This document shows, piece after piece, positions 1-64,000 of a DNA stretch of 64,000 nt (position 1 is its first letter; each line of letters opens with the position of its first letter). The notes under the pieces were generated by a model. That model was not told the origin of the DNA and did no database searches. It saw only the letters and a program-made list of their open reading frames with translations. The DNA is from Thiocapsa bogorovii (GTDB lineage Bacteria > Pseudomonadota > Gammaproteobacteria > Chromatiales > Chromatiaceae), in assembly GCF_021228795.1 (NCBI RefSeq), contig NZ_CP089309.1, forward strand, positions 868,001 to 932,000, read 5' to 3'. The translations under genes and the position numbers were made by a program.

Positions 1-363
1 GGTGATGACCTTGCAGACTCGGCGCGGGCCGGCATGGGTGACGGCTCCGTGGAACGCACCCTTGTCGCGTCGTGCTCATTGGCCGTCGAGCCGTCTGCAA
101 TGGGCGTGGTCGTGGCATCGGGGCACTCCTGCGCGACCCGGCGCGCCTGCGTCGCCCCACGGCGCAGCGATCGGACCTGACTGCGCTCGATCCGGACGAT
201 GCCGGCGTAGGCGGTTTTCAGCAGGACGCGATCGGCATCGGTCTCGATGATCGTACCACTGAGGCGGTCGCCGTTGGCCGTGATGATCTCGTCGCCGAAC
301 GCCGCATCCGACGAGAGCACACCGAGAAGAACGATGGTCGGAGCTGAAGCGATGGCCCCTGAA
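1..363 (-). pseudogene. DUF481-type envelope protein, N-terminal part, interrupted by an IS and cut by the window edge
   Basis: Read on the minus strand, an open frame runs from the left IS end to the window edge. It encodes the end of a signal peptide (APTIVLLGVLSSDAAFGDE) followed by ITANGDRLSGTIIE and LLKTAYAGIVRIERSQV, the N-terminal pattern of DUF481/YdiY-like outer-membrane proteins. The frame has no start codon because the IS lies inside the gene. Removing the IS and one copy of the 5-bp duplication joins the frame to GTG at 2070, which overlaps the stop of the binding-protein gene as GTGA; the first few codons lie at 2070-2052. It was therefore probably the third gene of the symporter operon. 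The family assignment rests on the short N-terminal motif only. Confidence 0.6.
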
Positions 364-380
364 CCTAAAAAGAGCAGTTA
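364..380. repeat. Left terminal inverted repeat of the first IS
   Basis: CCTAAAAAGAGCAGTTA, perfectly inverted at 2035-2051. The preceding CTGAA at 359-363 is one copy of the target duplication. Confidence 0.9.
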
Positions 381-439
381 GCGCCCGTCGCGGAGCGTTT
401 TCGGCCCGCGGGCGAGTACACATACCGGCGGTTCGGCGG

Positions 440-1981
440 CTACGCCGGCGCCGGTAACACCGCCGGCGGCTGCAATTGGCGGCCGTTGAGATACTTCACC
501 AGCGCCCGCGAGAGGAGCCGGTACCAGCGTTGCAGGGGACTCAACTGCTCCGCAGTTCGGCGCAGCGTGTTGAAGAAGGCCGTGATCTCGCGGCAGGTCG
601 CCTCCACCCACCCGGCTTCGGCATGGGGATGGCTGATGGTCAGGCGCGTCTGCCCGCCGTGACGGGTCAGTCGTGCCGGTGCGCTGAGCAGCAGCGGGCG
701 GCTGGTGATCGCCTCGGTGTGCCGAGTCGGGTCGGCCAGGCGCACGAACAGGCTCCACCAGTTGTAGGTCAAGGCGGTGATGCGCGCCATGAAGCGGCAG
801 CGCTTGATGTCGCGGGTGGTGAAGCCGCCCCAGCCCCAATGGTTCTTGAGCTCGTCGAAGGGATTCTCCGCGTCGGCGCGATCGCGATAGAGTTGCGCCA
901 CGCTCAGGATCTCATGGGGCAGCGAGGTCACCAGCACGGCGTACTCGTAGACGATCGTCTCGTCGGTGAGCTCGGCGAAGCTCAGGCGCAGCTGCTCGGG
1001 ATCACCCTGCTCGACGACGGCCAGGTCGGCCTTGATGCGCCGGCGCAGCACGACGGCGCGCCGGGCACGGCTCCAGCCCGACAGACGCAGGGTCGTCTCG
1101 GCCCCCTGCCAGCCTTGACCGGCATCGCACCACTCGGCATCGCGCATCAGGCGCTCGACGGTCTGCTTGACCTTGGAGGTCATGCGCAGCTTGAACAGAT
1201 ACGGGATCCCCTCCTGCTCGGCCCGTGCCATGTTGGCTTGGGTGCCCCAATCGCGGTCGCCGCGAATGCACAGCGGCCAGTGCGCCCGCGGCAGGCGCGC
1301 GAGCAACTCCCACAGCCCCGGCGCGCTGTACTTGGACGCGGTTTGGTTGCCGGCCAGCACCTCCACGTCCAGGATCAGACGCAGACCGGCGACGAAATAG
1401 GTGTGGTAGGTGTGCGAAGGGCGCCCCGGCTTGTGCGGGTTGTAGCCCTTGAGCGCACCCTCTTGATGCCCGTAGAGCGGCTTGACCGTCACGTCGGTAT
1501 CGAGAATCCAGGGCACGCCCGGCACCGGCGCCACGCAGGCGTCCAGGTGGTTCTGCAACCAGGCCACCCCGTCGGCTTCATCGAGCTTGCCGAGGTTGCG
1601 GCGCACCGAGTCCTCGCTCACCACCGCCTCCATGCCCAGCAGGGCGGCGTTGATGGTGTCGCCGCGCAGGGCACTGATGTGGGCATCGCGCTGATGCCCG
1701 GACAGCACCGCCAGGATGGCGGTACCCAGAACGTCGCGCGTGCTCGGGGCGTTCGGGCTGGTCAGCTTCAGCGGGCAGCTCTCGACCCAGGCATCGAAGC
1801 GCCCGCCCAGGCGCAAAAACTCGGTGAAGAACGGCAGCTGCCCCAGCGGGGTGACCGCCGCCTGCGCATCCCACTCGACGTGGACGCGCCCGCCAAACGT
1901 GTCCACCGCAACCGGGCCGGCATGCGGTACCAATGCGGTGGTTTCGGGTTCACCCTGCGGGTGAGGGATCGGGTTGCTCAT
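440..1981 (-). CDS. IS transposase, DDE type
   Basis: A 513-residue transposase that fills the element. The catalytic DDE residues can be placed: first Asp in WILDTDVTVKPLYG, second Asp in CIRGDRDWG, and the Glu in YRDRADAENPFDELK. The last matches the Y-(2)-R-(3)-E-(6)-K signature of the IS4 superfamily exactly. The stretch GYNPHKPGRPSH is typical of IS1380-like transposases. The frame is intact, so the enzyme may be active. It is distinct in sequence from the transposase at 60266-61891, so the window holds two unrelated copies rather than a duplicate. Confidence 0.9.
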   Translation of the reverse strand: MSNPIPHPQGEPETTALVPHAGPVAVDTFGGRVHVEWDAQAAVTPLGQLPFFTEFLRLGGRFDAWVESCPLKLTSPNAPSTRDVLGTAILAVLSGHQRDAHISALRGDTINAALLGMEAVVSEDSVRRNLGKLDEADGVAWLQNHLDACVAPVPGVPWILDTDVTVKPLYGHQEGALKGYNPHKPGRPSHTYHTYFVAGLRLILDVEVLAGNQTASKYSAPGLWELLARLPRAHWPLCIRGDRDWGTQANMARAEQEGIPYLFKLRMTSKVKQTVERLMRDAEWCDAGQGWQGAETTLRLSGWSRARRAVVLRRRIKADLAVVEQGDPEQLRLSFAELTDETIVYEYAVLVTSLPHEILSVAQLYRDRADAENPFDELKNHWGWGGFTTRDIKRCRFMARITALTYNWWSLFVRLADPTRHTEAITSRPLLLSAPARLTRHGGQTRLTISHPHAEAGWVEATCREITAFFNTLRRTAEQLSPLQRWYRLLSRALVKYLNGRQLQPPAVLPAPA

Positions 1982-2034
1982 GGGGACCTCCTTGCGCCGA
2001 TATTTCAGCGGCTTGGATCACTCGAGGCAAGGTT

Positions 2035-2051
2035 TAACTGCTCTTTTTAGG
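2035..2051. repeat. Right terminal inverted repeat of the first IS
   Basis: TAACTGCTCTTTTTAGG, the exact complement of 364-380, followed by the second CTGAA copy at 2052-2056. Confidence 0.9.
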
Positions 2052-2066
2052 CTGAAGGTCTGACGG

Positions 2067-2933
2067 TCACTCGGAGTTCGACTCCTCGTCCAGATAACGG
2101 CGAACGATTCCGGCGTCATCCAGCATGCCCACGTGATCGGCAAGGTAGAGGTTGATCCAGCGCAGCAGATTGGGCGCGTCGGGGCGCACCGCGATGCGGA
2201 TGTCGCTGGACTGGCGGATGTCGGGGTCGACGGCGACGTAGATCGCGGTCGCCGGGTTGCGGCGCATCAGGTAGTCGATCTGCAGGCCACCGTGCAGTGC
2301 GGCGAATGTCTCCCCGCTTCTCACCGCCGCCATCATCTCATCGAGGCTGTCGAACTCACGCAGCGGAGACTTCGGAAAATCGCGTGCGAGGTTGGTTTGA
2401 TACACACTCCCCGCAATGACGCCCACGCTCACCTCGGAGGCGGCGGGTGTATCCTCGATCGCCCGCAGCTCCGTGATCCCGTAGTGACGCTTGAGCTCTG
2501 CAAACCGGGCTCGGTTGTAGACAAATCGGCCGCTTTGCTGGATGTAGGGCCGCGAAAACAGCACGTAGCGCGCACGCAGCATGCCGCCGGACAGGTACGA
2601 GACCGCAATGTCGGCCTCTTTTCGGGCGACTACCTCGACGACACCGTCGTAGGTGTCGGCGGTGCGCACGAACGTGACCGCCACCCCCAGCTTCTTCGCC
2701 AGATCGCGGGCCAGATCGGGCTCGGAGCCCGCCGGTTCGCCGTCCGCATCGGTCATGATCATGGGCGCGGCGTCCCTGGCACGGAGCGCGACGCGGATGC
2801 TTCCGGCGTCGAGGATACGCTGGATGTCCGGAAAGACAGCCGGCTCGTCCGCGGCCGCCGGGTGGAGCACCGAGGCCAGACCGAGCACCAGCCCGGTTCC
2901 GATGGCGATGGTTCGCAGCAGCGTCGTGCTCAT
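2067..2933 (-). CDS. Periplasmic solute-binding protein (SBP_bac_3 type)
   Basis: A 288-residue secreted protein. A signal peptide (TIAIGTGLVLGLASVLHPAAA) precedes a mature chain with the pattern of family-3 polar amino-acid binding proteins: IRVALRARDAAPMIM, GSEPDLARDLAKKLGV, and ADIAVSYLSGGMLRARYVLFSRPY. It probably binds an amino acid or carboxylate in the periplasm. The start ATG overlaps the stop of the upstream symporter gene (ATGA), so the two are translationally coupled. No ABC permease or ATPase is nearby, which suggests the protein serves the symporter. Its own stop overlaps the GTG start of the IS-interrupted DUF481 gene. The ligand cannot be told from sequence. Confidence 0.85.
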   Translation of the reverse strand: MSTTLLRTIAIGTGLVLGLASVLHPAAADEPAVFPDIQRILDAGSIRVALRARDAAPMIMTDADGEPAGSEPDLARDLAKKLGVAVTFVRTADTYDGVVEVVARKEADIAVSYLSGGMLRARYVLFSRPYIQQSGRFVYNRARFAELKRHYGITELRAIEDTPAASEVSVGVIAGSVYQTNLARDFPKSPLREFDSLDEMMAAVRSGETFAALHGGLQIDYLMRRNPATAIYVAVDPDIRQSSDIRIAVRPDAPNLLRWINLYLADHVGMLDDAGIVRRYLDEESNSE

Positions 2934-4204
2934 GCCGCCTCCGATGATCCGGAAGCGGCCTCCAGCGCCGGCTCCTCGGGCATCTCGTGACCCGGTCGCG
3001 CCGTCATGGCCGTCAGCGTGATATTCGCCTGCAGTGTCAGCACCGTGCGCACTGGCCCGATGATGTTGTCGGTGGTGGCGAGCACGACCAAGGCGAGGGA
3101 AATGGGGATGCCCACGGCGCCGAGGATCGGTGCCACGGTGGGGATCAGCACCGCCCCGCCGCCGACCGCGGTGGCACCGGCAATGATCGAGCCGATCGAA
3201 ATGATCACGAAGTCCTGAAAGCCCAGATCGATGACATAGATCTGCGCCAGGAACACGGTCAGGAAGGACAACAGGAACACCGCGCCGTGCTGATTGGCAA
3301 AGATGCCGAAGGGGATCACGAGGTCCGGCACCCGACGATCGACGCCGTAGTCCTTCTCCAGCGTATCCAGGGTCGCCGGCAGCGCGACGATCGGGTTGTT
3401 GGTCATGAAGGCCAGCACGTTCGCGTTGCTCAGTTTGGACAGCGTCGCGACGACAGGACCGCGCACTGCAAGCCAGAACAACACCAGGTAGGCGACCATC
3501 AGGATCACGCCGCCGACATAGAAGGCGACCACGAACTTGGTCAGCGCAAGCAGCACCTCGGCGTCGATCTGTGCCACGAGCCCCGAGATGAACAGCAGCA
3601 GCCCCGGGGCCAGCAAGAGGATCGCCCAGCGGAACAGCTGCATGAAGGCGTCGTAGATGGCTTTGAAGAACCCGAGCGCGGGTCCCGCGGTGTCGCCCTC
3701 GATCAGCCCGAGCGCCAGGCCGAGACAGACGCTCAGGAACACGATGCTCATGACCTGGTTACCGCTCAGCGCCTCGAACGGATTGGTCGGGATAATCTGG
3801 CCCAGGAAACCGAAGATGCCGCCGTCGGCCCTCTCGGCCGCCGGCGACTCGATGATCAAGGCGCCGATGCTTTGTTCCGCCTCGGGGCCCAATCCAGTGC
3901 CGGGCGCGAGCGCGAGCGCGGTGGCGATGCCCACGACGCAGGGCAGGACCAAGCCGACGACGTAGAGGCCGGCCATGGGCTTGAACAGCGGCCTCGTGTT
4001 GTCATCGCGCAGCAGCCCGGCAATGCCGATGACGATTGCCGTGATTAGAATCGGCAGCAGGCACATCGACAGGAAAGCGATGTAGAGGCTGCCGATGGGA
4101 AAGAGGGCCGCGCCGACCGGCTTGGCGAAGAGCCCGATCAAGAAGCCGCCGGCGACGGCTACGAGAACCGATTTCGGGTCGGTCAGGATGCGTTTGAGAG
4201 TCAT
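2930..4204 (-). CDS. Dicarboxylate/amino acid:cation symporter family protein (SDF/DAACS), divergent
   Basis: A 424-residue inner-membrane protein with many hydrophobic segments and the SDF fold: hairpin-1 region FMTNNPIVALPATLDTL, then PFGIFANQHGAVF, then a glycine-rich hairpin-2 region (GATAVGGGAVLIPTVA). Start ATG at 4204 is chosen because GGAG lies just upstream; the frame is open further but looks non-coding. In canonical glutamate/aspartate symporters the unwound TM7 carries NMDGT; here it reads NQHGA, so the Asp and Thr that bind sodium are replaced. The coupling ion or mechanism may therefore differ. The gene overlaps the downstream binding-protein gene by 4 bp. Confidence 0.85.
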   Translation of the reverse strand: MTLKRILTDPKSVLVAVAGGFLIGLFAKPVGAALFPIGSLYIAFLSMCLLPILITAIVIGIAGLLRDDNTRPLFKPMAGLYVVGLVLPCVVGIATALALAPGTGLGPEAEQSIGALIIESPAAERADGGIFGFLGQIIPTNPFEALSGNQVMSIVFLSVCLGLALGLIEGDTAGPALGFFKAIYDAFMQLFRWAILLLAPGLLLFISGLVAQIDAEVLLALTKFVVAFYVGGVILMVAYLVLFWLAVRGPVVATLSKLSNANVLAFMTNNPIVALPATLDTLEKDYGVDRRVPDLVIPFGIFANQHGAVFLLSFLTVFLAQIYVIDLGFQDFVIISIGSIIAGATAVGGGAVLIPTVAPILGAVGIPISLALVVLATTDNIIGPVRTVLTLQANITLTAMTARPGHEMPEEPALEAASGSSEAA

Positions 4205-4584
4205 GGCGCTCCGTACGGCTTGTCCAGGTGCGGAACGAGGCGGTGAATGCAGGATCGGACGCGCCGAAATCGTCTCGCCGTCGCACCTTGAGTACCGATT
4301 CGGACGGTTGCACACGGCAGCGCGGCAGGCGATCCCGCATGAGTCCGCTTCGCCATTCCCGACAAGCTTATGGGCTCTCGGCAGGAAAGGAACCGACTAG
4401 GCGCCCAGAATGGGCGGTTACGGCAGACCCGAAGCGCATGTCAGGGCATCATGCCAACAGGGGCCGCGATGCCGACCAGGCCCGGACAGTTGTGGCGAGC
4501 AACGGGGCCAAATCACCCGAGCCTAGGGGATCGATCAGCCCTTTCCCAACGCTGTCGCGGCGGGGATGGACAGGGTGACCGGCT
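4205..4584. other. Intergenic stretch, no gene supported
   Basis: It lies between the symporter start and the end of the SDR gene. Open frames on the plus strand show no family pattern. It must hold the symporter promoter; I see no clear operator or terminator. Confidence 0.5.
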
Positions 4585-5352
4585 TCAATCGAGCTCCTGG
4601 ATGCCGCCGCCGGAGACGGTCAGGATCTGCCCGCTGATCCAGGCCGCAGCGGGCGAGCAGAGGAAAAGCGCGGCGTTGGCCATGTCCGCCGGCTCACCGA
4701 GACGCTTGATGGGCGTGTGCTTCAGCATGTTCGCCTCGATCTCCGGGGTCAGAACGGTCTGGAGGGCATGCGTCCGGGTCGCGCCGGGGGCGATGGCGTT
4801 GACTCGGATGTTCTTCGGGCCGAGGTCGAAGGCGATGTTGCGCGTCAGGTGGTTCTCGGCGGCCTTGGATGACGCATAGGCGGCCATGCGCAGATTCGTG
4901 TTGGTGCCGGCCATGGAGGTGATGTTGAGGATGGCACCGCCGCCCGCCTGCTCCATGTGCGGCGCCGCGAGCTGGCAGAGCCTGAAGACGGAGAAGAGGT
5001 TCAGCTCGAAGGCGAAGCGCATGTCTGGCATCGGCATGTCGAAGGGCTTCGGTCCGCCGCCGCCGGCGTTGTTGACCAGGATGGTCAGGCCGCCGAAGGC
5101 GCCCATGGCGAGGTCCACCGCGGCGGCCAGGTCCTTCTCCCGGGTGACATCGCAGGGGCCGCCTACCGCCTTCCCGCCGGCGCCAACGATCAGGTCCGCG
5201 ACCCGCCGGGCCGCGTCGGCATCGCGGTCCGTCACTGCAACCGAAGCACCGGCGCCGGCGAAGGTCTCGGCGATGGCGCGGCCAATGCCGCCACCGGCGC
5301 CGGTGATCAGGGCGACGGCGCCGTCGAGTCGGAAGGACCGGGGGTCGTACAT
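4585..5352 (-). CDS. Short-chain dehydrogenase, 7-alpha-hydroxysteroid-dehydrogenase-like
   Basis: A 255-residue SDR oxidoreductase, the same length as E. coli HdhA and strongly similar to it along its length. It has the nucleotide-binding TGAGGGIGRA motif near residue 18, NNAGGGGPKPFDMPM, the catalytic YASSK Tyr/Lys pair, and the C-terminal SGQILTVSGGGIQELD. It would interconvert a hydroxyl and a ketone with NAD(P)H in the cytoplasm. HdhA homology alone does not prove a steroid substrate in an environmental bacterium. Start ATG at 5352 begins MYDPRSFRLDG, matching the family N-terminus; longer upstream reading is not conserved. Confidence 0.88.
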   Translation of the reverse strand: MYDPRSFRLDGAVALITGAGGGIGRAIAETFAGAGASVAVTDRDADAARRVADLIVGAGGKAVGGPCDVTREKDLAAAVDLAMGAFGGLTILVNNAGGGGPKPFDMPMPDMRFAFELNLFSVFRLCQLAAPHMEQAGGGAILNITSMAGTNTNLRMAAYASSKAAENHLTRNIAFDLGPKNIRVNAIAPGATRTHALQTVLTPEIEANMLKHTPIKRLGEPADMANAALFLCSPAAAWISGQILTVSGGGIQELD

Positions 5353-5570
5353 GGTGTGACGGCTTGCGGCTGGCCTATGGATCGTGCGATTTGACCCGAG
5401 GCGCGGACGCGCCGCAAGCAGCCGGGTGCCCAGATTGGGTGTTGGCGATGTGTTGCAGTGCCGTGGCGGTAACCCCCAATGATGGACGAGCGCTACCGGT
5501 CCGTTCCCCGTCCTCGGTTGATCATTCACAGACTTGCGTTCCGCTCCGAATCCTGACGCCGACGACGAGC

Positions 5571-6032
5571 CTAGGAGCCCGATTTCTGCTCAGATATGGC
5601 CTCTCTCCACGCGCCGACGACGGCGAGCAAGTAGCGCATGGTCGCCCGGGTGGCAGGCTCAAGATCCACCGCCGCCTTGGCGGTGGCGACCAGATAACCC
5701 TTGTCGCGGCGTGTGATCCAGCCCGCCCGCTCCAGGTCGTGGAGCTTGCGGCGGACCGTCTCTCTGGGAATGCCGCTGTAGTCGGCAATGGATTGGAGAT
5801 TGATCGGAGCGGGCTCGTCGGCTCGTCGGCTGTCCATGAACTGGTCGTAGCTCATGCGGTCGATGCGGCCCTGGGACAGGGTGCGTGAGCCGATGACCGC
5901 GAGCACCAACATTCGGTCCAGATCCCCACCGAACTGCCGGCGCAGCGTCACCAGCAGTTCGCAGAAGGCGTCGTTGTGCACCGGCCAGATGCGGCCGAAG
6001 TGTGCGGTCAGGCTGTCTTGATCGAAGGTCAT
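5571..6032 (-). CDS. Small winged-helix transcriptional regulator
   Basis: A 153-residue cytoplasmic protein. Residues about 77-110 (NLQSIADYSGIPRETVRR, then LHDLERAGWITR) form a Crp-type helix-turn-helix with a wing that follows (DKGYLVAT). No cyclic-nucleotide or sensor domain precedes it, so the signal is unknown. Start ATG at 6032 is preferred; the frame stays open well upstream but that part overlaps the divergent gene remnant and looks non-coding. It is transcribed away from the RND remnant at 6207, so it may once have controlled that efflux operon, a guess based on orientation only. Confidence 0.7.
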   Translation of the reverse strand: MTFDQDSLTAHFGRIWPVHNDAFCELLVTLRRQFGGDLDRMLVLAVIGSRTLSQGRIDRMSYDQFMDSRRADEPAPINLQSIADYSGIPRETVRRKLHDLERAGWITRRDKGYLVATAKAAVDLEPATRATMRYLLAVVGAWREAISEQKSGS

Positions 6033-6206
6033 GGCCGTTCTGCCCGGGTCGCTTATCGCTGGGTCGGAGGCGCCAGGTGGCGACCTCCTGTCGTCCGACA
6101 GTATCGCCGATATTCGGCCCATTTTGGGCGATGTGATCGGACAAGCTCCCGTCTCGATAGGCATACTGACCGTTTCCGCCCTCGATTCAGGATGCACCAG
6201 CACTCC

Positions 6207-6644
6207 ATGAACGATGACTACCTCGGGCGGCTCCCGAGGCCGCTGTATCGCGCTGGCAGTGGTTGCCCGACGGCCGTCACCCTCTTGCGCTCTATCGCTC
6301 TTGCCGGCTGCGAGCAGCCCGCGCCGCCGCCGAGCGAGCCGACCGACATTTCTCGCCCCGCGCAGACGGGCAACCTGCCGGCGCGCCCAGAGCCGGCGGC
6401 GTATCGGACGGCGCTGGACGTGGCTCAGGCGGAGCTGGACGCCGCCGCCAGCCGCGCCCGCCGGGTGGTAGTAGGGGCGCACACAACGATCCTCGGCGTC
6501 GCGCCACCCCTGTTCGACCAATCGATCAAGAGCATGGCCGTGACCATCATGTTCGGCCTTGCCTCCGCGACGCTCTTGACGCCCATCGTCGTGCCCCTGC
6601 GCTATGCCGCGCTGCTCCGGATACAGAATCGTGCTCCAGCCTGA
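6207..6644 (+). pseudogene. Collapsed RND efflux operon: membrane-fusion N-terminus joined to pump C-terminus
   Basis: The frame starts MNDDYLGRLPRPLY and continues with an N-terminus typical of RND membrane-fusion lipoproteins (LAGCEQPAPPPSEP) and a helical-hairpin piece (YRTALDVAQAELDAAASR). It then switches abruptly to the last transmembrane stretch of an RND pump (TTILGVAPPLFDQSIKSMAV and TIMFGLASATLLTPIVVPL). An intact operon would need more than 4 kb between these points. A large in-frame deletion has evidently removed the rest of the fusion protein and nearly all of the pump. The product, if made, cannot be a working transporter. Confidence 0.7.
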
Positions 6645-6693
6645 ATGCCCAGCCGATGCCGCACCGGTCGCGGACCGGTCCTCTCCTGCTCCC

Positions 6694-7926
6694 GTGCGCA
6701 GCGACAAGCGGCTCCTTGCGCCAACCGCGCACCCGGCCGGGTCGCGCAGGTCTCCGGCCGCTGCGGGCGGGCTCCTGCTGGCGGGTCTCATGCTGTTGTC
6801 GGGCTGCGCCGCAGTGCCGCAGCGCCCTGCGCCGCTGCCGGCGGCGCTGGCCGACGACGCGATCATTCCCGGCATCGTCGGCGGCCGCTATTGGGGTGAC
6901 GAGCGCCCGGCCGCATTGGAAGACTGGCTCGCCCTGCCCGAGGCGGCGCTGCGCGAGCGCTACGGCGGCATCATGAACCGCCCGCACAACTACCTCGTGA
7001 TTTCCGGCGGCGGCGGCGACGGGGCCTATGGAGCCGGTCTGCTGACGGGCTGGACCGACACGGGCACCCGGCCGGAGTTCCAGATCGTGACCGGCATCAG
7101 CACCGGCGCGCTCATCGCACCATTCGCCTTCCTCGGGCCCGCGTATGACCCGGTACTCCGGGAGGTCTACACCCAGTTCTCCACCGACGACCTGATGGAG
7201 CCCCGCGGTCCGCTCGAGATCGTCCGCGGCGATGCCGTCTCCAACACCCGGCCGCTGCGCCGCAAGATCGCCGAATACCTGAACAAAGACGTGCTCGCGA
7301 AGATCGCCGCCGAGGGCCGCAAGGGGCGCAGCCTGCTGGTGGGCACCACGAACCTGGACGCGGGCCGACCGGTGGTGTGGGACATCACCCGCCTAGCCGC
7401 GAGCAATGCCCCGAACGCGCCGGCACTGATCCACGACGTGATCCTGGCCTCCGCGTCTATTCCCGGTGTCTTCCCGCCGGTGTTGATCAAGGTCGAGGTC
7501 GCCGGACAAGGCTACGACGAGCTGCACGTGGACGGCGGCGTCACCGCACAGCTCTTTTTCTCGCCGGCCGGTGCCGACTGGAAGCGCATCGCCGAGCGAC
7601 TCGACGCCCGGGGCAAGCCCCGGCTCTACGTCATTCGCAATGCCAAGCTGCGCCCGCACTGGCAATCCGTGAAGCGCCGGCTCGTGCCCATCATGAGCCG
7701 CAGCATCGACACCCTGATCAGAACCCAAAGCATCGGCAACCTCGCCGAGCTCTACATCGTCGCCCAACAGCAGGGCCTCGAATACCGGCTTGCCTACATC
7801 CCCCAGAGCTTTTACGCCGTCGCCAAGGAGCCCTTCGACAAAGATCACATGAACAAGCTGTTCCAGCTCGGCCGCGAGCGTGCGCTCGCAAACCAGGCAT
7901 GGCTCACGCTCGATGAGGTTGACTGA
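6694..7926 (+). CDS. Patatin-like phospholipase, lipoprotein
   Basis: A predicted lipid acyl hydrolase anchored as a lipoprotein (lipobox LLSGCA about 35 residues after the GTG used here). Patatin hallmarks are all present: oxyanion loop ISGGGGDGAYGAG, nucleophile motif GISTG, and the catalytic DGG in HVDGGVTAQLFF. It probably acts on acyl lipids in the envelope. The frame is open back to ATG at 6604, but that part runs over the RND remnant in another frame and is unlikely to be native. GTG at 6694 is the first candidate past the remnant, without a convincing ribosome-binding site, so the start is uncertain. The gene stands alone. Confidence 0.83.
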   Translation: MRSDKRLLAPTAHPAGSRRSPAAAGGLLLAGLMLLSGCAAVPQRPAPLPAALADDAIIPGIVGGRYWGDERPAALEDWLALPEAALRERYGGIMNRPHNYLVISGGGGDGAYGAGLLTGWTDTGTRPEFQIVTGISTGALIAPFAFLGPAYDPVLREVYTQFSTDDLMEPRGPLEIVRGDAVSNTRPLRRKIAEYLNKDVLAKIAAEGRKGRSLLVGTTNLDAGRPVVWDITRLAASNAPNAPALIHDVILASASIPGVFPPVLIKVEVAGQGYDELHVDGGVTAQLFFSPAGADWKRIAERLDARGKPRLYVIRNAKLRPHWQSVKRRLVPIMSRSIDTLIRTQSIGNLAELYIVAQQQGLEYRLAYIPQSFYAVAKEPFDKDHMNKLFQLGRERALANQAWLTLDEVD

Positions 7927-8516
7927 TGCCGCCAACCGGCACTTCGAAGCCTCCCGCAAACCTCAGCCCGACCCTGGCCACAGCATGAGGGCAGTGGTCA
8001 TGTCGATCGCTGACCTCATACCTCTTGCGCCGCGTTTGCGGGCAAGTTGACATGCACTCGTAAGAGGCCTTGAGCTTCAGCAGCACTCCATTACGAGGAT
8101 CTCTGCAATCGGCTGCCGGTCGGAGGTGAAGGTTCTTTGGACTCATTGTGCTTGCGCCGGAATGTAACCGCCGCATCCAACATTAAGAATCACTTCGTTT
8201 GTGCCGAATGATTGTCCGCTTCTGGCCGTTATGTAGAGCGCTACATAATAGCCGGAAGCCGCCGTTAGAGCCGGCTGAGCCGATCCAAGACCGGCCGAAC
8301 CGCAGTCAGCCGCAAGAGCGATGGACGCATCCGGTCGGGTCAGCGCGGATTATTCTGAGAAGTTCGCGTGGAATAAAGTGATCGACAACACCCCGCACGC
8401 TAAAAAGAGCAATCGAACCGCTTTGTGTTCTTTGCGGTTCAACTGTTCGCGGAGCGGACGCATCTGCCCGATACGGCGTTTCGCCGGCTCGCTCCAAGAC
8501 CTCGTCACGGACCACC
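7927..8516. other. Intergenic stretch with inverted repeats
   Basis: No gene is supported in this 590-bp stretch between the convergent patatin and sbcB genes. It contains a TATGTAG/CTACATA stem with a 4-nt loop near 8229-8246. An IS-end-like 12-mer (CTAAAAAGAGCA) lies at 8400-8411. Beside it, GAACCGC and GCGGTTC form a hairpin which, on the minus strand, is followed by CTCTTTTTA; this could end sbcB transcription. Confidence 0.5.
8400..8440 (-). terminator. Possible rho-independent terminator downstream of sbcB
   Basis: On the minus strand GAACCGC and GCGGTTC pair across a 12-nt loop, and CTCTTTTTAG follows after about six bases. The stem is short and the T-run is not directly adjacent, so this is tentative. 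Confidence 0.3.
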
Positions 8517-9971
8517 TCAAGCCTCCGCGTCGAGTACCCGTTCGGCCCACTCGGCGAGGTCTTCGAGGATCGCAAGCTTGACGGAATCACCGGCGTATTG
8601 CTCGGCCAACGCACTGAGGCACTGCTCGAATTGATCGATCACGATGCTGCCGCCTGCGGCGGGATCGGTGAGTCGGGCGAGGCGGAACAGGTCCCAGTCC
8701 TCGCGCTCTTCGGGGGTCAGCGTCTCGGGCCAGTTGCGAGCGCGGTAGCGCAACAACATCTCGCCGAGACGCGGGTCTTGAAAGCTCGGCGCATGATCGC
8801 TCAACTCGGCCGGGTCAAGTCCTTGGATCGCGTCCATCGCACGACGATCGGCGTCCGAGAAGAAACCACCCGAGTAGATCATCAGGTCGGGGTCGGTCTC
8901 AGTCGGTCCATCAGGGGCGCAATGGGCCGCACGCACCTTCTCCTCGATCGCCGCGGCGGCCTCGCGTAGCCGACGTGCGTGATCGGCGACGGTACCCGGA
9001 TCGATCGACCAACGCGCCGCGGCGCCGGGCTCGAGGGTCTTCATCGGAGCCAGAACCGGCGCGCGGTTGACGTGGATCGTCTTGAGCGGGACCCGTTCGA
9101 CACCCTCCGGGAGTGAGCTCGCAGGAGTAAAGAGTCGCGTCCGTATCTCCTCGGCGGAGAGCTCGATCAACAGCTCCGGGGGCGCGCGCAGATCGACACA
9201 GATCACGCCGTTGCCGTTGAGCGGATGTGCGCAGAGCGGCAGGATCGGCGCGATGCAGCCTTGGGCGGCCGGGTAGCGCGCCGAGGCATGCAGGAGCGGC
9301 ACACCTCGATCGAGCAGCTCGCGCACGCGTCGCTTGTCCCGCAGGGTGAGGACATAGTCGAACAACTTTGGCTGGGCGTGCCGCAGCCGGCGAGCCAAGG
9401 CGATGGTCGCTCGCACGTCGGCGAGCGCGTCATGGGCCTGACCGTGGTCGATCTCGTTGTCGGCGGTGAGATGCTCGAGCTTGAACGACGTGGTGCCGTC
9501 CTCGCGCGTAGGCCAAACGAGACCTTCCGGGCGTAGGGCATGGGCGAGACGCAGGGCGTCGATCAGGTCCCAGCGTGAATTGCCGTTGCGCCACTCGCGC
9601 GCATAGGGGTCGAGAAGGTTGCGGTAGAGCAGATTGCGCGTGACTTCGTCGTCGAAGCGCATGCTGTTGTATCCGACCCCGCAGGTGCCGGGGACGCTCA
9701 GCTCCGCGTTGACGGCGGCGGCGAATTCGGCCTCGATCAGCCCCGTGCGCTCGGCGAGCCGGGGTGTGATGCCGGTGATGAGACAAGCCTCGGGATGCGG
9801 GAGGAGATCGGTCGAGGGACGGCAAAAAAACATGCTCGGATCGCCGATCTCGTTGAGATCGACGTCCGTGCGGACAGCGGCGAACTGGCACGGCCGGTCG
9901 CGACGCGGATCCGAGCCCCAGGTCTCGTAGTCGTGCCAGAGGAAGGTCGGCGCGTTCGGGCGACCGGCCAC
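8517..9971 (-). CDS. sbcB: Exodeoxyribonuclease I
   Basis: A 484-residue 3'-5' single-strand DNA exonuclease with a DEDD core. The first motif is FLWHDYETWG. LITGITP matches the conserved N-terminal block, GYNSMRFDDEV gives the second motif, and DHGQAHDALADVRATIALAR gives the last acidic pair. Length agrees with E. coli ExoI (475). It acts in mismatch repair and recombination. GTG at 9971 is the start, five bases after the rplS stop, with AAGG overlapping that stop, so sbcB appears to be co-transcribed with the ribosomal operon. That placement is unusual compared with E. coli. Confidence 0.93.
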   Translation of the reverse strand: MAGRPNAPTFLWHDYETWGSDPRRDRPCQFAAVRTDVDLNEIGDPSMFFCRPSTDLLPHPEACLITGITPRLAERTGLIEAEFAAAVNAELSVPGTCGVGYNSMRFDDEVTRNLLYRNLLDPYAREWRNGNSRWDLIDALRLAHALRPEGLVWPTREDGTTSFKLEHLTADNEIDHGQAHDALADVRATIALARRLRHAQPKLFDYVLTLRDKRRVRELLDRGVPLLHASARYPAAQGCIAPILPLCAHPLNGNGVICVDLRAPPELLIELSAEEIRTRLFTPASSLPEGVERVPLKTIHVNRAPVLAPMKTLEPGAAARWSIDPGTVADHARRLREAAAAIEEKVRAAHCAPDGPTETDPDLMIYSGGFFSDADRRAMDAIQGLDPAELSDHAPSFQDPRLGEMLLRYRARNWPETLTPEEREDWDLFRLARLTDPAAGGSIVIDQFEQCLSALAEQYAGDSVKLAILEDLAEWAERVLDAEA

Positions 9972-9976
9972 TCGCC

Positions 9977-10321
9977 TTAGATCTTCTCGCGGATACGGGC
10001 GCTCTTGCCGGTGCGGCCTCGAAGGTAGTAGAGCTTGGCGCGACGCACATCGCCCCTGCGCTTGACTTCGATTCCGGCGATCACCGGGCTATGGGTCTGG
10101 AAGACGCGCTCGACCCCTTCGCCGTGGGACATCTTGCGAACCGTGAAGGCCGAGTTCAGGCCCCGATTGCGGATCGCGATCACCACGCCTTCGAAGGCCT
10201 GCAGACGCTCGCGGGCGCCTTCCTTCACGCGGACCTGCACGACAATGGTATCGCCCGGTGCAAACTCGGGGACTTCGGTCTTCATTTGCTCTGCTTCGAG
10301 CTGGAGAATGATGTTGCTCAT
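9977..10321 (-). CDS. rplS: 50S ribosomal protein L19
   Basis: A 114-residue L19 of full length. The core [19 protein letters not shown], the [20 protein letters not shown] stretch and the C-terminal [20 protein letters not shown] are all present. L19 sits at the 30S-50S interface. It is the fourth gene of the rpsP operon, 21 bp after trmD, and is followed at once by sbcB. Confidence 0.97.
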
Positions 10322-10342
10322 GGTTTCCTTCGGCTCCTGTTC

Positions 10343-11092
10343 TCAACCGGCCTCATCGTCGTGATGTGACCGGACAAATTCATCGAGCAGCGCCTGCTCG
10401 TGCGGATTCAAACCGCGCCGCTCCAACAGATCGGGGCGACGCAGGTATGTTCGCCCGAGGGCCTGCTGCAACCTCCAGCGCGCGACCGCGGCGTGATCGC
10501 CGCCGATCAAGACTTCAGGCACCCGGCGCCCGTCGATCTCGGGCGGGCGAGTGTAATGCGGGTAATCCAATAATCCGTCGCTGTGCGAATCCCGGGCAGC
10601 CGAGTCGGCATGCCCCAGTGCACCGGGAAGCAGTCGGATGACCGCGTCCATCACCACCATGGCCGCCAGCTCTCCGCCGCTCAGGACGTAATCGCCGATC
10701 GACCATTCCTCGTCGACATGGCCTTCGAGCAAGCGCTCATCGACGCCTTCGTAACGCCCGGCGACCAAGATCCAACCGGGCCGCCGCGACAGCTCCACCA
10801 TCGCAGCCTGGTCCAAAACCCTGCCCTGCGGCGAGAGGTAGGCGACCCGACTCTCAGGCGCCTGCGCGCGTGCGGCGATGATGGCGTCACGCAAGGGCTC
10901 GACCTTCATCAACATCCCCGGGCCACCGCCGTAGGGGCGGTCATCGACGGTACGATGCCGATCCTGCGTGTAATCACGCGGGTTCCAGAGGTGCAACTCC
11001 GCCACACCTCGGGTCAGCGCCCGACCCGTGACGCCCTGATCGAGCAGGACATCGAAGAGCTGCGGGAAGAGGGTCACGACGTCGAAACGCAT
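10343..11092 (-). CDS. trmD: tRNA (guanine-N1)-methyltransferase
   Basis: A 249-residue SPOUT methyltransferase that makes m1G37 in tRNAs reading CNN codons. It begins [14 protein letters not shown] at ATG 11092, the family's usual N-terminus; the longer upstream reading is discarded. The knot region shows [19 protein letters not shown] and [11 protein letters not shown], which bind S-adenosylmethionine. The C-terminal RNA-binding helices follow [17 protein letters not shown]. It is the third gene of the rpsP-rimM-trmD-rplS cluster. Confidence 0.96.
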
Positions 11093-11194
11093 TAGCGACA
11101 CCGAGACGGGCGTCCAGTCACCGGACCGGACCGGCAACGACGCACTCCCAGCGGCTCGCTCGCCACACCGCGCCTTCGGCAGGGGGCGCAAGCG

Positions 11195-11704
11195 CTAAAA
11201 CGACGGATCCCAATCCACCAGCATGCGGCGTTGCCCGAAATCGACATCCTTGACCACGTCGCCCCAAACAAAGGGCAGCAGATGCTCCCGATCGCCCCTG
11301 ACGACGACGACATCGTTTGCGCCGGTCGAAAAGAGGTGATCGATCGAGCCGAGTACGACGCCCTCGGTCGTCTCAACCGAGAGTCCCTCAAGATCGACCC
11401 AGTAAAATTCATCAGGCGACGCCGGCGGAAGCTGATCGCGAACGACGGCGATATCTTGCCCGACGAGTGCAGCCGCTCGATCGCGGTCGTCACAGCCGCG
11501 AAGGCTGACGACGAGGCCCTTGCCGTGTCGTTTGCCGTCTGTCACCGTCCAGGCCGCTGCGTCTGCGCCGAGCAGCCAGGGCGAGTAGTTCAGGATGCCC
11601 TCAGGCGGATCCGTGTCCGACATCACCTTAAGCCATCCGCGCACGCCGTACACGCCTGCGATGTGCCCGACGACGATGTGCGTCGAATCCGGCTGAACGG
11701 CCAT
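11195..11704 (-). CDS. rimM: 16S rRNA processing protein RimM
   Basis: A 169-residue ribosome maturation factor. The N-terminal RimM domain shows VVGHIAGVYGVRGWLKV. The C-terminal PRC-barrel part includes EFYWVDLEGLSV and LLPFVWGDVVKDVD. It binds S19 and assists 30S head assembly. It lies 46 bp after rpsP and 102 bp before trmD in the standard order. Confidence 0.95.
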   Translation of the reverse strand: MAVQPDSTHIVVGHIAGVYGVRGWLKVMSDTDPPEGILNYSPWLLGADAAAWTVTDGKRHGKGLVVSLRGCDDRDRAAALVGQDIAVVRDQLPPASPDEFYWVDLEGLSVETTEGVVLGSIDHLFSTGANDVVVVRGDREHLLPFVWGDVVKDVDFGQRRMLVDWDPSF

Positions 11705-11750
11705 CGTTCCGGGCGGTGCGAGTCGGCGTCGCGAGGTGCGAGCGTTCGGA

Positions 11751-12020
11751 CTAGGCAGCGACCGCGGTTGCCGACTCTTCGCGAGCCGCTTGCTTCAGAA
11801 GCTGCTTGACACGGTCCGTCGGCTGGGCGCCGCGTTCGATCCAGTGCTGCGCGCGCGCGCGATCGACGCGCAATCCAACCTCGCCGCCTCGGGCGAGCGG
11901 ATTGAAGAATCCGAGGCGCTCGATATAGCGCCCATCACGCTTGGCGCGGATGTCGGCGACAACAATCTGATAAAAGGGGTTCTTTTTGGAACCACCCCGA
12001 GACAAACGAATCGTAACCAT
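11751..12020 (-). CDS. rpsP: 30S ribosomal protein S16
   Basis: An 89-residue S16 of normal length: [34 protein letters not shown], and the tail [20 protein letters not shown]. It is the first gene of the rpsP-rimM-trmD-rplS(-sbcB) operon; the promoter should lie in 12021-12281. Confidence 0.96.
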
Positions 12021-12281
12021 GTGCTGTCCTGGACCCAGACGATTTGACGTTGCGGGAATGGCCCCGCAGGTAAACGCGCAAATATACAGAATCCGGCGGA
12101 AAATGGAAGTGGCGATCCGGCTTACGGACCAGAATCGCGGGAATGCATCACCCGAGAATCGTCTTCAATCCCGGCGACAGCGCGGCGAGCAGCGTGTGAT
12201 GATCAGGAAACAAGCCCCCGATGTGCTCCGCCGGAGACTCTTTTCGGCGCAAAAACCCATCGATCCAGACATCCAAGCTCG

Positions 12282-13490
12282 CTATCCATCGGACCGACGC
12301 GCGCTCGCCGAGGTCAAGGTGCGTCGCAGATCGGCCTCGAGACGCTCGAGCTCTTGGCTGGCGACGGCGCGGGCGCGCTTCCCCTCGTCGGCAATCGCCA
12401 AGCTCTCCTCGATCGTCTCGATCAAGGTTTGGTTGGCGTGCTTGACCACCTCGATGTCGAAGACGCCGCGCTCGATCTGGCGGCGGGCCTCGGCGTTCGC
12501 CGATTTGAGATTGTCGGCATTGGCGCGCAGCAGGTCGTTGGTGAGATCGGTGGCCGCCCGGATGGTGTCGGCCGCCTCGCCGGAACGGTAGATGGTGACC
12601 GCCTGAGCCAACTGCTGCCGCCACAGGGGCACCGTGTTGACGAGGGTCGAGTTGATCTTGTTGATGAGACCCTTGTCGTTCTCCTGGACCATGCGGATGC
12701 TGGGCAGGCCCTGCATGGTGACCTGGCGCGTCAGCTTCAGGTCATGCACCCGCCGCTCCAGGTCGTCGCGTGCGCCGCGCAGATCCTTTAGACGCTGGAC
12801 CTCCACCATGTCTTTGCTGGTCTCGACCTGAGCGGCCAAACCGGGGATGGTCGACTCGTCGAGCTCAGCCAGCTTCGCCTCTCCTGCCGCGATGTACTGC
12901 TCCAAGGTTCTGAAATAGTCCAAATTGGCGACGTAGAGTCGGTCGAGCGCGGTCACGTCGGTCAGAAGCTTGGTCTTGTGCCGCTCCAATTGTCCCGAGA
13001 TGGTCTCGATCTGATCGCGTACCGCCTCGTACTCCTGAAGGAACTTGACGACAGGCCGACCTTTCCCCGTCAGACGCGCCAAGAAACCGGGCTTGCGGTT
13101 TGGATTCAGGTCATCGACACGAAAGCCTTTGAGCGTCGTCACCATCTCGCTCAGCGCGGCCCCGGCGGGGCCGACGTCTTTTGCCCGTACGCCTTCGAGC
13201 ATTTGATCGGAGACCTCGGTGAGGCGCTCTTGGGCCTTGGAGCCGAAGAAAAGGATGGAGTGGGTGTCGTTCAGATCGAGCTCCTGCAGCAGGCGTCCGA
13301 GCTGCGCCTCGTCGATCTGCGGCACCTGAGCCTCCTCGGCAACCATGAGCGGCCGCTGCGCCGCACGCTGCGAATCGGCGAGGGCGATCTCCGCGACGGG
13401 CTCGGCTGTCGGCGCAGGCCGCGCACCCGTCGCTTGCCCCTGCGCGTGAGGATCCATCGCTGCAGCATCGCCTCGGTCTTGCTCGCTCAC
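12282..13490 (-). CDS. telA: Toxic anion resistance protein, TelA family
   Basis: A 402-residue cytoplasmic protein, mostly helical. It shows TelA family features: a variable Ala-rich N-terminus, then LNDTHSILFFGSKAQERLTEVSD, LARLTGKGRPVVKFL, and a long helical C-terminal half with LWRQQLAQAV. Family members are linked to tellurite and other envelope stresses, but the biochemical role is unsettled. It lies 211 bp downstream of the XpaC-like gene on the same strand; this pairing is common and supports the assignment. The separation holds a repeat-like stretch, so the two may have separate transcripts. Confidence 0.88.
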   Translation of the reverse strand: MSEQDRGDAAAMDPHAQGQATGARPAPTAEPVAEIALADSQRAAQRPLMVAEEAQVPQIDEAQLGRLLQELDLNDTHSILFFGSKAQERLTEVSDQMLEGVRAKDVGPAGAALSEMVTTLKGFRVDDLNPNRKPGFLARLTGKGRPVVKFLQEYEAVRDQIETISGQLERHKTKLLTDVTALDRLYVANLDYFRTLEQYIAAGEAKLAELDESTIPGLAAQVETSKDMVEVQRLKDLRGARDDLERRVHDLKLTRQVTMQGLPSIRMVQENDKGLINKINSTLVNTVPLWRQQLAQAVTIYRSGEAADTIRAATDLTNDLLRANADNLKSANAEARRQIERGVFDIEVVKHANQTLIETIEESLAIADEGKRARAVASQELERLEADLRRTLTSASARRSDG

Positions 13491-13701
13491 TCAATCTCTC
13501 CCGATGGATTTAAACCGCGCCCGACGCGGTATGCGTTGTTTTTGGATGTGATCGGCCCCGGCAGACTTAACGGCCGTTTGAGCCGGCGCGGCTTAAGATT
13601 CCAAAAAAATATTATTCTGAACCGCGCCCCGCCGAGGCCATTATTCACAGCGACGGAAGACCGACGCGGAGGCGTCGCATGTCACCCATGGCGCGGTTTA
13701 G
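13491..13701. repeat. Intergenic stretch with repeated and inverted RAACCGCGCC motif
   Basis: TAAACCGCGCC at 13511-13521 is exactly inverted as GGCGCGGTTTA at 13690-13700, and GAACCGCGCC recurs near 13619. The 190-bp block between them is non-coding and contains a run of A at about 13605. This looks like a dispersed intergenic repeat, though only one copy is visible here. Confidence 0.45.
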
Positions 13702-14622
13702 TCACTGAATCCCTTCGCGCTCGAGCTGCTTCTTCAGCACCTCGATCTGGATATCGAGGTCCATCACGTCGGTCTTCAGAAGCCGCTGGTGTTGCTCGTC
13801 GAACACCTGCTCGACCGTCACCAGGACATTTCGAAAATTTTGCTCCAACTCGCGCGAATCCGCCAGACGATGGGTCCGCGCGTAACCGTCGGCGACCTGC
13901 TGGACGCCGTCGAGATAGACGCTCAGAAACTTGCGTGCGCGAAACAAATCGGTGGGCCGATCAGCAATCTGATCGAGGATCGACCGGCCCTGCGATCCGA
14001 TACGTTGAAGGCGGATCTTCAGTTCCGGGTTGGCGATGGTCTTCGCCGCGCGGTCCAGGTCGATCAGCTTGCGCTCGGCTTCCGCCAAGGCCGCCGCGAT
14101 CTTGCGCGAGCGCTCGTCGTTGGTCGCGAATGCGCGTGGACGACCCAGCGGCTCGAATCCGTAAAGAAGGTGGAACCCGAGCATGGCGACCGCGGCATAG
14201 GCGAGGCCGAGACCGAGCCCCTGATGGACCGAGACCACGGCGGCAAGACCGGTTGCCAGGCCCGTGAGCAGCCCTCCGATGGTCTTCAGAGGAACTCGCT
14301 GCAGACGTGTGAAGCGCAGGATCTGTTGCGCAGACTCGGCCTTCAAGCCGCGTCGAGTCAGGTCTGCCGCCGCCATGAAGATCGCGAAAACCCCGCCGTC
14401 TGCGAGAACCACATCCAACCGCCCTGCCCCGAGCCCGATCAAGGCGCCGATCAGGAGCGGGATCGGCAGGACATACAGCAGGGTCCCTCTTGCGCGCGGT
14501 CGCCTCGCCCACCCCGCACTCTGCTCCGAACCGCTCTGCCGAACGGGCTTCACCCCGAGAATAAGCTCGGTGAGACCTAGGGTACGACGTTGCTCGGGGG
14601 TTGTTCCCGTCGGATCGACCAT
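13702..14622 (-). CDS. XpaC-like membrane protein (5-bromo-4-chloroindolyl phosphate hydrolysis family)
   Basis: A protein of about 306 residues with two pairs of hydrophobic segments (LLYVLPIPLLIGALIGLGAG and TIGGLLTGLATGLAAVVSVH) followed by a long helical cytoplasmic domain ending QIEVLKKQLEREGIQ. This layout and the TelA neighbour match the XpaC family, whose role is unknown beyond association with TelA. I place the start at ATG 14622, which overlaps the stop of a 42-codon ORF as TGATG; an in-frame ATG at 14703 is possible but its extra 27 residues read like another frame of that small ORF. Confidence 0.78.
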   Translation of the reverse strand: MVDPTGTTPEQRRTLGLTELILGVKPVRQSGSEQSAGWARRPRARGTLLYVLPIPLLIGALIGLGAGRLDVVLADGGVFAIFMAAADLTRRGLKAESAQQILRFTRLQRVPLKTIGGLLTGLATGLAAVVSVHQGLGLGLAYAAVAMLGFHLLYGFEPLGRPRAFATNDERSRKIAAALAEAERKLIDLDRAAKTIANPELKIRLQRIGSQGRSILDQIADRPTDLFRARKFLSVYLDGVQQVADGYARTHRLADSRELEQNFRNVLVTVEQVFDEQHQRLLKTDVMDLDIQIEVLKKQLEREGIQ

Positions 14623-14750
14623 CAGAGGATCCACATCGCCTGGCACGAGACTAAGCCCACGCTGAAGGTCAGCAAGACGCCGCCGAGCAAGCGGATACCC
14701 CACGACGGTCGCGTCGGTGTTTGCGGTGCAATTTGTGATTTCTCGGTCAT
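14622..14750 (-). CDS. Possible small single-span membrane protein (42 aa)
   Basis: A short frame starting MTEKSQIAPQTPTRPSWG and continuing into one hydrophobic segment (RLLGGVLLTFSVGLVSC). It ends in TGA that overlaps the ATG of the XpaC-like gene by one base, a classic coupling arrangement. It lies 16 bp after the coiled-coil gene. No family is recognised and no strong ribosome-binding site is visible. The alternative is that this stretch is simply the 5' end of a longer XpaC-like gene starting at 14703. Confidence 0.4.
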   Translation of the reverse strand: MTEKSQIAPQTPTRPSWGIRLLGGVLLTFSVGLVSCQAMWIL

Positions 14751-14766
14751 CGTTGGAACGTCTTGC

Positions 14767-15195
14767 TTAGAGCAGCTTCACCAGCGCCGCCATTGCGCCG
14801 ACCTGTGCAAACATCAGCGGAATCAGCCATATCAGCAAGATATTCCGGCTGCGCTCGATCTCGGCCTTGACCTCGCCGCGCAACTGTTCAATCTCGGTCT
14901 TGACCTCGCCGCGCGACTGTTCGATCTCGGTCTTGACCTCGCCACGCAACTGTTCAATCTGGGTCTTGACCTCGCCGCGCAACTGTTCGATCCGGACCAA
15001 CAGATCGGCGCGCACCTGCTCGATCTCCTTCTGAAGGCGCAGCTCCGTCTCGCGTAACTGCTGCCGGGTGACCAAATCCGGCAGATGCGGATAACGCTCC
15101 TCCAAACGCTCGAACGCCGAAGCGATGACACGCGCACGCGTTCTGTCATCGGGCGCGCTGGCCAATGCCTCGTAAAGTTCGACAACGGAGCTCAT
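14767..15195 (-). CDS. Coiled-coil protein with C-terminal membrane anchor
   Basis: A 142-residue protein. The N-terminal part (VVELYEALASAPDDRTRARV) leads into a coiled coil built from four 11-residue units of the type QLRGEVKTEIE at about residues 65-110. A single C-terminal transmembrane helix follows (ILLIWLIPLMFAQVGAMAAL). The architecture recalls DUF1640/CCDC90-like proteins. At the DNA level the coil is encoded by four near-identical 33-bp tandem repeats. It is first in a minus-strand run with the 42-codon ORF, the XpaC-like gene and telA. Start ATG at 15195 is chosen; 13 residues more are possible. Confidence 0.65.
   Translation of the reverse strand: MSSVVELYEALASAPDDRTRARVIASAFERLEERYPHLPDLVTRQQLRETELRLQKEIEQVRADLLVRIEQLRGEVKTQIEQLRGEVKTEIEQSRGEVKTEIEQLRGEVKAEIERSRNILLIWLIPLMFAQVGAMAALVKLL
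14867..14998. repeat. Four tandem 33-bp repeats inside the coiled-coil gene
   Basis: The unit begins TTGACCTCGCCGCG at 14867, 14900, 14933 and 14966, exactly 33 bp apart, with few substitutions. Each unit encodes 11 residues (three helical turns of a hendecad), so unit gain or loss would keep frame. Confidence 0.85.
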
Positions 15196-15290
15196 CGGAT
15201 TCCCGTGATTGCTTGCGTCCGGTGAAATGCCCACAGTCTATCTCAGATTCAAAATCGCGGTGGTTCCCGGGAGCCGGGCCAGTGCCTGCG

Positions 15291-18083
15291 TCAGCCCGTG
15301 TTTCGCATCCCCGCCGCGATCGCATTGATCGAGCGCAGCAGAGGATCGAGCCATTCTTCGCGTTTCTCTTCCTCGCGCTCGTGACGATAACGCTCCAGAA
15401 GCGAGACCTGGATATGATTCAAGGGGTCCAAATAGATGTTGCGGCGGGCAAGGGAGCGCTGCAGTTCCGGCGTTTCCTCCATCAGACCGCGCAGACCGGC
15501 GACGTTCAAGACCTGGACCAAGGTGCGCTCGTACTCGGCCTCGATGATGCCGTAGATCGCCTCGGCCTGCTCCTGGTTCTCGGCGAGACGGGCATAGGCC
15601 CGCGCGATATGCATCTCGGCCTTGAAGAGCGACATCTGGGTGTTGGACAGGAGGGCGCGAAAATAGGGCCACTCCTGATACATTTTCTGGAGCTTCACGA
15701 GACGCTCGAGATCGTTTCCGCGATACCGCTCGATGGCGTAGCCGATGCCGAACCAGGCGGGCAAGGTCTGACGCGACTGGGCCCATCCGAAGACCCAGGG
15801 GATCGCGCGGATAGACTTCAAGGAGCGATCGGCCTTCTTGCGATGTGATGGGCGCGAGCCGATGTTCAACAGCGCGATGCCGTCGAGCGGGGTGCACTCG
15901 TAGAAATAATCGAGAAAGCCATCGGTCTCCTGCGTGAGCGCCCGATAGGCATCCTCGCCGTAGCGAGCGAGCTCGTCCATGACACCGAGATAGTCCTTGC
16001 GATCCTCGGGCGGAGGCTCGATCAGACAGCGGCTGGCCTTGATGAGCCCGCTGATGCCGAGTGTCAGCTCGTAGCGCGCGGTCTCGGGATTCGCGTAGCG
16101 GTAGGAGAGCACCTCGCCCTGCTCGGTGAGCTTGATCTGTCCATGCACCGTATCCGTGGGCTGAGCGAGAATGGCCTCGTGGGTCGGCCCGCCGCCGCGC
16201 CCGACCGTGCCGCCGCGTCCGTGGAAGAGTCGGCACGAAACGCCCTCGTCGTCGGCGAGCTGGATCACCCGGCGCTGCGCCTCGTAGAGACGCCAGCTCG
16301 AGGCCAGAATACCGCCGTCTTTACATGAATCCGAATACCCGAGCATCACCTCCTGCTGATTGCCCGATGCCTTCAGCAGCGCGCTGTAGGTCGGATCCTT
16401 GAACAGCCGCCCCATCACCTCGCCGATGCGATTCAGGTCGTCGATGGTCTCGAACAGGGGCGAGATCTGGATCTTGCAGAACCAACCCCGGCAGTCTTTG
16501 CCGGCGAGTCCGGCAAGCCGCGCCAGCAGCATGACCTCCATGACATGACTGGCGTAATGGGTCATCGAGATGACGTACTGCCCGAACAGACTTTCGCTGA
16601 TCTCGGCACGCATTCGCGCCATCACCTCGAAAACCTCCAGCGTCTCGCGGGTCTCCGGGGTCAAGGTTGCCTTGTCGATCACAAAGGGGTGCGGATGAGC
16701 GATTGCCTCCGCCAGGGCCATGAGGCGCTGCTCCTCGTCGAAGGCCTGATAGTAGGGCGCACCGGCCTGGCGCGCGAACAGCTCGGTCACAGCCTCCGTA
16801 TGGCGAACCGATTCCTGACGGATGTCGAGATGGACCAAGTGAAAGCCGAAAGTCTCGGCGAGGCGGATGAGATCCTGCAAAGGGCCGGCAGCAGCGTTGG
16901 CATCGCCATGGTGATGCAGCGAGTCACGGATCAAGTACAGATCGGCGACAAAGTCGCGCTCGCTCGCATATCCGGCCGGCTGCGTCGGATCGTATCGCCC
17001 CGCGATTCGGGCGCGGATCCGCTGCAGATTCGCGCTCAGACGATGATCCATCATCGCCAGCTTGCGACGATAGGGCTCGTGCACGTAGCGTCGCAGGCTT
17101 TGGCCCATGGTGTCGACCCAATAGTCCTCGTCTGAATCGAGGCTGTCCATGAAGGCCGGCGACGGCTGGCAGATGGAGCTGGCATGGCTGAGCATGCGGT
17201 GCAGCTTGCGGATACGCTCCAGATAGAGCTCCAGGACCAGCTCGCCGTGCATGCGAACAGCGAGCTCGGTGGTCTCGGGCTTGACGAAGGGGTTGCCGTC
17301 GCGGTCCCCGCCGATCCATGAACCAAACCGGATGAAGCTCGGAACCTTGATCCCGCATTGCGAACCATAGACCCGGCGCACTGCCTTCTCCAGGAAGCGA
17401 TAGACCTGTGGCACGGCCTCGAAGAGGGATTCGCGGAAGAAATAGAGCCCTTGCCGGACCTCGTCGGTCACCTGCGGCTTGTGGATCCGGACCTCGTCGG
17501 TCTTCCACAGGATCTGGATCTGGGTCAGGATGTCCTGAAGTCGGTCCTCCAGCTCCTCGTCGTTGAGCTTGCTGCGGTGCAGATCCTGCCCGACCAAAAA
17601 GATCCGCCGGAAGGTCTCCAAGGTCGTTCGTCTCTTGGCCTCGGTGGGATGCGCGGTGAAGACCGGAAGATAGATCAGATGTTCGAGCAGGCTTTGGAAG
17701 TTCTCGGGGCTGACCCCGTCGTCCTTGAAACGGCGTGCCAGATCGTCGAAGGAGCCGACCCAGAGCCGTTCGCCCGCGGAGATCAGATCCATGCGCGCGA
17801 GATAGGCATTCAATTCCTCGGCCGTATTGACCAGGCCGAAATAGATGTTGAAGGCGCGAATGACCTCCGACAGGGTCTGAGCGTCCAGACTCTCGATCCG
17901 CTTCATGAGCTTCCCGCGCAGCTCCGGGTCGTCGCCTTCGCGCAGCTGCATAAAGCCGTCGCGCAGACGCTCGACGATCACCAGCACGCGTTTGCGACTG
18001 TGCTCGCGCAGCACCTCGCCGAGCAGTGCCGTGAAGAGCTGGACGTCGCGCTCCAGCGCCTGGTCTTGCGAAACATCGTTCAT
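15291..18083 (-). CDS. ppc: Phosphoenolpyruvate carboxylase
   Basis: A 930-residue enzyme that fixes bicarbonate onto phosphoenolpyruvate to give oxaloacetate, feeding the TCA cycle. The catalytic motifs are clear: FTAHPTEAKRRT near residue 140, GGDRDGNPFV, LGYSDSCKDGG and FHGRGGTVGRGGGPTHEAI. The C-terminus ends MRNTG, as in bacterial PEPC. Length is close to E. coli (883), with small insertions. It is a single gene facing away from the AraC-type regulator at 18252, with a shared 168-bp upstream region. Confidence 0.97.
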   Translation of the reverse strand: MNDVSQDQALERDVQLFTALLGEVLREHSRKRVLVIVERLRDGFMQLREGDDPELRGKLMKRIESLDAQTLSEVIRAFNIYFGLVNTAEELNAYLARMDLISAGERLWVGSFDDLARRFKDDGVSPENFQSLLEHLIYLPVFTAHPTEAKRRTTLETFRRIFLVGQDLHRSKLNDEELEDRLQDILTQIQILWKTDEVRIHKPQVTDEVRQGLYFFRESLFEAVPQVYRFLEKAVRRVYGSQCGIKVPSFIRFGSWIGGDRDGNPFVKPETTELAVRMHGELVLELYLERIRKLHRMLSHASSICQPSPAFMDSLDSDEDYWVDTMGQSLRRYVHEPYRRKLAMMDHRLSANLQRIRARIAGRYDPTQPAGYASERDFVADLYLIRDSLHHHGDANAAAGPLQDLIRLAETFGFHLVHLDIRQESVRHTEAVTELFARQAGAPYYQAFDEEQRLMALAEAIAHPHPFVIDKATLTPETRETLEVFEVMARMRAEISESLFGQYVISMTHYASHVMEVMLLARLAGLAGKDCRGWFCKIQISPLFETIDDLNRIGEVMGRLFKDPTYSALLKASGNQQEVMLGYSDSCKDGGILASSWRLYEAQRRVIQLADDEGVSCRLFHGRGGTVGRGGGPTHEAILAQPTDTVHGQIKLTEQGEVLSYRYANPETARYELTLGISGLIKASRCLIEPPPEDRKDYLGVMDELARYGEDAYRALTQETDGFLDYFYECTPLDGIALLNIGSRPSHRKKADRSLKSIRAIPWVFGWAQSRQTLPAWFGIGYAIERYRGNDLERLVKLQKMYQEWPYFRALLSNTQMSLFKAEMHIARAYARLAENQEQAEAIYGIIEAEYERTLVQVLNVAGLRGLMEETPELQRSLARRNIYLDPLNHIQVSLLERYRHEREEEKREEWLDPLLRSINAIAAGMRNTG

Positions 18084-18251
18084 CGGGCGTTACTCTGTGC
18101 GGACAACCACCATCGGCGGCCGTCACGAAGAAGGGGCGAGTCGAGACGGAGATACTACCTTGCCGGAGCCCGGCCGACAAAAGCCCCAACGAGTGTCGTG
18201 GACATTGCGCGCATGAGTGTGTCGGCAAGCAGCATCTGAGAAACGATCATT

Positions 18252-19307
18252 ATGACCCTATCGAGACTCCCGCCCGCGGCCCTAGCCCAGCTCGCCGCGG
18301 TGACCGACGGTCACTTCCGCGCCGGTCCGTTGTTGGGCATTCCCCAACTGCTGAGGTCCATGGGCCAGGATCCGGACGCGGTGATCCACGCCTCGGGGCT
18401 GGATCCGCGCTTTCTCGATGATCCGGAGACAACGATCGATTTCCACGCCGGGGGCCGGCTCCTTGCCCATTGTGCCGCCATCACCGACTGCCCCCACTTC
18501 GGCCTTTTGCTGGGACACACCTCGGGTCTGCATTCGATCGGCGTGATCGGGGTACTGGTGCGCCACTCGCCGGATACGGAACGCGCTCTGCACAACCTGG
18601 TCCTGCATCTTCTGTTGCATGATCGGGGGGCCGTGCCGAGCTTGACGGTGGAAGGTGCGCTGGTGCTGCTGGGCTACGCCATCTATCAACCCGGAGTCGA
18701 GGGCACCCGCCAGATCTACGACCTGGCGATCGCGACTGCGCGCAACATACTGAAGACCCTCCGCGGCTCGGACTGGAGACCATCCGAGGTCCTCCTGCCG
18801 CATCGCGCCCCACCCGATGTCAAGCCCTACCTGCGCTTCTTCGAGTCGGCCGTGCGCTTCGACGCCGAGCGCGCTGCCTTGGTCTTTTCCTCCGACTGCT
18901 TTGCGCGCCCGGTGAGCGGTGCGGACCCGCGTCTCTACGAGGTGGCACGTGAGCGCGTCGCCGCATTGGAGGCATCGGCGAGCTGCGATATCCTGGCGCG
19001 GATTCGCCCGGTCCTGCGTAACCTTCTGTTGAGCGGCGAGGCGTCGATCGGCGAGGTGGCCGGAGTCTTCGAGCTCCACAAGCGCACCCTCAATCGGCGG
19101 ATGCGGGAATGTGGACTGACCTTTCGGGAGCTGGTGGAGGAGGTGCGTTACGATCTCGCGCGACAGCTCCTGCGCGAGACCGATCTGCAGGTCGTGTCCA
19201 TCGCCGAGGTGCTCGACTACGCGGACGCCGCCGCCTTCACCCGCGCCTTCCGGCGCTGGTCCGGGACCACCCCCGCCGCTTGGAGGAAGAATCAAAGCCA
19301 CGGTTGA
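18252..19307 (+). CDS. AraC-family transcriptional regulator, OruR/ArgR-like with arabinose-binding-type N-domain
   Basis: A 351-residue regulator. The N-terminal ligand domain (about residues 25-220) shows the pattern GPLLGIPQLLRSMGQDPD, FGLLLGHTSGLHSIGVIG and LHDRGAVPSL. The C-terminal AraC DNA-binding domain contains GEASIGEVAGVFELHKRTLN and the second helix-turn-helix VSIAEVLDYADAAAFTRAF. It is clearly paralogous to the regulator at 37650 and more distantly to that at 57676. It stands alone, divergent from ppc; its targets are unknown. Confidence 0.9.
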   Translation: MTLSRLPPAALAQLAAVTDGHFRAGPLLGIPQLLRSMGQDPDAVIHASGLDPRFLDDPETTIDFHAGGRLLAHCAAITDCPHFGLLLGHTSGLHSIGVIGVLVRHSPDTERALHNLVLHLLLHDRGAVPSLTVEGALVLLGYAIYQPGVEGTRQIYDLAIATARNILKTLRGSDWRPSEVLLPHRAPPDVKPYLRFFESAVRFDAERAALVFSSDCFARPVSGADPRLYEVARERVAALEASASCDILARIRPVLRNLLLSGEASIGEVAGVFELHKRTLNRRMRECGLTFRELVEEVRYDLARQLLRETDLQVVSIAEVLDYADAAAFTRAFRRWSGTTPAAWRKNQSHG

Positions 19308-19597
19308 GGTGGACGATGCCCCCGAGAGGATTTGAGGGAGCGTGCGGCCGGAAGACTACCCCCGAGCTGACGCCGTGGGCGGCGGCTTACACGGCACATT
19401 GACGATCTACTTTGACCCGAGCCGTGCCGCAGGCGCCGAAGCCCTCGAAATTCACGCCTGATTTCGCCTGCCATCATGATATTCTTGGCCCGTGTCCCAT
19501 GCCTCGAGACATCATGGCGGGGGACACTCGGTTGATCCTGTTTTCGCACCCGACAACACATGAAGTTATTCCCAATCATCACTCGGAGATATCTCGA

Positions 19598-19846
19598 ATG
19601 ACCATGAAACAGTCTATCGTCCTTGCCGCATCCGCCCTCGCCTTGGTCCTGTCGGCCGGAGCCATGGCCGAGTCGGCGGCCAAACTGGAGAAGGCGCACG
19701 AGAAAGCAGAAGCCGAATTGACGCTCTCCCCGGAGCATGCGAAGGCCGAGGCCGATCTCAAGAGCATGGACGCGAAGGAGAAGTCGAAGATGGAATCCGC
19801 CGAGGAGAAGGCCGAGAGTGATCTGAAGAAGATGGACGCAAAATAA
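19598..19846 (+). CDS. Small exported Ala/Glu/Lys-rich helical protein
   Basis: An 82-residue protein with a signal peptide (KQSIVLAASALALVLSAGAMA) and a mature part made only of charged helix with repeated units such as AEADLKSMDAKE and AESDLKKMDAK. GGAG nine bases before ATG 19598 supports this start. No family is recognised; it resembles small periplasmic helical proteins. It precedes another exported-protein gene by 138 bp. Confidence 0.7.
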   Translation: MTMKQSIVLAASALALVLSAGAMAESAAKLEKAHEKAEAELTLSPEHAKAEADLKSMDAKEKSKMESAEEKAESDLKKMDAK

Positions 19847-19984
19847 GCGGTCTCGATCGCGATTGATCACGCCCGATGCGGCAACCCCGCCCGCCCGGCT
19901 CGCGCCGGCGGGCGGAAATCACGTGCGACCGCGGGCCCTGACCCCGGCCGGCTAAGCATCCAAACAGCATGTAAGGTGACAACG

Positions 19985-20590
19985 ATGAAGAAACTCGCCC
20001 AATTGACCTTGGCGGGCACGCTCGCGCTATGCCCCCTTCTGCTCTCGGCACAGACCGCGACCGACAACGTCCCGGTGGCCGCGGGGGCGACGGTGAAGGA
20101 AGTCGAAGGCACGGTCGTGGTCGTCAATACCGAGACCCGAATGCTGACCATCCGCAAGCCAGACGGCGTCTTTCAGGTCATCCATGTCCCGCCCGAGGTG
20201 ACACGACTCGACGAAGTGAGGATCAACGACACGCTGACGATCGCCTACATGGAGGCCGTCGCGATCGATCTGCAGAAGGGAGACGCCGCTGCCGGCGCGC
20301 CGGCGGCCACGGCAACCATGGATGTGGACCGTGAAGCGGGACGTTTGCCCGCCGGCTCCATGTCGGAAACCGTCCGAATCGTCGGTATCGTCGAAGCCGT
20401 CAATCAAGCCAATTCGACGGCCACCATCCGAGGCCCCGAGAACACGATTACGGTCAACGTTCGCGATCCCGCAATGCTCGAGGGTGTTCGCGCAGGTGAC
20501 AGCGTCACCGTAACCTACATGAACGCGGTCGCGGCCCGGGTCGATCGAGGGAGCAGCGCGACAAGACCGATGCGGCCGGGTTCGCAATGA
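19985..20590 (+). CDS. Exported protein with two copies of a beta-rich domain
   Basis: A 201-residue secreted protein with a signal peptide (KLAQLTLAGTLALCPLLLSA). The mature chain has two related modules of about 65 residues: the first from TVKEVEGTVVVVNTETRMLT to the line INDTLTIAYMEAVAIDL, the second from VRIVGIVEAVNQANSTATI to AGDSVTVTYMNAVAARV. They share an order of strands and the D(T/S)(L/V)T(I/V)xYM(E/N)AVA motif, so they arose by duplication. Start ATG at 19985 follows AAGGTG. Function unknown. Confidence 0.72.
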   Translation: MKKLAQLTLAGTLALCPLLLSAQTATDNVPVAAGATVKEVEGTVVVVNTETRMLTIRKPDGVFQVIHVPPEVTRLDEVRINDTLTIAYMEAVAIDLQKGDAAAGAPAATATMDVDREAGRLPAGSMSETVRIVGIVEAVNQANSTATIRGPENTITVNVRDPAMLEGVRAGDSVTVTYMNAVAARVDRGSSATRPMRPGSQ

Positions 20591-20648
20591 TCGCCTGCAA
20601 ATGACACGCGGTCCGGCATGATCCCGACGCCGGGCCTTGCTGGACCGG

Positions 20649-20666
20649 CCGGCGCCTCGGCGCCGG
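20649..20666 (+). other. Strong hairpin before the CLC gene start
   Basis: CCGGCGC-CTCG-GCGCCGG, a 7-bp GC stem with a 4-nt loop, lies 14-31 bases before the GTG start of the CLC gene. No T-run follows, so it is not a standard terminator; it may limit ribosome access. Confidence 0.4.
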
Positions 20667-20679
20667 TCAACCCCGTCCA

Positions 20680-22740
20680 GTGAGCCTCTTGGACCCCACG
20701 TTACCGAGCCCGGTCACAAAACGGCCTTTGTTTCGGGACTTGCGCAGACCCCTGACCGACTGGATCAAGATCCCCTGGCCGCTCTATTTCGCCGCGGGCC
20801 TGGTCGGGGCTCTGGCCGGGCTTGCCGGGGCCGCCTTCCACGCCGTCCTCGACCAGGCCGACCATGGCCGTGAGGTCTTGAGGGCGAGTCTGGGCTCAGC
20901 GCCGCTTCCGGGCTGGCTTGTGCTGATGGGCGCGGGTGCGCTGGTCCTTGTTCTTGCACTCTGGATCGTGCGCCGCTTCGCCCCCGAGACCGCCGGTAGC
21001 GGCGTCCAGGAGGTCGAGGCGATCCTCGCCGGACAACGCACAATGCGTTGGCGGCGGGTTCTACCAGTCAAATTCGTCGCGGGGACCCTGGCGGTGGGCT
21101 CCGGCCTGGTCCTGGGACGCGAGGGCCCGACGATCCACATGGGCGCCGCCCTCGGTCAGATGGCCTCCGAGCGGATGGCGCAGAACAATGGCCAAGGTCG
21201 CACCCTGATCGCGGCCGGCGCCGCTGCAGGTCTCGCCGCCGCCTTCAACGCCCCGCTCGCGGCCATCGTCTTTGTGACCGAGGAGCTACGCGAAAACTTC
21301 GAATTCAGTTTTGCCGCGATCCAGTCGGTCATCCTGGCCTGCTGCGCAGCCGTGGTGGTCAGCGGCTGGATCCTGGGGCAAGGACCGGACCTTCCGATCC
21401 CGAATCTCGTCATGGCCCCGCTTTGGGCGCTTCCCCTGTTCCTGATCCTGGGCGTCCTGATCGGAACCCTGGGGGTCATCTTCAACGGCCTGCTCTTGGG
21501 ATCGGTGCACGCCTTCCGCGCCCTGCCCAAAAATCTGCCGTATCTGGCCGCAGCCGCGGTCGGGATGGCCTTGGGAGCACTCCTTTGGCTCGTCCCCGAC
21601 GCGGTCGGAGGCGGCGAAGGATTGGTCGAGTCACTCCCGGGGAAACAGACCGGCATTCTGCTCTTGCTTGGTCTGCTCGCGGTGCGCGTGCTCACGAGTG
21701 TCGGTAGCTACGGGGTCGGACTGCCCGGCGGCATCTTCGCGCCAATGCTCGCACTCGGCACCATCGCCGGCGCACTGTTCGCCGATCTGGTGGCCCTGCT
21801 CGCGCCGACCCTGTCCTTGGCGCCCGGCGTCTTCGCAGTCGCTGCCATGGGCGCGCTCTTCGCCGCCACCGTGCGCGCACCCTTGACCGGGATCATCCTC
21901 GTGATCGAGCTGACCGGCGCGGAAGCGCTGGCGCTGCCGATTATTCTCACATGCCTCACGGCGACCTTCACCGCCGAGGCCATGGGCGGCCACCCCATCT
22001 ACAGTCTCCTGCTTGGCCTTGGCGATCGCCCTGCGCCGCGGGCCCCGGGACGCAGAATCCTGGCCGTCGGAATGATTCTGGCCGCGATGGTGGCGGCGGA
22101 TCGCCTGCATGTCTCACGGGAGACTGCGGATATCGCGGCACTCCCGCCAACCACCGACGCGGGCCAAGCTGTCCCGGCATCGACGCCGGATGACGAGGGC
22201 ACGCGGACCGTGACGCCTTCGAGCCAAGCGCAAGCCCGCACGGCCCCGTCCTCGCAGGCGCAGATCCGGACGACGGATCGTCCCCCCGAACCGCAACCGC
22301 ACGGGCCTGCGATCGCGCGCGAGATGCCCGAGGTCGGCTCGCCGGCGCCTCTCGCCAACGCGGCGCCACCCGAGGCCGACCGAACGACGCGCGTGCAAGA
22401 CGTGACGAGCACCGGGATGGAGGCGCCGGCACCCGTCACCGAACACCCTGCCCCGGAACCCGCTCCGGTCGTCGAGCGGGTCCGTTACAGCATCCAGCTC
22501 ATCAGCTTCCGCAAAGCATCGAGCATGGCCCCCTTCGCACGACGCGAAGGTGTCCTGGATCAAGCGCGCACACTGGACGCGGATGCGAGCCGTTCAAGCT
22601 GGCATCAGGTCTTGATCGGGGACTTCGGGAACCGCGATGAGGCCGAGGCCGCGCTTGCGCGGTTGCCCGATCGCCTGCGCGACCTCAAGCCGATGATCCG
22701 TGCCCTCTCGCCAGAGGAGCGCCTAGCGCCCCTTCGATAA
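20680..22740 (+). CDS. CLC-type chloride/proton exchanger fused to a C-terminal SPOR domain
   Basis: A 686-residue fusion. Residues about 30-450 form a CLC channel/exchanger with all three anion motifs: GSGVQEVEA, GREGPTIHMG (with the gating Glu) and GLPGGIFAPML. The inner proton-path Glu is in FVTEELRENF and the pore Tyr in GHPIYSLLLG, so it should exchange chloride for protons. A further hydrophobic segment and a Pro/Ala/Thr-rich linker of about 140 residues lead to a SPOR domain (RYSIQLISFRKASSM to DFGNRDEAEAALARLP, about 602-672). SPOR domains bind denuded peptidoglycan, usually at the division septum. GTG 20680 is the start. CLC proteins with SPOR are not a standard architecture. Confidence 0.88.
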   Translation: MSLLDPTLPSPVTKRPLFRDLRRPLTDWIKIPWPLYFAAGLVGALAGLAGAAFHAVLDQADHGREVLRASLGSAPLPGWLVLMGAGALVLVLALWIVRRFAPETAGSGVQEVEAILAGQRTMRWRRVLPVKFVAGTLAVGSGLVLGREGPTIHMGAALGQMASERMAQNNGQGRTLIAAGAAAGLAAAFNAPLAAIVFVTEELRENFEFSFAAIQSVILACCAAVVVSGWILGQGPDLPIPNLVMAPLWALPLFLILGVLIGTLGVIFNGLLLGSVHAFRALPKNLPYLAAAAVGMALGALLWLVPDAVGGGEGLVESLPGKQTGILLLLGLLAVRVLTSVGSYGVGLPGGIFAPMLALGTIAGALFADLVALLAPTLSLAPGVFAVAAMGALFAATVRAPLTGIILVIELTGAEALALPIILTCLTATFTAEAMGGHPIYSLLLGLGDRPAPRAPGRRILAVGMILAAMVAADRLHVSRETADIAALPPTTDAGQAVPASTPDDEGTRTVTPSSQAQARTAPSSQAQIRTTDRPPEPQPHGPAIAREMPEVGSPAPLANAAPPEADRTTRVQDVTSTGMEAPAPVTEHPAPEPAPVVERVRYSIQLISFRKASSMAPFARREGVLDQARTLDADASRSSWHQVLIGDFGNRDEAEAALARLPDRLRDLKPMIRALSPEERLAPLR

Positions 22741-22829
22741 GACCTCGGGTGCGCTCGGCCGCAACGGACAGCGGCGCGTTTCCAAAATCGCCATACCCGC
22801 CGGAACGTCCGGCGGAACCCTCGATCCCG

Positions 22830-23357
22830 TCAATAGATGACGGCACGCCGGAAGCTCCGACGACCGACACCGGCGACGGATAACGGTGTGAGCGGCATCC
22901 CGATGATGTCGATGAACAGAGATGCCGATCCGCCCGTGGCCGGCAACTCGCCTTCGAGAAGCGTGACCCGATAGGTTAAATCCTCTCCGTCCAAGACCGG
23001 ATCGTGGAGCACGACGACAACGTCGGCAAGATCCTTCGCCTCCAGAAACGACAGGGTCGCGTTCGGTGGATCCGCGAGGAAGCTATCCCGACCTTCGCTC
23101 CAAAAGGGTACAAAGCGCGCAGTGGTCATGTGCCCGGCAATTCGCTCGGGGCGGTCGGAAAACATTACCGTGACCGGATTGACGCCTTTGAGCGTCAACC
23201 GATCGTCGGCAAAGGCGATCGCTTTGGCGTTCTGTACGAATAAGAAGTCAGCGGTTTCCGACTCTTTGGCCGTCGCGCGAGCCCCGGTTGGGGTCACGGC
23301 GAGCGACAACGGGGCCAAGGCAACCGCTGCGGCAAGGATCTCTCGTCTAGAGTGCAT
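22830..23357 (-). CDS. Exported protein with PLTPLSVAGVGRR tail
   Basis: A 175-residue secreted protein of unknown function. The N-terminus MHSRREILAAAVALAPLSLA has an SRREIL twin-arginine-like motif, so export may be through Tat. The middle (VTVMFSDRPERIAGHMTT, then SFLEAKDLADVVVVLHDPVL) is unrecognised. The C-terminus reads GMPLTPLSVAGVGRRSFRRA. Almost the same tail ends the unrelated 70-residue protein at 29692. ATG at 23357 is chosen because the signal peptide starts there; upstream frame is not signal-like. Confidence 0.65.
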   Translation of the reverse strand: MHSRREILAAAVALAPLSLAVTPTGARATAKESETADFLFVQNAKAIAFADDRLTLKGVNPVTVMFSDRPERIAGHMTTARFVPFWSEGRDSFLADPPNATLSFLEAKDLADVVVVLHDPVLDGEDLTYRVTLLEGELPATGGSASLFIDIIGMPLTPLSVAGVGRRSFRRAVIY

Positions 23358-23464
23358 CACTCGATCTCCGGATTTAGGCAGTGGCGTGAATTCCAGGTTC
23401 CATGCGGAAACAAACGTCCGGCCGGGCGACCGGCCGTTCGCTTGAGACCAACCCGGGTCTAGGA

Positions 23465-23854
23465 TCATTGGGGGATCTTGATCGTTGCTCCGGCCTTGAT
23501 CTCATTTCCCTTCATGCCGTTGAGTTTTTCGATCGACGCAACGCTCGTGCCGAATCGATTGCTGATCGCATACAGATCATCGCCTTTCGCGACCTTGTAC
23601 GTTCCGTTGTCCGGGTTATAGCGGCCTGTCGCATGCGCCGGCGGAATATAGATCACCGATCCCACCTCGATCTCTTCGGCCGTCTTTCCATTGGTCACCA
23701 AGATATCCTCGACGCTGACATCGTAAGTGCCTGCAATCGTCTCGATGTCTTCGTTTTCGGTCACCGTGTAGGCGACTGCGCTGTCGGATGCGGCGTACAC
23801 AGACGTCACGCTGATGGCCAGAGTCGCAGCAACAGCAAGGGTCTTGATCGTCAT
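23465..23854 (-). CDS. Exported protein with two LysM domains
   Basis: A 129-residue secreted protein with a signal peptide (TLAVAATLAISVTSVYA) and two LysM modules. The first is VAYTVTENEDIETIAGTYDV to VGSVIYIPP, the second is GTYKVAKGDDLYAISNRFGT to IKAGATIKIPQ. LysM binds peptidoglycan, so the protein should sit in the periplasm or cell wall. The second module, with its GRYNPDNGTYKV lead-in, closely resembles the LysM modules fused to the arylsulfatase and the DUF1254 protein further right. GGAGAAC before the ATG fits a ribosome-binding site. Confidence 0.85.
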   Translation of the reverse strand: MTIKTLAVAATLAISVTSVYAASDSAVAYTVTENEDIETIAGTYDVSVEDILVTNGKTAEEIEVGSVIYIPPAHATGRYNPDNGTYKVAKGDDLYAISNRFGTSVASIEKLNGMKGNEIKAGATIKIPQ

Positions 23855-24069
23855 AGTGTTCTCCTAATGGATGGATGATGGCGGGTCATTCGCTTTATTT
23901 CGGCGAAGCCGGGTTGATACCTGAATGCAGAGTTTCAAGTGAGTGAAAAAGGTTCACGCATCCCCAACCCCGATGGCGATGCCGTTTTGTTCGAAAGAAT
24001 ACACCTTCTCTATTGATCGATGTCGTCATGACGCACCACTGCCCGGACGAGTGACCGGTTGAAGAGGCC

Positions 24070-24903
24070 TCACCAACGGAATCCTACGCCCAAGGCCGGG
24101 CCCGACAAGGTCAGCTCGGCGTCGTTCCCGTTGAATTCGTAACCGATGGCGCGCCACGCCAATGTCGCCTCGCCCCAATCGAACCGATATCCTAGCCCCA
24201 GAATAGCTTGCCAGGTCAGATCGGACGAACCGGTCCCGATGTCCGCGTAAAAGGGTACGAACCAGGGGGTATTCCGGACCGAGTATTCACTGCGGATCCC
24301 GATGATACCGTCCCAATTGCTCTGATCCATCGACGCCTTGGTCGAGCCTAATAACTGACCGCGCTCATCCGTGAAATCAACTGTCAAGTCATTGTTCAGT
24401 TCAAGGTATCGAAATCCGCCGATTAAGTCCAGGCTCCAAGGCGCTTCGTCCGCCACACGATAGCCGCCGGCGAATGTCCAGATGATCGAATTCATATCCG
24501 TCTTGGTATCGCGGGTGACCCGCGGAACGGCACCAAGAGGTCCGGTGACATTGCGAATTCGGGTGTCCTGACTTCCCAAGTCGGCGTAAATGATATCGGT
24601 CAAGATCGCCCAATGTCCCTTGCGTGCCTCGCCGGTCAGCATGAACGCCATATCCAGATTACTGAGATAGTTATCGGGATTGACCGTGCCGCTGACCTCC
24701 AGTCGTCTCGGCGTCCCGCCTAAGGGTCCGGGAAGGCCGTCGACGGTGGTGTCGATGCTCCCGGTGACGGCGGGGAACCAGAGATACGGCATGAGATTGA
24801 ACTGCCAACCTCCGTCTCCGGATTCGGCGGCCGCACCGCTTGACAGCCCGAGCGCCGCACAAGCACACGCATAGGGTCCGAGAGTCCTGAGTATTTGACG
24901 CAT
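24070..24903 (-). CDS. Outer-membrane beta-barrel protein
   Basis: A 277-residue secreted protein with signal peptide (LRTLGPYACACAALGLSSGA). The mature chain is made of alternating strands: GGWQFNLMPYLWFPAVTGSI, SLDLIGGFRYLELNNDLTV, and GLGYRFDWGEATLAWRAIGY. It ends in the aromatic residue pattern LGVGFRW expected for barrel insertion. A strong GGAGGACACCA precedes ATG 24903; the open frame upstream is spurious. Function unknown; such proteins are often annotated as hypothetical porin-like barrels. Confidence 0.75.
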   Translation of the reverse strand: MRQILRTLGPYACACAALGLSSGAAAESGDGGWQFNLMPYLWFPAVTGSIDTTVDGLPGPLGGTPRRLEVSGTVNPDNYLSNLDMAFMLTGEARKGHWAILTDIIYADLGSQDTRIRNVTGPLGAVPRVTRDTKTDMNSIIWTFAGGYRVADEAPWSLDLIGGFRYLELNNDLTVDFTDERGQLLGSTKASMDQSNWDGIIGIRSEYSVRNTPWFVPFYADIGTGSSDLTWQAILGLGYRFDWGEATLAWRAIGYEFNGNDAELTLSGPALGVGFRW

Positions 24904-25150
24904 TGGTGTCCTCCGCCTGAACTGATCATCGCCGTGACGGCGCCCGGCCTCCGACCTCATGCCCTCCGGCAAATCCCCCGCGGGCTCGGCGCGAGGACTT
25001 GCCGAAACCAAAATTGAAGCGAACGGAAGTATGCGCATTCCACAGCTCGACGTCTTGACATTTCGCGACACGACAACCGGCATTCGGCGCGTGTGCGGTT
25101 CGCTCGGTCATGAATCTGCGGCCTTAAACCTGATCGGACAGTAGGCCGCA

Positions 25151-25615
25151 TCAGACGAGGTGGCGCGTCCAGATCGCCTGAATAACGACAAACAGAAACG
25201 CGGTCGAACATCCGAATTTGAGCAGTCCGGCAATCGCGATGAGCGGACCCAGCATGCGCCAGGGCGGCAGAAGAACCACATCCCCGTAACCGAGGGCGGT
25301 CACCGTGACGGCCGTGAAATAGATTCCGTCCGCATAGGTCCGCGTCAGCCCTTGCCCCCACACATAGAGGCCCCACACGGCAGCCTCTGCGAGGTGAGCG
25401 GCAAACAGCATGGCGAAGCACCCGAAGATGATCACCTTTCCGGCTCGACCTGCGCCAAGGTGCTCGATCAGCGGATCGACGTTGCGCAGAACCAAAGCGG
25501 CCGACTCAAACAGCAGGCTCGTGTGGAAAAAGAACAACACGCAGGCGACGAGGACCGCGAAGCCGAATACGCGGCGGACCCGGCGCCGCCCTGTCCCTTC
25601 TGCTCGATTCGACAT
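25151..25615 (-). CDS. Two-TM potassium-channel-like protein
   Basis: A 154-residue membrane protein. The pore region reads YFTAVTVTALGYGDVVLLPP, close to the TVGYGD filter of potassium channels but with ALGYGD. At least one long hydrophobic segment precedes it (VIIFGCFAMLFAAHLAEAAV) plus an N-terminal one, and one follows. No RCK domain is attached. GGAGG ahead of ATG 25615 fixes the start. Whether it conducts potassium selectively cannot be judged from the altered filter. It lies just downstream (minus strand) of the MscK-like gene. Confidence 0.78.
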   Translation of the reverse strand: MSNRAEGTGRRRVRRVFGFAVLVACVLFFFHTSLLFESAALVLRNVDPLIEHLGAGRAGKVIIFGCFAMLFAAHLAEAAVWGLYVWGQGLTRTYADGIYFTAVTVTALGYGDVVLLPPWRMLGPLIAIAGLLKFGCSTAFLFVVIQAIWTRHLV

Positions 25616-25673
25616 AACACCTCCTCGCTCATACGACAATCCCGGCAAATCATGAATCCAAGCGTTCCACCGA

Positions 25674-25696
25674 GAATAGGGATCCGAGCCCTATTC
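25674..25696. repeat. Inverted repeat between the two channel genes
   Basis: GAATAGGG and CCCTATTC pair perfectly (8 bp) around a 7-nt loop. It lies between the end of the mechanosensitive channel gene and the start of the 2-TM channel gene. There is no T-run on either side, so an attenuator or operator is as likely as a terminator. Confidence 0.45.
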
Positions 25697-25735
25697 ATAC
25701 ACAGAATGACAGCGCCGATTGATTGTGCGTTGTGG

Positions 25736-28700
25736 TCAACGATCGACGGGGCTCGCGTGCTCGATCTGCACCCGCAGCGGCTTGATGGTGTCCAGATGCA
25801 AGTCGCGCTGCGGGAAGGCGATGCTGATGCCGGCGGCATTGAACTTGTCGTTGATGGCCACGTTCAGCGCGCTGATGGTGCTGACGCGCAAATCGATGGA
25901 ATCGACGAAGCAACGCAGCAGCAGGCCGAGTGAATTGTCGCCGAAGGTGTCGAAGATCACCGTAGGGGCCGGGTCATCGAGCACGTTGGGGTTCTCTCTT
26001 GCCGCCTCCTCCAGCAGATCCATGGCCTGGCGCACCGGCGATCCATAGGCGACGCCTATAGCGAGGACCAGTCGCGTGGTGCGATCCGACAGCGACCAAT
26101 TGAGTAGGCGCCCGGTGATGAACTCCTTGTTCGGCACCAGCAACTCCTTGCCGTCCCAATTACGGATAGTGGTGGCGCGAATCTTGATCTTGGTGACGAC
26201 GCCGTCGGTTTCGCCGACGGTCACGGCATCGCCGACACGGATCGGTCGCTCGAACAGGATAATCAACCCGCTGATAAAGTTGGCGACGATCTCCTGCAGG
26301 CCGAAGCCGATGCCGACGCTGAGCGCCGCCGCCAGCCATTGGACTTGCGACCAACGCGCGCCGAGCGTGCTGAGCACCAGCAATAGACCCGCCGCGACGA
26401 CGACGTAAGTCGTCAGCGTGGTCACCGTATAGCGGCCGGCAGCGGTCGTCTTGAAGCGCTGCAGCAGCACGATCTCCAGCAGTGCCGGGAGGCGATCCGC
26501 CAGCACCCAGGTGCCGATGGCATACAGCAGCGCCAGACCGAGGTTCCCCAGCGTGATGGGCAGCGGCTGCTCCGCGCCATCGACGATGACGGTCCCGTGC
26601 CACAAGACCACCTCATCGAAGATCTGCAGCGCCGGCAGGGCGCTGAACCAGATCAGGTAGAGCCCGAAGATGGCGGAGGTGAGCATCAGTATCCGGATCA
26701 GCCCGCGCGTCTCGTCGCTCAGCGCCGTAATATCCACTTCCGGTTCTTCGAATTCCAGCTCACCCATCTCACCGAGGGCCTCTTCCTCTTCGGCCTCCTC
26801 TTGCTCCGCGCGTCGACGTTCCATAGCGGCCTCATAGGCGAGGCGCCGTCTGGTGACCTGCAGCCAGCGCAAGGCGAGTGAGTTGCCGAGCACCAGCGTC
26901 AACAGGAACCAGAGCGTCAGCAAGAATAGATAGGAAAAGGCCGTGGCCGTGTAGACGTAACCGGTAAAGGCAAGGGCGATCAATCCCAGGGGAGAGGCGA
27001 CGAGCAGCGGGTACCAGATGAGGTAGGTACGGAAGATCATCGGGTAGTCGCCGCCTGATCGCAGGTGCGCAAGCACGCCACGCCGGGGATGCAAGACTCG
27101 GTAGAGGAACCACGACAGTGGCAGGTAGCCAAACAGCAGACCAAGCTTGGCCAAGGTCCCGCCGCTCTGGGCCTGGTCGATACCAAGCGCGACATCGACG
27201 ATTAAGGCCGCGGTCACGAACGGCCAAATGAACAGCATGAGCTGCGTTCGCAACAGCTTCAGATTGCGCTCCGGCCAGCGAAAATGTGCCGCCGCCAACC
27301 CCCGCGGTCGGCAACCGGCGATAAAACCGAGCAGAATGGCAAAATGCAGGGCGGCCCGCGTCAGTGCTTCGCCCAGGGCGTGGGACAGCTCTGTCGCGCC
27401 GCTGTCGGTCTGAAGCTGCCAGCCCGCGGCCGCCAAGAGCAAGGGTAGCGGTGCCGCGAGCATCAGGGTCAGGCCCAGGACCCGCCCGGTATAGTTCATG
27501 CGGTCCGTGGTGGGTTTGCCGATACGGGGCGCGACCGATTCGATGGCGGCGATGATCGCTCGGCGTCGCAACAGTAAGACGCCAGCGCCGACCACGGCCA
27601 GCCAGAAGACGGGGCTGCGCCAGAGCTGCTGGCCGATCAGGCGCGGCAAGTCCGGCAGACCAGCGGCCGCGAGCCGGGCACGGAGTTCGCTCGGCATCGT
27701 GCGGATGTCCTGCAGTTGGATCGGTTTGGCGTTACGCAACCAGGGGAGTTGCTCGTCCAAGAAGGCGTCGTATTCAGCGGCCGTTGTGAGCAACGCCTCC
27801 TCCGCCTCGTCGAGCTCCCGCAGCTTGCCGAGGTAGGTTTGATCGGTCTTCAATGCCTGGTCGAGTAGTTCCTGGCGCTGCTGCACCAGCTCTTGCAACT
27901 TGACCTTCTGTGCCTCGGTCCACGCATGAGCCGCAGCCTCGGGCGTCCCCGACGCATCGGCCTGGAGCGCCAGCGCAAGCCGCTCGACGGTGGCATCCGT
28001 ATCCTCGATGCGTCGCGCCTCGGCGCGATGCTGCAGCCGGCGCACGTTGAGGTCGGCGATTGTCTGCCTGCGCTGTTCGTCGTTCTGAACAAAGGCCCGC
28101 AGGTCTGGCAGGGCCTCGAACTGCTGCAGCAGGGTTTTGCCAAGATCGTCGTTGACCTCACCGGACTCCAGCGTTTCACGGGCATCTTGGTAATCGGCGC
28201 CAATCTGCTCGACGAGTTGCTCCAGGTTCTGCCGCACCAGATCCTGCGCCTGAAGCTGCTGGGTGGTGTCGTTGATGGCCCGGGACAGTGCCGCGTTTTC
28301 CGCGGATAACTCGGCCAAGACCGGGTTCGTCCCCGCGAGCTCGCGCTGGGTCTGCTCGGCTTCCGTCGCTGCTTGTTCCGCCGCTTGGCGGCGTTTTCGG
28401 TCGAGCAGGTCGTTGAGTATCTGAATGCGCTCGTCGATGCCTTCGACATTCGCCGCTTCCCTATCGCGCTTTGCCTCCAGCAATTGCGTCCGCAGCGGCA
28501 GGGTCGAGAGTTCCTGCTCGAGCATCGTGGTCTCGGTGTTCAACGCCACGTAGCGCGTTTCCAGCACCCACTTTTGGGCCTGCGCAAACGTGGGCCCTAC
28601 ATCATCCCCGACCGGGGTCTGAATCTGCGCCGAGGCCTCTTCGCGTTGTTGCGTTGCCTCCGCAAGGCGCTGGCTGATGGCCGCCGGGCGCTGATCGAAA

Positions 28701-29158
28701 ATGGCCAGACGGGACTCGAAATCCACGCGCCGCGCATCGGCCGCGGTCAGGTCCGCTTGTTCCTTTTGCAGTTCTTGTTCGAGTTCGGGCAGCGGGGTAT
28801 TCGCATCCGCCTCTAAGCTGTCGAGTGGGTCGCCCTGGGCATCCGGCGTAAGCGCCGCGCGGATGGACTGGATCTCGGCTGGCGCGCGTTCGGCCCTGCG
28901 CTGGAACGTGGCGGCCGATGCGGCGTTGTCCTTTGCCGCCTGCAGATTGCTCAACGCCTTACGGTAGAGTTCGAGAAGCCGCGTCTTCGCCTCCTCGGTC
29001 CTGTCGGTTGCCGCCTCCGTTTCCGCGATCTTCGACTCCAGCGCCTCCGAGGTGACCAACGATCCGGGCAACGCGCTGTCGACCTCCTGAGCACAGGCGG
29101 ACGACGGCCACGTTGCCCATAGCGCGCAGGCGGTGATGACAAAGACAAAGGTTCGCAT
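25736..29158 (-). CDS. Large mechanosensitive channel, MscK/KefA type
   Basis: A 1140-residue inner-membrane protein, similar in size to E. coli MscK (1120). Order: signal peptide (FVFVITACALWATWPSSACA), a periplasmic helical domain of about 450 residues, around eight hydrophobic segments from residue 520 to 860, then the MscS pore and beta domain. The latter is seen as LSVGIGFGLQEIVANFISG, ILFERPIRVGDAVTVG and NWDGKELLVPNKEFITGRLL. It would open under membrane tension and release solutes. It is followed by the 2-TM channel gene. Gene name mscK is plausible but paralogues are common. Confidence 0.9.
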   Translation of the reverse strand: MRTFVFVITACALWATWPSSACAQEVDSALPGSLVTSEALESKIAETEAATDRTEEAKTRLLELYRKALSNLQAAKDNAASAATFQRRAERAPAEIQSIRAALTPDAQGDPLDSLEADANTPLPELEQELQKEQADLTAADARRVDFESRLAIFDQRPAAISQRLAEATQQREEASAQIQTPVGDDVGPTFAQAQKWVLETRYVALNTETTMLEQELSTLPLRTQLLEAKRDREAANVEGIDERIQILNDLLDRKRRQAAEQAATEAEQTQRELAGTNPVLAELSAENAALSRAINDTTQQLQAQDLVRQNLEQLVEQIGADYQDARETLESGEVNDDLGKTLLQQFEALPDLRAFVQNDEQRRQTIADLNVRRLQHRAEARRIEDTDATVERLALALQADASGTPEAAAHAWTEAQKVKLQELVQQRQELLDQALKTDQTYLGKLRELDEAEEALLTTAAEYDAFLDEQLPWLRNAKPIQLQDIRTMPSELRARLAAAGLPDLPRLIGQQLWRSPVFWLAVVGAGVLLLRRRAIIAAIESVAPRIGKPTTDRMNYTGRVLGLTLMLAAPLPLLLAAAGWQLQTDSGATELSHALGEALTRAALHFAILLGFIAGCRPRGLAAAHFRWPERNLKLLRTQLMLFIWPFVTAALIVDVALGIDQAQSGGTLAKLGLLFGYLPLSWFLYRVLHPRRGVLAHLRSGGDYPMIFRTYLIWYPLLVASPLGLIALAFTGYVYTATAFSYLFLLTLWFLLTLVLGNSLALRWLQVTRRRLAYEAAMERRRAEQEEAEEEEALGEMGELEFEEPEVDITALSDETRGLIRILMLTSAIFGLYLIWFSALPALQIFDEVVLWHGTVIVDGAEQPLPITLGNLGLALLYAIGTWVLADRLPALLEIVLLQRFKTTAAGRYTVTTLTTYVVVAAGLLLVLSTLGARWSQVQWLAAALSVGIGFGLQEIVANFISGLIILFERPIRVGDAVTVGETDGVVTKIKIRATTIRNWDGKELLVPNKEFITGRLLNWSLSDRTTRLVLAIGVAYGSPVRQAMDLLEEAARENPNVLDDPAPTVIFDTFGDNSLGLLLRCFVDSIDLRVSTISALNVAINDKFNAAGISIAFPQRDLHLDTIKPLRVQIEHASPVDR

Positions 29159-29691
29159 GTTCTAGGGCCAATCGGGATCTTCTAAGCAGAGAGAAAACAG
29201 GGACGGATCACGTCAGTCCTCAATAGAGTTGTTCCAGGTTAATTAGGGGGTCTTAAATGATCGGGCTTCCATCACATGGAGGTGCCTGTGAATGATCTGC
29301 GCTATCGCCACATCGGCGCCGCACGTGGCGTCATCGTCAATACCCCGCTGCATGGGATGGAGAAATTGGTCAGCAAGTATCCCCTGCGTGGGGCGCTATT
29401 CAAGCTGAACGAAAGCGGATCGGCCGCGCGAGCTTGCGGCGCTGGTGCGCGTGGATCATGACGGGGGCACCGAGAACAATAGTCAACGCTGAGAATAGGG
29501 AGTGATGCCCTACCTGTTCAAACGGCGCCTAAACCGGCCTCTTTCATAATACCGACCACGTCGGCTGCCGACTGCGTAGTCAGGCCATCCTGGCCTGACA
29601 TAATCAGCGCCGGAAGCCCTGACGACGAACTGTTTGTCAGCCACTAGCCGGGACTAAGTTCAAGGCCCCTGAACCCATCTCTACGGAAAGA
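29159..29691. other. Intergenic stretch with a perfect hairpin, no gene supported
   Basis: No recognisable gene. A 61-codon plus-strand frame from 29276 (LRYRHIGAARGVIVNTPLHG) and a continuation in another frame (ELAALVRVDHDGGTENN) could be debris of an old gene, but I recognise no family. A 21-nt inverted repeat GTCAGGCC-ATCCT-GGCCTGAC lies at 29579-29599. Confidence 0.45.
29579..29599. repeat. Hairpin-forming inverted repeat
   Basis: GTCAGGCC and GGCCTGAC form an 8-bp stem with a 5-nt loop, about 90 bp past the end of the minus-strand DUF2092 pair. No T-run follows on either strand, so termination is unproven. Confidence 0.5.
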
Positions 29692-29904
29692 CTAGCAGTT
29701 GTAAGCGCCGACTGCGCAACGTCGCACCGTGCGACGCCCTACCCCGGCAACGCTCACTGGTGTGAGTGGCCGTCCGACGATAGCTTCGGCCGTCGGGATC
29801 AAACTGTGAAAACCGGGGATTGAAAGCCGCTCACCAAATTCTGAAGCGCCAATCACGATGACCACGGCAATCACACTGACAACAAACCGTTTCGACGCCT
29901 TCAT
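29692..29904 (-). CDS. Small exported protein with GRPLTPVSVAGVGRR tail
   Basis: A 70-residue protein with an N-terminal hydrophobic signal or anchor (KRFVVSVIAVVIVIGASE) and a C-terminus VGRPLTPVSVAGVGRRTVRR followed by a short Cys-containing end. The tail nearly repeats that of the 175-residue protein at 22830. It overlaps the DUF2092 gene by 4 bp (ATGA), so the two are translationally coupled and presumably act together. Function unknown. Confidence 0.72.
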   Translation of the reverse strand: MKASKRFVVSVIAVVIVIGASEFGERLSIPGFHSLIPTAEAIVGRPLTPVSVAGVGRRTVRRCAVGAYNC

Positions 29905-30704
29905 TCGGCTTCCCCTATCTTGAAATGTTCCGGTAATTCCTCTGTACCCTCGAGATTCTTCAGGTCTACTTTCTTGGCATCCGTCGGGTTCTTGAAGCTG
30001 AAATCGGTTGCGGTGACCTCAGCGCCTGCCTTCCAGTTCCTGATCTGAATGCTGTACTGAGGTTCCCCCTTTATGAACTTGGAGGTAATGGTGAATCGGC
30101 ACGGATAAGGACGCTCTCCTTGAGCAATCCAGATCTGCCAATCGACTTCCTTTGCCCGAAAAGCGAGGTAATCGCATTCGACGCCACCGATCACGCCGCT
30201 GCCGAGATCCTTGACGTCGACGACGTCCAGCATCAGTGTATCGTAGGGGTCCATCAACAGCAGATCCGCGGCTGGGAGGGGCCGGTTGCGATCCCGCAAC
30301 TCATCGACCAGATTGTCGACCGTCCCGGGCACGTCCTGCTGCGCGTAGATGTTCAGGTTCTTACCCAACAAGGTCAGCGTCTTCCCGTCAAAAATCATCT
30401 CGACATCCGCGAAGCCGCTGGACCGCGTGGCGCGGATCTTATCGGGCCGATTGAGTATCAGCGTGCCCGAGCTTGCCAGCGCGAGTCTCTGTTGATCATT
30501 GGTAATGGCCTCGAGGGTGGCGTCGTAATCGAATGAGATGGCCTGCTGCGCAGACAGGTAATCGGACATTGCCTTCAGCAGCCGCTTGGCATCTTCTTCA
30601 TCGGCACTCACACCGGTGGATATGGCCAATGAAACGACCATGGACAACGCAATCGTCGGCAAGCTGCGCACCGAACGCTTCACAAGGATTCCCGATGTCT
30701 TCAT
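29901..30704 (-). CDS. DUF2092 periplasmic protein
   Basis: A 267-residue exported protein with signal peptide (LPTIALSMVVSLAISTGVSA). The mature part matches DUF2092: LLKAMSDYLSAQQAISFDYD, LNRPDKIRATRSSGFADVEM, FDGKTLTLLGKNLNIYA, and GGVECDYLAFRAKEVDWQIW. The fold is probably of the LolA/LolB lipoprotein-carrier type, suggesting binding of a hydrophobic ligand, but this is an inference. ATG 30704 is chosen for its signal peptide; the frame is open to 30737. It is coupled to the 70-residue gene downstream. Confidence 0.8.
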   Translation of the reverse strand: MKTSGILVKRSVRSLPTIALSMVVSLAISTGVSADEEDAKRLLKAMSDYLSAQQAISFDYDATLEAITNDQQRLALASSGTLILNRPDKIRATRSSGFADVEMIFDGKTLTLLGKNLNIYAQQDVPGTVDNLVDELRDRNRPLPAADLLLMDPYDTLMLDVVDVKDLGSGVIGGVECDYLAFRAKEVDWQIWIAQGERPYPCRFTITSKFIKGEPQYSIQIRNWKAGAEVTATDFSFKNPTDAKKVDLKNLEGTEELPEHFKIGEAE

Positions 30705-30840
30705 GTCAATGCGCCTCTTCGAGCCGAAATAATCCACAGGGTGATTTTCATTTTCGATCTTCGCTTGTTCGAAAGTTGCCTACATCCGGAAGTTTACGCC
30801 TTCTTGCTGCGGAGTTTACTCCAAAGGAATCCTAAAAGCC

Positions 30841-30978
30841 CTATTTGGGAAACATCAGCTGAACCTGGGCCCGGACCTGCCAGTCGGCGCCGTTGTCAGG
30901 CGTCACCGCATTGTAATAACCCGACAATGGCATGTTCACCGGCAGCTTGCCGAAGTGCACGATCTTGCCGAAACCGGG
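30841..30978 (-). pseudogene. C-terminal fragment of an outer-membrane transporter-like protein
   Basis: A 45-residue piece reads FGKIVHFGKLPVNMPLSGYY, then NAVTPDNGADWQVRAQVQLM and ends FPK-stop. This closely fits the last strands of a family of outer-membrane proteins often annotated as neuromedin U-like or transporter. A stop codon lies directly before it and there is no start; the rest of the gene is gone. It now abuts, out of frame, the 3' end of the next gene (30936-31412), overlapping it. Confidence 0.6.
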
Positions 30979-31412
30979 TTAGCGCGTTCAAAATGGACGT
31001 CGTACTTTTGCTGTGCGACCGCCTGGTAATAGACGCCGTGGAGGACGTCGTTCGCGGGGTCGTAGGTGAGGGTATAGGTGGACCCGTTGTAGCCGCCGGC
31101 ACGCAGCTCGAGGAAGACCTTGATCACGTTGCCGACGCGCGACGCCTCCGCCTGCGCGAAGGGGAGCGGATTCGGATTCCGATAGGCGGCGTCGAGACTG
31201 CCGTCGGCGTCGACGCCCTGGATGGTGATCAGGTAACCGCCGTCGGGCCGCACCCATCGGCCCACCAGGAGGTCGAATCCAGACTCGGCTGCCACGGTCG
31301 GCGCCCCAGCCGCTTGCTCAGGCGCTGCCGTCTCCTGGGCATTGGACGATCCCGCGTGCGCGCCCAAGACGAGCGTGAGCATCGACAGGAACGGCGCTCG
31401 CAGTCTTTTCAT
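30936..31412 (-). CDS. Exported protein of unknown function, C-terminus altered by a deletion junction
   Basis: A 158-residue exported protein. After a signal peptide (LRAPFLSMLTLVLGAHAGSS) it carries a compact beta-rich domain: LLVGRWVRPDGGYLITIQGV, SLDAAYRNPNPLPFAQAEAS, and NGSTYTLTYDPANDVLHGVY. I know this domain only as a conserved hypothetical. Its last 14 residues (NPVSARSCTSASCR) are the out-of-frame reading of the outer-membrane gene fragment, so the original C-terminus has been replaced. GGAGAAGG precedes ATG 31412. Confidence 0.7.
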   Translation of the reverse strand: MKRLRAPFLSMLTLVLGAHAGSSNAQETAAPEQAAGAPTVAAESGFDLLVGRWVRPDGGYLITIQGVDADGSLDAAYRNPNPLPFAQAEASRVGNVIKVFLELRAGGYNGSTYTLTYDPANDVLHGVYYQAVAQQKYDVHFERANPVSARSCTSASCR

Positions 31413-31513
31413 TGCCTTCTCCGCGGATGGCTTTGCCGGCATGGACTCGTCCCTGAATTCGACCGGCCTCGGCAACGGGCTCGGCCCGTTCACCGAGAGC
31501 GAATGTCTTGGCC

Positions 31514-31756
31514 TTAGTCCAGATGGCCCTTGAGATGCTGATCGTAGAGATAGCCGCCCAGGGCGCCGACCCCGACACCGATCAGAGCGCCGGCTCCGGC
31601 CTCGGCGGTCAGTGAACCGATGGCGGCACCCGTGGCCGCGCCCATGAGTGCGCCGCTCGCGGTCCGGGTTCCGGTGGTCGTGCCGCAGCCGCCCAGGGCG
31701 ATGGTGGTGACCAAGAGGGCGGGCATAATGAGATGTTTTCGGGAATAGGTTGGCAT
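31514..31756 (-). CDS. Glycine-zipper lipoprotein
   Basis: An 80-residue lipoprotein: lipobox IALGGC, then Gly/Ala-rich segments (GALMGAATGAAIGSL and GAGALIGVGVGALGGYLYD) typical of YMGG/glycine-zipper small envelope proteins. Such segments can span or deform membranes. It lies between the 158-residue protein and the Rap1a-like gene on the same strand. Confidence 0.75.
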   Translation of the reverse strand: MPTYSRKHLIMPALLVTTIALGGCGTTTGTRTASGALMGAATGAAIGSLTAEAGAGALIGVGVGALGGYLYDQHLKGHLD

Positions 31757-31829
31757 CGGGGAAGCTCCATCGAGTGACCGAGCTCGGCGGCCTGGCCGCT
31801 GCGAGCGGTCGGGTGAACGGGTCAGTGCG

Positions 31830-32261
31830 TCAGCCCTTGCAGGGGTACTTGGCGGCGAGCGCGCGGATCAGGCCCACCGCCGGTTCCTCGCCCATCAGTT
31901 TCGCGTCGCCGGTGTTGGCCGCGGCCCAGGCGTTGAAGGCTTTTACGCCGTCAGCGACGGTGCTGCCCGTGGGCATGCAATATAGGCGCTTCATCCGGCC
32001 TTTGCTGACGAGGTCGTGGTATTGGGCGACGCCCTCGATAAAGGCTCGGCATGCCTGGCTGGTGACCGGATACTCAGCGGCGCTCGCGGGCACCGAGCAG
32101 ACCGCGTAGAGGTCGCTGGTGCTGTCGAGCCGAAGGTCGGAGTCCTGCACGGCGAGAGCGAGGCCCGAGGTCAGGCTAAGCGCGGCAGCAATCGCGAGCG
32201 CATTTCGGCTCGCGGATTGGCGTGTCGATTCTAGGTCACGGGTACGGGGCCAAAACGTCAT
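31830..32261 (-). CDS. Rap1a/Tai-family protein
   Basis: A 143-residue exported protein. After a signal sequence (RNALAIAAALSLTSGLALA) it has the Rap1a/Tai pattern: DLYAVCSV, ACRAFIEGVAQYHD, LYCMPTGSTVADGVKAFNAW and a final ALAAKYPCKG, with four cysteines placed for two disulfides. Founding members are periplasmic immunity proteins against type VI peptidoglycan amidases. Many family members are not linked to toxins, and no toxin gene is visible here. Confidence 0.75.
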   Translation of the reverse strand: MTFWPRTRDLESTRQSASRNALAIAAALSLTSGLALAVQDSDLRLDSTSDLYAVCSVPASAAEYPVTSQACRAFIEGVAQYHDLVSKGRMKRLYCMPTGSTVADGVKAFNAWAAANTGDAKLMGEEPAVGLIRALAAKYPCKG

Positions 32262-32444
32262 CTTGGTTCTGGTGCCTCAAGGTTAAGGTCGCGGTCGATG
32301 GAAAGGCAGGATCGCCTGGTTTATGAAAGGCGCTTGAAGCGACCTCCAGTAGCATCGCTTCAAGCTGATTGCATTGATAATACCGTGGGTCGCGCCCTTT
32401 TGAAAGCGGCCCCACGGGGTTTCACGACTGGCTTAGCGGATCGC

Positions 32445-35306
32445 CTATTCGCGACCCGCTTCCACTTTCGTCAAACCCTCCTCAAGCTTCTTGATCTCCT
32501 CCGGCGACAGCACCGGCCGATCAACCTTGATCGCCAGCTTATTCAACTCCGCCGTGAGCGGGAACGGCGGCAGGTAGTCCGCATCGTTGACGCCCGTGAT
32601 GGTGTCGGAGCCGACGTCGAAGCTCTCGTCCCACTGCAGGATGATCGGGATCGTCTTCTCCATCTCGATGGTTTGCACCTCTTTGCCATCGACCTTCAAC
32701 GTGCCGGTGCCCGAGCGTCCGATGCCGCTGAAGTTATTGAAGGCCATCGTTTCCGCGCCGAGGCCGTCATAGGTGAAGGCGAACTCAATGCTGTGTTCGC
32801 CGGGTGCGAGGGCTTCCGGTCCTTCCCACTTGATGCGCTCGAGGTCGAGCAGGTTCCACAGGAAGACCGGCTTGCCCTCAAGTAGGTAGAACCCGAATCC
32901 AGCGAAACGTCCGCCCGAGGTCACGATCATTCCCTCCGCGCCACCCTCGGGAACGGTGATGTCCGCCGTGATCGTGTAGGAGGTGTTGAGCAGATAGGGC
33001 GCATCGCCCTGCGGCAGACCGGTCATCGGTGACGTGTAGATATACTCGTTGCGACCGGCGGTGAGGCTCGGACGTGGGGCGGCCACGCGCGCGCCCACCG
33101 AGGCATCCAGCGGCAGGACCTGATACTTCTTCGCCTCATCGAGGAACATGGCGCGCATTTCCGTCACCTTGTCCGGATGCTGCGCGGCGATGTCGTCGGA
33201 CTGGTTCCAACTGGTGTTCAGGTCGTAGAGCTGGAACACCTGGTTGTTCAGCGGGTCCGGGTTGGCTGAGGAGAAGGCATCCCAGGGGGCGCGGTCCACC
33301 TTGGTGCTCATCAGCCAGCCGTCATGGTAGATCGCCCACTGGCCCATCATCTCGAAATACTGGGTGGTATGACGCGAAGGTGCCTTGGCATTGGCTTCGT
33401 CGAAAGTGTAGGCGTAGCTGGTGCCTTCGATGGGCTTCTGCTTGATGCCGTCCACGACCTCGGGGGCTGCGATGCCGGTGACTTCCAGGATGGTCGGCAC
33501 GTGATCGATGACGTGCATGAACTGCTCACGCAGGGCGCCCTTGTCTTTGATGCGCGCCGGCCACTGGATAACCATATTCTGGTTGATGCCGCCGAGTCGG
33601 GAGGCGTTCTGCTTGAACCAGTCGAACGGCGTGTCGAAGGCCCAGGACCAACCGGCCGACATGTGGTTGTAGGCCAGTTCGGTGCCCCAGGCATCAAAGA
33701 ACTTCATCTGCACGTCCACCGGCGGCTTGACGCCGTTGAAGAACGCCACCTCGCTGAAGGTACCTTCCGGCCCGCCCTCGGCGCTGGTGCCGTTGTCGCC
33801 GTTCTGGTAGATGACGAGCGTATTGTCGAGCCTGCCCAGGTCCTCGAAATGCTGGATCACGCGACCGATTTCATAGTCGCTGTAGGCGACGTAGGCGGCA
33901 AACACCTCGGCCTGCCGGATAAAGAGCTTCTTCGCATCGTCCGAGAGCTCGTCCCAGGGCGTCAGGATCTCCTTCGGCCAGGGAGTGAGCTCCTGATCCG
34001 GAGGAATGACGCCGAGCTTCTTTTGATTCTCGAAGATCCGCTCGCGCAGCTTCTCGTAACCGTCGTCGAAGAGGTGCATCGCGCTGATCTTGTCCACCCA
34101 TTCTTTGGTCGGGTGGTGCGGCGCGTGCGAGGAGCCGGGGCAGTAGTGGAGGAAGATCGGCTGCGTGGGGTCGGTCTGGTGAATCCGGTCCATCCAGGCA
34201 ATGGCGTCGTCGGCCATCGCGGTGATCAGGTTCCAGGAACTCTCTTTACCGGTCACCGGCCAGATCGCCGCCTTTGGATCGGAGCGATCCATCTTCAGGG
34301 TGCCCTCGTGCCCGATCCAGGGATAGATCTGCGTGGTGTTGCGGAACAGGTTCGGCCCCCATTGGTTGGCATCGCCGCCGACGAAGCCGTAGAAGTAGTC
34401 GAAGCCCATGCCCGTCGGCCACTGGGTGAAGGGTCCGGCCTGGCTGGCCTCGTAGGTCGGCGTGTTGTGGTTCTTTCCGAACCAGCTGGTCGCATAGCCG
34501 TTGTCGCGCAGGATGCGTCCGATGGTCGCGTTGTCCGCACCGATGACGCTGTTGTAGCCGGGGAATCCGGTCGCCTGCTCGGCGATGACGCCGAAGCCCA
34601 CCGAGTGGTGATTGCGCCCGGTGATCAGCGCCGCGCGCGTCGGCGAGCAGAGCGAGGTGGAGAAGATTCGGTTGTAGCGCAGACCGTTCTCCGCGATGCG
34701 GTCCATCGACGGCGTCGGGATGACGCCACCAAAGGTGCTGGGCACACCGAAGCCCGCGTCGTCGGTCAGGATCAGCAGGATGTCGGGCGCATCCTTGGGC
34801 GGCACGATGCGCGGCGCCCACCATTGCTTGGATTGCAGCGCGTCGTCTTTGATCACGCCGCCGAAGGCCGGCTGCGGCGCGGGGAGTTGTGTCCCGCTGA
34901 TCGTGGTGGTGGCGCTCGGCGAGCCAAGGACGCCAGTGACCTGCGGGGTGACCCGAGGGGTGACCTGGCGAGTCGCCTGGGGGGCGCCTGTTGCCGCGCC
35001 CTCGGTCGCGGTGGCGCTGGTGGTCACCACCAGTTCCTGACCGATATCGATCAGGTCCGAGTCGAGCTTGTTGGCTTCCTTGATGTCTGCGACCGGGACA
35101 CCGAAACGTGCGCTGATCCCCGCCAGATCGTCGCCCTTGACGACCTCATAGCGACCGGTAGCCGCATCGAATGCGCCCCCTGCGTGATTGCGGGGCCCGT
35201 TATCCGCGGCTTGAAGGGCGCCGGAGCAGAGAAACACCGCGACCGCTAGGGCTGCGGCGAGTCGTCGCCATGGGTGCGGCGCTGGTTCCGAAAAGTTGAC
35301 AGCCAT
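32445..35306 (-). CDS. Arylsulfatase with N-terminal LysM domain
   Basis: A 953-residue exported hydrolase. Order: signal peptide (RLAAALAVAVFLCSGALQAA), one LysM module at about residues 52-95 (RYEVVKGDDLAGISARFG), a Thr/Pro/Val linker, then a sulfatase domain from about 172. Active-site features: metal Asp pair in ILLILTDDAGFG and the formylglycine motif CSPTR at Cys220 followed by ALITGRNH. A C-terminal beta domain follows residue 700. It would cleave sulfate esters in the periplasm, held on peptidoglycan by LysM. Activity needs a formylglycine-generating enzyme, not found nearby. ATG 35306 is preferred over an open extension to 35393. It follows the LysM-DUF1254 gene. Confidence 0.9.
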   Translation of the reverse strand: MAVNFSEPAPHPWRRLAAALAVAVFLCSGALQAADNGPRNHAGGAFDAATGRYEVVKGDDLAGISARFGVPVADIKEANKLDSDLIDIGQELVVTTSATATEGAATGAPQATRQVTPRVTPQVTGVLGSPSATTTISGTQLPAPQPAFGGVIKDDALQSKQWWAPRIVPPKDAPDILLILTDDAGFGVPSTFGGVIPTPSMDRIAENGLRYNRIFSTSLCSPTRAALITGRNHHSVGFGVIAEQATGFPGYNSVIGADNATIGRILRDNGYATSWFGKNHNTPTYEASQAGPFTQWPTGMGFDYFYGFVGGDANQWGPNLFRNTTQIYPWIGHEGTLKMDRSDPKAAIWPVTGKESSWNLITAMADDAIAWMDRIHQTDPTQPIFLHYCPGSSHAPHHPTKEWVDKISAMHLFDDGYEKLRERIFENQKKLGVIPPDQELTPWPKEILTPWDELSDDAKKLFIRQAEVFAAYVAYSDYEIGRVIQHFEDLGRLDNTLVIYQNGDNGTSAEGGPEGTFSEVAFFNGVKPPVDVQMKFFDAWGTELAYNHMSAGWSWAFDTPFDWFKQNASRLGGINQNMVIQWPARIKDKGALREQFMHVIDHVPTILEVTGIAAPEVVDGIKQKPIEGTSYAYTFDEANAKAPSRHTTQYFEMMGQWAIYHDGWLMSTKVDRAPWDAFSSANPDPLNNQVFQLYDLNTSWNQSDDIAAQHPDKVTEMRAMFLDEAKKYQVLPLDASVGARVAAPRPSLTAGRNEYIYTSPMTGLPQGDAPYLLNTSYTITADITVPEGGAEGMIVTSGGRFAGFGFYLLEGKPVFLWNLLDLERIKWEGPEALAPGEHSIEFAFTYDGLGAETMAFNNFSGIGRSGTGTLKVDGKEVQTIEMEKTIPIILQWDESFDVGSDTITGVNDADYLPPFPLTAELNKLAIKVDRPVLSPEEIKKLEEGLTKVEAGRE

Positions 35307-35399
35307 TGTGGCGTTGTCTCCTGTGGTGGGTTGGAAGTTGGAAGGCTCAGGTCGCACGCGGTGCGGGCGAGCAACCGGGTTGAAGGGCGCCAAGCGCCC

Positions 35400-37127
35400 T
35401 TAGGATTGCGGCGCGATCTCACCCGGTCGCCAGGTCTGATCGAACCAAGGCTCCAAGGGACCGTACAGGCGCAGGATCATGAACCAGCCCTTGCCGGGAA
35501 TGGTCTGAACCCAGTTGCTTTCCTTGCCCGCGGGGGCGTTCGGGCCGAACCAGACGTCCACCGAGCCGTCCGCATTGATCTGGATGTCCTTGTTTTGGCT
35601 GCTGACGCTCGGGGAGCGCTGGTCGGTCTGCAGCATCGAGCGGGTCTGGGTGTCGTAGACGATGACCGACCAGAAGTCCTTGACCGGGATGTTCGGCGGC
35701 AGGTGCAGCTTGTAGGTCTTGGCGCCGTCGAACGGATTGCCGTTGGCGTCCAGGGCGGTCCACGGGTACTGTGAGCCCTTGCCGACCATCTTCTCCTCCA
35801 TCGCGGGGGTCACCCCGGTGGCGAAAAAATAGAAGAAGGCCGCGCCGTCGAGGTTGGCAACGCCCGGGGCGACCTCGAACTTATAGCCGCCGAAGAAGGG
35901 CAGACGCCACTGGCTGTCCGGATAGAAGTAGGCATCCTGCTCGCGCATCTTGAACGCCAGGCTGCGCGCGGTCGCCGCACCGATGTTGGCCGCATCCTCC
36001 AGAATCGCCTTCATCCGCGCGTCGGGCGCGAAGGGCTTGCCTTTTTCGATGCCGATGGCGGCAAAAAGACCCAGGGTGGTCGGGTCCGAGCCACTGGACG
36101 GCTCTTCCTGAATGACCTGGTTCAACAGCTCCCAGAAGCTGTAATCGCCGGGGAAGACGAAATTCGACGGAATGCCCGAGGCATTGGCGAACGTGATCGG
36201 CGGAGCCTTGGCCTCGTCGCCGAGGCGGTAGATCTTCAGGTGTTGCTTGACCAGGTCGACGCCGGGCTTCGGCGAGCCGTCCACCAGGAACGAGCGGAAC
36301 GGCATCCAGGTGCCATAGGTGCTCGGCCGCACGACGAAGTAGCCCTCCGGCACATTGCCGTCGTAGCCGGGGGGCAGGATCAGATACGTGCCGCCCTCGC
36401 CCTTGTCGGGGCCGGTGATGCCGACGTCGGCGACCCACTTGTACCAAAAGTCGTCGATCAGCCCGAGGACCTTCGGCGGCACCTCGACGACCAACGGACC
36501 CTCGTGCGTATCGAGCCAGATGAAGCTGTAGACGGTGTTGTCGTTCGCCGTCAGCTCCACGGTCTTGGCATCGACGAGGTTTTCCCAGATGACGTCGGTC
36601 TGATTGACCGGACCGAACTCCTGCAGCGAAGCTCGCATGCTCGCCTGGTTGACGATGGGGATGCCGAGCAGATAGGCCTGCAGCGCCCGGGAGCGATCCA
36701 GGTTGTCGTAGATCGTCTCGATGCTGTCGGCCGACGGAACGCCGTCGCGCAGGCGCAGCGTCCCGATGGAGGTGTCGAGGGTATCGGGTGTCGCGACGCC
36801 AGGTGCGGTAGGGGTCGTCATCGCGTATCGGGCGGCGGAAGGACCGGCAGCAGAACTGCTCGGAGCATGTGTAGCGATCACCAAGGTCTGGCCGGTGTCG
36901 ATCCGGTCCGAGACGAGCTTGTTCTCCGCTTTCAACTCGCTCACGGTGATGCCGAAGCGTTCGGCGATCCCGGCCAAGTCGTCGCCTCGGACGACAACAT
37001 AGGTCGCCGTGGCGGCGTCATATTGGCCTTCCGCGAACTTCAGCGGCCCGCGATCCTCGGCCCGGGCGCCACCGAGGGCAAAACAGGCAACCAAGGCCCA
37101 AGTCGAAATGATCAGGTGTCTCATCAT
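35400..37127 (-). CDS. DUF1254/DUF1214 protein with N-terminal LysM domain
   Basis: A 575-residue exported protein. Signal peptide (LIISTWALVACFALGGARA), then a LysM module at about residues 38-86 (TYVVVRGDDLAGIAERFG), a linker, a DUF1254 domain (LDTSIGTLRLRDGVPSAD, YSFIWLDTHEGPLVVEVPP) and a C-terminal DUF1214 domain (YKLHLPPNIPVKDFWSVIVY, WVQTIPGKGWFMILRLYGPL). The family has no firm biochemical function. Its LysM and lead-in match those of the adjacent arylsulfatase. It is 94 bp upstream of that gene on the same strand and is divergent from an AraC-type regulator, which probably controls both. Confidence 0.88.
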   Translation of the reverse strand: MMRHLIISTWALVACFALGGARAEDRGPLKFAEGQYDAATATYVVVRGDDLAGIAERFGITVSELKAENKLVSDRIDTGQTLVIATHAPSSSAAGPSAARYAMTTPTAPGVATPDTLDTSIGTLRLRDGVPSADSIETIYDNLDRSRALQAYLLGIPIVNQASMRASLQEFGPVNQTDVIWENLVDAKTVELTANDNTVYSFIWLDTHEGPLVVEVPPKVLGLIDDFWYKWVADVGITGPDKGEGGTYLILPPGYDGNVPEGYFVVRPSTYGTWMPFRSFLVDGSPKPGVDLVKQHLKIYRLGDEAKAPPITFANASGIPSNFVFPGDYSFWELLNQVIQEEPSSGSDPTTLGLFAAIGIEKGKPFAPDARMKAILEDAANIGAATARSLAFKMREQDAYFYPDSQWRLPFFGGYKFEVAPGVANLDGAAFFYFFATGVTPAMEEKMVGKGSQYPWTALDANGNPFDGAKTYKLHLPPNIPVKDFWSVIVYDTQTRSMLQTDQRSPSVSSQNKDIQINADGSVDVWFGPNAPAGKESNWVQTIPGKGWFMILRLYGPLEPWFDQTWRPGEIAPQS

Positions 37128-37649
37128 GCGATTCCCCGAGATGGGATTTCAGAGCCCGCCCACGCGTCCCGGTCCGGTCACGGCCGCAAGCAAAACGCCC
37201 TCGTTCCAACAGACGAGTCGAGCGACTCACCTTGCAATTCCGGTCAAGAGACCGCGCGATGGACCTGCCGCCTCAGGGGACGACAAGGGCTCGACAGCGA
37301 ACACGGGTGCGTCGGGTGTCTCCATTCGATCTGCTCGATCGCGCTGGTGGCGAACGCCACATCTCCAGCGATCCGATGACCGGCCAAAAGGACCAAGAAA
37401 TCGACCAATCAGATGTTTCTTATCGTTTGAATCGGACGTCGATCATGGTTCCGCCACGCGTCGTCGCGCAGCCCCCTCGGGCGAAGCGCGGGAGCCCCGC
37501 CGCGGTGTGCGGGCGAGTCCGCGAGAGGCGAAGACGGGCTAACGGCAATCTAGCAGATCGGGGCCCGGTTCCGTCTTGCATTTCCGGCCACATATTGATC
37601 GAACGCCACAAACTGATCGGACCGATGTACAGCCGAAGGGATCCTGAAG
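37128..37649. promoter_or_regulatory. Divergent control region between DUF1254-LysM gene and AraC regulator
   Basis: No gene is supported in these 522 bp. A direct repeat TGATCGAAC (37596-37604) and TGATCGGAC (37614-37622), 18 bp start to start, lies just before the regulator gene. The spacing and orientation are of the kind AraC proteins use, so it could be an autoregulatory site. Confidence 0.35.
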
Positions 37650-38720
37650 ATGACAAGAGAAGAGAGGCCGGCGGCCGGTTTCAACGCACTGACCTTGGCG
37701 ACCGCCAGTCAGGCCGGCGATATTCGGATCGCACCCGTCATTGCGCTTCCCGCCGTCTTGACCGAGCTCGGGGTCAAACCGCAACGCGCGTTCACCAAGG
37801 CAGGTGTCGATATCGGGTTGTTTCAGGACCCCGAAGGCCGTATCGCTTTCGAAGCCCTCGGACGCCTGCTCGAGACGTGCGTCGAGCTGACCCAGTGCGC
37901 ACACTTCGGTCTGCTGCTCGGCGACCGCTTCGACCTAACGTGCTTCGGCCCGCTCGGCTATCTGATGCGCAATTCGCCGACGGTCGGCGCCGCCCTGCGC
38001 AGTCTCCTGATGCATCTCCACCTGTACGACAGAGGCGCCACGCCGGTTCTGCGCGCAACCGAACCCGACCGCGTCATTCTCGGCTATTCGATCTACCGTC
38101 ACGCAACGCCGGCAAGCGATCAGATCTACGACGGGGCGATACTGATCGGGTGCCGGATCATGCGTGAGCTCTGCGGTCCATCCTGGAGGCCGCTGCATGC
38201 CCATTTTGCACACGGCCAGCCGGAAAACATCGACGTCTACCAACGCCTCTTCCGATCCAGCGTCAGCTTCGACGCCGATCTCTCAGGGATACAATTCCAG
38301 TCGTCCGTGCTCCAGCGGCCGATCGACGGCGCCGACGCGACGCTCCATGGCTTTCTCACCAAGGCGATACTGGAGGCGAACGCGAACGGTCCGATGAGCT
38401 TCGCCGAACGCGTCGAAGCCGTGCTGCACCAAATGGTGCTGAGCAACACCGCATCGACGGACGCGGTCGCGCGTCTGTTCGGGATCAGCGAGCGGACCCT
38501 GCGCCGCAGACTCAAGGATGAGGGCAAGAACCTGATGCAACTGGTCAACGCCGTGCGCTTCGAGCTGGCGCGGCAGCTCCTCGACAACACCGATCTGCCG
38601 ATCTCCGAGATCGCGACCGCATTGCAATATACCGATCAGAATGCCTTTTCCCGAGCCTTCCGTCGTTGGGCAGCACTCAGCCCATCGCAATGGCGCATGC
38701 GACGGTCTCCCGCCGGCTAG
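37650..38720 (+). CDS. AraC-family transcriptional regulator, OruR/ArgR-like
   Basis: A 356-residue regulator paralogous to that at 18252. The N-terminal ligand domain shows FGLLLGDRFDLTCFGPLGYL and LHLYDRGATPVLRA; the C-terminal AraC domain shows TDAVARLFGISERTLRRRLK and ISEIATALQYTDQNAFSRAF. It is divergent from the DUF1254-LysM and arylsulfatase genes and is their likely regulator. Its 3' end overlaps the convergent AsmA-like gene by 4 bp. Confidence 0.9.
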   Translation: MTREERPAAGFNALTLATASQAGDIRIAPVIALPAVLTELGVKPQRAFTKAGVDIGLFQDPEGRIAFEALGRLLETCVELTQCAHFGLLLGDRFDLTCFGPLGYLMRNSPTVGAALRSLLMHLHLYDRGATPVLRATEPDRVILGYSIYRHATPASDQIYDGAILIGCRIMRELCGPSWRPLHAHFAHGQPENIDVYQRLFRSSVSFDADLSGIQFQSSVLQRPIDGADATLHGFLTKAILEANANGPMSFAERVEAVLHQMVLSNTASTDAVARLFGISERTLRRRLKDEGKNLMQLVNAVRFELARQLLDNTDLPISEIATALQYTDQNAFSRAFRRWAALSPSQWRMRRSPAG

Positions 38721-41700
38721 GGTGACGACCCAGGATCCGGCGCATCCCGCCTCAAGACCTTCTCGCACGGGCTACCGAAGGCGCTTAGGCGACCGATGAT
38801 CTGATCGGCCACCAGGCTCAGGCCGCTGGTCGCCCAGGCAGCGGCGCCTTGGACGAGGAGATCGCCGGTGTCGATGGTTGCACGCGGGGCCTTCAGGGTG
38901 CCGGTGACAATGATGAAACGGTCGGCGATGCCGAGCAGACTGAGCCCGACCCCCGTGCGTTTGGCGGCCTTGAAGCGCAGGGCGATCTCGCCCGTCTCCA
39001 GCTTGATGGCGCCGCCGCCCATCACATTGAGGTTGTCGGTTTGGAGCGCCAAACCGCGCTTGCTGGTCGCGATACCGTCCGCTACATCGAACTGCAGCAC
39101 CGCGCACCGGAGGCTGACGAGATCCCGGCGGATGTCGACCGTGGCGAGTCGAGCCGGATTGAGCGTGTCGAGCAGACTGAACACAAGGCCTCCCAAGGGC
39201 AGCTTGGAAGCCTTTCGGTCGAGCTGTCCGGCACCCAGGATCAGCTCCACGCGGCCGTCTGCGGAACGCAGCAGCGCAGGAATCGAGGCACCGACACCGC
39301 TCAGGCGGATCTCAACGGCGGCTGGCACGCTGGAGAGTACCTGTTGATTTGTCGACCTGATCAACCGACCGAGGTCGAGATTGCCCTTGTGGTGCAGATC
39401 GAACCGCCAGTCGGTCTGGCGGGACCGCAGCTCCAGGTCCACCGACATGCGGTTCTGAGCGGCATCGGCCGAAAGTACCAGATGCCCGGCGTCGAGCTGA
39501 GCATCGAGCGTGCCGTTGTCGATCCCGAAGTCGCCGAGTTGAACTTGACCCGCACGCAACTTAAGCGATCCGTCGATGGCTTTGAGTCCGTTCAACGGCA
39601 GCGGCTGCTCGTCGATGCTGTCCCGCCCGACCCCGGAAACGCCGCTGTCGTTCGCGCCGCTCGGCTCGCCGGCCCGCCGCGGATCCGGGTTCGGCGCCAT
39701 GAACGGCGTCAGGTCCAAGACCTCGGCGATCAGGTCGGCGTCGATTCGCGCGCGCTCGCCGAGACCGATGCGGGCCTGCCCGGCGAGATCACTTCCCGCG
39801 CTGCTTGCCTTCAGGTCCAGCAACGTGATCTGCCCGGCCTGACCCTCGACACGCGCCGTCGCCGAGAACGGCTGCGCAGGCAGCCCGGGATGCAATGCCT
39901 CCAGGCTCTTCGCCGCGAACCGCGCCTGAAGTTGGTTTCCCGCCAGGCCGTCGAGTCGGGCGAGCTCGCCGGTTAGGGCACCGGTCAGGCCGGTGTCGTC
40001 GGCCACGGTCAGGTCGAGCATCAGACCACGCCCGGTGCGGATGGCCGCCAGCGGTCCCAGATGGCCGCTGATGCTCAGTCGGTGGCGATCGATGCGAGTC
40101 CGTGCGGTGACGTCGATCCGCGACCAGGACCGACCCGCGGGCAGCAGGTCGGCTAGCGTCCCGCCTGTCAGCGTCAGGTCCAGAGCTCGCCCTGCCATCG
40201 TCAAACCGGTCTCGAAGCTCATCGCCTTGCCGGCATCGACGTGCAGGTTGGGGCCGCTCAGCTCGATGGCCGTGGCCTTCCGGCCTCGCTCGACGGGCGG
40301 GAGCAGCCGGGCCGACTTGGCCTTCAGTGTGCCGCTCAGGGCGCGGATCAGCGCTGCCGGCGTTGCCCCGCTGGCCCCGGCGTCCAGACCCACGCCGACG
40401 ACGCTTCCGCCCAACTTCGGGCTCTGGTCCAGCATCGACAGGGCCTGTGCCAAGTCGATGCGATCCGTGTTCAGCTTGAGTGTGAGCGCAGGCGATACGG
40501 GGCCGGCGTCGATCACCGCTTGGCCGGTGAGGGTCAGTCCGGGAAGCACCAGTCTGACCCCGTCGAGCTGAAGCCGGCCGCCGCGGAGTTTGGCCCGAGC
40601 CCTCGGCCCGCGCATGGTGATGCGCTGCCAGGTCAGGGCCTCGGCGGCGAGGGTCAGGTCGGCATCGAGCCGGGTCAACATCTCGAACGGCAGCGGCGTA
40701 TCGAGCCAGGTCGGGGGGGTCGTCGGGTGGGTTTTGGTTGCCGCGGGCCCCAGGGCAGGATTTCCATCGCGATGAGCTGCTTTACCCTGCCCGGTCCCCT
40801 CGAAGCTGACCTTTCCGACCTTGAGCGTGCCGCTAAGCAGCGCCCGCTCGTCACCCGATGCCGGCCGCAGCTCGCCGTCGAAACTCCCGTCGGCGAGCGT
40901 TGCCTTGATCGCCAGGTCGCCGGTCGTCCGGGTACCGGCTTTCGGCGTCAGTTGCAGCGTCCCGAGCCGATCGCCGAGACTCCCCGCAATCCGCAGGGAC
41001 CAGGGACCGTCCGCCGAGACGCTGATCTCGCCATCGCTGACAATCAGCGGCGCGGGCAGGACATCGGCCTCCGACGATCCGCTGATCGCACTGGCCTTTA
41101 GGGTCCGGCCGTCCCAGGTCAAGCCCGTGTCGAGCCGAAAGGGCCCCGCCGGCAGCCCATGGATCCCGGCGATCTGCCCAAGCGGAGTCGCCGTCGGCCC
41201 CTGCACTTGGAGCTTGGCGTCCAGCCCCGTCGGATCAAACGGCGTGGGCGCGCTGCCGTTCAGCTCGACGCGGGTGTCCGCGCTGCGGGCTTGCACCTGG
41301 AAGGGCCAGCGGGCGCCGGCCTGAGAATCCGCGGCACCGGCGCTGGCGTTCAGAGTCAGCGGGGTCTCATTGATGACCAGTTCAGCCTGAAGCGCCAACG
41401 GTTGGACGCCCAGCCCGTCGAGCTGAAGCCGCGTCACATCGGCGCGTCGCACCAGCCCCTTTGCCGCCGAAAAGGCGATCTCGGAATCCAACACCTGCAC
41501 CGTCGGCACCAGCAGGCTGATGTCGCCGGTGCCCTTGCCCTTGGCGGCGCCGAGCTGCCAGTTGTCGCGACCATCGGCGGTTCTCTGGAGCATCAAGCGC
41601 GCACCACGGATCACCAGTTGATCGATGTTGACCTGTCGGTGCAACAGCGCCCCCAGGTCCAACGACACGTCCACCCGCTTGGTCTCAAGCACGTGCGGAC

Positions 41701-41956
41701 CCAGCGCCCAGTCGGCGACCGGGTCCGGATTCGCCACCCGCAGCCCCGTGAGCACGATCGACAAGGCCGGCCGTGGATGCACCAACCAACCCAGCGTCAC
41801 GCCGTCGATCGTAACCGGTCGTCCAAGGACCTTGCCCGCGGCGGCCTCCAGGTCCGCCTTGTGCTCATGCAGATAGACCGGCAGATAGGCGATGGCGCCG
41901 ACCAGCAGCAAAGACGCAGGCAGCAAAATCCAGGCGAGAACGCGTAAGGCTTTCAT
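38717..41956 (-). CDS. AsmA-family protein
   Basis: A 1079-residue envelope protein with one N-terminal transmembrane helix (VLAWILLPASLLLVGAIAYL) and a long beta-rich periplasmic part. AsmA features: GRPVTIDGVTLGWLVHPRPA near the N-terminus, repeated groove-forming strands, and the C-terminal block IRRDLVSLRCAVLQFDVADG followed by TDNLNVMGGGAIKLETGEIA. AsmA-like proteins are thought to carry phospholipids between membranes. It stands apart, convergent with the AraC-type gene; PqiABC, another lipid-transport system, lies a few kilobases away. Confidence 0.88.
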   Translation of the reverse strand: MKALRVLAWILLPASLLLVGAIAYLPVYLHEHKADLEAAAGKVLGRPVTIDGVTLGWLVHPRPALSIVLTGLRVANPDPVADWALGPHVLETKRVDVSLDLGALLHRQVNIDQLVIRGARLMLQRTADGRDNWQLGAAKGKGTGDISLLVPTVQVLDSEIAFSAAKGLVRRADVTRLQLDGLGVQPLALQAELVINETPLTLNASAGAADSQAGARWPFQVQARSADTRVELNGSAPTPFDPTGLDAKLQVQGPTATPLGQIAGIHGLPAGPFRLDTGLTWDGRTLKASAISGSSEADVLPAPLIVSDGEISVSADGPWSLRIAGSLGDRLGTLQLTPKAGTRTTGDLAIKATLADGSFDGELRPASGDERALLSGTLKVGKVSFEGTGQGKAAHRDGNPALGPAATKTHPTTPPTWLDTPLPFEMLTRLDADLTLAAEALTWQRITMRGPRARAKLRGGRLQLDGVRLVLPGLTLTGQAVIDAGPVSPALTLKLNTDRIDLAQALSMLDQSPKLGGSVVGVGLDAGASGATPAALIRALSGTLKAKSARLLPPVERGRKATAIELSGPNLHVDAGKAMSFETGLTMAGRALDLTLTGGTLADLLPAGRSWSRIDVTARTRIDRHRLSISGHLGPLAAIRTGRGLMLDLTVADDTGLTGALTGELARLDGLAGNQLQARFAAKSLEALHPGLPAQPFSATARVEGQAGQITLLDLKASSAGSDLAGQARIGLGERARIDADLIAEVLDLTPFMAPNPDPRRAGEPSGANDSGVSGVGRDSIDEQPLPLNGLKAIDGSLKLRAGQVQLGDFGIDNGTLDAQLDAGHLVLSADAAQNRMSVDLELRSRQTDWRFDLHHKGNLDLGRLIRSTNQQVLSSVPAAVEIRLSGVGASIPALLRSADGRVELILGAGQLDRKASKLPLGGLVFSLLDTLNPARLATVDIRRDLVSLRCAVLQFDVADGIATSKRGLALQTDNLNVMGGGAIKLETGEIALRFKAAKRTGVGLSLLGIADRFIIVTGTLKAPRATIDTGDLLVQGAAAWATSGLSLVADQIIGRLSAFGSPCEKVLRRDAPDPGSSP

Positions 41957-42075
41957 TCAATGGTGTAGGCGAGTTGAATCTGGAAACTGTTGAAGAATGC
42001 AGCCTCAAACGGACGCTGGAGCCTAGCCGCAACCGAGGCATCGTCCCATTGAGGTTCTGGTTCCTTTGCGTCCTC

Positions 42076-43611
42076 TCATTGCCGCCCGACGGAATCCGGC
42101 CCTAACCTGTCCGGAGACGGCGAGGGCGGCGAGCGCGCGTAGTAATCGACGGCAGCCGGATGCAGCGGAATGGTCAGTCCGATCCGGGCGCTGGCCCGAG
42201 TGATGAGCGAGCCGGCTGCGCTGCCGGCGCGCAGGAAGTCGATGCGGTCAAACAGGGCCGTGAGCACGCGATCGACGTCGGCCTTCGGCAAGGCCTCGCC
42301 GCTCGCGAGCAAGGCGGTCACGGCGACGGTGGGTACCGGCTCACGTTGACCTGGATACGTGGATGCGGGCAGCTCGATGGGGACATAGCCCGTGCCTTCT
42401 CGCGTCAGCAGGTCGCGCAGCTCGGCGCCGAGCGGCAGCAGCCGAATACGGCCTTGAGCGGCTGCCTGCTGCAGCGCGCGGGCCGGGGCGCCGATGGTGG
42501 CGATGACGGCGTCGGCCTCGCCCCTGTCGAGCAATTCCAGCCCGCCGGCAAGACCGGTCTCGTAGACGGCGCCGAGCTCGGCCGGATCGATACCGGCCGC
42601 GGCGAGCAACGCGACGGCATTCAGATGAGAACCGGAACCGGGGTTGCCGATATCCACCCGCTTGCCGACCAGCTCCTGCACGCTGCCGATGGGCGAGTCG
42701 GCCGCGACGAGGAGGTGCAGCGGCTCCGGAAACAGGCTGGCCAGGGCCTGGAGGTCGTACTGTGGGCCAAGCGCGGCGAACGGCTCGCCGCCAAGCATTG
42801 CCTGGGCCGCGACGTTGTTCTGCACCAGCACGATGTCCACCTTCCCGGCACGCAGCAGTTCCAGATTTTCCTTGCTGCCGCGGCTCTGCACGGCGTTCGA
42901 GAGCGTCCCCTCGGCGATCAGTTCGGCGGCGAGCAACTGCGCCACGCGAGCGTACTCGCCGTCCGGCGAGCCGCCGGCGATGATCAGGGCCCGATCCAGC
43001 CGGTCGAGCCGCAGCGTGATGTCGGTGTAGGCGCTGTCGAGCACCTCGGTGATGATGCGCTCGCGCTCCCGGGAATGGTCGCCGGCCTTCGCCAACAGGG
43101 CGTTGATTTGCTCGATGATGCGGCGCGACTCCGCAGCGCCGGCTGGGCCTGCCGTGGCGACACCGACCTCCGGGCGGAAGACATCGACCGGCATCCAACC
43201 CTCGGCACCGCGTTCGAAGCTGACGCTGCCGCGGACATAGACGCGGTCGCCGGCACGGTTTCCGTCCTGTGCGAGGCCCTCGATGCCGCGCTCGGTGGCA
43301 CCGAGCAGAGTGCTGAAGGCGGCGACATTGAGCGTGTCCCAGGACGAGAAATCCAGATCGCGACCAAAGGTCAGCACGGCGTTGTAGTAAACGATGCGGC
43401 GTTGACGTCCGTCCGCACCGGGGTCCAGCGGGCCGCTTCCGAGACGTCGCAGGCTGGTGATCTCCATGGCGTCGGGACCCAGTGCCTGAGTCAGGCGCTC
43501 TTGCACCACTTGGGCGACGCCGGACTCATCCGGCCCCTCCACGCAACCGACCAGGAGCAGCGCCAGCAGGGCAGCGCCGAGAACAACGAGGATGCGTCTT
43601 GATATCGGCAT
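42076..43611 (-). CDS. TAXI-type TRAP solute-binding lipoprotein with N-terminal extension
   Basis: A 511-residue lipoprotein (lipobox ALLLVGC). The C-terminal 310 residues have the TAXI binding-protein pattern: ALIIAGGSPDGEYARVAQLL, VDIVLVQNNVAAQAMLGGEP, LVGKRVDIGNPGSGSHLNAV and ADAVIATIGAPARALQQAA. TAXI proteins are about 320 residues, so some 200 N-terminal residues are extra and unrecognised. No TRAP DctQ/DctM membrane genes are present. It starts 2 bp after the gltS stop, so the two are surely co-expressed and may act together. ATG at 43611 begins the signal peptide. Confidence 0.82.
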   Translation of the reverse strand: MPISRRILVVLGAALLALLLVGCVEGPDESGVAQVVQERLTQALGPDAMEITSLRRLGSGPLDPGADGRQRRIVYYNAVLTFGRDLDFSSWDTLNVAAFSTLLGATERGIEGLAQDGNRAGDRVYVRGSVSFERGAEGWMPVDVFRPEVGVATAGPAGAAESRRIIEQINALLAKAGDHSRERERIITEVLDSAYTDITLRLDRLDRALIIAGGSPDGEYARVAQLLAAELIAEGTLSNAVQSRGSKENLELLRAGKVDIVLVQNNVAAQAMLGGEPFAALGPQYDLQALASLFPEPLHLLVAADSPIGSVQELVGKRVDIGNPGSGSHLNAVALLAAAGIDPAELGAVYETGLAGGLELLDRGEADAVIATIGAPARALQQAAAQGRIRLLPLGAELRDLLTREGTGYVPIELPASTYPGQREPVPTVAVTALLASGEALPKADVDRVLTALFDRIDFLRAGSAAGSLITRASARIGLTIPLHPAAVDYYARSPPSPSPDRLGPDSVGRQ

Positions 43612-43613
43612 GA

Positions 43614-44822
43614 TCAGAACCCGAACCAGGGCAGCGCCAGGAAGCCCTGAATGACCAGTGCGTTGCAGATGTCGATCAGGAAGGCGCCGATGATGGGCAC
43701 CAGGAGGAAGGCCATCGGCGATAACCCGTGGCGACTGGTCACGGCTTGCATGTTGGCGATTGCCGTGGGCGTCGCACCGAGCTGAAAGCCGCACTGACCG
43801 GCGGCAATCACGGCGGCGTCATAGTTGCGTCCCATGACATTGAAGGTCAGGAACACGACCAAGAGCACCGCGAGCAAGGCCTGGGCGAGCAGGATGATCA
43901 GGATCGGCAGGGCCAGGTTGACCAATTCCCACAACCGCAGCGACATCAGCGCCATGGCCAGAAACAGCGACAGACTGACGGTGCCCATGAGCTCGATGGT
44001 GGGACCGTCGATGCGGTACAGCCCGCTCAGGCTCAGGGCATTGCGCAGGATGATCCCCACCAGCAGGCACCAGACGAAGGTGGGCAAGGTGATGCCGGGG
44101 ATGACCAGATGCTCGGCCAGCAGTGTGCCGACCCCCATGCAAAACATCAGGATCAGGATGGTCTCGATCAGCGATTCCGGGCTCAAGGCGCGGCGCTCGT
44201 CACGCGGCACCTCGCCGGGGCCGAGCAGACCCGGTGTCTGAGCCCCCGGCTGCAGCCGGTGCCGGCGGATCAGCCATTGCGCAACCGGTCCGCCGAGGAC
44301 ACCGCCCAAGATCAGCCCGAAGGTCGCGCAGGCCATCGCCACCTCGACGGCACCCTGCAGGCCGTTCACCTCACCGAACATCTGTCCGTAGGCGGCACCG
44401 GTGCCGTGCCCGCCGGCCAGCGTCGCCGAGCCGCCGAGGATACCCATCAAGGGGTTCAGATCGAGCCCGATCGCGATAGCGACGCCGACGACGTTCTGCA
44501 GCACCAGCGCGACCACCACCGCACCCAGCAGCAACAACAGCTTGCGCCCGCCCTGCCCCAACGTGCGCACATCGGCGCCGAGCCCGACGGTGGAGAAGAA
44601 GATCAGCAGCAGCGGCGATTGCAGCCCCATGTCGAAGGACAATTCGGTACCGGTGCCGACCCGCACGGCCGTCAGCATCAGGGCAACAATCAGCCCGCCG
44701 ACCACCGGATCGGGGATGCTGTAACGGGCCAGGAAGTCGATGCGCCCGATCAGCCAACGGCCGACCAACAGCACCAGGATGGCGAACACCACGGTCAGCG
44801 GCAACGGGATTTCGATGGCCAT
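43614..44822 (-). CDS. gltS: Sodium/glutamate symporter
   Basis: A 402-residue inner-membrane protein, the same length as E. coli GltS (401). It shows IPLPLTVVFAILVLLVGRWL, YSIPDPVVGGLIVALML, GGSATLAGGHGTGAAYGQMF in the first reentrant-loop half and AVIAAGQCGFQLGATPTAIA in the second. It should import glutamate with sodium. ATG 44822 matches the family start. It is directly followed by a TAXI-type binding lipoprotein. Confidence 0.92.
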   Translation of the reverse strand: MAIEIPLPLTVVFAILVLLVGRWLIGRIDFLARYSIPDPVVGGLIVALMLTAVRVGTGTELSFDMGLQSPLLLIFFSTVGLGADVRTLGQGGRKLLLLLGAVVVALVLQNVVGVAIAIGLDLNPLMGILGGSATLAGGHGTGAAYGQMFGEVNGLQGAVEVAMACATFGLILGGVLGGPVAQWLIRRHRLQPGAQTPGLLGPGEVPRDERRALSPESLIETILILMFCMGVGTLLAEHLVIPGITLPTFVWCLLVGIILRNALSLSGLYRIDGPTIELMGTVSLSLFLAMALMSLRLWELVNLALPILIILLAQALLAVLLVVFLTFNVMGRNYDAAVIAAGQCGFQLGATPTAIANMQAVTSRHGLSPMAFLLVPIIGAFLIDICNALVIQGFLALPWFGF

Positions 44823-45295
44823 GGCGTCTGACACCTCTGCGACGGTGATGGATAGAGAGCTTTGCCTACTCTTGACTCCGAGTCTATCGGACAAAGCTGT
44901 TCGGTGACCATCCGTTCGCGATGGTGATCGCGACACATTGGCTGCCCCGCGCCGGAGTCACCGGCAGTGCCTGCGGAACCGCGGTTCGGCGTGCTGCTGC
45001 TGTTCAACCGATGGCCGGACGATCCTGATCGGCAAGGGTCGAGGACGGGCGGGGCATGCCGAGGCGGATGTCGCCTAATGTCAAGCGCGAGTGCCCGCGC
45101 CTCTGTATCCTTCGCTGGCCTACATTGCGCCGCGCGTCGAAGCACGCGCCTCCCACGGGCGAGGCGCCTGCTCCGAAACGAAGGGCTTGCACATTGCGGG
45201 TGTACAATGCCGGTCGACCCCGATCGAAGCCATGTCCATCGACAGCCCGATCGGGCTGTCTCAACTCTATCTCGAGATCCCTGGCCGTTCTTCCG
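44823..45295. promoter_or_regulatory. Divergent upstream region of gltS and pqi operon, with a 20-bp palindrome
   Basis: No gene is supported in this 473-bp stretch; open frames running into pqiA on both reading frames lack conserved features. A perfect 20-bp palindrome, GACAGCCCGATCGGGCTGTC, lies at 45241-45260, 35 bp before the pqiA start, and is a candidate operator. Confidence 0.45.
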
Positions 45296-45994
45296 ATGTC
45301 GCCAAGCCTGTCACCCTCACCGCGTTCGATAGCCGATGTAGTTGCCTGCCCGGGCTGCGATCTGCTCCAGAGCCTGCCGCCGATTCCGCCCAAGGCTCGG
45401 GCACGCTGCCCCAGGTGCGGCGAGGTCGTGGCAACGACGCCTGTCGACCCGATCGAGCGCCCCCTCGCCCTCACCCTGGCTGCCGCAATCACCTTGATCG
45501 TGGCGAACGCGATGCCGCTGATGACGCTCTCGGTGGTCGGGCGCTTCGCCGAAACGACCATCCTGGGCGGGGCCGAGGTGATGTGGAAACAGGGCCAACC
45601 CATCACGGCCACGCTCGTGGCGTTCTGCACCGCGGTGGCACCGACGACCTATCTCGCATTGATGTGCACGCTTCTGGTCGCGGCCCGCCGCGCGCCGGCC
45701 CCTGCCTGGGTCGGCCCGATGCTGCGGCTTGCGGAACATGCAAAAGCCTGGTCGCTGCCGGAGGTGATGTTGCTCGGCATCCTGGTCGCGCTGGTCAAGA
45801 TTGCCGATCTGGCGACGGTCGAGCCCGGAATCGGGTTGTTCGCCACCGGAGCCCTCCTGGTGCTGCTGGCGTCCCTCTCGGTTCAATTCGATCCCGAAAC
45901 CATCTGGCATCGAATTGCCTGGGTCGATCCGGTCGCCTCGCATCATCGGGGTCAGGGCATCGCGGCGCTACCGGACAGGGATCTGAACGGGTGA
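45296..45994 (+). CDS. pqiA: Paraquat-inducible protein A, first half (PqiA domain 1)
   Basis: A 232-residue inner-membrane protein with one PqiA domain. It starts with a zinc ribbon of two CxxC pairs (VACPGCDLLQS and RARCPRCGEV) and then four hydrophobic segments (TLAAAITLIVANAMPLMTL and others). E. coli PqiA is one 417-residue protein with two such domains; here each is its own gene. ATG 45296 is the best start, though a clear ribosome-binding site is lacking. The stop overlaps the GTG of the second half. It works with PqiB/PqiC in moving lipids between membranes. Confidence 0.85.
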   Translation: MSPSLSPSPRSIADVVACPGCDLLQSLPPIPPKARARCPRCGEVVATTPVDPIERPLALTLAAAITLIVANAMPLMTLSVVGRFAETTILGGAEVMWKQGQPITATLVAFCTAVAPTTYLALMCTLLVAARRAPAPAWVGPMLRLAEHAKAWSLPEVMLLGILVALVKIADLATVEPGIGLFATGALLVLLASLSVQFDPETIWHRIAWVDPVASHHRGQGIAALPDRDLNG

Positions 45995-46629
45995 GCACGA
46001 CATCCCTAACCGCGGCCCGGCTAGGTCTAGTTGCCTGCGACACCTGCGGGCTGCTCTCGCGCCCGGCCGGTCCCGGCGCGGCGGGTTTCTGCCGACGCTG
46101 CGGTTCCAAGCTCCATGGGCGGCACCCCAACTCACTTCAGAACACCTGGGCTTTGGCGGTGGCCGCGGCGGTCTGTTTCCTGCCCGCCAACGCCCTGCCG
46201 GTAATGGTGACCAACGCGTTCGGGTCCTCCACGCCCGATACGATTCTCGGCGGCGTCGTGTTTCTGTACACCTCGGGCTCTTGGCCGTTGGCCCTCATCG
46301 TGCTGGTTGCAAGCTTCATGATCCCGCTGGGAAAACTGATCGCCCTCGCCTGGCTTCTCATCTCGATCCACCGCCGCACGCACGGCGGTGAACGCCAGCG
46401 CATGCGGCTCCATCGTGCCGTCAGGGCCGTTGGACCCTGGTCCATGCTGGACGTCTTCGTCGCCACCTTTACCGTTGCCCTGGTGCAACTCGACCCGCTC
46501 ATGTCGGTCGAGCCCGGGCTCGGCGTCTTGTTTTTCGCCTCGGTCGTGGTGCTGACCATGCTGGCGGCCGAATCTTTGGATCCCAGACTGCTCTGGGATC
46601 TTGATCCAGCGGATATCAAACGTGCCTGA
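45991..46629 (+). CDS. pqiA: Paraquat-inducible protein A, second half (PqiA domain 2)
   Basis: A 212-residue membrane protein: zinc ribbon VACDTCGLLSRP and FCRRCGSKLHG, then hydrophobic segments including WALAVAAAVCFLPANALPVM and PLALIVLVASFMIPLGKLIA. GTG at 45991 overlaps the preceding stop (GTGA), so translation is coupled. Together with the previous gene it equals one two-domain PqiA/YebS. Its end overlaps the start of pqiB. Confidence 0.85.
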   Translation: MSTTSLTAARLGLVACDTCGLLSRPAGPGAAGFCRRCGSKLHGRHPNSLQNTWALAVAAAVCFLPANALPVMVTNAFGSSTPDTILGGVVFLYTSGSWPLALIVLVASFMIPLGKLIALAWLLISIHRRTHGGERQRMRLHRAVRAVGPWSMLDVFVATFTVALVQLDPLMSVEPGLGVLFFASVVVLTMLAAESLDPRLLWDLDPADIKRA

Positions 46630-48286
46630 CCCGATTGCCATCGATGCGCTCCCGCAAGCCAGCCTCGACCCTCCGCGGCGTCGGGGCCCGTCGTTCATTT
46701 GGTTTATCCCGATCCTCGCCGCCGCGGTAGCCATCGGGATCGCCGTGCAGCGTGTGATGACCGAGGGGCCCACCGTCACGATCCTTTTCAAGCAGGCCAG
46801 CGGGGTTCAGGCCGGCAAAACCTTCGTTAAGTACAAGGACGTGGATATCGGCCAGGTCACGGCCGTCGAGCTTGCGGACGGCTTCTCGAAGGTGAAGGTC
46901 ACCGCCAAGATGGACCGCAGCGCCGCGGGACTCTTCGTGGAAGACACGCGGTTCTGGATCGTCGAGCCGCGGATCACCTTAAGCGGCGTGACCGGCCTCG
47001 GCACGCTGATCTCGGGAAATTTCATCGGCCTGCAACCGGGCAAATCGACGAAGGACGAGCGCGCCTTTGTCGGACTCGACACACCGCCGCCGATCACGGA
47101 CCAGCCAGGCAAGCGCTTCGTCCTGCAGGCGGCCGATCTCGGCTCGCTGGGGACGGGCGCGCCGCTTTACTTCCGTCGGCTCAAGGCCGGCGAGGTCCTG
47201 AGTTACGCGCTCGCGGCCGGCGGAAGCGGCATCGACGTCACCGTCTTCGTCAATGCCCCCTACGATCAATACGTGACGTCCGAGACCCGATTCTGGGATG
47301 CGAGCGGCATCGACGTTTCACTCAATGCGGAGGGGCTCGCCGTCCGGACCCAGTCGCTGGTCTCCGTATTGGCCGGTGGCGTGGCCTTCGACCTCCCCTC
47401 CTTCGCATCGACGGAATCCCCGGCGGACGAAGGTGCGACCTTCACCCTCTATAAGGACCAAACCAGCGCGATGAAGCAGCCCGACCCCGTCGCGCGGCGT
47501 TTCATCCTCTACACCGATTCGATGCAAGGGCTGAGCGTGGGCTCGCCCGTCAAGCTCTTGGGCGTGACCGCAGGGGAGATCGCCGGTGTCGATCTGACCC
47601 TGGATCCCGAGACCCGAGCGTTTCGCCCGCGCGTCCTCATCAGCTTCTTCCCGGAGCGCTTGATCGCCCGGTTCATCCCGGAGCAGACTGCCCTTGCCGA
47701 AGCCATCGCGCAAGGGGACGAGGCGGAGCGGCTCGCGCTGATCCGGCATCAATTCGACGACCTGGGTCTGCGTGCTCAGGTGCGCACGGGTAACCTTCTC
47801 ACCGGCGAACGCTATATTGCGTTCGACTATGACCCCAAGGCACCCAAGGTCACGATCGATTGGAACCAAGATCCACTGGTGCTTCCCGTGACGCAGACTG
47901 GGCTGGATGACCTGGAGTCCAAGGTCACCGGCATCCTCGAGCAGGTCCGCGCGATCCTCGCCACGGTCGAGAAGATGCCGCTCGAAGGCATCGCGGTGGA
48001 CCTCGACGGGGCAATCAAGAAAATCGACCGGCTGCTCGCCGGTATCGACACCAAGACGCTGCCCGAGCTCGATCAGGCACTCGGTGCCATGCGCCGCGCC
48101 ATGACGACGGCCGATCGGGTGCTCGAGGGCACGAATCAAACACTATTGGGAACAGACGCCCCGGGCCAACAGGAATTTCGCGACGCGATGCAGGAGATCG
48201 TCCGAGCCGCGCGATCCGTTCGCGTGTTGGCCGACTACCTGGAACGTAACCCGTCGGCCCTGATCCGCGGCAAAGGCAAGGAGTAA
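46622..48286 (+). CDS. pqiB: PqiB, MCE-domain intermembrane transport protein
   Basis: A protein of about 554 residues, near the E. coli PqiB length (546). One N-terminal transmembrane helix (FIWFIPILAAAVAIGIAVQ) is followed by three MCE modules: GVQAGKTFVKYKDVDIGQVT, GAPLYFRRLKAGEVLSYAL and GLSVGSPVKLLGVTAGEIAG, and a C-terminal helical segment that forms the channel needle. It spans the periplasm and carries lipids. GTG 46622 overlaps the preceding gene's end; TTG 46601 is an alternative. Confidence 0.9.
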   Translation: MPDPIAIDALPQASLDPPRRRGPSFIWFIPILAAAVAIGIAVQRVMTEGPTVTILFKQASGVQAGKTFVKYKDVDIGQVTAVELADGFSKVKVTAKMDRSAAGLFVEDTRFWIVEPRITLSGVTGLGTLISGNFIGLQPGKSTKDERAFVGLDTPPPITDQPGKRFVLQAADLGSLGTGAPLYFRRLKAGEVLSYALAAGGSGIDVTVFVNAPYDQYVTSETRFWDASGIDVSLNAEGLAVRTQSLVSVLAGGVAFDLPSFASTESPADEGATFTLYKDQTSAMKQPDPVARRFILYTDSMQGLSVGSPVKLLGVTAGEIAGVDLTLDPETRAFRPRVLISFFPERLIARFIPEQTALAEAIAQGDEAERLALIRHQFDDLGLRAQVRTGNLLTGERYIAFDYDPKAPKVTIDWNQDPLVLPVTQTGLDDLESKVTGILEQVRAILATVEKMPLEGIAVDLDGAIKKIDRLLAGIDTKTLPELDQALGAMRRAMTTADRVLEGTNQTLLGTDAPGQQEFRDAMQEIVRAARSVRVLADYLERNPSALIRGKGKE

Positions 48287-48291
48287 CCGCC

Positions 48292-48906
48292 ATGACCCTC
48301 GAAAAGGCAGTCCGGTGTTCCAAGACCTTCATCCTCGTGCTGTGCGCCCTGGCGACCGGCTGTGCATCGGCGCCGACACGCTTCTACACTCTGAGCAGCA
48401 CGCTGACGCCCACCGGCGGATCCGACGCGCTCTCGGTATCGGTGGGACCCGTCTCGATCCCCGCGCAGGTCGACCGGCCCCAGATCGTGGTGAGCGAAGG
48501 CCCGAATCGAGTCGTCGTCGACGAGACGAGCCGTTGGGCCTCGCCGCTGAGCGACGCAATCGCCGGCGTGGTGGCCGCGAACCTGATCGCCCTGCTCGGA
48601 ACGCAGAAGGTGACGCTGTTTCCGCAGGTCACGTCTGCGAACGCGGACTATCGCGTCGCGATCGAGGTACAGACGTTCGAATCAGCACCCGGCTCGACGG
48701 CTACCCTCTCCGCCGTTTGGAGTGTCCGCCGCAAACAGGACGGCAGGACGCAGTCGGGCCGAACCAGTGTTCGCGAGCCGGTCTCCGACACCGGCTACGA
48801 GGCCCTCGCAGCCGCGCACAGCCGAGCCCTAACGACCTTGAGCCGAGACATCGCCGACGCCCTCCGAACCCTCAGCCGCAGCCCGGCTACGCCTCCGCCG
48901 ACGTGA
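48292..48906 (+). CDS. pqiC: PqiC/YmbA-type auxiliary lipoprotein
   Basis: A 204-residue lipoprotein (LCALATGCASAPTRFYTLSS gives signal, lipobox and the family's FYTLS motif). The domain continues with VGPVSIPAQVDRPQIVV and RWASPLSDAIAGVVAANL, as in the ABC-type transport auxiliary lipoprotein family. It anchors PqiB to the outer membrane. It starts 5 bp after pqiB and closes the operon. Confidence 0.9.
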   Translation: MTLEKAVRCSKTFILVLCALATGCASAPTRFYTLSSTLTPTGGSDALSVSVGPVSIPAQVDRPQIVVSEGPNRVVVDETSRWASPLSDAIAGVVAANLIALLGTQKVTLFPQVTSANADYRVAIEVQTFESAPGSTATLSAVWSVRRKQDGRTQSGRTSVREPVSDTGYEALAAAHSRALTTLSRDIADALRTLSRSPATPPPT

Positions 48907-48936
48907 ACCTGCGGCGTCTCATCCGGACGTGCAATA

Positions 48937-50007
48937 TCAACTCTCCGAACGCTCGCTCACGACCCGCAGACAGTGCACACTGAAGAGCTGTTGCTCATCG
49001 GTCCAGACCTGTTCGGCGACGAAGCCGGCGTCGGCAGCAAGCCGATGGAAGGCGTCGATCCCGTACTTGTATGAATTCTCGGTATGAATGGTCTCACCGG
49101 CGCGGAAATCGAAGCGCTCTCCCGCAACCTCGACCTGCTGCTCGACCCGACTGACCAGGTGCATCTCCACGCGATTGCGCTCGGTGTCGAAGAAGGCCCG
49201 ATGGGAAAAGGCATCCAGGTCGAAGTGACCGTCCAGCTCACGATTGATGCGGGTCAGTAGGTTGAGGTTGAAGGCCGCGGTGACGCCTTGGGCGTCATCG
49301 TAGGCCGCGTTCAGGATCGCCGGATCCTTCGGCAGGTCGACACCGATCAGGAGCCGCCCGCCGGCACCGAGCAGGCGAGCGACACGCCCGAGGAGACGAC
49401 GCGCCTCGTCCGGATCGAAATTGCCGATACTCGATCCCGGAAAGAAGGCGGCCAGGTCGGTCCATTCCGGTTCCAACGGGAGTTGGAAAGGGGCCGAATA
49501 GTCCGCACAAGCGGCACGGATCGACAGACCCGGGAAGCGCTCTGCAAGGGCATGCGCAGATTCCAGCAGATGCTCCTTGGAGATATCCACGGGCATGTAG
49601 ACACTGGGTTGCAGCGCGGCAAGCAGGGTTTGGATCTTGAGACTACTGCCGCTTCCGAGCTCGATCAGGATGTTGTCCCGGCCGAGCAGGTCGGCCATCT
49701 CGGAGCCGTACTCACGTAGAATCCCGATCTCGGTTCGCGTCGGGTAGTACTCGGGCAACTCTGTGATCGCGTCGAAGAGCTGCGAGCCGCGCTGGTCGTA
49801 GAAGAGCTTCGGCGACAGACGCTTGACCGGACCCCCTAGCCCTTCCAAAACCTCGGCGCGCACGTTCGCCGGGGTCGGGCGATAGTCGAAAAATCGGATC
49901 GAGCCCGGGGTCTGCAGCGACCGGCGTGCGCTCGCGATTTCCCGCTCCGTCATCTCCCGGGAGAATAGCTCGACCTCGGAACGTTGCAAGGCGCTGAAAT
50001 GGGTCAT
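48937..50007 (-). CDS. egtD: L-histidine N-alpha-methyltransferase (ergothioneine biosynthesis)
   Basis: A 356-residue SAM enzyme that trimethylates histidine to hercynine. It shows LSPKLFYDQRGSQLFDAITE, ELPEYYPTRTEIGILRE, the SAM-binding ILIELGSGSSLKIQTLL, PVDISKEHLLESA and AFFPGSSIGNFDPDEA, all typical of EgtD. ATG 50007 overlaps the egtB stop (ATGA), so egtB and egtD are coupled; the upstream open frame is spurious. It is convergent with pqiC. Confidence 0.93.
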   Translation of the reverse strand: MTHFSALQRSEVELFSREMTEREIASARRSLQTPGSIRFFDYRPTPANVRAEVLEGLGGPVKRLSPKLFYDQRGSQLFDAITELPEYYPTRTEIGILREYGSEMADLLGRDNILIELGSGSSLKIQTLLAALQPSVYMPVDISKEHLLESAHALAERFPGLSIRAACADYSAPFQLPLEPEWTDLAAFFPGSSIGNFDPDEARRLLGRVARLLGAGGRLLIGVDLPKDPAILNAAYDDAQGVTAAFNLNLLTRINRELDGHFDLDAFSHRAFFDTERNRVEMHLVSRVEQQVEVAGERFDFRAGETIHTENSYKYGIDAFHRLAADAGFVAEQVWTDEQQLFSVHCLRVVSERSES

Positions 50008-51314
50008 GGTGTCGTCTCCGCGAGTCGAAATCCCTTGAACTGCCAGCGCTCTTGGGGATAGAAAAAGTTGCGATAAGTCGCCCGTAGATGGTCCTGCGAG
50101 CTGGCACAGGAACCGCCGCGCAGCACCATCTGGTTGCACATGAACTTGCCATTGTACTCACCGAGCGCGCCGGCCACCGCCCGGTAACCCGGATACGACA
50201 GATAGGCGGACGCCGTCCACTCCCAAACATCCCCGAAGAGTTGCTTGAGCTCTCCTGCGCCCTGCTCCGCTGCGAGCCGCGTGGCCGGGCGCGGATGCAG
50301 ATACCCCTCGTCGACGAAGTTCCCTTCCACGCGGACACCTTCCGCTGCATGCTCCCACTCGACCTCCGTCGGGAGCCGCTTGCCGGCCCAGGTCGCGAAG
50401 GCATCGGCCTCGTAGTAGCTGACATGACAGACCGGCTCGGCCGGATTGAGCGGGCGCATCCCGCCCAGAGTCATGATCTGCCAGACCCCGTCGACCTCCT
50501 CCCAATAGAGCGGGGAACGCCAGCCCTCCTTGCGGACCGTTGCCCAACCGTCGGACAACCAAAGGGCCGGATCGCGATAGCCGCCGTCATCGATGAATTG
50601 TCGAAATTCACCATTGGTTACGGGTCGATCGCCCAGGGCGAAGGGTTCGAGAAAGCTGCGATGCCGGGGGCCTTCGTTGTCGTAAGAGAACCCCCGCGAG
50701 TCCGCGCCGATCTCGACCACCCCGCCCTCGAAACCGACCCAGTGCAGCGGCTCCGGATCGGCCGGCGGGGCTTGCGTCAGGTCCTTGCGGTAGGCGGGGC
50801 GCAAGGGGTTGTATGCGAAATTTTGCTTGATGTCGGTGACCAGGAGCTCTTGGTGCTGCTGCTCGTGATGCAGACCGATGTGAAGGCGTTTCGCGACGGT
50901 CGGCCAGTCGGTCGTTGCACACTCGGCGATCAGCGTCAGCATCGCCTCGTCGACATGATGACGGTAGTTGTACACCTCGGCGACCGTTGGCCGGGACAAG
51001 AGCCCACGCTCGGGCCGAGGCCAGAAGCCGCTTCCGGTTTGCTCGTAGTAGCTGTTGAAAAGGTAATCGAACCTTGGGTGGAAAACCCGGTAGCCGGGCA
51101 GAAAAGGCCGCAGCAAGAAGGTTTCGTAGAACCAGGAGACATGAGCCAAGTGCCATTTAGGCGGGCTCGTCTCGATTCGCGTTTGGAGGATGTAATCCTC
51201 GATCGCCAGCGGCGCGCACAGCTGCTCGGTCAGGGCGCGAACGCGCCTGAAATCGCCCGCCAGGTCGGCGCGGACGGCGTCCTCGTGGTCGGCCCTTGCG
51301 GGTTGAAGGGTCAT
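50004..51314 (-). CDS. egtB: Ergothioneine biosynthesis protein EgtB (iron-dependent sulfoxide synthase)
   Basis: A 436-residue enzyme that joins hercynine to a sulfur donor using O2. The N-terminal DinB-like domain carries iron ligands in PKWHLAHVSWFYETF and GLHHEQQHQELLV. The C-terminal FGE-like domain shows YDNEGPRHRSFLEPFALGDR, WEWTASAYL and GGSCASSQDHLRATYRNFFY. No egtA, egtC or egtE lies nearby, so this looks like the short two-gene pathway where cysteine may be the donor; the donor cannot be read from sequence. ATG 51314 is used; ATG 51353 would add 13 residues. Confidence 0.92.
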   Translation of the reverse strand: MTLQPARADHEDAVRADLAGDFRRVRALTEQLCAPLAIEDYILQTRIETSPPKWHLAHVSWFYETFLLRPFLPGYRVFHPRFDYLFNSYYEQTGSGFWPRPERGLLSRPTVAEVYNYRHHVDEAMLTLIAECATTDWPTVAKRLHIGLHHEQQHQELLVTDIKQNFAYNPLRPAYRKDLTQAPPADPEPLHWVGFEGGVVEIGADSRGFSYDNEGPRHRSFLEPFALGDRPVTNGEFRQFIDDGGYRDPALWLSDGWATVRKEGWRSPLYWEEVDGVWQIMTLGGMRPLNPAEPVCHVSYYEADAFATWAGKRLPTEVEWEHAAEGVRVEGNFVDEGYLHPRPATRLAAEQGAGELKQLFGDVWEWTASAYLSYPGYRAVAGALGEYNGKFMCNQMVLRGGSCASSQDHLRATYRNFFYPQERWQFKGFRLAETTP

Positions 51315-52071
51315 GTGAGCCTCGCTCTCGGTTGTTGACGGATCGGGTTCCATAGACACGTGCAGCCGAAGCGGTGACTCCTCGGGGTTCAGGGCCTCCC
51401 AAACCGCTACCGGCCTCACCGCCAAGCCCGAGATGTCGCGGAAGATTCGCACGCTAGCGTATCAACGTCTTGCCGACCGCGATCATCAATCACCCGCTCG
51501 CTGGCAATGGTGCGTCCAGGTCGTCGGATTTCCAGCGTGGAGTCGAAGAATGACTGATTCGAGCATGTGCAAGAGTCGTCCACCCGAATCATGGCTTTCT
51601 TTTTCGCCTGACGACACCGGCGGAGAAGCGGCGGAAAGGCCGGGTTCGACTGCGGGTCGTTGATGCGAACCGGCTCAGCGACGCTTAAGCCCCGGGAAAG
51701 ATCCGCGCCGGTTGCTCGCAACCCATCCAGGTCAAAGAGGGTGAACCGATTTTCGGCTCCGTATGCGCCTTCAGTCTGCAACGCTCGAGCTTGCTGGTCA
51801 CGCTCACAGTCCTTTCGTGTCCACGCGTGGCTCGTGATGACCCCGGGCGGGAGTCCCGCTCGCTCGAACAGCCGGCCTTGCCGGGCCGCACCGTCCCCGC
51901 TCCCCGAGATCGGCGCGCCAAGGCATTGCGGCCAGCAAATGCTCGTCAACGGGAGTCCGCGCGGACGGCCGAGGTATCTCCGTTGACAGCGCACGGAAGC
52001 GCTTCTAACGTCCGCAGGGTCGGCATCCCCAACGGCGGCCGATAGACCATAACGATTCGGAGGAGAAAACG
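51315..52071. other. Long intergenic stretch, no gene supported
   Basis: About 750 bp between egtB and a small exported-protein gene. Open frames on both strands (for example minus 51416-52186) show no domain or composition that I would defend. The right end must hold the promoter and GGAGGA ribosome-binding site for 52072. Confidence 0.4.
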
Positions 52072-52335
52072 ATGACTCTCGCGATGAAGCTGATGGCTCC
52101 CTTGCTTCTAACGGTCGCAGGTGCCGCTCTTGCCGGGCCGCCGAAACCTGACCATCCCTGTTACGGAGTCGCCGACTGCAAGACACAGGGGTCTCAGGCC
52201 GACTTCTCGGCCTGTATCAAGGCCAATAAGGATCTTGCCGACAGCGATGCCGCCTGCGCGTCCTTCCGTCAAGACAAGGATGCCTGGCTGAAGGAGCATG
52301 GGTTCGCAAGCGTGACTGATCTGTTCGAGTCTTGA
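52072..52335 (+). CDS. Small exported cysteine-containing protein
   Basis: An 87-residue protein with a signal peptide (LMAPLLLTVAGAALAGPP) and a mature part of about 65 residues with four cysteines (HPCYGVADCKTQG, FSACIKANK, DAACASF), enough for two disulfides in the periplasm. GGAGGA lies 8 bp before ATG 52072. No family recognised. Confidence 0.7.
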   Translation: MTLAMKLMAPLLLTVAGAALAGPPKPDHPCYGVADCKTQGSQADFSACIKANKDLADSDAACASFRQDKDAWLKEHGFASVTDLFES

Positions 52336-52448
52336 CGAAAATCTTACGCGGGGCGCTGCTTCTCGGCGATGCCCCGCGGGGACTCGACGCGCGTGCCCAA
52401 TACTTCAGTTGAACGAGGGTTGCCCGTGAGGCAGGGGGTCACGAGCCT

Positions 52449-53273
52449 ATGAGCCACGCCATGGATTCACCGTGGCGCCTTGACACCATAGCCCTCGCGG
52501 ATTCGGCACTCCTCGCGGGTACGCTCCTCCTGGCGGCGCCGTTCTTCTCGGCCTCGGCGGAGAGCGAGCCCGTCTCAGTCGGCGCCTTCTCGACCGCGCC
52601 TGCAGAAGCCGGCCTACCCGCCGGTTGGCGACTGGTGCAGCTGCCGGGAATAGCCCCCACAGAATTCCGTCTCGTCGAGGACGCAGGGACGAGGGTCGTC
52701 AGGATCAATGCGGATAGCGCTGCCGCATCCTTGGTGCGCCCTTTGCGCGTCGACCCGGCAGCGTATCCCTTGTTACGTTGGCGCTGGCGCGTCGACAACC
52801 TGATAGAGGGTGCCGACTATCGCCGCAAGGACGGCGACGACTTCCCCGCACGGCTCTATGTGATGTTCGACTATCCGCTGAGCCGACTGTCCTTGTTCGA
52901 CCGCGGCAAGATCGAGCTGGCCCGACGCCTGGCCGGCGTCGAGGTGCCAGCGGCCGCGCTCTGCTACGTCTGGGACAAGGACGCGCGCGTCGGCACATCC
53001 GTCTGGAGTCCCTACACGGAACGAGTCAGGATCATCGTCTTGCGCAGCGGCGCGTCCAGCGTCGGCCGCTGGGCTTCGGAGCAGCGCGATCTCGCCTGGG
53101 ATTTCCGCGACGCATTCGGCGAGGACGCCCCGATGATCTCCGGCATCGCCATTGCCGCGGACACCGATCAGACCGGCGCACAGGCGACCGCCTGGATCGG
53201 CGACATCGAGCTCAACACTCGTCCCGGCACATCTCAGTCTGGCGCTCCTCTTTCGCCCTTGCATGCCGAGTGA
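52449..53273 (+). CDS. DUF3047 exported protein
   Basis: A 274-residue protein with an N-terminal hydrophobic signal (SALLAGTLLLAAPFFSASAE). The rest matches DUF3047: PLLRWRWRVDNLIEGADYRR, DFPARLYVMFDYPLS, LCYVWDKDARVGTSVWSPYT and ISGIAIAADTDQTGAQATAW. The fold is probably a carbohydrate-binding-like beta sandwich; function unknown. It follows the small Cys protein by 113 bp. Confidence 0.82.
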   Translation: MSHAMDSPWRLDTIALADSALLAGTLLLAAPFFSASAESEPVSVGAFSTAPAEAGLPAGWRLVQLPGIAPTEFRLVEDAGTRVVRINADSAAASLVRPLRVDPAAYPLLRWRWRVDNLIEGADYRRKDGDDFPARLYVMFDYPLSRLSLFDRGKIELARRLAGVEVPAAALCYVWDKDARVGTSVWSPYTERVRIIVLRSGASSVGRWASEQRDLAWDFRDAFGEDAPMISGIAIAADTDQTGAQATAWIGDIELNTRPGTSQSGAPLSPLHAE

Positions 53274-53553
53274 AGCCGCCCTGAAGGAATACGTCCTGCC
53301 TGGGAACGAACTCGCATTGAGCAGTAACCAGCAACATTCGAGCGTATTTATATTCTTATCCTACAGAGTATATAAGACGATCGTGTCAGTTGGTCTTGTT
53401 CGCCACACGGATCTCGGCTAGTGTCCTCCAGAGATCGGCCTGGGTGCCTTTGGATTTCCTGCCTCCGGCACCGATGCTTGCCCGGCGCCTACGAAAACGT
53501 GACGTCCCAAGGCGCATCTTCTTCATCCACATCTTAAGCAAGAGAGCAATGCC

Positions 53554-54030
53554 ATGAGCAAGTTTTTTATTTTCTTGGCCGGGCTAGTGGTTGGCGTACT
53601 CGGCATCGCCGCCGTAAGCGTCGCATTCGCGCCCTCCATGATGATTCACGAGCATCAAAGCCCTTACGGTCTGGACGAAACGGTCGAGAAGATCAGCCAA
53701 AACGCCATTGCTGCGGGATGGGTCGTCTCCGGCGTCAAACAATTGGATAAATCGGTCGAGAAACACGGCGGGGGCAAGATCCTTCCGGTTCGTCTCATCG
53801 ATTTATGCCAGGCGAATCACGCGGCGAAGATCCTTAGCCAAGACGACGAGCGATTCGTCTCGGTCATGATGCCCTGTACCATTTCTGTCTATGAGAAACA
53901 GGATGGTAAGGTCTATATCGCTCATGTGAACGCCGGACTCATGGGTCGGCTATTCGGCGGAACCATTTCCGAGGTCATGGGGGGTCCTGTGTCGGACGAG
54001 CAAAATCAGTTCGTAAGCTTTGCTCATTAA
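53554..54030 (+). CDS. DUF302 protein with N-terminal membrane anchor
   Basis: A 158-residue protein: transmembrane helix FFIFLAGLVVGVLGIAAVSV, then a DUF302 domain with LDETVEKISQNAIAAGWVVS, PVRLIDLCQANHAAKILSQD, VSVMMPCTISVYEKQDGKVY and GLMGRLFGGTISEVMGGPV. The conserved Cys pair sites are typical of the family, for which a sulfur or electron-transfer link is suspected but not shown. The gene stands alone, preceded by an AT-rich stretch at 53340-53390 that may contain the promoter. Confidence 0.85.
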   Translation: MSKFFIFLAGLVVGVLGIAAVSVAFAPSMMIHEHQSPYGLDETVEKISQNAIAAGWVVSGVKQLDKSVEKHGGGKILPVRLIDLCQANHAAKILSQDDERFVSVMMPCTISVYEKQDGKVYIAHVNAGLMGRLFGGTISEVMGGPVSDEQNQFVSFAH

Positions 54031-54194
54031 TAGACGTCCGCCGCGCTGAATCTTGAACCTTCTCGCCGGCCCGCAACTGCTCGATAAAGTGGGGTGGTTT
54101 TCGCCGGATCATCGCGAGCGGATGTTTCCACCGACCGAGACCGGCGATGTTACCGGCGCAGTCGCTCTAGGCGGATAGCGGTTGCCGGCAGGAC

Positions 54195-54314
54195 GTGGAC
54201 AGTGCGGCCCTCACGCGCTTGATTGCCGGCATGGCGCCGTGCAGCAGCAACACCGCGGCGTACTGCAAGGACCGCGAGTGGCTGACGCAGGCCATGGTCG
54301 AGACCTTGGCTTAA
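54195..54314 (+). pseudogene. Remnant of an IS4-family transposase
   Basis: A 39-codon frame reads ALTRLIAGMAPCSSNTAAYC then KDREWLTQAMVETLA. This fits the N-terminal region of IS4-family transposases, where a PCSxxTxAYCKxR motif is usual. Upstream frame is broken and the catalytic domain is missing. No terminal repeats were found. It touches the end of the DUF1254 gene. Confidence 0.5.
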
Positions 54315-55924
54315 TTCATCGGTTCGATTTCAGTTGGCTGCCAGGACTTGTCGAAGAACGACGGCAGCGGGCTGTAGAGGCGCAGGATGGTGAACCAGCC
54401 CTTGTTCGGATCCGTTTGGATCCAGTTGCCGCGATCGACGCCATCAGGTTGCTCGGGGCTGAACCAGACGGTGGTGGTGCCATCCTCAGCCGCCTTCGCC
54501 GCCGGTGAGGGATAGCTTTGCGAACCCGCACGCGGGTATTTCTGCGGCGTCTTCAGCATCGAGCGTGTCTGGTTGTCGTAGACCGTGAATGACCAGAACG
54601 CCTTGGCGGGAATGTCTTTGGGCAATGTCACCTGATAGGTCTTGGCACCGTCCATCGGTACGCCGTTCGCATCCAGAAAGCCCATCAGATACTGCGATCC
54701 GACACCGGGGATGGTCATGATCATGCCGGGGCTGTCGAGCGTGTAGCCGTAGTAAAAGGCCGTGCGTGAATCGAGTGTGCGGGCGCCGGTCGGGGGCAGC
54801 GGTTTGAACACCCCATCCTCAAACACCGGCGGCGGGGTCTCGAAAAATGCGCCGCCATCCCAGAGCATGTTTCCCCACATCGACCCCTCGTAATAGGCCC
54901 ATTCCGGATGGGCGCCGTAGGGGCGCCAATTCAGCACCCGTCCGGCCGCCTGCCCAACGGCGGCGGCGTCGGTGAGGATCTTCTTCATCCGCTCGTCAGG
55001 CGCGAACTCCTTGCCTTTGACGATGCCGATGGCAGCGAGTTGTCCGGAGAGCTCCACGTCATAGCTGGTGGCGGGTTCGGCCTGGACGTTCTCGTCGATC
55101 CACTCATAGAAGCCGAAATCGCTGGGCGGGATGGTGTTCATCGACAGGGTGCTGGCCTCGACGAACCTGGTGTCGGGGATCTTCGGGTCTTGCCCGAGGC
55201 GAACTGCGCCGGTCAACGCCTGCGCGATGCTCGTGCCGAAGGCACCCTCCGCATAGGGGTAGATCTTCATGTTGGCCTTGACGTTCGCGACTGCCGGCTT
55301 GGGATCGTTGTCCACCAGATAGGCGCGCGAGGCATAAAGGACCCGGTTGGTCTTGGAATGGGCGACGAAGTATCCGCCCTCGGGCAGTGGCCCGTCGTAG
55401 TCAGGTCCGACGATCAGATACTTGCCGCCCCGACCGCGATCCGGCCCTGGGCCGCCGACGTCGATGATCCACGAGAACCACATGTCGTTGATCGTGCCGA
55501 CGCCATCAGAGGGCTGTTCGATCACCATCGGGCCTTTTGAAAGATCGATGACGGAGATGTAATAAACGGTGTCGGCGTTGCCGGTCAGGAAAAGGGACGC
55601 GGAGTCGAGCAGTTCAGACGTGATGACGACGTCGTTGTAGTCGGCGCCGATGCTCTGGAAGCCCTTGTGGAACCCCAGGGCGGACGCCCCGCGAAAGCTG
55701 TTGTTGTAGACGTTCAGCGCGCGCGTGAAGTCGAGCGCATCGAAGACCTTCTGAGCGGTGTCGGCGCTGGGAGCGCCGTCTTTGAAGTCCAGCGTTCCGA
55801 TCGAGGTCTCGACGCTGTCGGGCGCGCCAAGGGATTCAATCGTCTCTTTCGCCACTTCGGCCTGCGCTGCGCCGGCCAGCGACATGGCCAGCACAAACCC
55901 GCAGGTCATGGGAATTCGGGGCAT
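54311..55924 (-). CDS. DUF1254/DUF1214 exported protein
   Basis: A 537-residue exported protein with signal peptide (TCGFVLAMSLAGAAQA). DUF1254 block: SVETSIGTLDFKDGAPSADT, YISVIDLSKGPMVIEQPSDG, GRGGKYLIVGPDYDGPLPEG. DUF1214 block: YQVTLPKDIPAKAFWSFTVY and NWIQTDPNKGWFTILRLYSP. It lacks the LysM module of the paralogue at 35400. It lies 141 bp after the second DUF1254 gene and ends against an IS4 remnant. Confidence 0.86.
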   Translation of the reverse strand: MPRIPMTCGFVLAMSLAGAAQAEVAKETIESLGAPDSVETSIGTLDFKDGAPSADTAQKVFDALDFTRALNVYNNSFRGASALGFHKGFQSIGADYNDVVITSELLDSASLFLTGNADTVYYISVIDLSKGPMVIEQPSDGVGTINDMWFSWIIDVGGPGPDRGRGGKYLIVGPDYDGPLPEGGYFVAHSKTNRVLYASRAYLVDNDPKPAVANVKANMKIYPYAEGAFGTSIAQALTGAVRLGQDPKIPDTRFVEASTLSMNTIPPSDFGFYEWIDENVQAEPATSYDVELSGQLAAIGIVKGKEFAPDERMKKILTDAAAVGQAAGRVLNWRPYGAHPEWAYYEGSMWGNMLWDGGAFFETPPPVFEDGVFKPLPPTGARTLDSRTAFYYGYTLDSPGMIMTIPGVGSQYLMGFLDANGVPMDGAKTYQVTLPKDIPAKAFWSFTVYDNQTRSMLKTPQKYPRAGSQSYPSPAAKAAEDGTTTVWFSPEQPDGVDRGNWIQTDPNKGWFTILRLYSPLPSFFDKSWQPTEIEPMN

Positions 55925-56065
55925 GGTGTGATTCCTCTGGATTCTTTAACTGATGTCCGGTGCGTTCATTGAGCCCGCAGGTGTCGATCATCCTTTCGGC
56001 CATTGGCAGTCGACGGGCGGGACTTCTGCCTCAGTGCAATCGATGATCCTGTTCCCCCCAGCCAT

Positions 56066-57574
56066 TTATTGCACGAGTTCGATCTCGCCTGGCCGCCAGG
56101 CCTTGTTGATCCAGGGCTCAAGCGGGCCATACATCCGCAGGATCGTGAACCAACTCTTGCCCGGGACGGTCTGAAGCCAGTTTCCTGCTTTCCCTTCGGG
56201 GGCATGCGGCGCGAAATAGAGATCATAGGACCCATCCGGGTTTTGGGTCATGCCCTTGCTTTGACTGCCGGCCGTGGGAAAGCGCTGGCTGGTTTGCAAC
56301 TGCGAGCGCGTCTGGGTGTCGTAGATCGTTACCGCCCAAAAATCGTTGACCGGCACATCCTTGGGCAAATGCAGCTTGTAGGTCTTGGCGCCGTCGAACG
56401 GCTGCATGTTGGCATCGAGCAGCGCCAGCGCATAGTCGGACCCTTTGCCTGCATGCGTGGTGGCCATGGCCGGGGTTACGCCGCCCGCGTTGAAATAGTA
56501 GAGCACGCGTGCATCCAGACCCATCGTCCCGTCCGCCTCAAAGCGCGTGTTGCGGTTGGCGAATGCGGTGGACCAGACGCTTTTGGGATCGTCCGGATAG
56601 ATCTTCACGCCGGCGATCCTCGGGTGGTAGGTGATGGCGCGAGAGGTGGCGTCGCCGATGGTGGCGGCCTCGGCCAGCAGCGCTTTCATCCGCTCGTCCG
56701 GGGCGAAGGGCTGGCCCTTGACAATGCCGATGGCGGCGATGGCGCCGCGCACCTCGGGACTGATCGCATCGATGGGCTCATCCTGGATGACTTGATTCAA
56801 CGCCTCGAAGTAGCTGAAATCGCTTGGGAATACCGTGTTGAATGCCTTGCTCGACAGGTTGAAGAATTCGGTCGCCTCCGGGTTTGCGGCATCTTTCAGC
56901 GGATAGACCTTCAGATTGGACGTGATATTCTCAACCGCGGGCTTCAGCCCGTCCTTGATCGAGCCGCGCAGGAACAGAAAGTTCCGATTTGTCGGCGGCT
57001 TGAGCAGGAAGTAGCCATCGGGGATCTCGCCGCTATAGCCGGGAGGGATCACCAGATAGTTGCCGCCCTTGCCCTTGTCCGGGCCCGTGACGCCCATGTT
57101 GCCGACATAGCGCTGCCAGGCGTCGTCCAGAAATCCCAGCATGCCGGGCGGGACCTCGATTACGGTCGGGCCGTCCTGGGCGAGATCGGTGTAGGTGTAG
57201 GCGTACAGCGTCGACGTGTTCGCGGTGACGACAAGGGTTTGAGAATCCAGCAACTCTTCGAACAGGGCGATCTTGTTCGCGCCCTTTGCACCGGCATCGG
57301 CAAGGCCTGTGCGAACCGCGTACATCGAAACAGCGCCGATGTTGTCGAGGAACACGACCGTTCCCCGCATCCGGTCGAGGTTGTCGTAGACGGCGGCAAC
57401 GGTGGTGTCCTTCGGCACGCCATCGAAGAACTCCAGGGTGCCAATCGAGGTTTCGACCTTGTCGGGGATCGAGATGGAAGCCAGGGTTTCGGGAGAGACC
57501 TGCGCGAATGCCGGTCCAACCGCCAAGACGAGTGCAATCGCGCAGGCGGACGCCATCACTTGAGTCACCGTCAA
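56066..57574 (-). CDS. DUF1254/DUF1214 exported protein
   Basis: A protein of up to 502 residues with signal peptide (SACAIALVLAVGPAFAQ). DUF1254 block: KVETSIGTLEFFDGVP, YAYTYTDLAQDGPTVIEVPP, GKGGNYLVIPPGYSGEIPDG. DUF1214 block: YKLHLPKDVPVNDFWAVTIY and NWLQTVPGKSWFTILRMYGP. TTG 57574 opens the frame; GTG 57568 or ATG 57556 are also possible and keep the signal peptide. It is first of two DUF1254 genes and divergent from an AraC regulator 101 bp away. No LysM is present. Confidence 0.86.
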   Translation of the reverse strand: MTVTQVMASACAIALVLAVGPAFAQVSPETLASISIPDKVETSIGTLEFFDGVPKDTTVAAVYDNLDRMRGTVVFLDNIGAVSMYAVRTGLADAGAKGANKIALFEELLDSQTLVVTANTSTLYAYTYTDLAQDGPTVIEVPPGMLGFLDDAWQRYVGNMGVTGPDKGKGGNYLVIPPGYSGEIPDGYFLLKPPTNRNFLFLRGSIKDGLKPAVENITSNLKVYPLKDAANPEATEFFNLSSKAFNTVFPSDFSYFEALNQVIQDEPIDAISPEVRGAIAAIGIVKGQPFAPDERMKALLAEAATIGDATSRAITYHPRIAGVKIYPDDPKSVWSTAFANRNTRFEADGTMGLDARVLYYFNAGGVTPAMATTHAGKGSDYALALLDANMQPFDGAKTYKLHLPKDVPVNDFWAVTIYDTQTRSQLQTSQRFPTAGSQSKGMTQNPDGSYDLYFAPHAPEGKAGNWLQTVPGKSWFTILRMYGPLEPWINKAWRPGEIELVQ

Positions 57575-57675
57575 TCCACCTCTGCGAGTTTGATGTTCGC
57601 TCTCAACGCTACCTGTTGTCCGATGCCTGTTTTGCCCATTTCACGCCAAGTTTCCGGGGCGCGGCGGGAGGCGAG

Positions 57676-58758
57676 ATGGGTAGCCCGAGGGGGAGGCGAG
57701 GGTTGAGCCCCAGGCTCGCGATCGTCAGGGCGGCGCATTTGCGCGATTATCTGGTGGTGATGCGCCGGATCGGGATGCCGGTCGATCGTGAACTCGCGCG
57801 GTCTCGTTTGCCGCCCCAGATTGAAGAGACACCGGATCTCTACGTCAGTGTTCCTGTTGCCATCGAGTGGATCGCGCACTGCGGTCGTGACCTGGAGCCC
57901 ATGGCGCTTGGCTTTCTGGGTGCTCGACAAGCGTCTCGGGCATCCATCAAGCCCGTCCATCTGACGGAGATGCTCGCGGCGCAGACCGGCTACAGGCGTC
58001 TGGAGGCATTCATCCGGATCGCCTGTCGGGAGGACAATGGTCTCCGGGTGAGCCTGCGGCAGGAAGGCGATCAGACCCGCGTCATCTGTGACATGGTTCA
58101 TTTGGGGCGCCACCCCTTCATCTGCTTTGCAGAGTGGCTGAACCTGCAAGGCGTCATGTCCGTCATGAGCGACCTCGCCGGACCGAACTGGCGTCCGCGT
58201 GAGCTGACCTTTGTTTCGCGCTACGCCCCACCTGACCTTGCGCGCGAGGCGTTACCCGACACCCGCATTCTCGTCGGCCAACCTTACTCGTCCATCCTGA
58301 TCGACAGCGTGCATCTGGCGCGACCCTGTGGTGGCACCTCGATCCCGTCCCACACTGTTTCAGACACTGAGTCCCGCACTGGGCTCGCGTCTATTGAGCA
58401 GGGAAACGGGGCGAGCGACCAGGTCGAAGCCTGGGATTTCTTGCATCTCCTGCGCATGCTCCTGCAACCCTATCTGAACGGCGGGCGCCCAGATCTTTCC
58501 CTTGTCGCCGAGATTGTCGGGATGAGCACCCGTACGTTGCAGCGCCGTCTTCAGCAGAGTCGCAGCTCCTATTCAGAGGTCCTCCAGGAGGCTCGCTTCG
58601 ATCTCGCGCGCAGCCTGCTCGACGAGCCGGGTGCCAAGGTCATCGATGTCGCCATGACTTCAGGCTACGAGAGCCAACAACATTTCACGCGAGCCTTCCG
58701 CCGCTTCACGGGCCTAACACCGACGCGGTATCGTCGCGCAATGGCTGGGAAATCCTGA
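57676..58758 (+). CDS. AraC-family transcriptional regulator, OruR/ArgR-like
   Basis: A 360-residue regulator. The N-terminal ligand domain covers about residues 20-210 (MALGFLGARQASRASIKPVH, VICDMVHLGRHPFICFAEWL). The AraC domain shows SLVAEIVGMSTRTLQRRLQQ and KVIDVAMTSGYESQQHFTRA. GGGAGG precedes ATG 57676. It is divergent from the DUF1254 pair and is its likely regulator, the same layout as at 37 kb. Confidence 0.9.
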   Translation: MGSPRGRRGLSPRLAIVRAAHLRDYLVVMRRIGMPVDRELARSRLPPQIEETPDLYVSVPVAIEWIAHCGRDLEPMALGFLGARQASRASIKPVHLTEMLAAQTGYRRLEAFIRIACREDNGLRVSLRQEGDQTRVICDMVHLGRHPFICFAEWLNLQGVMSVMSDLAGPNWRPRELTFVSRYAPPDLAREALPDTRILVGQPYSSILIDSVHLARPCGGTSIPSHTVSDTESRTGLASIEQGNGASDQVEAWDFLHLLRMLLQPYLNGGRPDLSLVAEIVGMSTRTLQRRLQQSRSSYSEVLQEARFDLARSLLDEPGAKVIDVAMTSGYESQQHFTRAFRRFTGLTPTRYRRAMAGKS

Positions 58759-58963
58759 CCCGGTGACGTGATTTTTCCTTCGCCCTGACGCTCGGCCACT
58801 TCGACTGGCTGCGTCAAGGTGGCCGCCCCGGCGGCATGTACAAAAGCCGTGCTGCCGCGCTGCACTAGGGAAGTGCGGCCGACACCCCATCTACACCGTT
58901 GACGACGCAATCGATCAACCGCATCGCCGGAACCTCTCGCGGGTTCGGGCGCTGGAGCAGCCG

Positions 58964-59626
58964 ATGACCCGCACCCCGTTCTTTCCGAAGTTCTCCGACC
59001 TACCCGCCGAGATCCCGATCTTTCCCTTGCCGGGGGCCGTGGTCATGCCGGGGGTTCAGCTACCGCTCAACATCTTCGAGCCACGCTACGTCCGAATGGT
59101 GACCGATGCGTTGGCATCGAATCATCTGATCGGCATGATTCAGCCCACCAGCGAGACCATGACCGAAGAGGTCCCGGAGATCCACCGGATTGGCTGCGCC
59201 GGCCGGATCACCTCCTACAGCGAGACGACGGATGGCAGAATCGTCCTGGTCCTCACCGGGGTGTGCCGCTTCCAAGTGATCAGCGAGATCGCCGAGGAGC
59301 ACGGCTATCGGCGGGTTCGCGCGGACTGGGAACGGTTCGCGGCCGACTATCAGGAGAAAGACTCTCCGATCGCGGATCGCAAAGGTTTTCTGACCTCCCT
59401 GAAGGCCTACTGCGCACTGCGAGGCGTCGAAGTCCCCTGGGATGACGTCGAGCAGATGGCCGACAAGGACCTGACAAATCTTCTCTGCGCCCATCTCCCT
59501 CTGAGCCCCGAGGACAAGCAGGCCTTGATCGAGACCCTCCCAACGGGCGACCGGGCCGCGCTGATGCGGGGGCTTCTGGATATGTCGGCGGCCGCGAGTA
59601 TGGACACCGCCGAGCACCGCCACTGA
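58964..59626 (+). CDS. Lon N-terminal (substrate-binding) domain protein
   Basis: A 220-residue cytoplasmic protein that is only a Lon N-terminal domain: EIPIFPLPGAVVMPGVQLPL, NIFEPRYVRMVTDAL, HLIGMIQPTSE, GCAGRITSYSETTDGRIVLV and LTGVCRFQV. There is no ATPase or protease part. Stand-alone LON-domain proteins are common and poorly understood. It is 146 bp upstream of the IscA-type gene. Confidence 0.88.
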   Translation: MTRTPFFPKFSDLPAEIPIFPLPGAVVMPGVQLPLNIFEPRYVRMVTDALASNHLIGMIQPTSETMTEEVPEIHRIGCAGRITSYSETTDGRIVLVLTGVCRFQVISEIAEEHGYRRVRADWERFAADYQEKDSPIADRKGFLTSLKAYCALRGVEVPWDDVEQMADKDLTNLLCAHLPLSPEDKQALIETLPTGDRAALMRGLLDMSAAASMDTAEHRH

Positions 59627-59772
59627 GCAGAGTCCGCGCGCTCGGACCGCGTCGGTGGTCGGCGCGATGCGGACTCGGGCAACCGGCGGTTTAGAGAGGC
59701 GCGGGGTTGAAAAACCGCCCACGGGGCTTAGTTTCGAGAGCTTAAGTTGTCAACGAGCGAAGGGTTAAACCA

Positions 59773-60099
59773 ATGGCAGTCACACTGACCGAAGCCGCCG
59801 CTAGCCACGTCGCCGGCATGCTCAGCAAACGGGGACAAGGCCTGGGTCTGAGGGTCGGCACCCGCAAGAGCGGCTGCACCGGCTTTGCCTACGATGTCGA
59901 CTACGCGGACGCCGTGGAGCCGACCGATCGGGTCTTCGAAAGCCATGGCGTGAAGGTCGTCGTCGATGAGGAGAGTCTCGACCGCATCGACGGCATGGAG
60001 ATCGACTTTGTGCGATCCAGCCTGCTCAACCAAGGCTTCGAGTTCCGAAATCCCAAGGTGAAGGACACCTGCGGTTGCGGCGAGTCTTTCAGCGTCTGA
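59773..60099 (+). CDS. Iron-sulfur cluster assembly protein, IscA/SufA type
   Basis: A 108-residue A-type carrier. It has the three conserved cysteines: one in RKSGCTGFAYDV and the pair in DTCGCGESF. The family core VDEESLDRIDGMEIDFVRS and GFEFRNPKVKDTCGCG is intact. It delivers Fe-S clusters to target proteins. Distinguishing IscA, SufA and ErpA by sequence alone is unsafe, so I give no symbol. SufE lies beyond the IS at 60252-61993, which probably split a once continuous suf gene run. Confidence 0.9.
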   Translation: MAVTLTEAAASHVAGMLSKRGQGLGLRVGTRKSGCTGFAYDVDYADAVEPTDRVFESHGVKVVVDEESLDRIDGMEIDFVRSSLLNQGFEFRNPKVKDTCGCGESFSV

Positions 60100-60251
60100 A
60101 TCGCGTCTGGAACGACGTGGCATGTTGTCACATTGCCCAGGATCGGCACTCTTTGGGCTGATCCGGCGTTGACGCGATTCAGGATCCGGAAAGACAGCGA
60201 GAAGAACCCCGGCGCCAGCGCAGTGCGAGCGACTCCGAGCGGCCTATTGCA

Positions 60252-61993
60252 CTAGCCCGGATGTTTCATAAACCGACACAGCCGACACTGGCCTCGCGGA
60301 TTTGCGCGGCGCTGGGCGTCACCGAGGGCGATGACCGGGACGCCGCGGGGGTTGAATGGTGGAAATACCGAGCGGCAACGGGCTTGATCAACGGGGCACG
60401 AGTAGTTTTGTCGCCGCGCAGGCGTACGATGCCCTGCCCGAGGTGGGCATAGTCGTCGTGCGCGTGCTGAAATCCCCGTGCGGGGATGTATGTGCGTCTA
60501 GGCGGGCGCCGCCCGGGCTGCGCGTTGAAGAGCCTCTCGGTGACCTGCTGCAACAGCGTCTTGACCGGACAGCTCGAGGGCAGGTGCAGGCGCACGCGGT
60601 CTTTGTACTGCACCACGCGCACGGCGAGCTTGAACAGTTTGATGATCACGGTGGCAGGCTGGGCGTTGGCCAGTTCCGTGCCGACGAGGACCTCGGTGCG
60701 CAGCGTTTGGTGCAAGACGTAAGCGGCGCAGGAGAAGAACAAGCGCATCTGATTGGCCAAGAAGGTGCTGTCGGAAGTGCGATCGCTGGCCAGATCGTTC
60801 TTGATCATTTTGATGAAGTTCTCGTCCTGGCCGCGCGCGCAGTACAGATCGCGGTAGACGCACTCGGGACTGGGCAAGTCCAAGGAGGTGACGACGAAGC
60901 GGAGGTTGTCGCCGCGCGCCGTCACCTCGGCTTTGAGGATGGTCCGACACGCGCCGGGCCAGGAACCGGCACGGTAGTCAACCTCGTGGTAGGTGCGGGT
61001 CCGCTCGGGTACGTCGGCGTCGGCGCGCCGGGCGTTCTCGATGCGCAGCGCATGGAGCTTGCGGGCGTCGGCCAAGAACGGCTCGGCCCGTGGCGTGAGA
61101 GCCCGGTTACCCGCCAGGCCGAAGATGAAATCCGTCAACGGATCGGCCATCGCCAAGGCCATCAACTCGGGGTTGGAGAAGTGTCCGTCGCCGCGCAGGA
61201 TGATGCGTGTGCGTGGCCACGCGGCCCGCAGCCGCTTGAGCACGCGCTTGAGGATCATCGCGTTCTCGGCGCCGGTGGGGCGCTTGCCGGGACGCAGCAC
61301 CGCGGTGATGAACTTCCCCGAGAGGCCCTCGAAGAGAAACAGCGGCAAGTAGCAATGGTTGCCGTAGTGATGATTGTAGAACGCGAACTCCTGCTGGCCA
61401 TGGGTGGCGTCTTCGGAGTGGTCCATATCGAGCACGATCACCTGCGGCGCCTTCGGGTAGCTGGCGATGAAGGCCTCGACGAAGGCCTGCGCCATGCGGT
61501 AGAGGTCGCGCGCGCCGACCCCATTCTCCAAACGCGAGAAGGTCGGCCCGCTGGCCAGGTCCGTCGTCGCATCCAGCGGCTTGCGCTCCAGCCCCAGCTT
61601 GAACAGCGCATCACGGCGCAGCGCATTGGCGTCGTTGCCGTCTTCGTAAGCACAGGCGATCTGGTAGACCCGTTGCGCGATCAGCTCACGCATCGGATGG
61701 GTGGTGTAGGACGGATGGCGCCAATCATCGATCGCTGCGCTCAACCGCTCGGTCAGGCCGATCTGCCGATCAACCCCGCGCAGAATCATGGGGCCAAAGT
61801 CAGACGACATGGCGCCGCCGTCGAAGTCGCCGCGGACCGTGAAACCGGCGACCGGGGGAAAACGCAGCTGTTCCGGGGTAGACTCGGGCATGGGCGACCT
61901 CGTTTAGCTTCTTCCGAAGCGTTCTTGGCGGAACAGCCATTTTATCAATGGGTTGAACGAGAGTCGCCCTTTTTTATGAAATATTCGGGCTAG
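60252..61993 (-). mobile_element. Complete IS1380-family insertion sequence, 1742 bp
   Basis: Ends are imperfect inverted repeats: CTAGCCCGGATGTTTCATAA at 60252-60271 and the complement of CTAGCCCGAATATTTCATAA at 61974-61993, with two mismatches in 20. One transposase gene fills the element on the minus strand. I could not find a target duplication; the flanks ATTGCA and GTCCTT differ. The insertion may be old or the result of recombination. It lies between the IscA-type gene and sufE, 49 bp before the sufE start. Confidence 0.88.
60266..61891 (-). CDS. IS1380-family transposase
   Basis: A 541-residue transposase with the IS1380 family pattern: SSDFGPMILRGVDRQIGLTE, YEDGNDANALRRDALFKLGL, SGPTFSRLENGV, and HGQQEFAFYNHHYGNHCYLP. 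Catalytic residues: Asp in VIVLDMDHSED, Asp in RIILRGDGHFSN, and Glu in YCARGQDENFIKMIK, which matches the Y-(2)-R-(3)-E-(6)-K signature. The stop lies inside the left terminal repeat. The frame is intact. Confidence 0.93.
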   Translation of the reverse strand: MPESTPEQLRFPPVAGFTVRGDFDGGAMSSDFGPMILRGVDRQIGLTERLSAAIDDWRHPSYTTHPMRELIAQRVYQIACAYEDGNDANALRRDALFKLGLERKPLDATTDLASGPTFSRLENGVGARDLYRMAQAFVEAFIASYPKAPQVIVLDMDHSEDATHGQQEFAFYNHHYGNHCYLPLFLFEGLSGKFITAVLRPGKRPTGAENAMILKRVLKRLRAAWPRTRIILRGDGHFSNPELMALAMADPLTDFIFGLAGNRALTPRAEPFLADARKLHALRIENARRADADVPERTRTYHEVDYRAGSWPGACRTILKAEVTARGDNLRFVVTSLDLPSPECVYRDLYCARGQDENFIKMIKNDLASDRTSDSTFLANQMRLFFSCAAYVLHQTLRTEVLVGTELANAQPATVIIKLFKLAVRVVQYKDRVRLHLPSSCPVKTLLQQVTERLFNAQPGRRPPRRTYIPARGFQHAHDDYAHLGQGIVRLRGDKTTRAPLIKPVAARYFHHSTPAASRSSPSVTPSAAQIREASVGCVGL

Positions 61994-62042
61994 GTCCTTC
62001 GCTTCGATCTATTTGGTCTCAACTTGGAAAACTTCCGCATCC

Positions 62043-62465
62043 ATGCTCAACGATGAAATGGCCGAGATCCTTGAGAACTTCGAGCTTCTCGGTGATTGGG
62101 ACGAGCGCTACCAATACCTCGTCGAGATCGGCGAACGTCTCCCGCCGATGCCGCCCGAAGAGAAGACCGATAAGAACCGCGTCGTCGAGTGCATGAGCTT
62201 GGTGCACACGGCGGCGCGACCGATCCCTGATCAACCTGGACACCTCGAGTTCACGGGTGATTGCGACACCGCGATCATTAAAGGTGTGGTCGCCCTTCTG
62301 GTTGGGCTCTTCTCCGAAAAGCGACCCGAAGAGATCGAGGCACTCGACGTCGAGGAACTGTTCGAGGCGCTCCGTCTCCAAGAGCACCTGAGCCCGAATC
62401 GGCATGTCGGCGTTTATGCCATCGTCAATAAGATGAAGGGACAGGCCAGATCGACGCCCTGCTGA
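62043..62465 (+). CDS. sufE: Cysteine desulfuration protein SufE
   Basis: A 140-residue sulfur-transfer protein that accepts persulfide from SufS. It shows ENFELLGDWDERYQYLVEIG, the active cysteine in KNRVVECMSLVHTAARP, and IIKGVVALLVGLFSEKRPEE and SPNRHVGVYAIVNKMK. The motif around the Cys is VVECMS rather than the commoner VxGCQS. ATG 62043 is used; ATG 62055 is possible. The IS ends 49 bp upstream, so its original promoter or operon link is probably lost. Confidence 0.9.
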   Translation: MLNDEMAEILENFELLGDWDERYQYLVEIGERLPPMPPEEKTDKNRVVECMSLVHTAARPIPDQPGHLEFTGDCDTAIIKGVVALLVGLFSEKRPEEIEALDVEELFEALRLQEHLSPNRHVGVYAIVNKMKGQARSTPC

Positions 62466-62642
62466 GATCCGATCGTTCCTTTGTCGACGCGTGCGCCGAC
62501 AAGGCACAGACCCGGAAACGGGCTCCCGGTGTCTCCAAACCCTGTCGCTGAAGGCGGATCCAACATGAGCGGATGCGAGGCGAGCCGACGCATCGATAGG
62601 GATCCGCTAACGCACGCCTGCCCGACAACACGGATTCGACGC

Positions 62643-63728
62643 ATGCCATCCCTACGACCGGTCACCCGTCTCCTCACGCGTTGCCTACCCTGCGTCTTCG
62701 TCACCGCAACCCTGACGGCACCGAGCCCCGCATCAGCCGTCGCCGTCTTGGTTGCGGAAGCCCGATCGATGCCTTTGGCCGAGCGGGTCGAAGCACTCGG
62801 GACTCTGAAGGCCAACGAATCGGTCAACATCACCGCGAATGTCACCGAGACGATCTCGGCAATTCACTTCGACGACGGCCAACGCGTCAGTGAAGGCGAC
62901 ATCCTGGTCGAGCTGACCAGCGTCGAACAGCATGCCCAACTCGACGAGGCGCAGGTGCGGGCGGTTGAGGCCGAGCGTCAGTACCAGCGGGTCAAGGCAT
63001 TGGTGGCGCAGGGCGCCGCATCCGAGTCGCTGCTCGACGAGCGTAAACGTGACCTCGACGCGGCCCGCGCCGTCTTGGTGGCCATCGAATCACGCCTGTC
63101 AGACCGCCTCATCAAGGCACCCTTCGACGGCGTGCTGGGGCTTCGCAACGTCAGTCGCGGCACGCTGGTCGAGCCGGCCGATACGATTACGACGCTCGAT
63201 GACGACAGCTTTATGAAGCTTGATTTCACGGTCCCGAGCGTCTTCATGAGCGCGCTTGTGCCGGGGCTGAGAATCGAGGCGCGCGCCCCGGCCTACGGAG
63301 ATCGGACCTTCGAGGGTGTGGTGCGGGGTGTCGACAGTCGCGTCGACCCGGTCACTCGCTCCATTCAGGTGCGCGCCGTGATCCCCAATCCGGAGCGCAC
63401 GCTCAAGCCCGGACTGCTGATGCGGGTCGAGCTCCTGGTGGATCCGCGCGACGCGCTGGTCGTGCCGGAAGCCGCGATTCTGCACCAAGGCCAGGATCAC
63501 TTCGTGCAGGTCATCGTGGAGGACGGGGATGGTTTGACCTCGGAGCGCCGTCAGATCCAGATCGGCGCGCGCAAGCCCGGCCTGGTGGAGGTGCGCGAGG
63601 GACTTGCGAAAGGCGATCGCGTCATCGAGCACGGCCACCTCAAAGCGCGTCCGGGACAACCTGTCGAGATCGCACGCAGGGATGACGCTCAAGCCGACAC
63701 GAAGGGCGTGGCGGACCCCGCACGATGA
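62643..63728 (+). CDS. RND efflux membrane-fusion protein (HlyD/AcrA family)
   Basis: A periplasmic adaptor of about 361 residues. Signal-like start (LLTRCLPCVFVTATLTAPSP), then lipoyl half-motifs (MPLAERVEALGTLKANESVN, IHFDDGQRVSEGDILVEL), a coiled-coil hairpin (AEAQVRAVEAERQ-type helices around residues 95-150), the second lipoyl half (LIKAPFDGVLGLRNVSRGTL) and the beta-barrel (TRSIQVRAVIPNPERTLKPG). It links an inner-membrane pump to an outer-membrane channel. ATG 62565 would add 26 residues. The stop overlaps the pump start as ATGA. Confidence 0.88.
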   Translation: MPSLRPVTRLLTRCLPCVFVTATLTAPSPASAVAVLVAEARSMPLAERVEALGTLKANESVNITANVTETISAIHFDDGQRVSEGDILVELTSVEQHAQLDEAQVRAVEAERQYQRVKALVAQGAASESLLDERKRDLDAARAVLVAIESRLSDRLIKAPFDGVLGLRNVSRGTLVEPADTITTLDDDSFMKLDFTVPSVFMSALVPGLRIEARAPAYGDRTFEGVVRGVDSRVDPVTRSIQVRAVIPNPERTLKPGLLMRVELLVDPRDALVVPEAAILHQGQDHFVQVIVEDGDGLTSERRQIQIGARKPGLVEVREGLAKGDRVIEHGHLKARPGQPVEIARRDDAQADTKGVADPAR

Positions 63729-64000
63729 TCCTATCGGACATCTCGATCACCCGCCCGGTACTCGCCACCGTCCTCTCCCTCTTGCTGGTCGCGTTCGGCT
63801 TGGTCGCCTTCGATCGACTGCCGCTGCGCGAGTATCCGGACATCGACCCTCCGGTCGTCTCGATCGAGACCGTCTATCCGGGTGCCGCGGCCAACGTCGT
63901 CGAGACGCGGATCACCCAGCTGATCGAGGATCGCATCGCGGGTGTGGAGGGCATCCGCACGGTCGAATCCGTCAGCGAGGACGGGCGCTCGGCCATCACC
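63725..64000 (+). CDS. RND efflux transporter, N-terminal part (cut by window edge)
   Basis: The first 92 codons of an RND pump: ILSDISITRPVLATVLSLLL opens with the conserved TRPVLA after a short N-terminus, the first transmembrane helix follows, then LPLREYPDIDPPVVSIETVY and PGAAANVVETRITQLIEDRI, typical of AcrB/MexB-like drug pumps and MdtB-like groups. The ATG overlaps the fusion-protein stop, so the two are coupled. The substrate cannot be told from this part. Confidence 0.9.
   Translation, partial: MILSDISITRPVLATVLSLLLVAFGLVAFDRLPLREYPDIDPPVVSIETVYPGAAANVVETRITQLIEDRIAGVEGIRTVESVSEDGRSAIT

Follow-up and report, generated by a model that had tools for sequence, protein, structure and literature searches.

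One gene in the 64,000-nucleotide stretch of Thiocapsa bogorovii DNA analysed here (the window) joins a ClcA-type chloride/proton exchanger to a SPOR domain, and this CLC-SPOR fusion is genuine and conserved. The initial annotation had placed it at positions 20680–22740, and both the coordinates and the frame are correct, the gene being a single open reading frame of the plus strand that encodes 686 amino acids; the start codon is less certain, with candidates in the first 40 codons at 20680 (GTG) and at 20689, 20728 and 20740 (all TTG). The window genome is assembled as a single contig of 5.65 Mb, which makes a contig misjoin unlikely, and this together with a layout common to 18 of 19 orthologues rules out either a misjoin or a frameshift artefact. 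When the 686-residue protein is compared with Pfam, Voltage_CLC and SPOR are the only matches up to E 1. The features of the gene are collected in Table 1.

Table 1. The CLC-SPOR gene, its predicted parts and its upstream neighbor. Positions are those of the window; residue roles are as given in parts of the cited papers.
Feature	Position	Strand	Basis or remark
CLC-SPOR fusion gene	20680..22740	+	686 aa, one open frame, GTG start (uncertain)
ClcA-type exchanger core, residues 33-446	20776..22017	+	Pfam, NCBIfam and PDB matches
Ser107 (ClcA S107), chloride coordination and inner gate	20998..21000	+	ClcA alignment; 19/19 orthologues; role PMC12248016
Glu148 (ClcA E148), external gating and proton-transfer glutamate	21121..21123	+	ClcA alignment; role PMC12248016
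Glu202 (ClcA E203), internal proton-pathway glutamate	21283..21285	+	ClcA alignment; role PMC12248016, PMC10394335
Tyr441 (ClcA Y445), inner gate	22000..22002	+	ClcA alignment; role PMC12248016
Hydrophobic segment after helix R, RILAVGMILAAMVAADR, residues 459-475, preceded by an Arg-rich stretch	22054..22104	+	predicted additional transmembrane helix
Pro/Ala/Thr-rich linker, residues 481-600, fast evolving	22120..22479	+	
SPOR domain, DamX-like, residues 602-674	22483..22701	+	Pfam match
Gln606 (DamX Q351 / RlpA Q270), putative glycan-contacting glutamine	22495..22497	+	invariant 18/18; role PMC6895207
Trp641	22600..22602	+	invariant 18/18; FtsN W283-like position, alignment read by eye
Arg674, aligned with DamX K418 (basic patch)	22699..22701	+	invariant 18/18
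Upstream co-oriented small protein, signal-like start	19976..20590	+	weak CusF_Ec similarity, below cut-off

Judged by its sequence, the protein is a ClcA-type member of the CLC family. Voltage_CLC matches residues 90–432 (E 2.7e-94, 316.6 bits against a cut-off of 24.8), the ClcA equivalog model NF003640 of NCBIfam scores 460.6 bits where 350 are needed, and the best ClcA structures in the PDB align over residues 5–446 or 19–446. The ion path had been described as complete, and this description stands: in the alignment to E. coli ClcA, residues S107, E148, E202, F353 and Y441 occupy the positions of S107, E148, E203, F357 and Y445, and all are invariant among the 19 orthologues. The roles of the gating, inner-gate and proton-path residues of CLC proteins (Ser107, Glu148, Glu203 and Tyr445) are set out in part of PMC12248016, and those of the residues responsible for exchange by CLC proteins, the internal proton-pathway glutamate included, in part of PMC10394335. 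The fusion protein presumably transports as a 2Cl-/1H+ exchanger. In place of the CLC signature GSGIP (window 20995–21009), 18 of the 19 orthologues have GSGVQ or GSGIQ, with Q at the position of ClcA P110. Several relatives without the fusion, L064 and L065 among them, share this change, and the altered selectivity motif is therefore rejected as a peculiarity of the fusion.

The C-terminal domain had been taken for a SPOR domain, and a profile search bears this out. The Pfam SPOR match scores 27.7 bits against a cut-off of 21 (E 3.5e-6) in the full protein and 33.2 bits (E 6.7e-8) when the C-terminal region is scanned alone, while NCBIfam gives no match for the SPOR domain of the window protein. 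Scanned one by one, the SPOR regions of all 18 SPOR-bearing orthologues give a Pfam SPOR match with E no higher than 0.1. With an 18-member profile made from these regions the best solved structure is E. coli DamX (2lfv, E 6.7e-9), and among the chains listed nine others lie at E 0.15 or worse; the significance of the DamX match comes from the use of this profile, since the window domain as a single sequence reaches DamX at only E 0.25, third in the list. A chance SPOR match is ruled out by the 18 matching regions and the DamX profile match. Part of PMC6895207 describes SPOR domains as recognizing denuded, mostly septal, glycan rather than the wall in general; there RlpA Q270, equivalent to DamX Q351, touches glycan, DamX Q351, S354 and W416 are important for septal localization, and a basic patch includes DamX K418. 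In the fusion proteins the glycan-contact glutamine of strand beta1 is invariant in 18 of 18, position 609, which corresponds to DamX S354, is Ser or Thr in all of them, and the position of W416 in strand beta4 is occupied by Met, Ile or Leu, so that this tryptophan is not kept. We infer that the domain binds denuded glycan.

CLC proteins normally end in the cytoplasm, and a wall-binding role for the SPOR domain would fail without an extra membrane segment. A candidate for such a segment, which the initial annotation did not mention, is found shortly after helix R in all 19 orthologues, one in each. Located by motif, it has a mean hydropathy over 19 residues of 1.62–2.25 (Kyte-Doolittle values), and Lys and Arg are more numerous in the 12 residues before it than in those after it in 18 of the 19, with a tie in L018. 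Among the 49 unfused CLCs that were fetched, no such segment was seen after helix R, although in 19 of them the tail is shorter than 19 residues; the 30 measurable tails reach a maximum hydropathy of 0.92 in their first 60 residues and 1.30 anywhere, measured by mapped position, a procedure that slips at linker indels in fusion rows such as L012, L015 and L018 and is relied on for the unfused rows only. The extra segment predicts one more crossing, with the linker and SPOR domain in the periplasm, and at the level of prediction it thus favors the periplasmic C-terminus that the initial annotation had assumed. Its insertion into the membrane is uncertain, because the hydrophobic core is short (the longest uninterrupted hydrophobic stretch in the window protein is 14 residues) and because a crude insertion sum over 19 residues, unweighted, based on biological-scale values and without a known-helix control, is positive (1.2–7.0) in 19 of 19 orthologues. 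A full-length AlphaFold2 model made with four sequences in the alignment has a mean pLDDT of 34 and is unusable.

Between the exchanger and the SPOR domain lies a linker of the disordered type, as had been proposed: it ranges from 53 to 244 residues among the orthologues, 57–77% of its residues are Pro, Ala, Ser, Thr, Glu or Gln, and it evolves fast. Ratios of dN/dS, taken from nine chosen orthologue pairs of 153 and with the linker loosely aligned, are 0.05–0.17 for the CLC core, 0.00–0.30 for the region of the extra segment, 0.38–0.90 for the linker and 0.15–0.31 for SPOR. These values indicate that the SPOR domain is being kept and the linker sequence much less so, the constraint on SPOR being weaker than that on the CLC core.

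Full-length orthologues (L008–L026) number 19 among 194 genomes of the same family, one per genome, and 18 of them carry SPOR; for L013 and L016 the search match includes a stop codon located before the frame used. The carriers with names presumably include Thiocapsa sp. KS1, T. roseopersicina, Lamprobacter modestohalophilus and T. marina. In a tree of 61 CLC-core rows a branch supported at 100/100 separates the 19 orthologues from all other rows. The identity of the nearest unfused row is less certain (L064, at 90/54), and long branches lead to several of the outside rows; L064 is the closest unfused match, with 56% identity, and ends just after helix R. The tail was apparently gained once.

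Two departures from the common layout are present. The frame of L023 (L056, in G066) stops soon after the extra segment and before SPOR, and this is a natural SPOR-less form unless it reflects an assembly error. T. marina (G139) carries a degraded CLC-SPOR copy (L059, L041) in a gene order like that of the window, which was left out of the 19 orthologues, and on the same contig a second, full-length copy (L048) that adjoins a DedA gene. L023 and the degraded copy indicate that the tail or the gene has been dispensable at least once.

The fusion appears to be restricted to one family in the searches made. All 22 genomes with a match among 210 of the order (E 1e-45) belong to the same family. 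Searching 369 genomes of the class at the same threshold yields 15 matches in 14 genomes besides that of the window, all of which were fetched and none of which has the tail. Among 398 genomes of the phylum (E 1e-60) there are 30 matches besides the window, and none of the 21 fetched has it; the remaining 9 were assessed from the end point of the match and the length of the open frame, which is at most 510 residues, and a G652 match that seems to reach residue 599 stops after the CLC. In the family of the closest unfused relative one genome of three has a match, and it is unfused. In these samples of species, up to three candidates per genome were scored in the class, up to two in the phylum and five or six in the family and order, so that a lower-ranked or rarer independent fusion could be missed. 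Approached from the other end, the SPOR profile of the fusion proteins matches 215 of the 369 class genomes, DamX-like SPOR domains being common, and among the matches listed none of the 20 frames fetched from about 31 distinct ones longer than 600 residues is a CLC (one of the 20, L113, runs to a contig end). Of 72,556 plasmid records searched 367 match and none covers 80% of the query, and a literature search, read by title and the start of the abstract, found no paper joining CLC and SPOR.

The fusion combines features of several known systems. With E. coli ClcA (CLC-ec1) it shares the transport core, the gating and proton glutamates, Ser107 and the equivalent of Tyr445; ClcA stops soon after helix R with a cytoplasmic tail, whereas the fusion continues for about 240 further residues that comprise the extra hydrophobic segment, the linker and SPOR. 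CLCs with C-terminal CBS domains likewise consist of a CLC core and a C-terminal accessory region, which in their case is cytoplasmic; 13 of the 49 unfused CLCs have tails of 129–154 residues, which we take to be CBS domains, and these are without a hydrophobic segment of the fusion type. DamX, the septal SPOR protein of E. coli, has the closest solved SPOR domain by profile and a membrane-linker-SPOR layout with a single membrane helix, whereas the membrane part of the fusion is a multi-pass CLC exchanger and its SPOR domain departs from DamX at W416. The 20 long DamX-like SPOR proteins inspected from the class each show a single hydrophobic segment at most, and a Walker-A-like motif occurs in 14 of them; the fusion protein, on the evidence of its domain content, is not a DamX. 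FtsN, DedD and RlpA are likewise SPOR-bearing envelope proteins, none of them known as a transporter, and the SPOR profile resembles FtsN only below significance (E 0.33). Part of PMC6895207 reports SPOR domains on cell division or morphogenesis proteins, and with an ion exchanger SPOR domains would have acquired a new class of cargo.

The surroundings of the gene vary. There is no division gene among the ten neighboring ORFs scanned, which counts against the septal tether proposed below. In the window, L042 and L043 the upstream neighbor is the small protein of Table 1 instead of a DedA gene, and this protein also lies next to the degraded T. marina copy (L059). Genes for a two-LysM protein, a two-helix ion channel (Ion_trans_2) and a 1140-residue MscK-like mechanosensitive channel adjoin the fusion on the minus strand (window 23465–29158); the degraded T. 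marina locus is the only one of those compared that retains this order, and these osmotic-type neighbors are for that reason not used as functional evidence.

We propose that the fusion is an inner-membrane 2Cl-/1H+ exchanger tethered by its extra helix, linker and DamX-like SPOR domain to denuded septal peptidoglycan, a reading that we consider probable though far from certain, and in which we infer the membrane crossing, the septal placement and the benefit to the cell. An ordinary electrogenic ClcA-type exchanger would have gained a C-terminal anchor, in which the additional transmembrane helix brings the chain out to the periplasm and the flexible linker serves as a leash there. The SPOR domain would hold the exchanger on peptide-stripped glycan strands, that is, on septal wall made by division amidases, and Cl-/H+ exchange (charge shunting, Cl- extrusion, pH adjustment) would thereby be concentrated at the constricting envelope. 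This might serve local charge or proton balance, perhaps for a step of the lipid carrier driven by the proton motive force (PMF) where a DedA gene adjoins, or it might keep a proton-moving exchanger out of photosynthetic membranes.

A rival to this proposal is a cytoplasmic or non-functional tail, in which the segment would fail to span the membrane and the SPOR domain would be without a wall ligand. The short segment, the charged residues within its 19-residue window and the positive insertion sum throughout the orthologues would fit such a tail, as would the end of L023 before SPOR and the replacement of the DamX tryptophan; nonetheless, this reading seems quite unlikely, since the segment is present in every orthologue and was seen in none of the fetched unfused CLCs, and the purifying selection on SPOR in the nine chosen pairs and the invariant glycan glutamine also speak against it. 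Other explanations are compatible with a septal tether and differ from it on what the tether is for. SPOR occupancy might gate the exchanger and so couple anion and proton exchange to the state of the wall, which the direct covalent attachment of a transporter to a domain presumed to bind the wall would allow; however, a leash this long and variable fits tethering or recruitment better than mechanical gating, a fast-evolving linker of 53–244 residues would be a poor transmitter of force or conformation, and we consider wall sensing very unlikely.

Photosynthetic intracytoplasmic membranes have no wall, and the SPOR tether might mainly confine an electrogenic exchanger to the wall-lined peripheral membrane, away from those membranes, and not serve division. 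All five fusion genera have reaction-centre genes, as against 20 of the 61 genera sampled from the family (Fisher 0.0026, kinship ignored), and a reaction-centre match exceeds the cut-off in 17 of the 18 SPOR-bearing genomes compared with 77 of 194 genomes (Fisher 5.6e-7, kinship again ignored); the exception, G174, is 87% complete and has a weak match (E 6.3e-4) counted below the cut-off. Yet only 17 of the 77 genomes with reaction-centre genes have the fusion, the association may simply be ancestry since the fusion seems to have arisen once, and SPOR domains recognize denuded, mostly septal, glycan in the account given in part of PMC6895207, so that we regard membrane sorting as the main purpose of the tether as unlikely. 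A partnership in which the exchanger and a neighboring DedA protein balance charge or protons for recycling of the wall-lipid carrier at the growing septum draws on a DedA/VTT-domain gene that is a direct neighbor at 8 of 18 loci, co-oriented and directly upstream at 6 and divergent at 2 (the one member scanned matches PF09335 with 69.4 bits against 33.9). Proteins of the COG0586 type, to which this DedA may belong, are putative PMF-driven undecaprenyl-phosphate flippases in part of PMC10127716. Against such a partnership, the DedA neighbor is absent at 10 of the 18 loci, including the window (one of the ten, L024, lies on a 3.3-kb contig), and it scores 56.9 bits with the UptA model, far below the cut-off of 250. 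Of 12 close DedA homologues (66–100% identity, query included) 8 are those neighbors, and the others are one on another contig of a carrier and three in genomes in which no fusion was found; we accordingly hold the partnership, too, to be doubtful. A broader possibility, tentative and on balance somewhat improbable, is that this purple sulfur lineage has a wall-addressed exchanger that is both placed at the constricting envelope and kept away from the intracytoplasmic membranes, so that its ion and proton circuits would be spatially separated within a single continuous membrane.

Should the tail behave as predicted, it would show that bacteria control where ion transport takes place with respect to wall and septum, and a role of local Cl-/H+ exchange in constriction, or in protecting a photosynthetic proton circuit, becomes testable. 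The fusion would also be a clean case of a membrane protein whose C-terminus was moved across the membrane by the gain of one helix. The host has further SPOR-bearing proteins, encoded by FtsN-like and DedD-like genes, presumptive names that we give from their gene neighbors, and also a second DamX-like SPOR protein that matches the 18-member profile at E 2.9e-13. At L103 (G000:C1:1463626-1463868; 619–1764) a 381-residue protein that combines a DamX-like SPOR domain with a single hydrophobic segment is encoded directly before a glycosyltransferase, which we take to resemble sucrose-phosphate synthase, a neighborhood that hints at another link between the envelope and osmolyte or salt biology.
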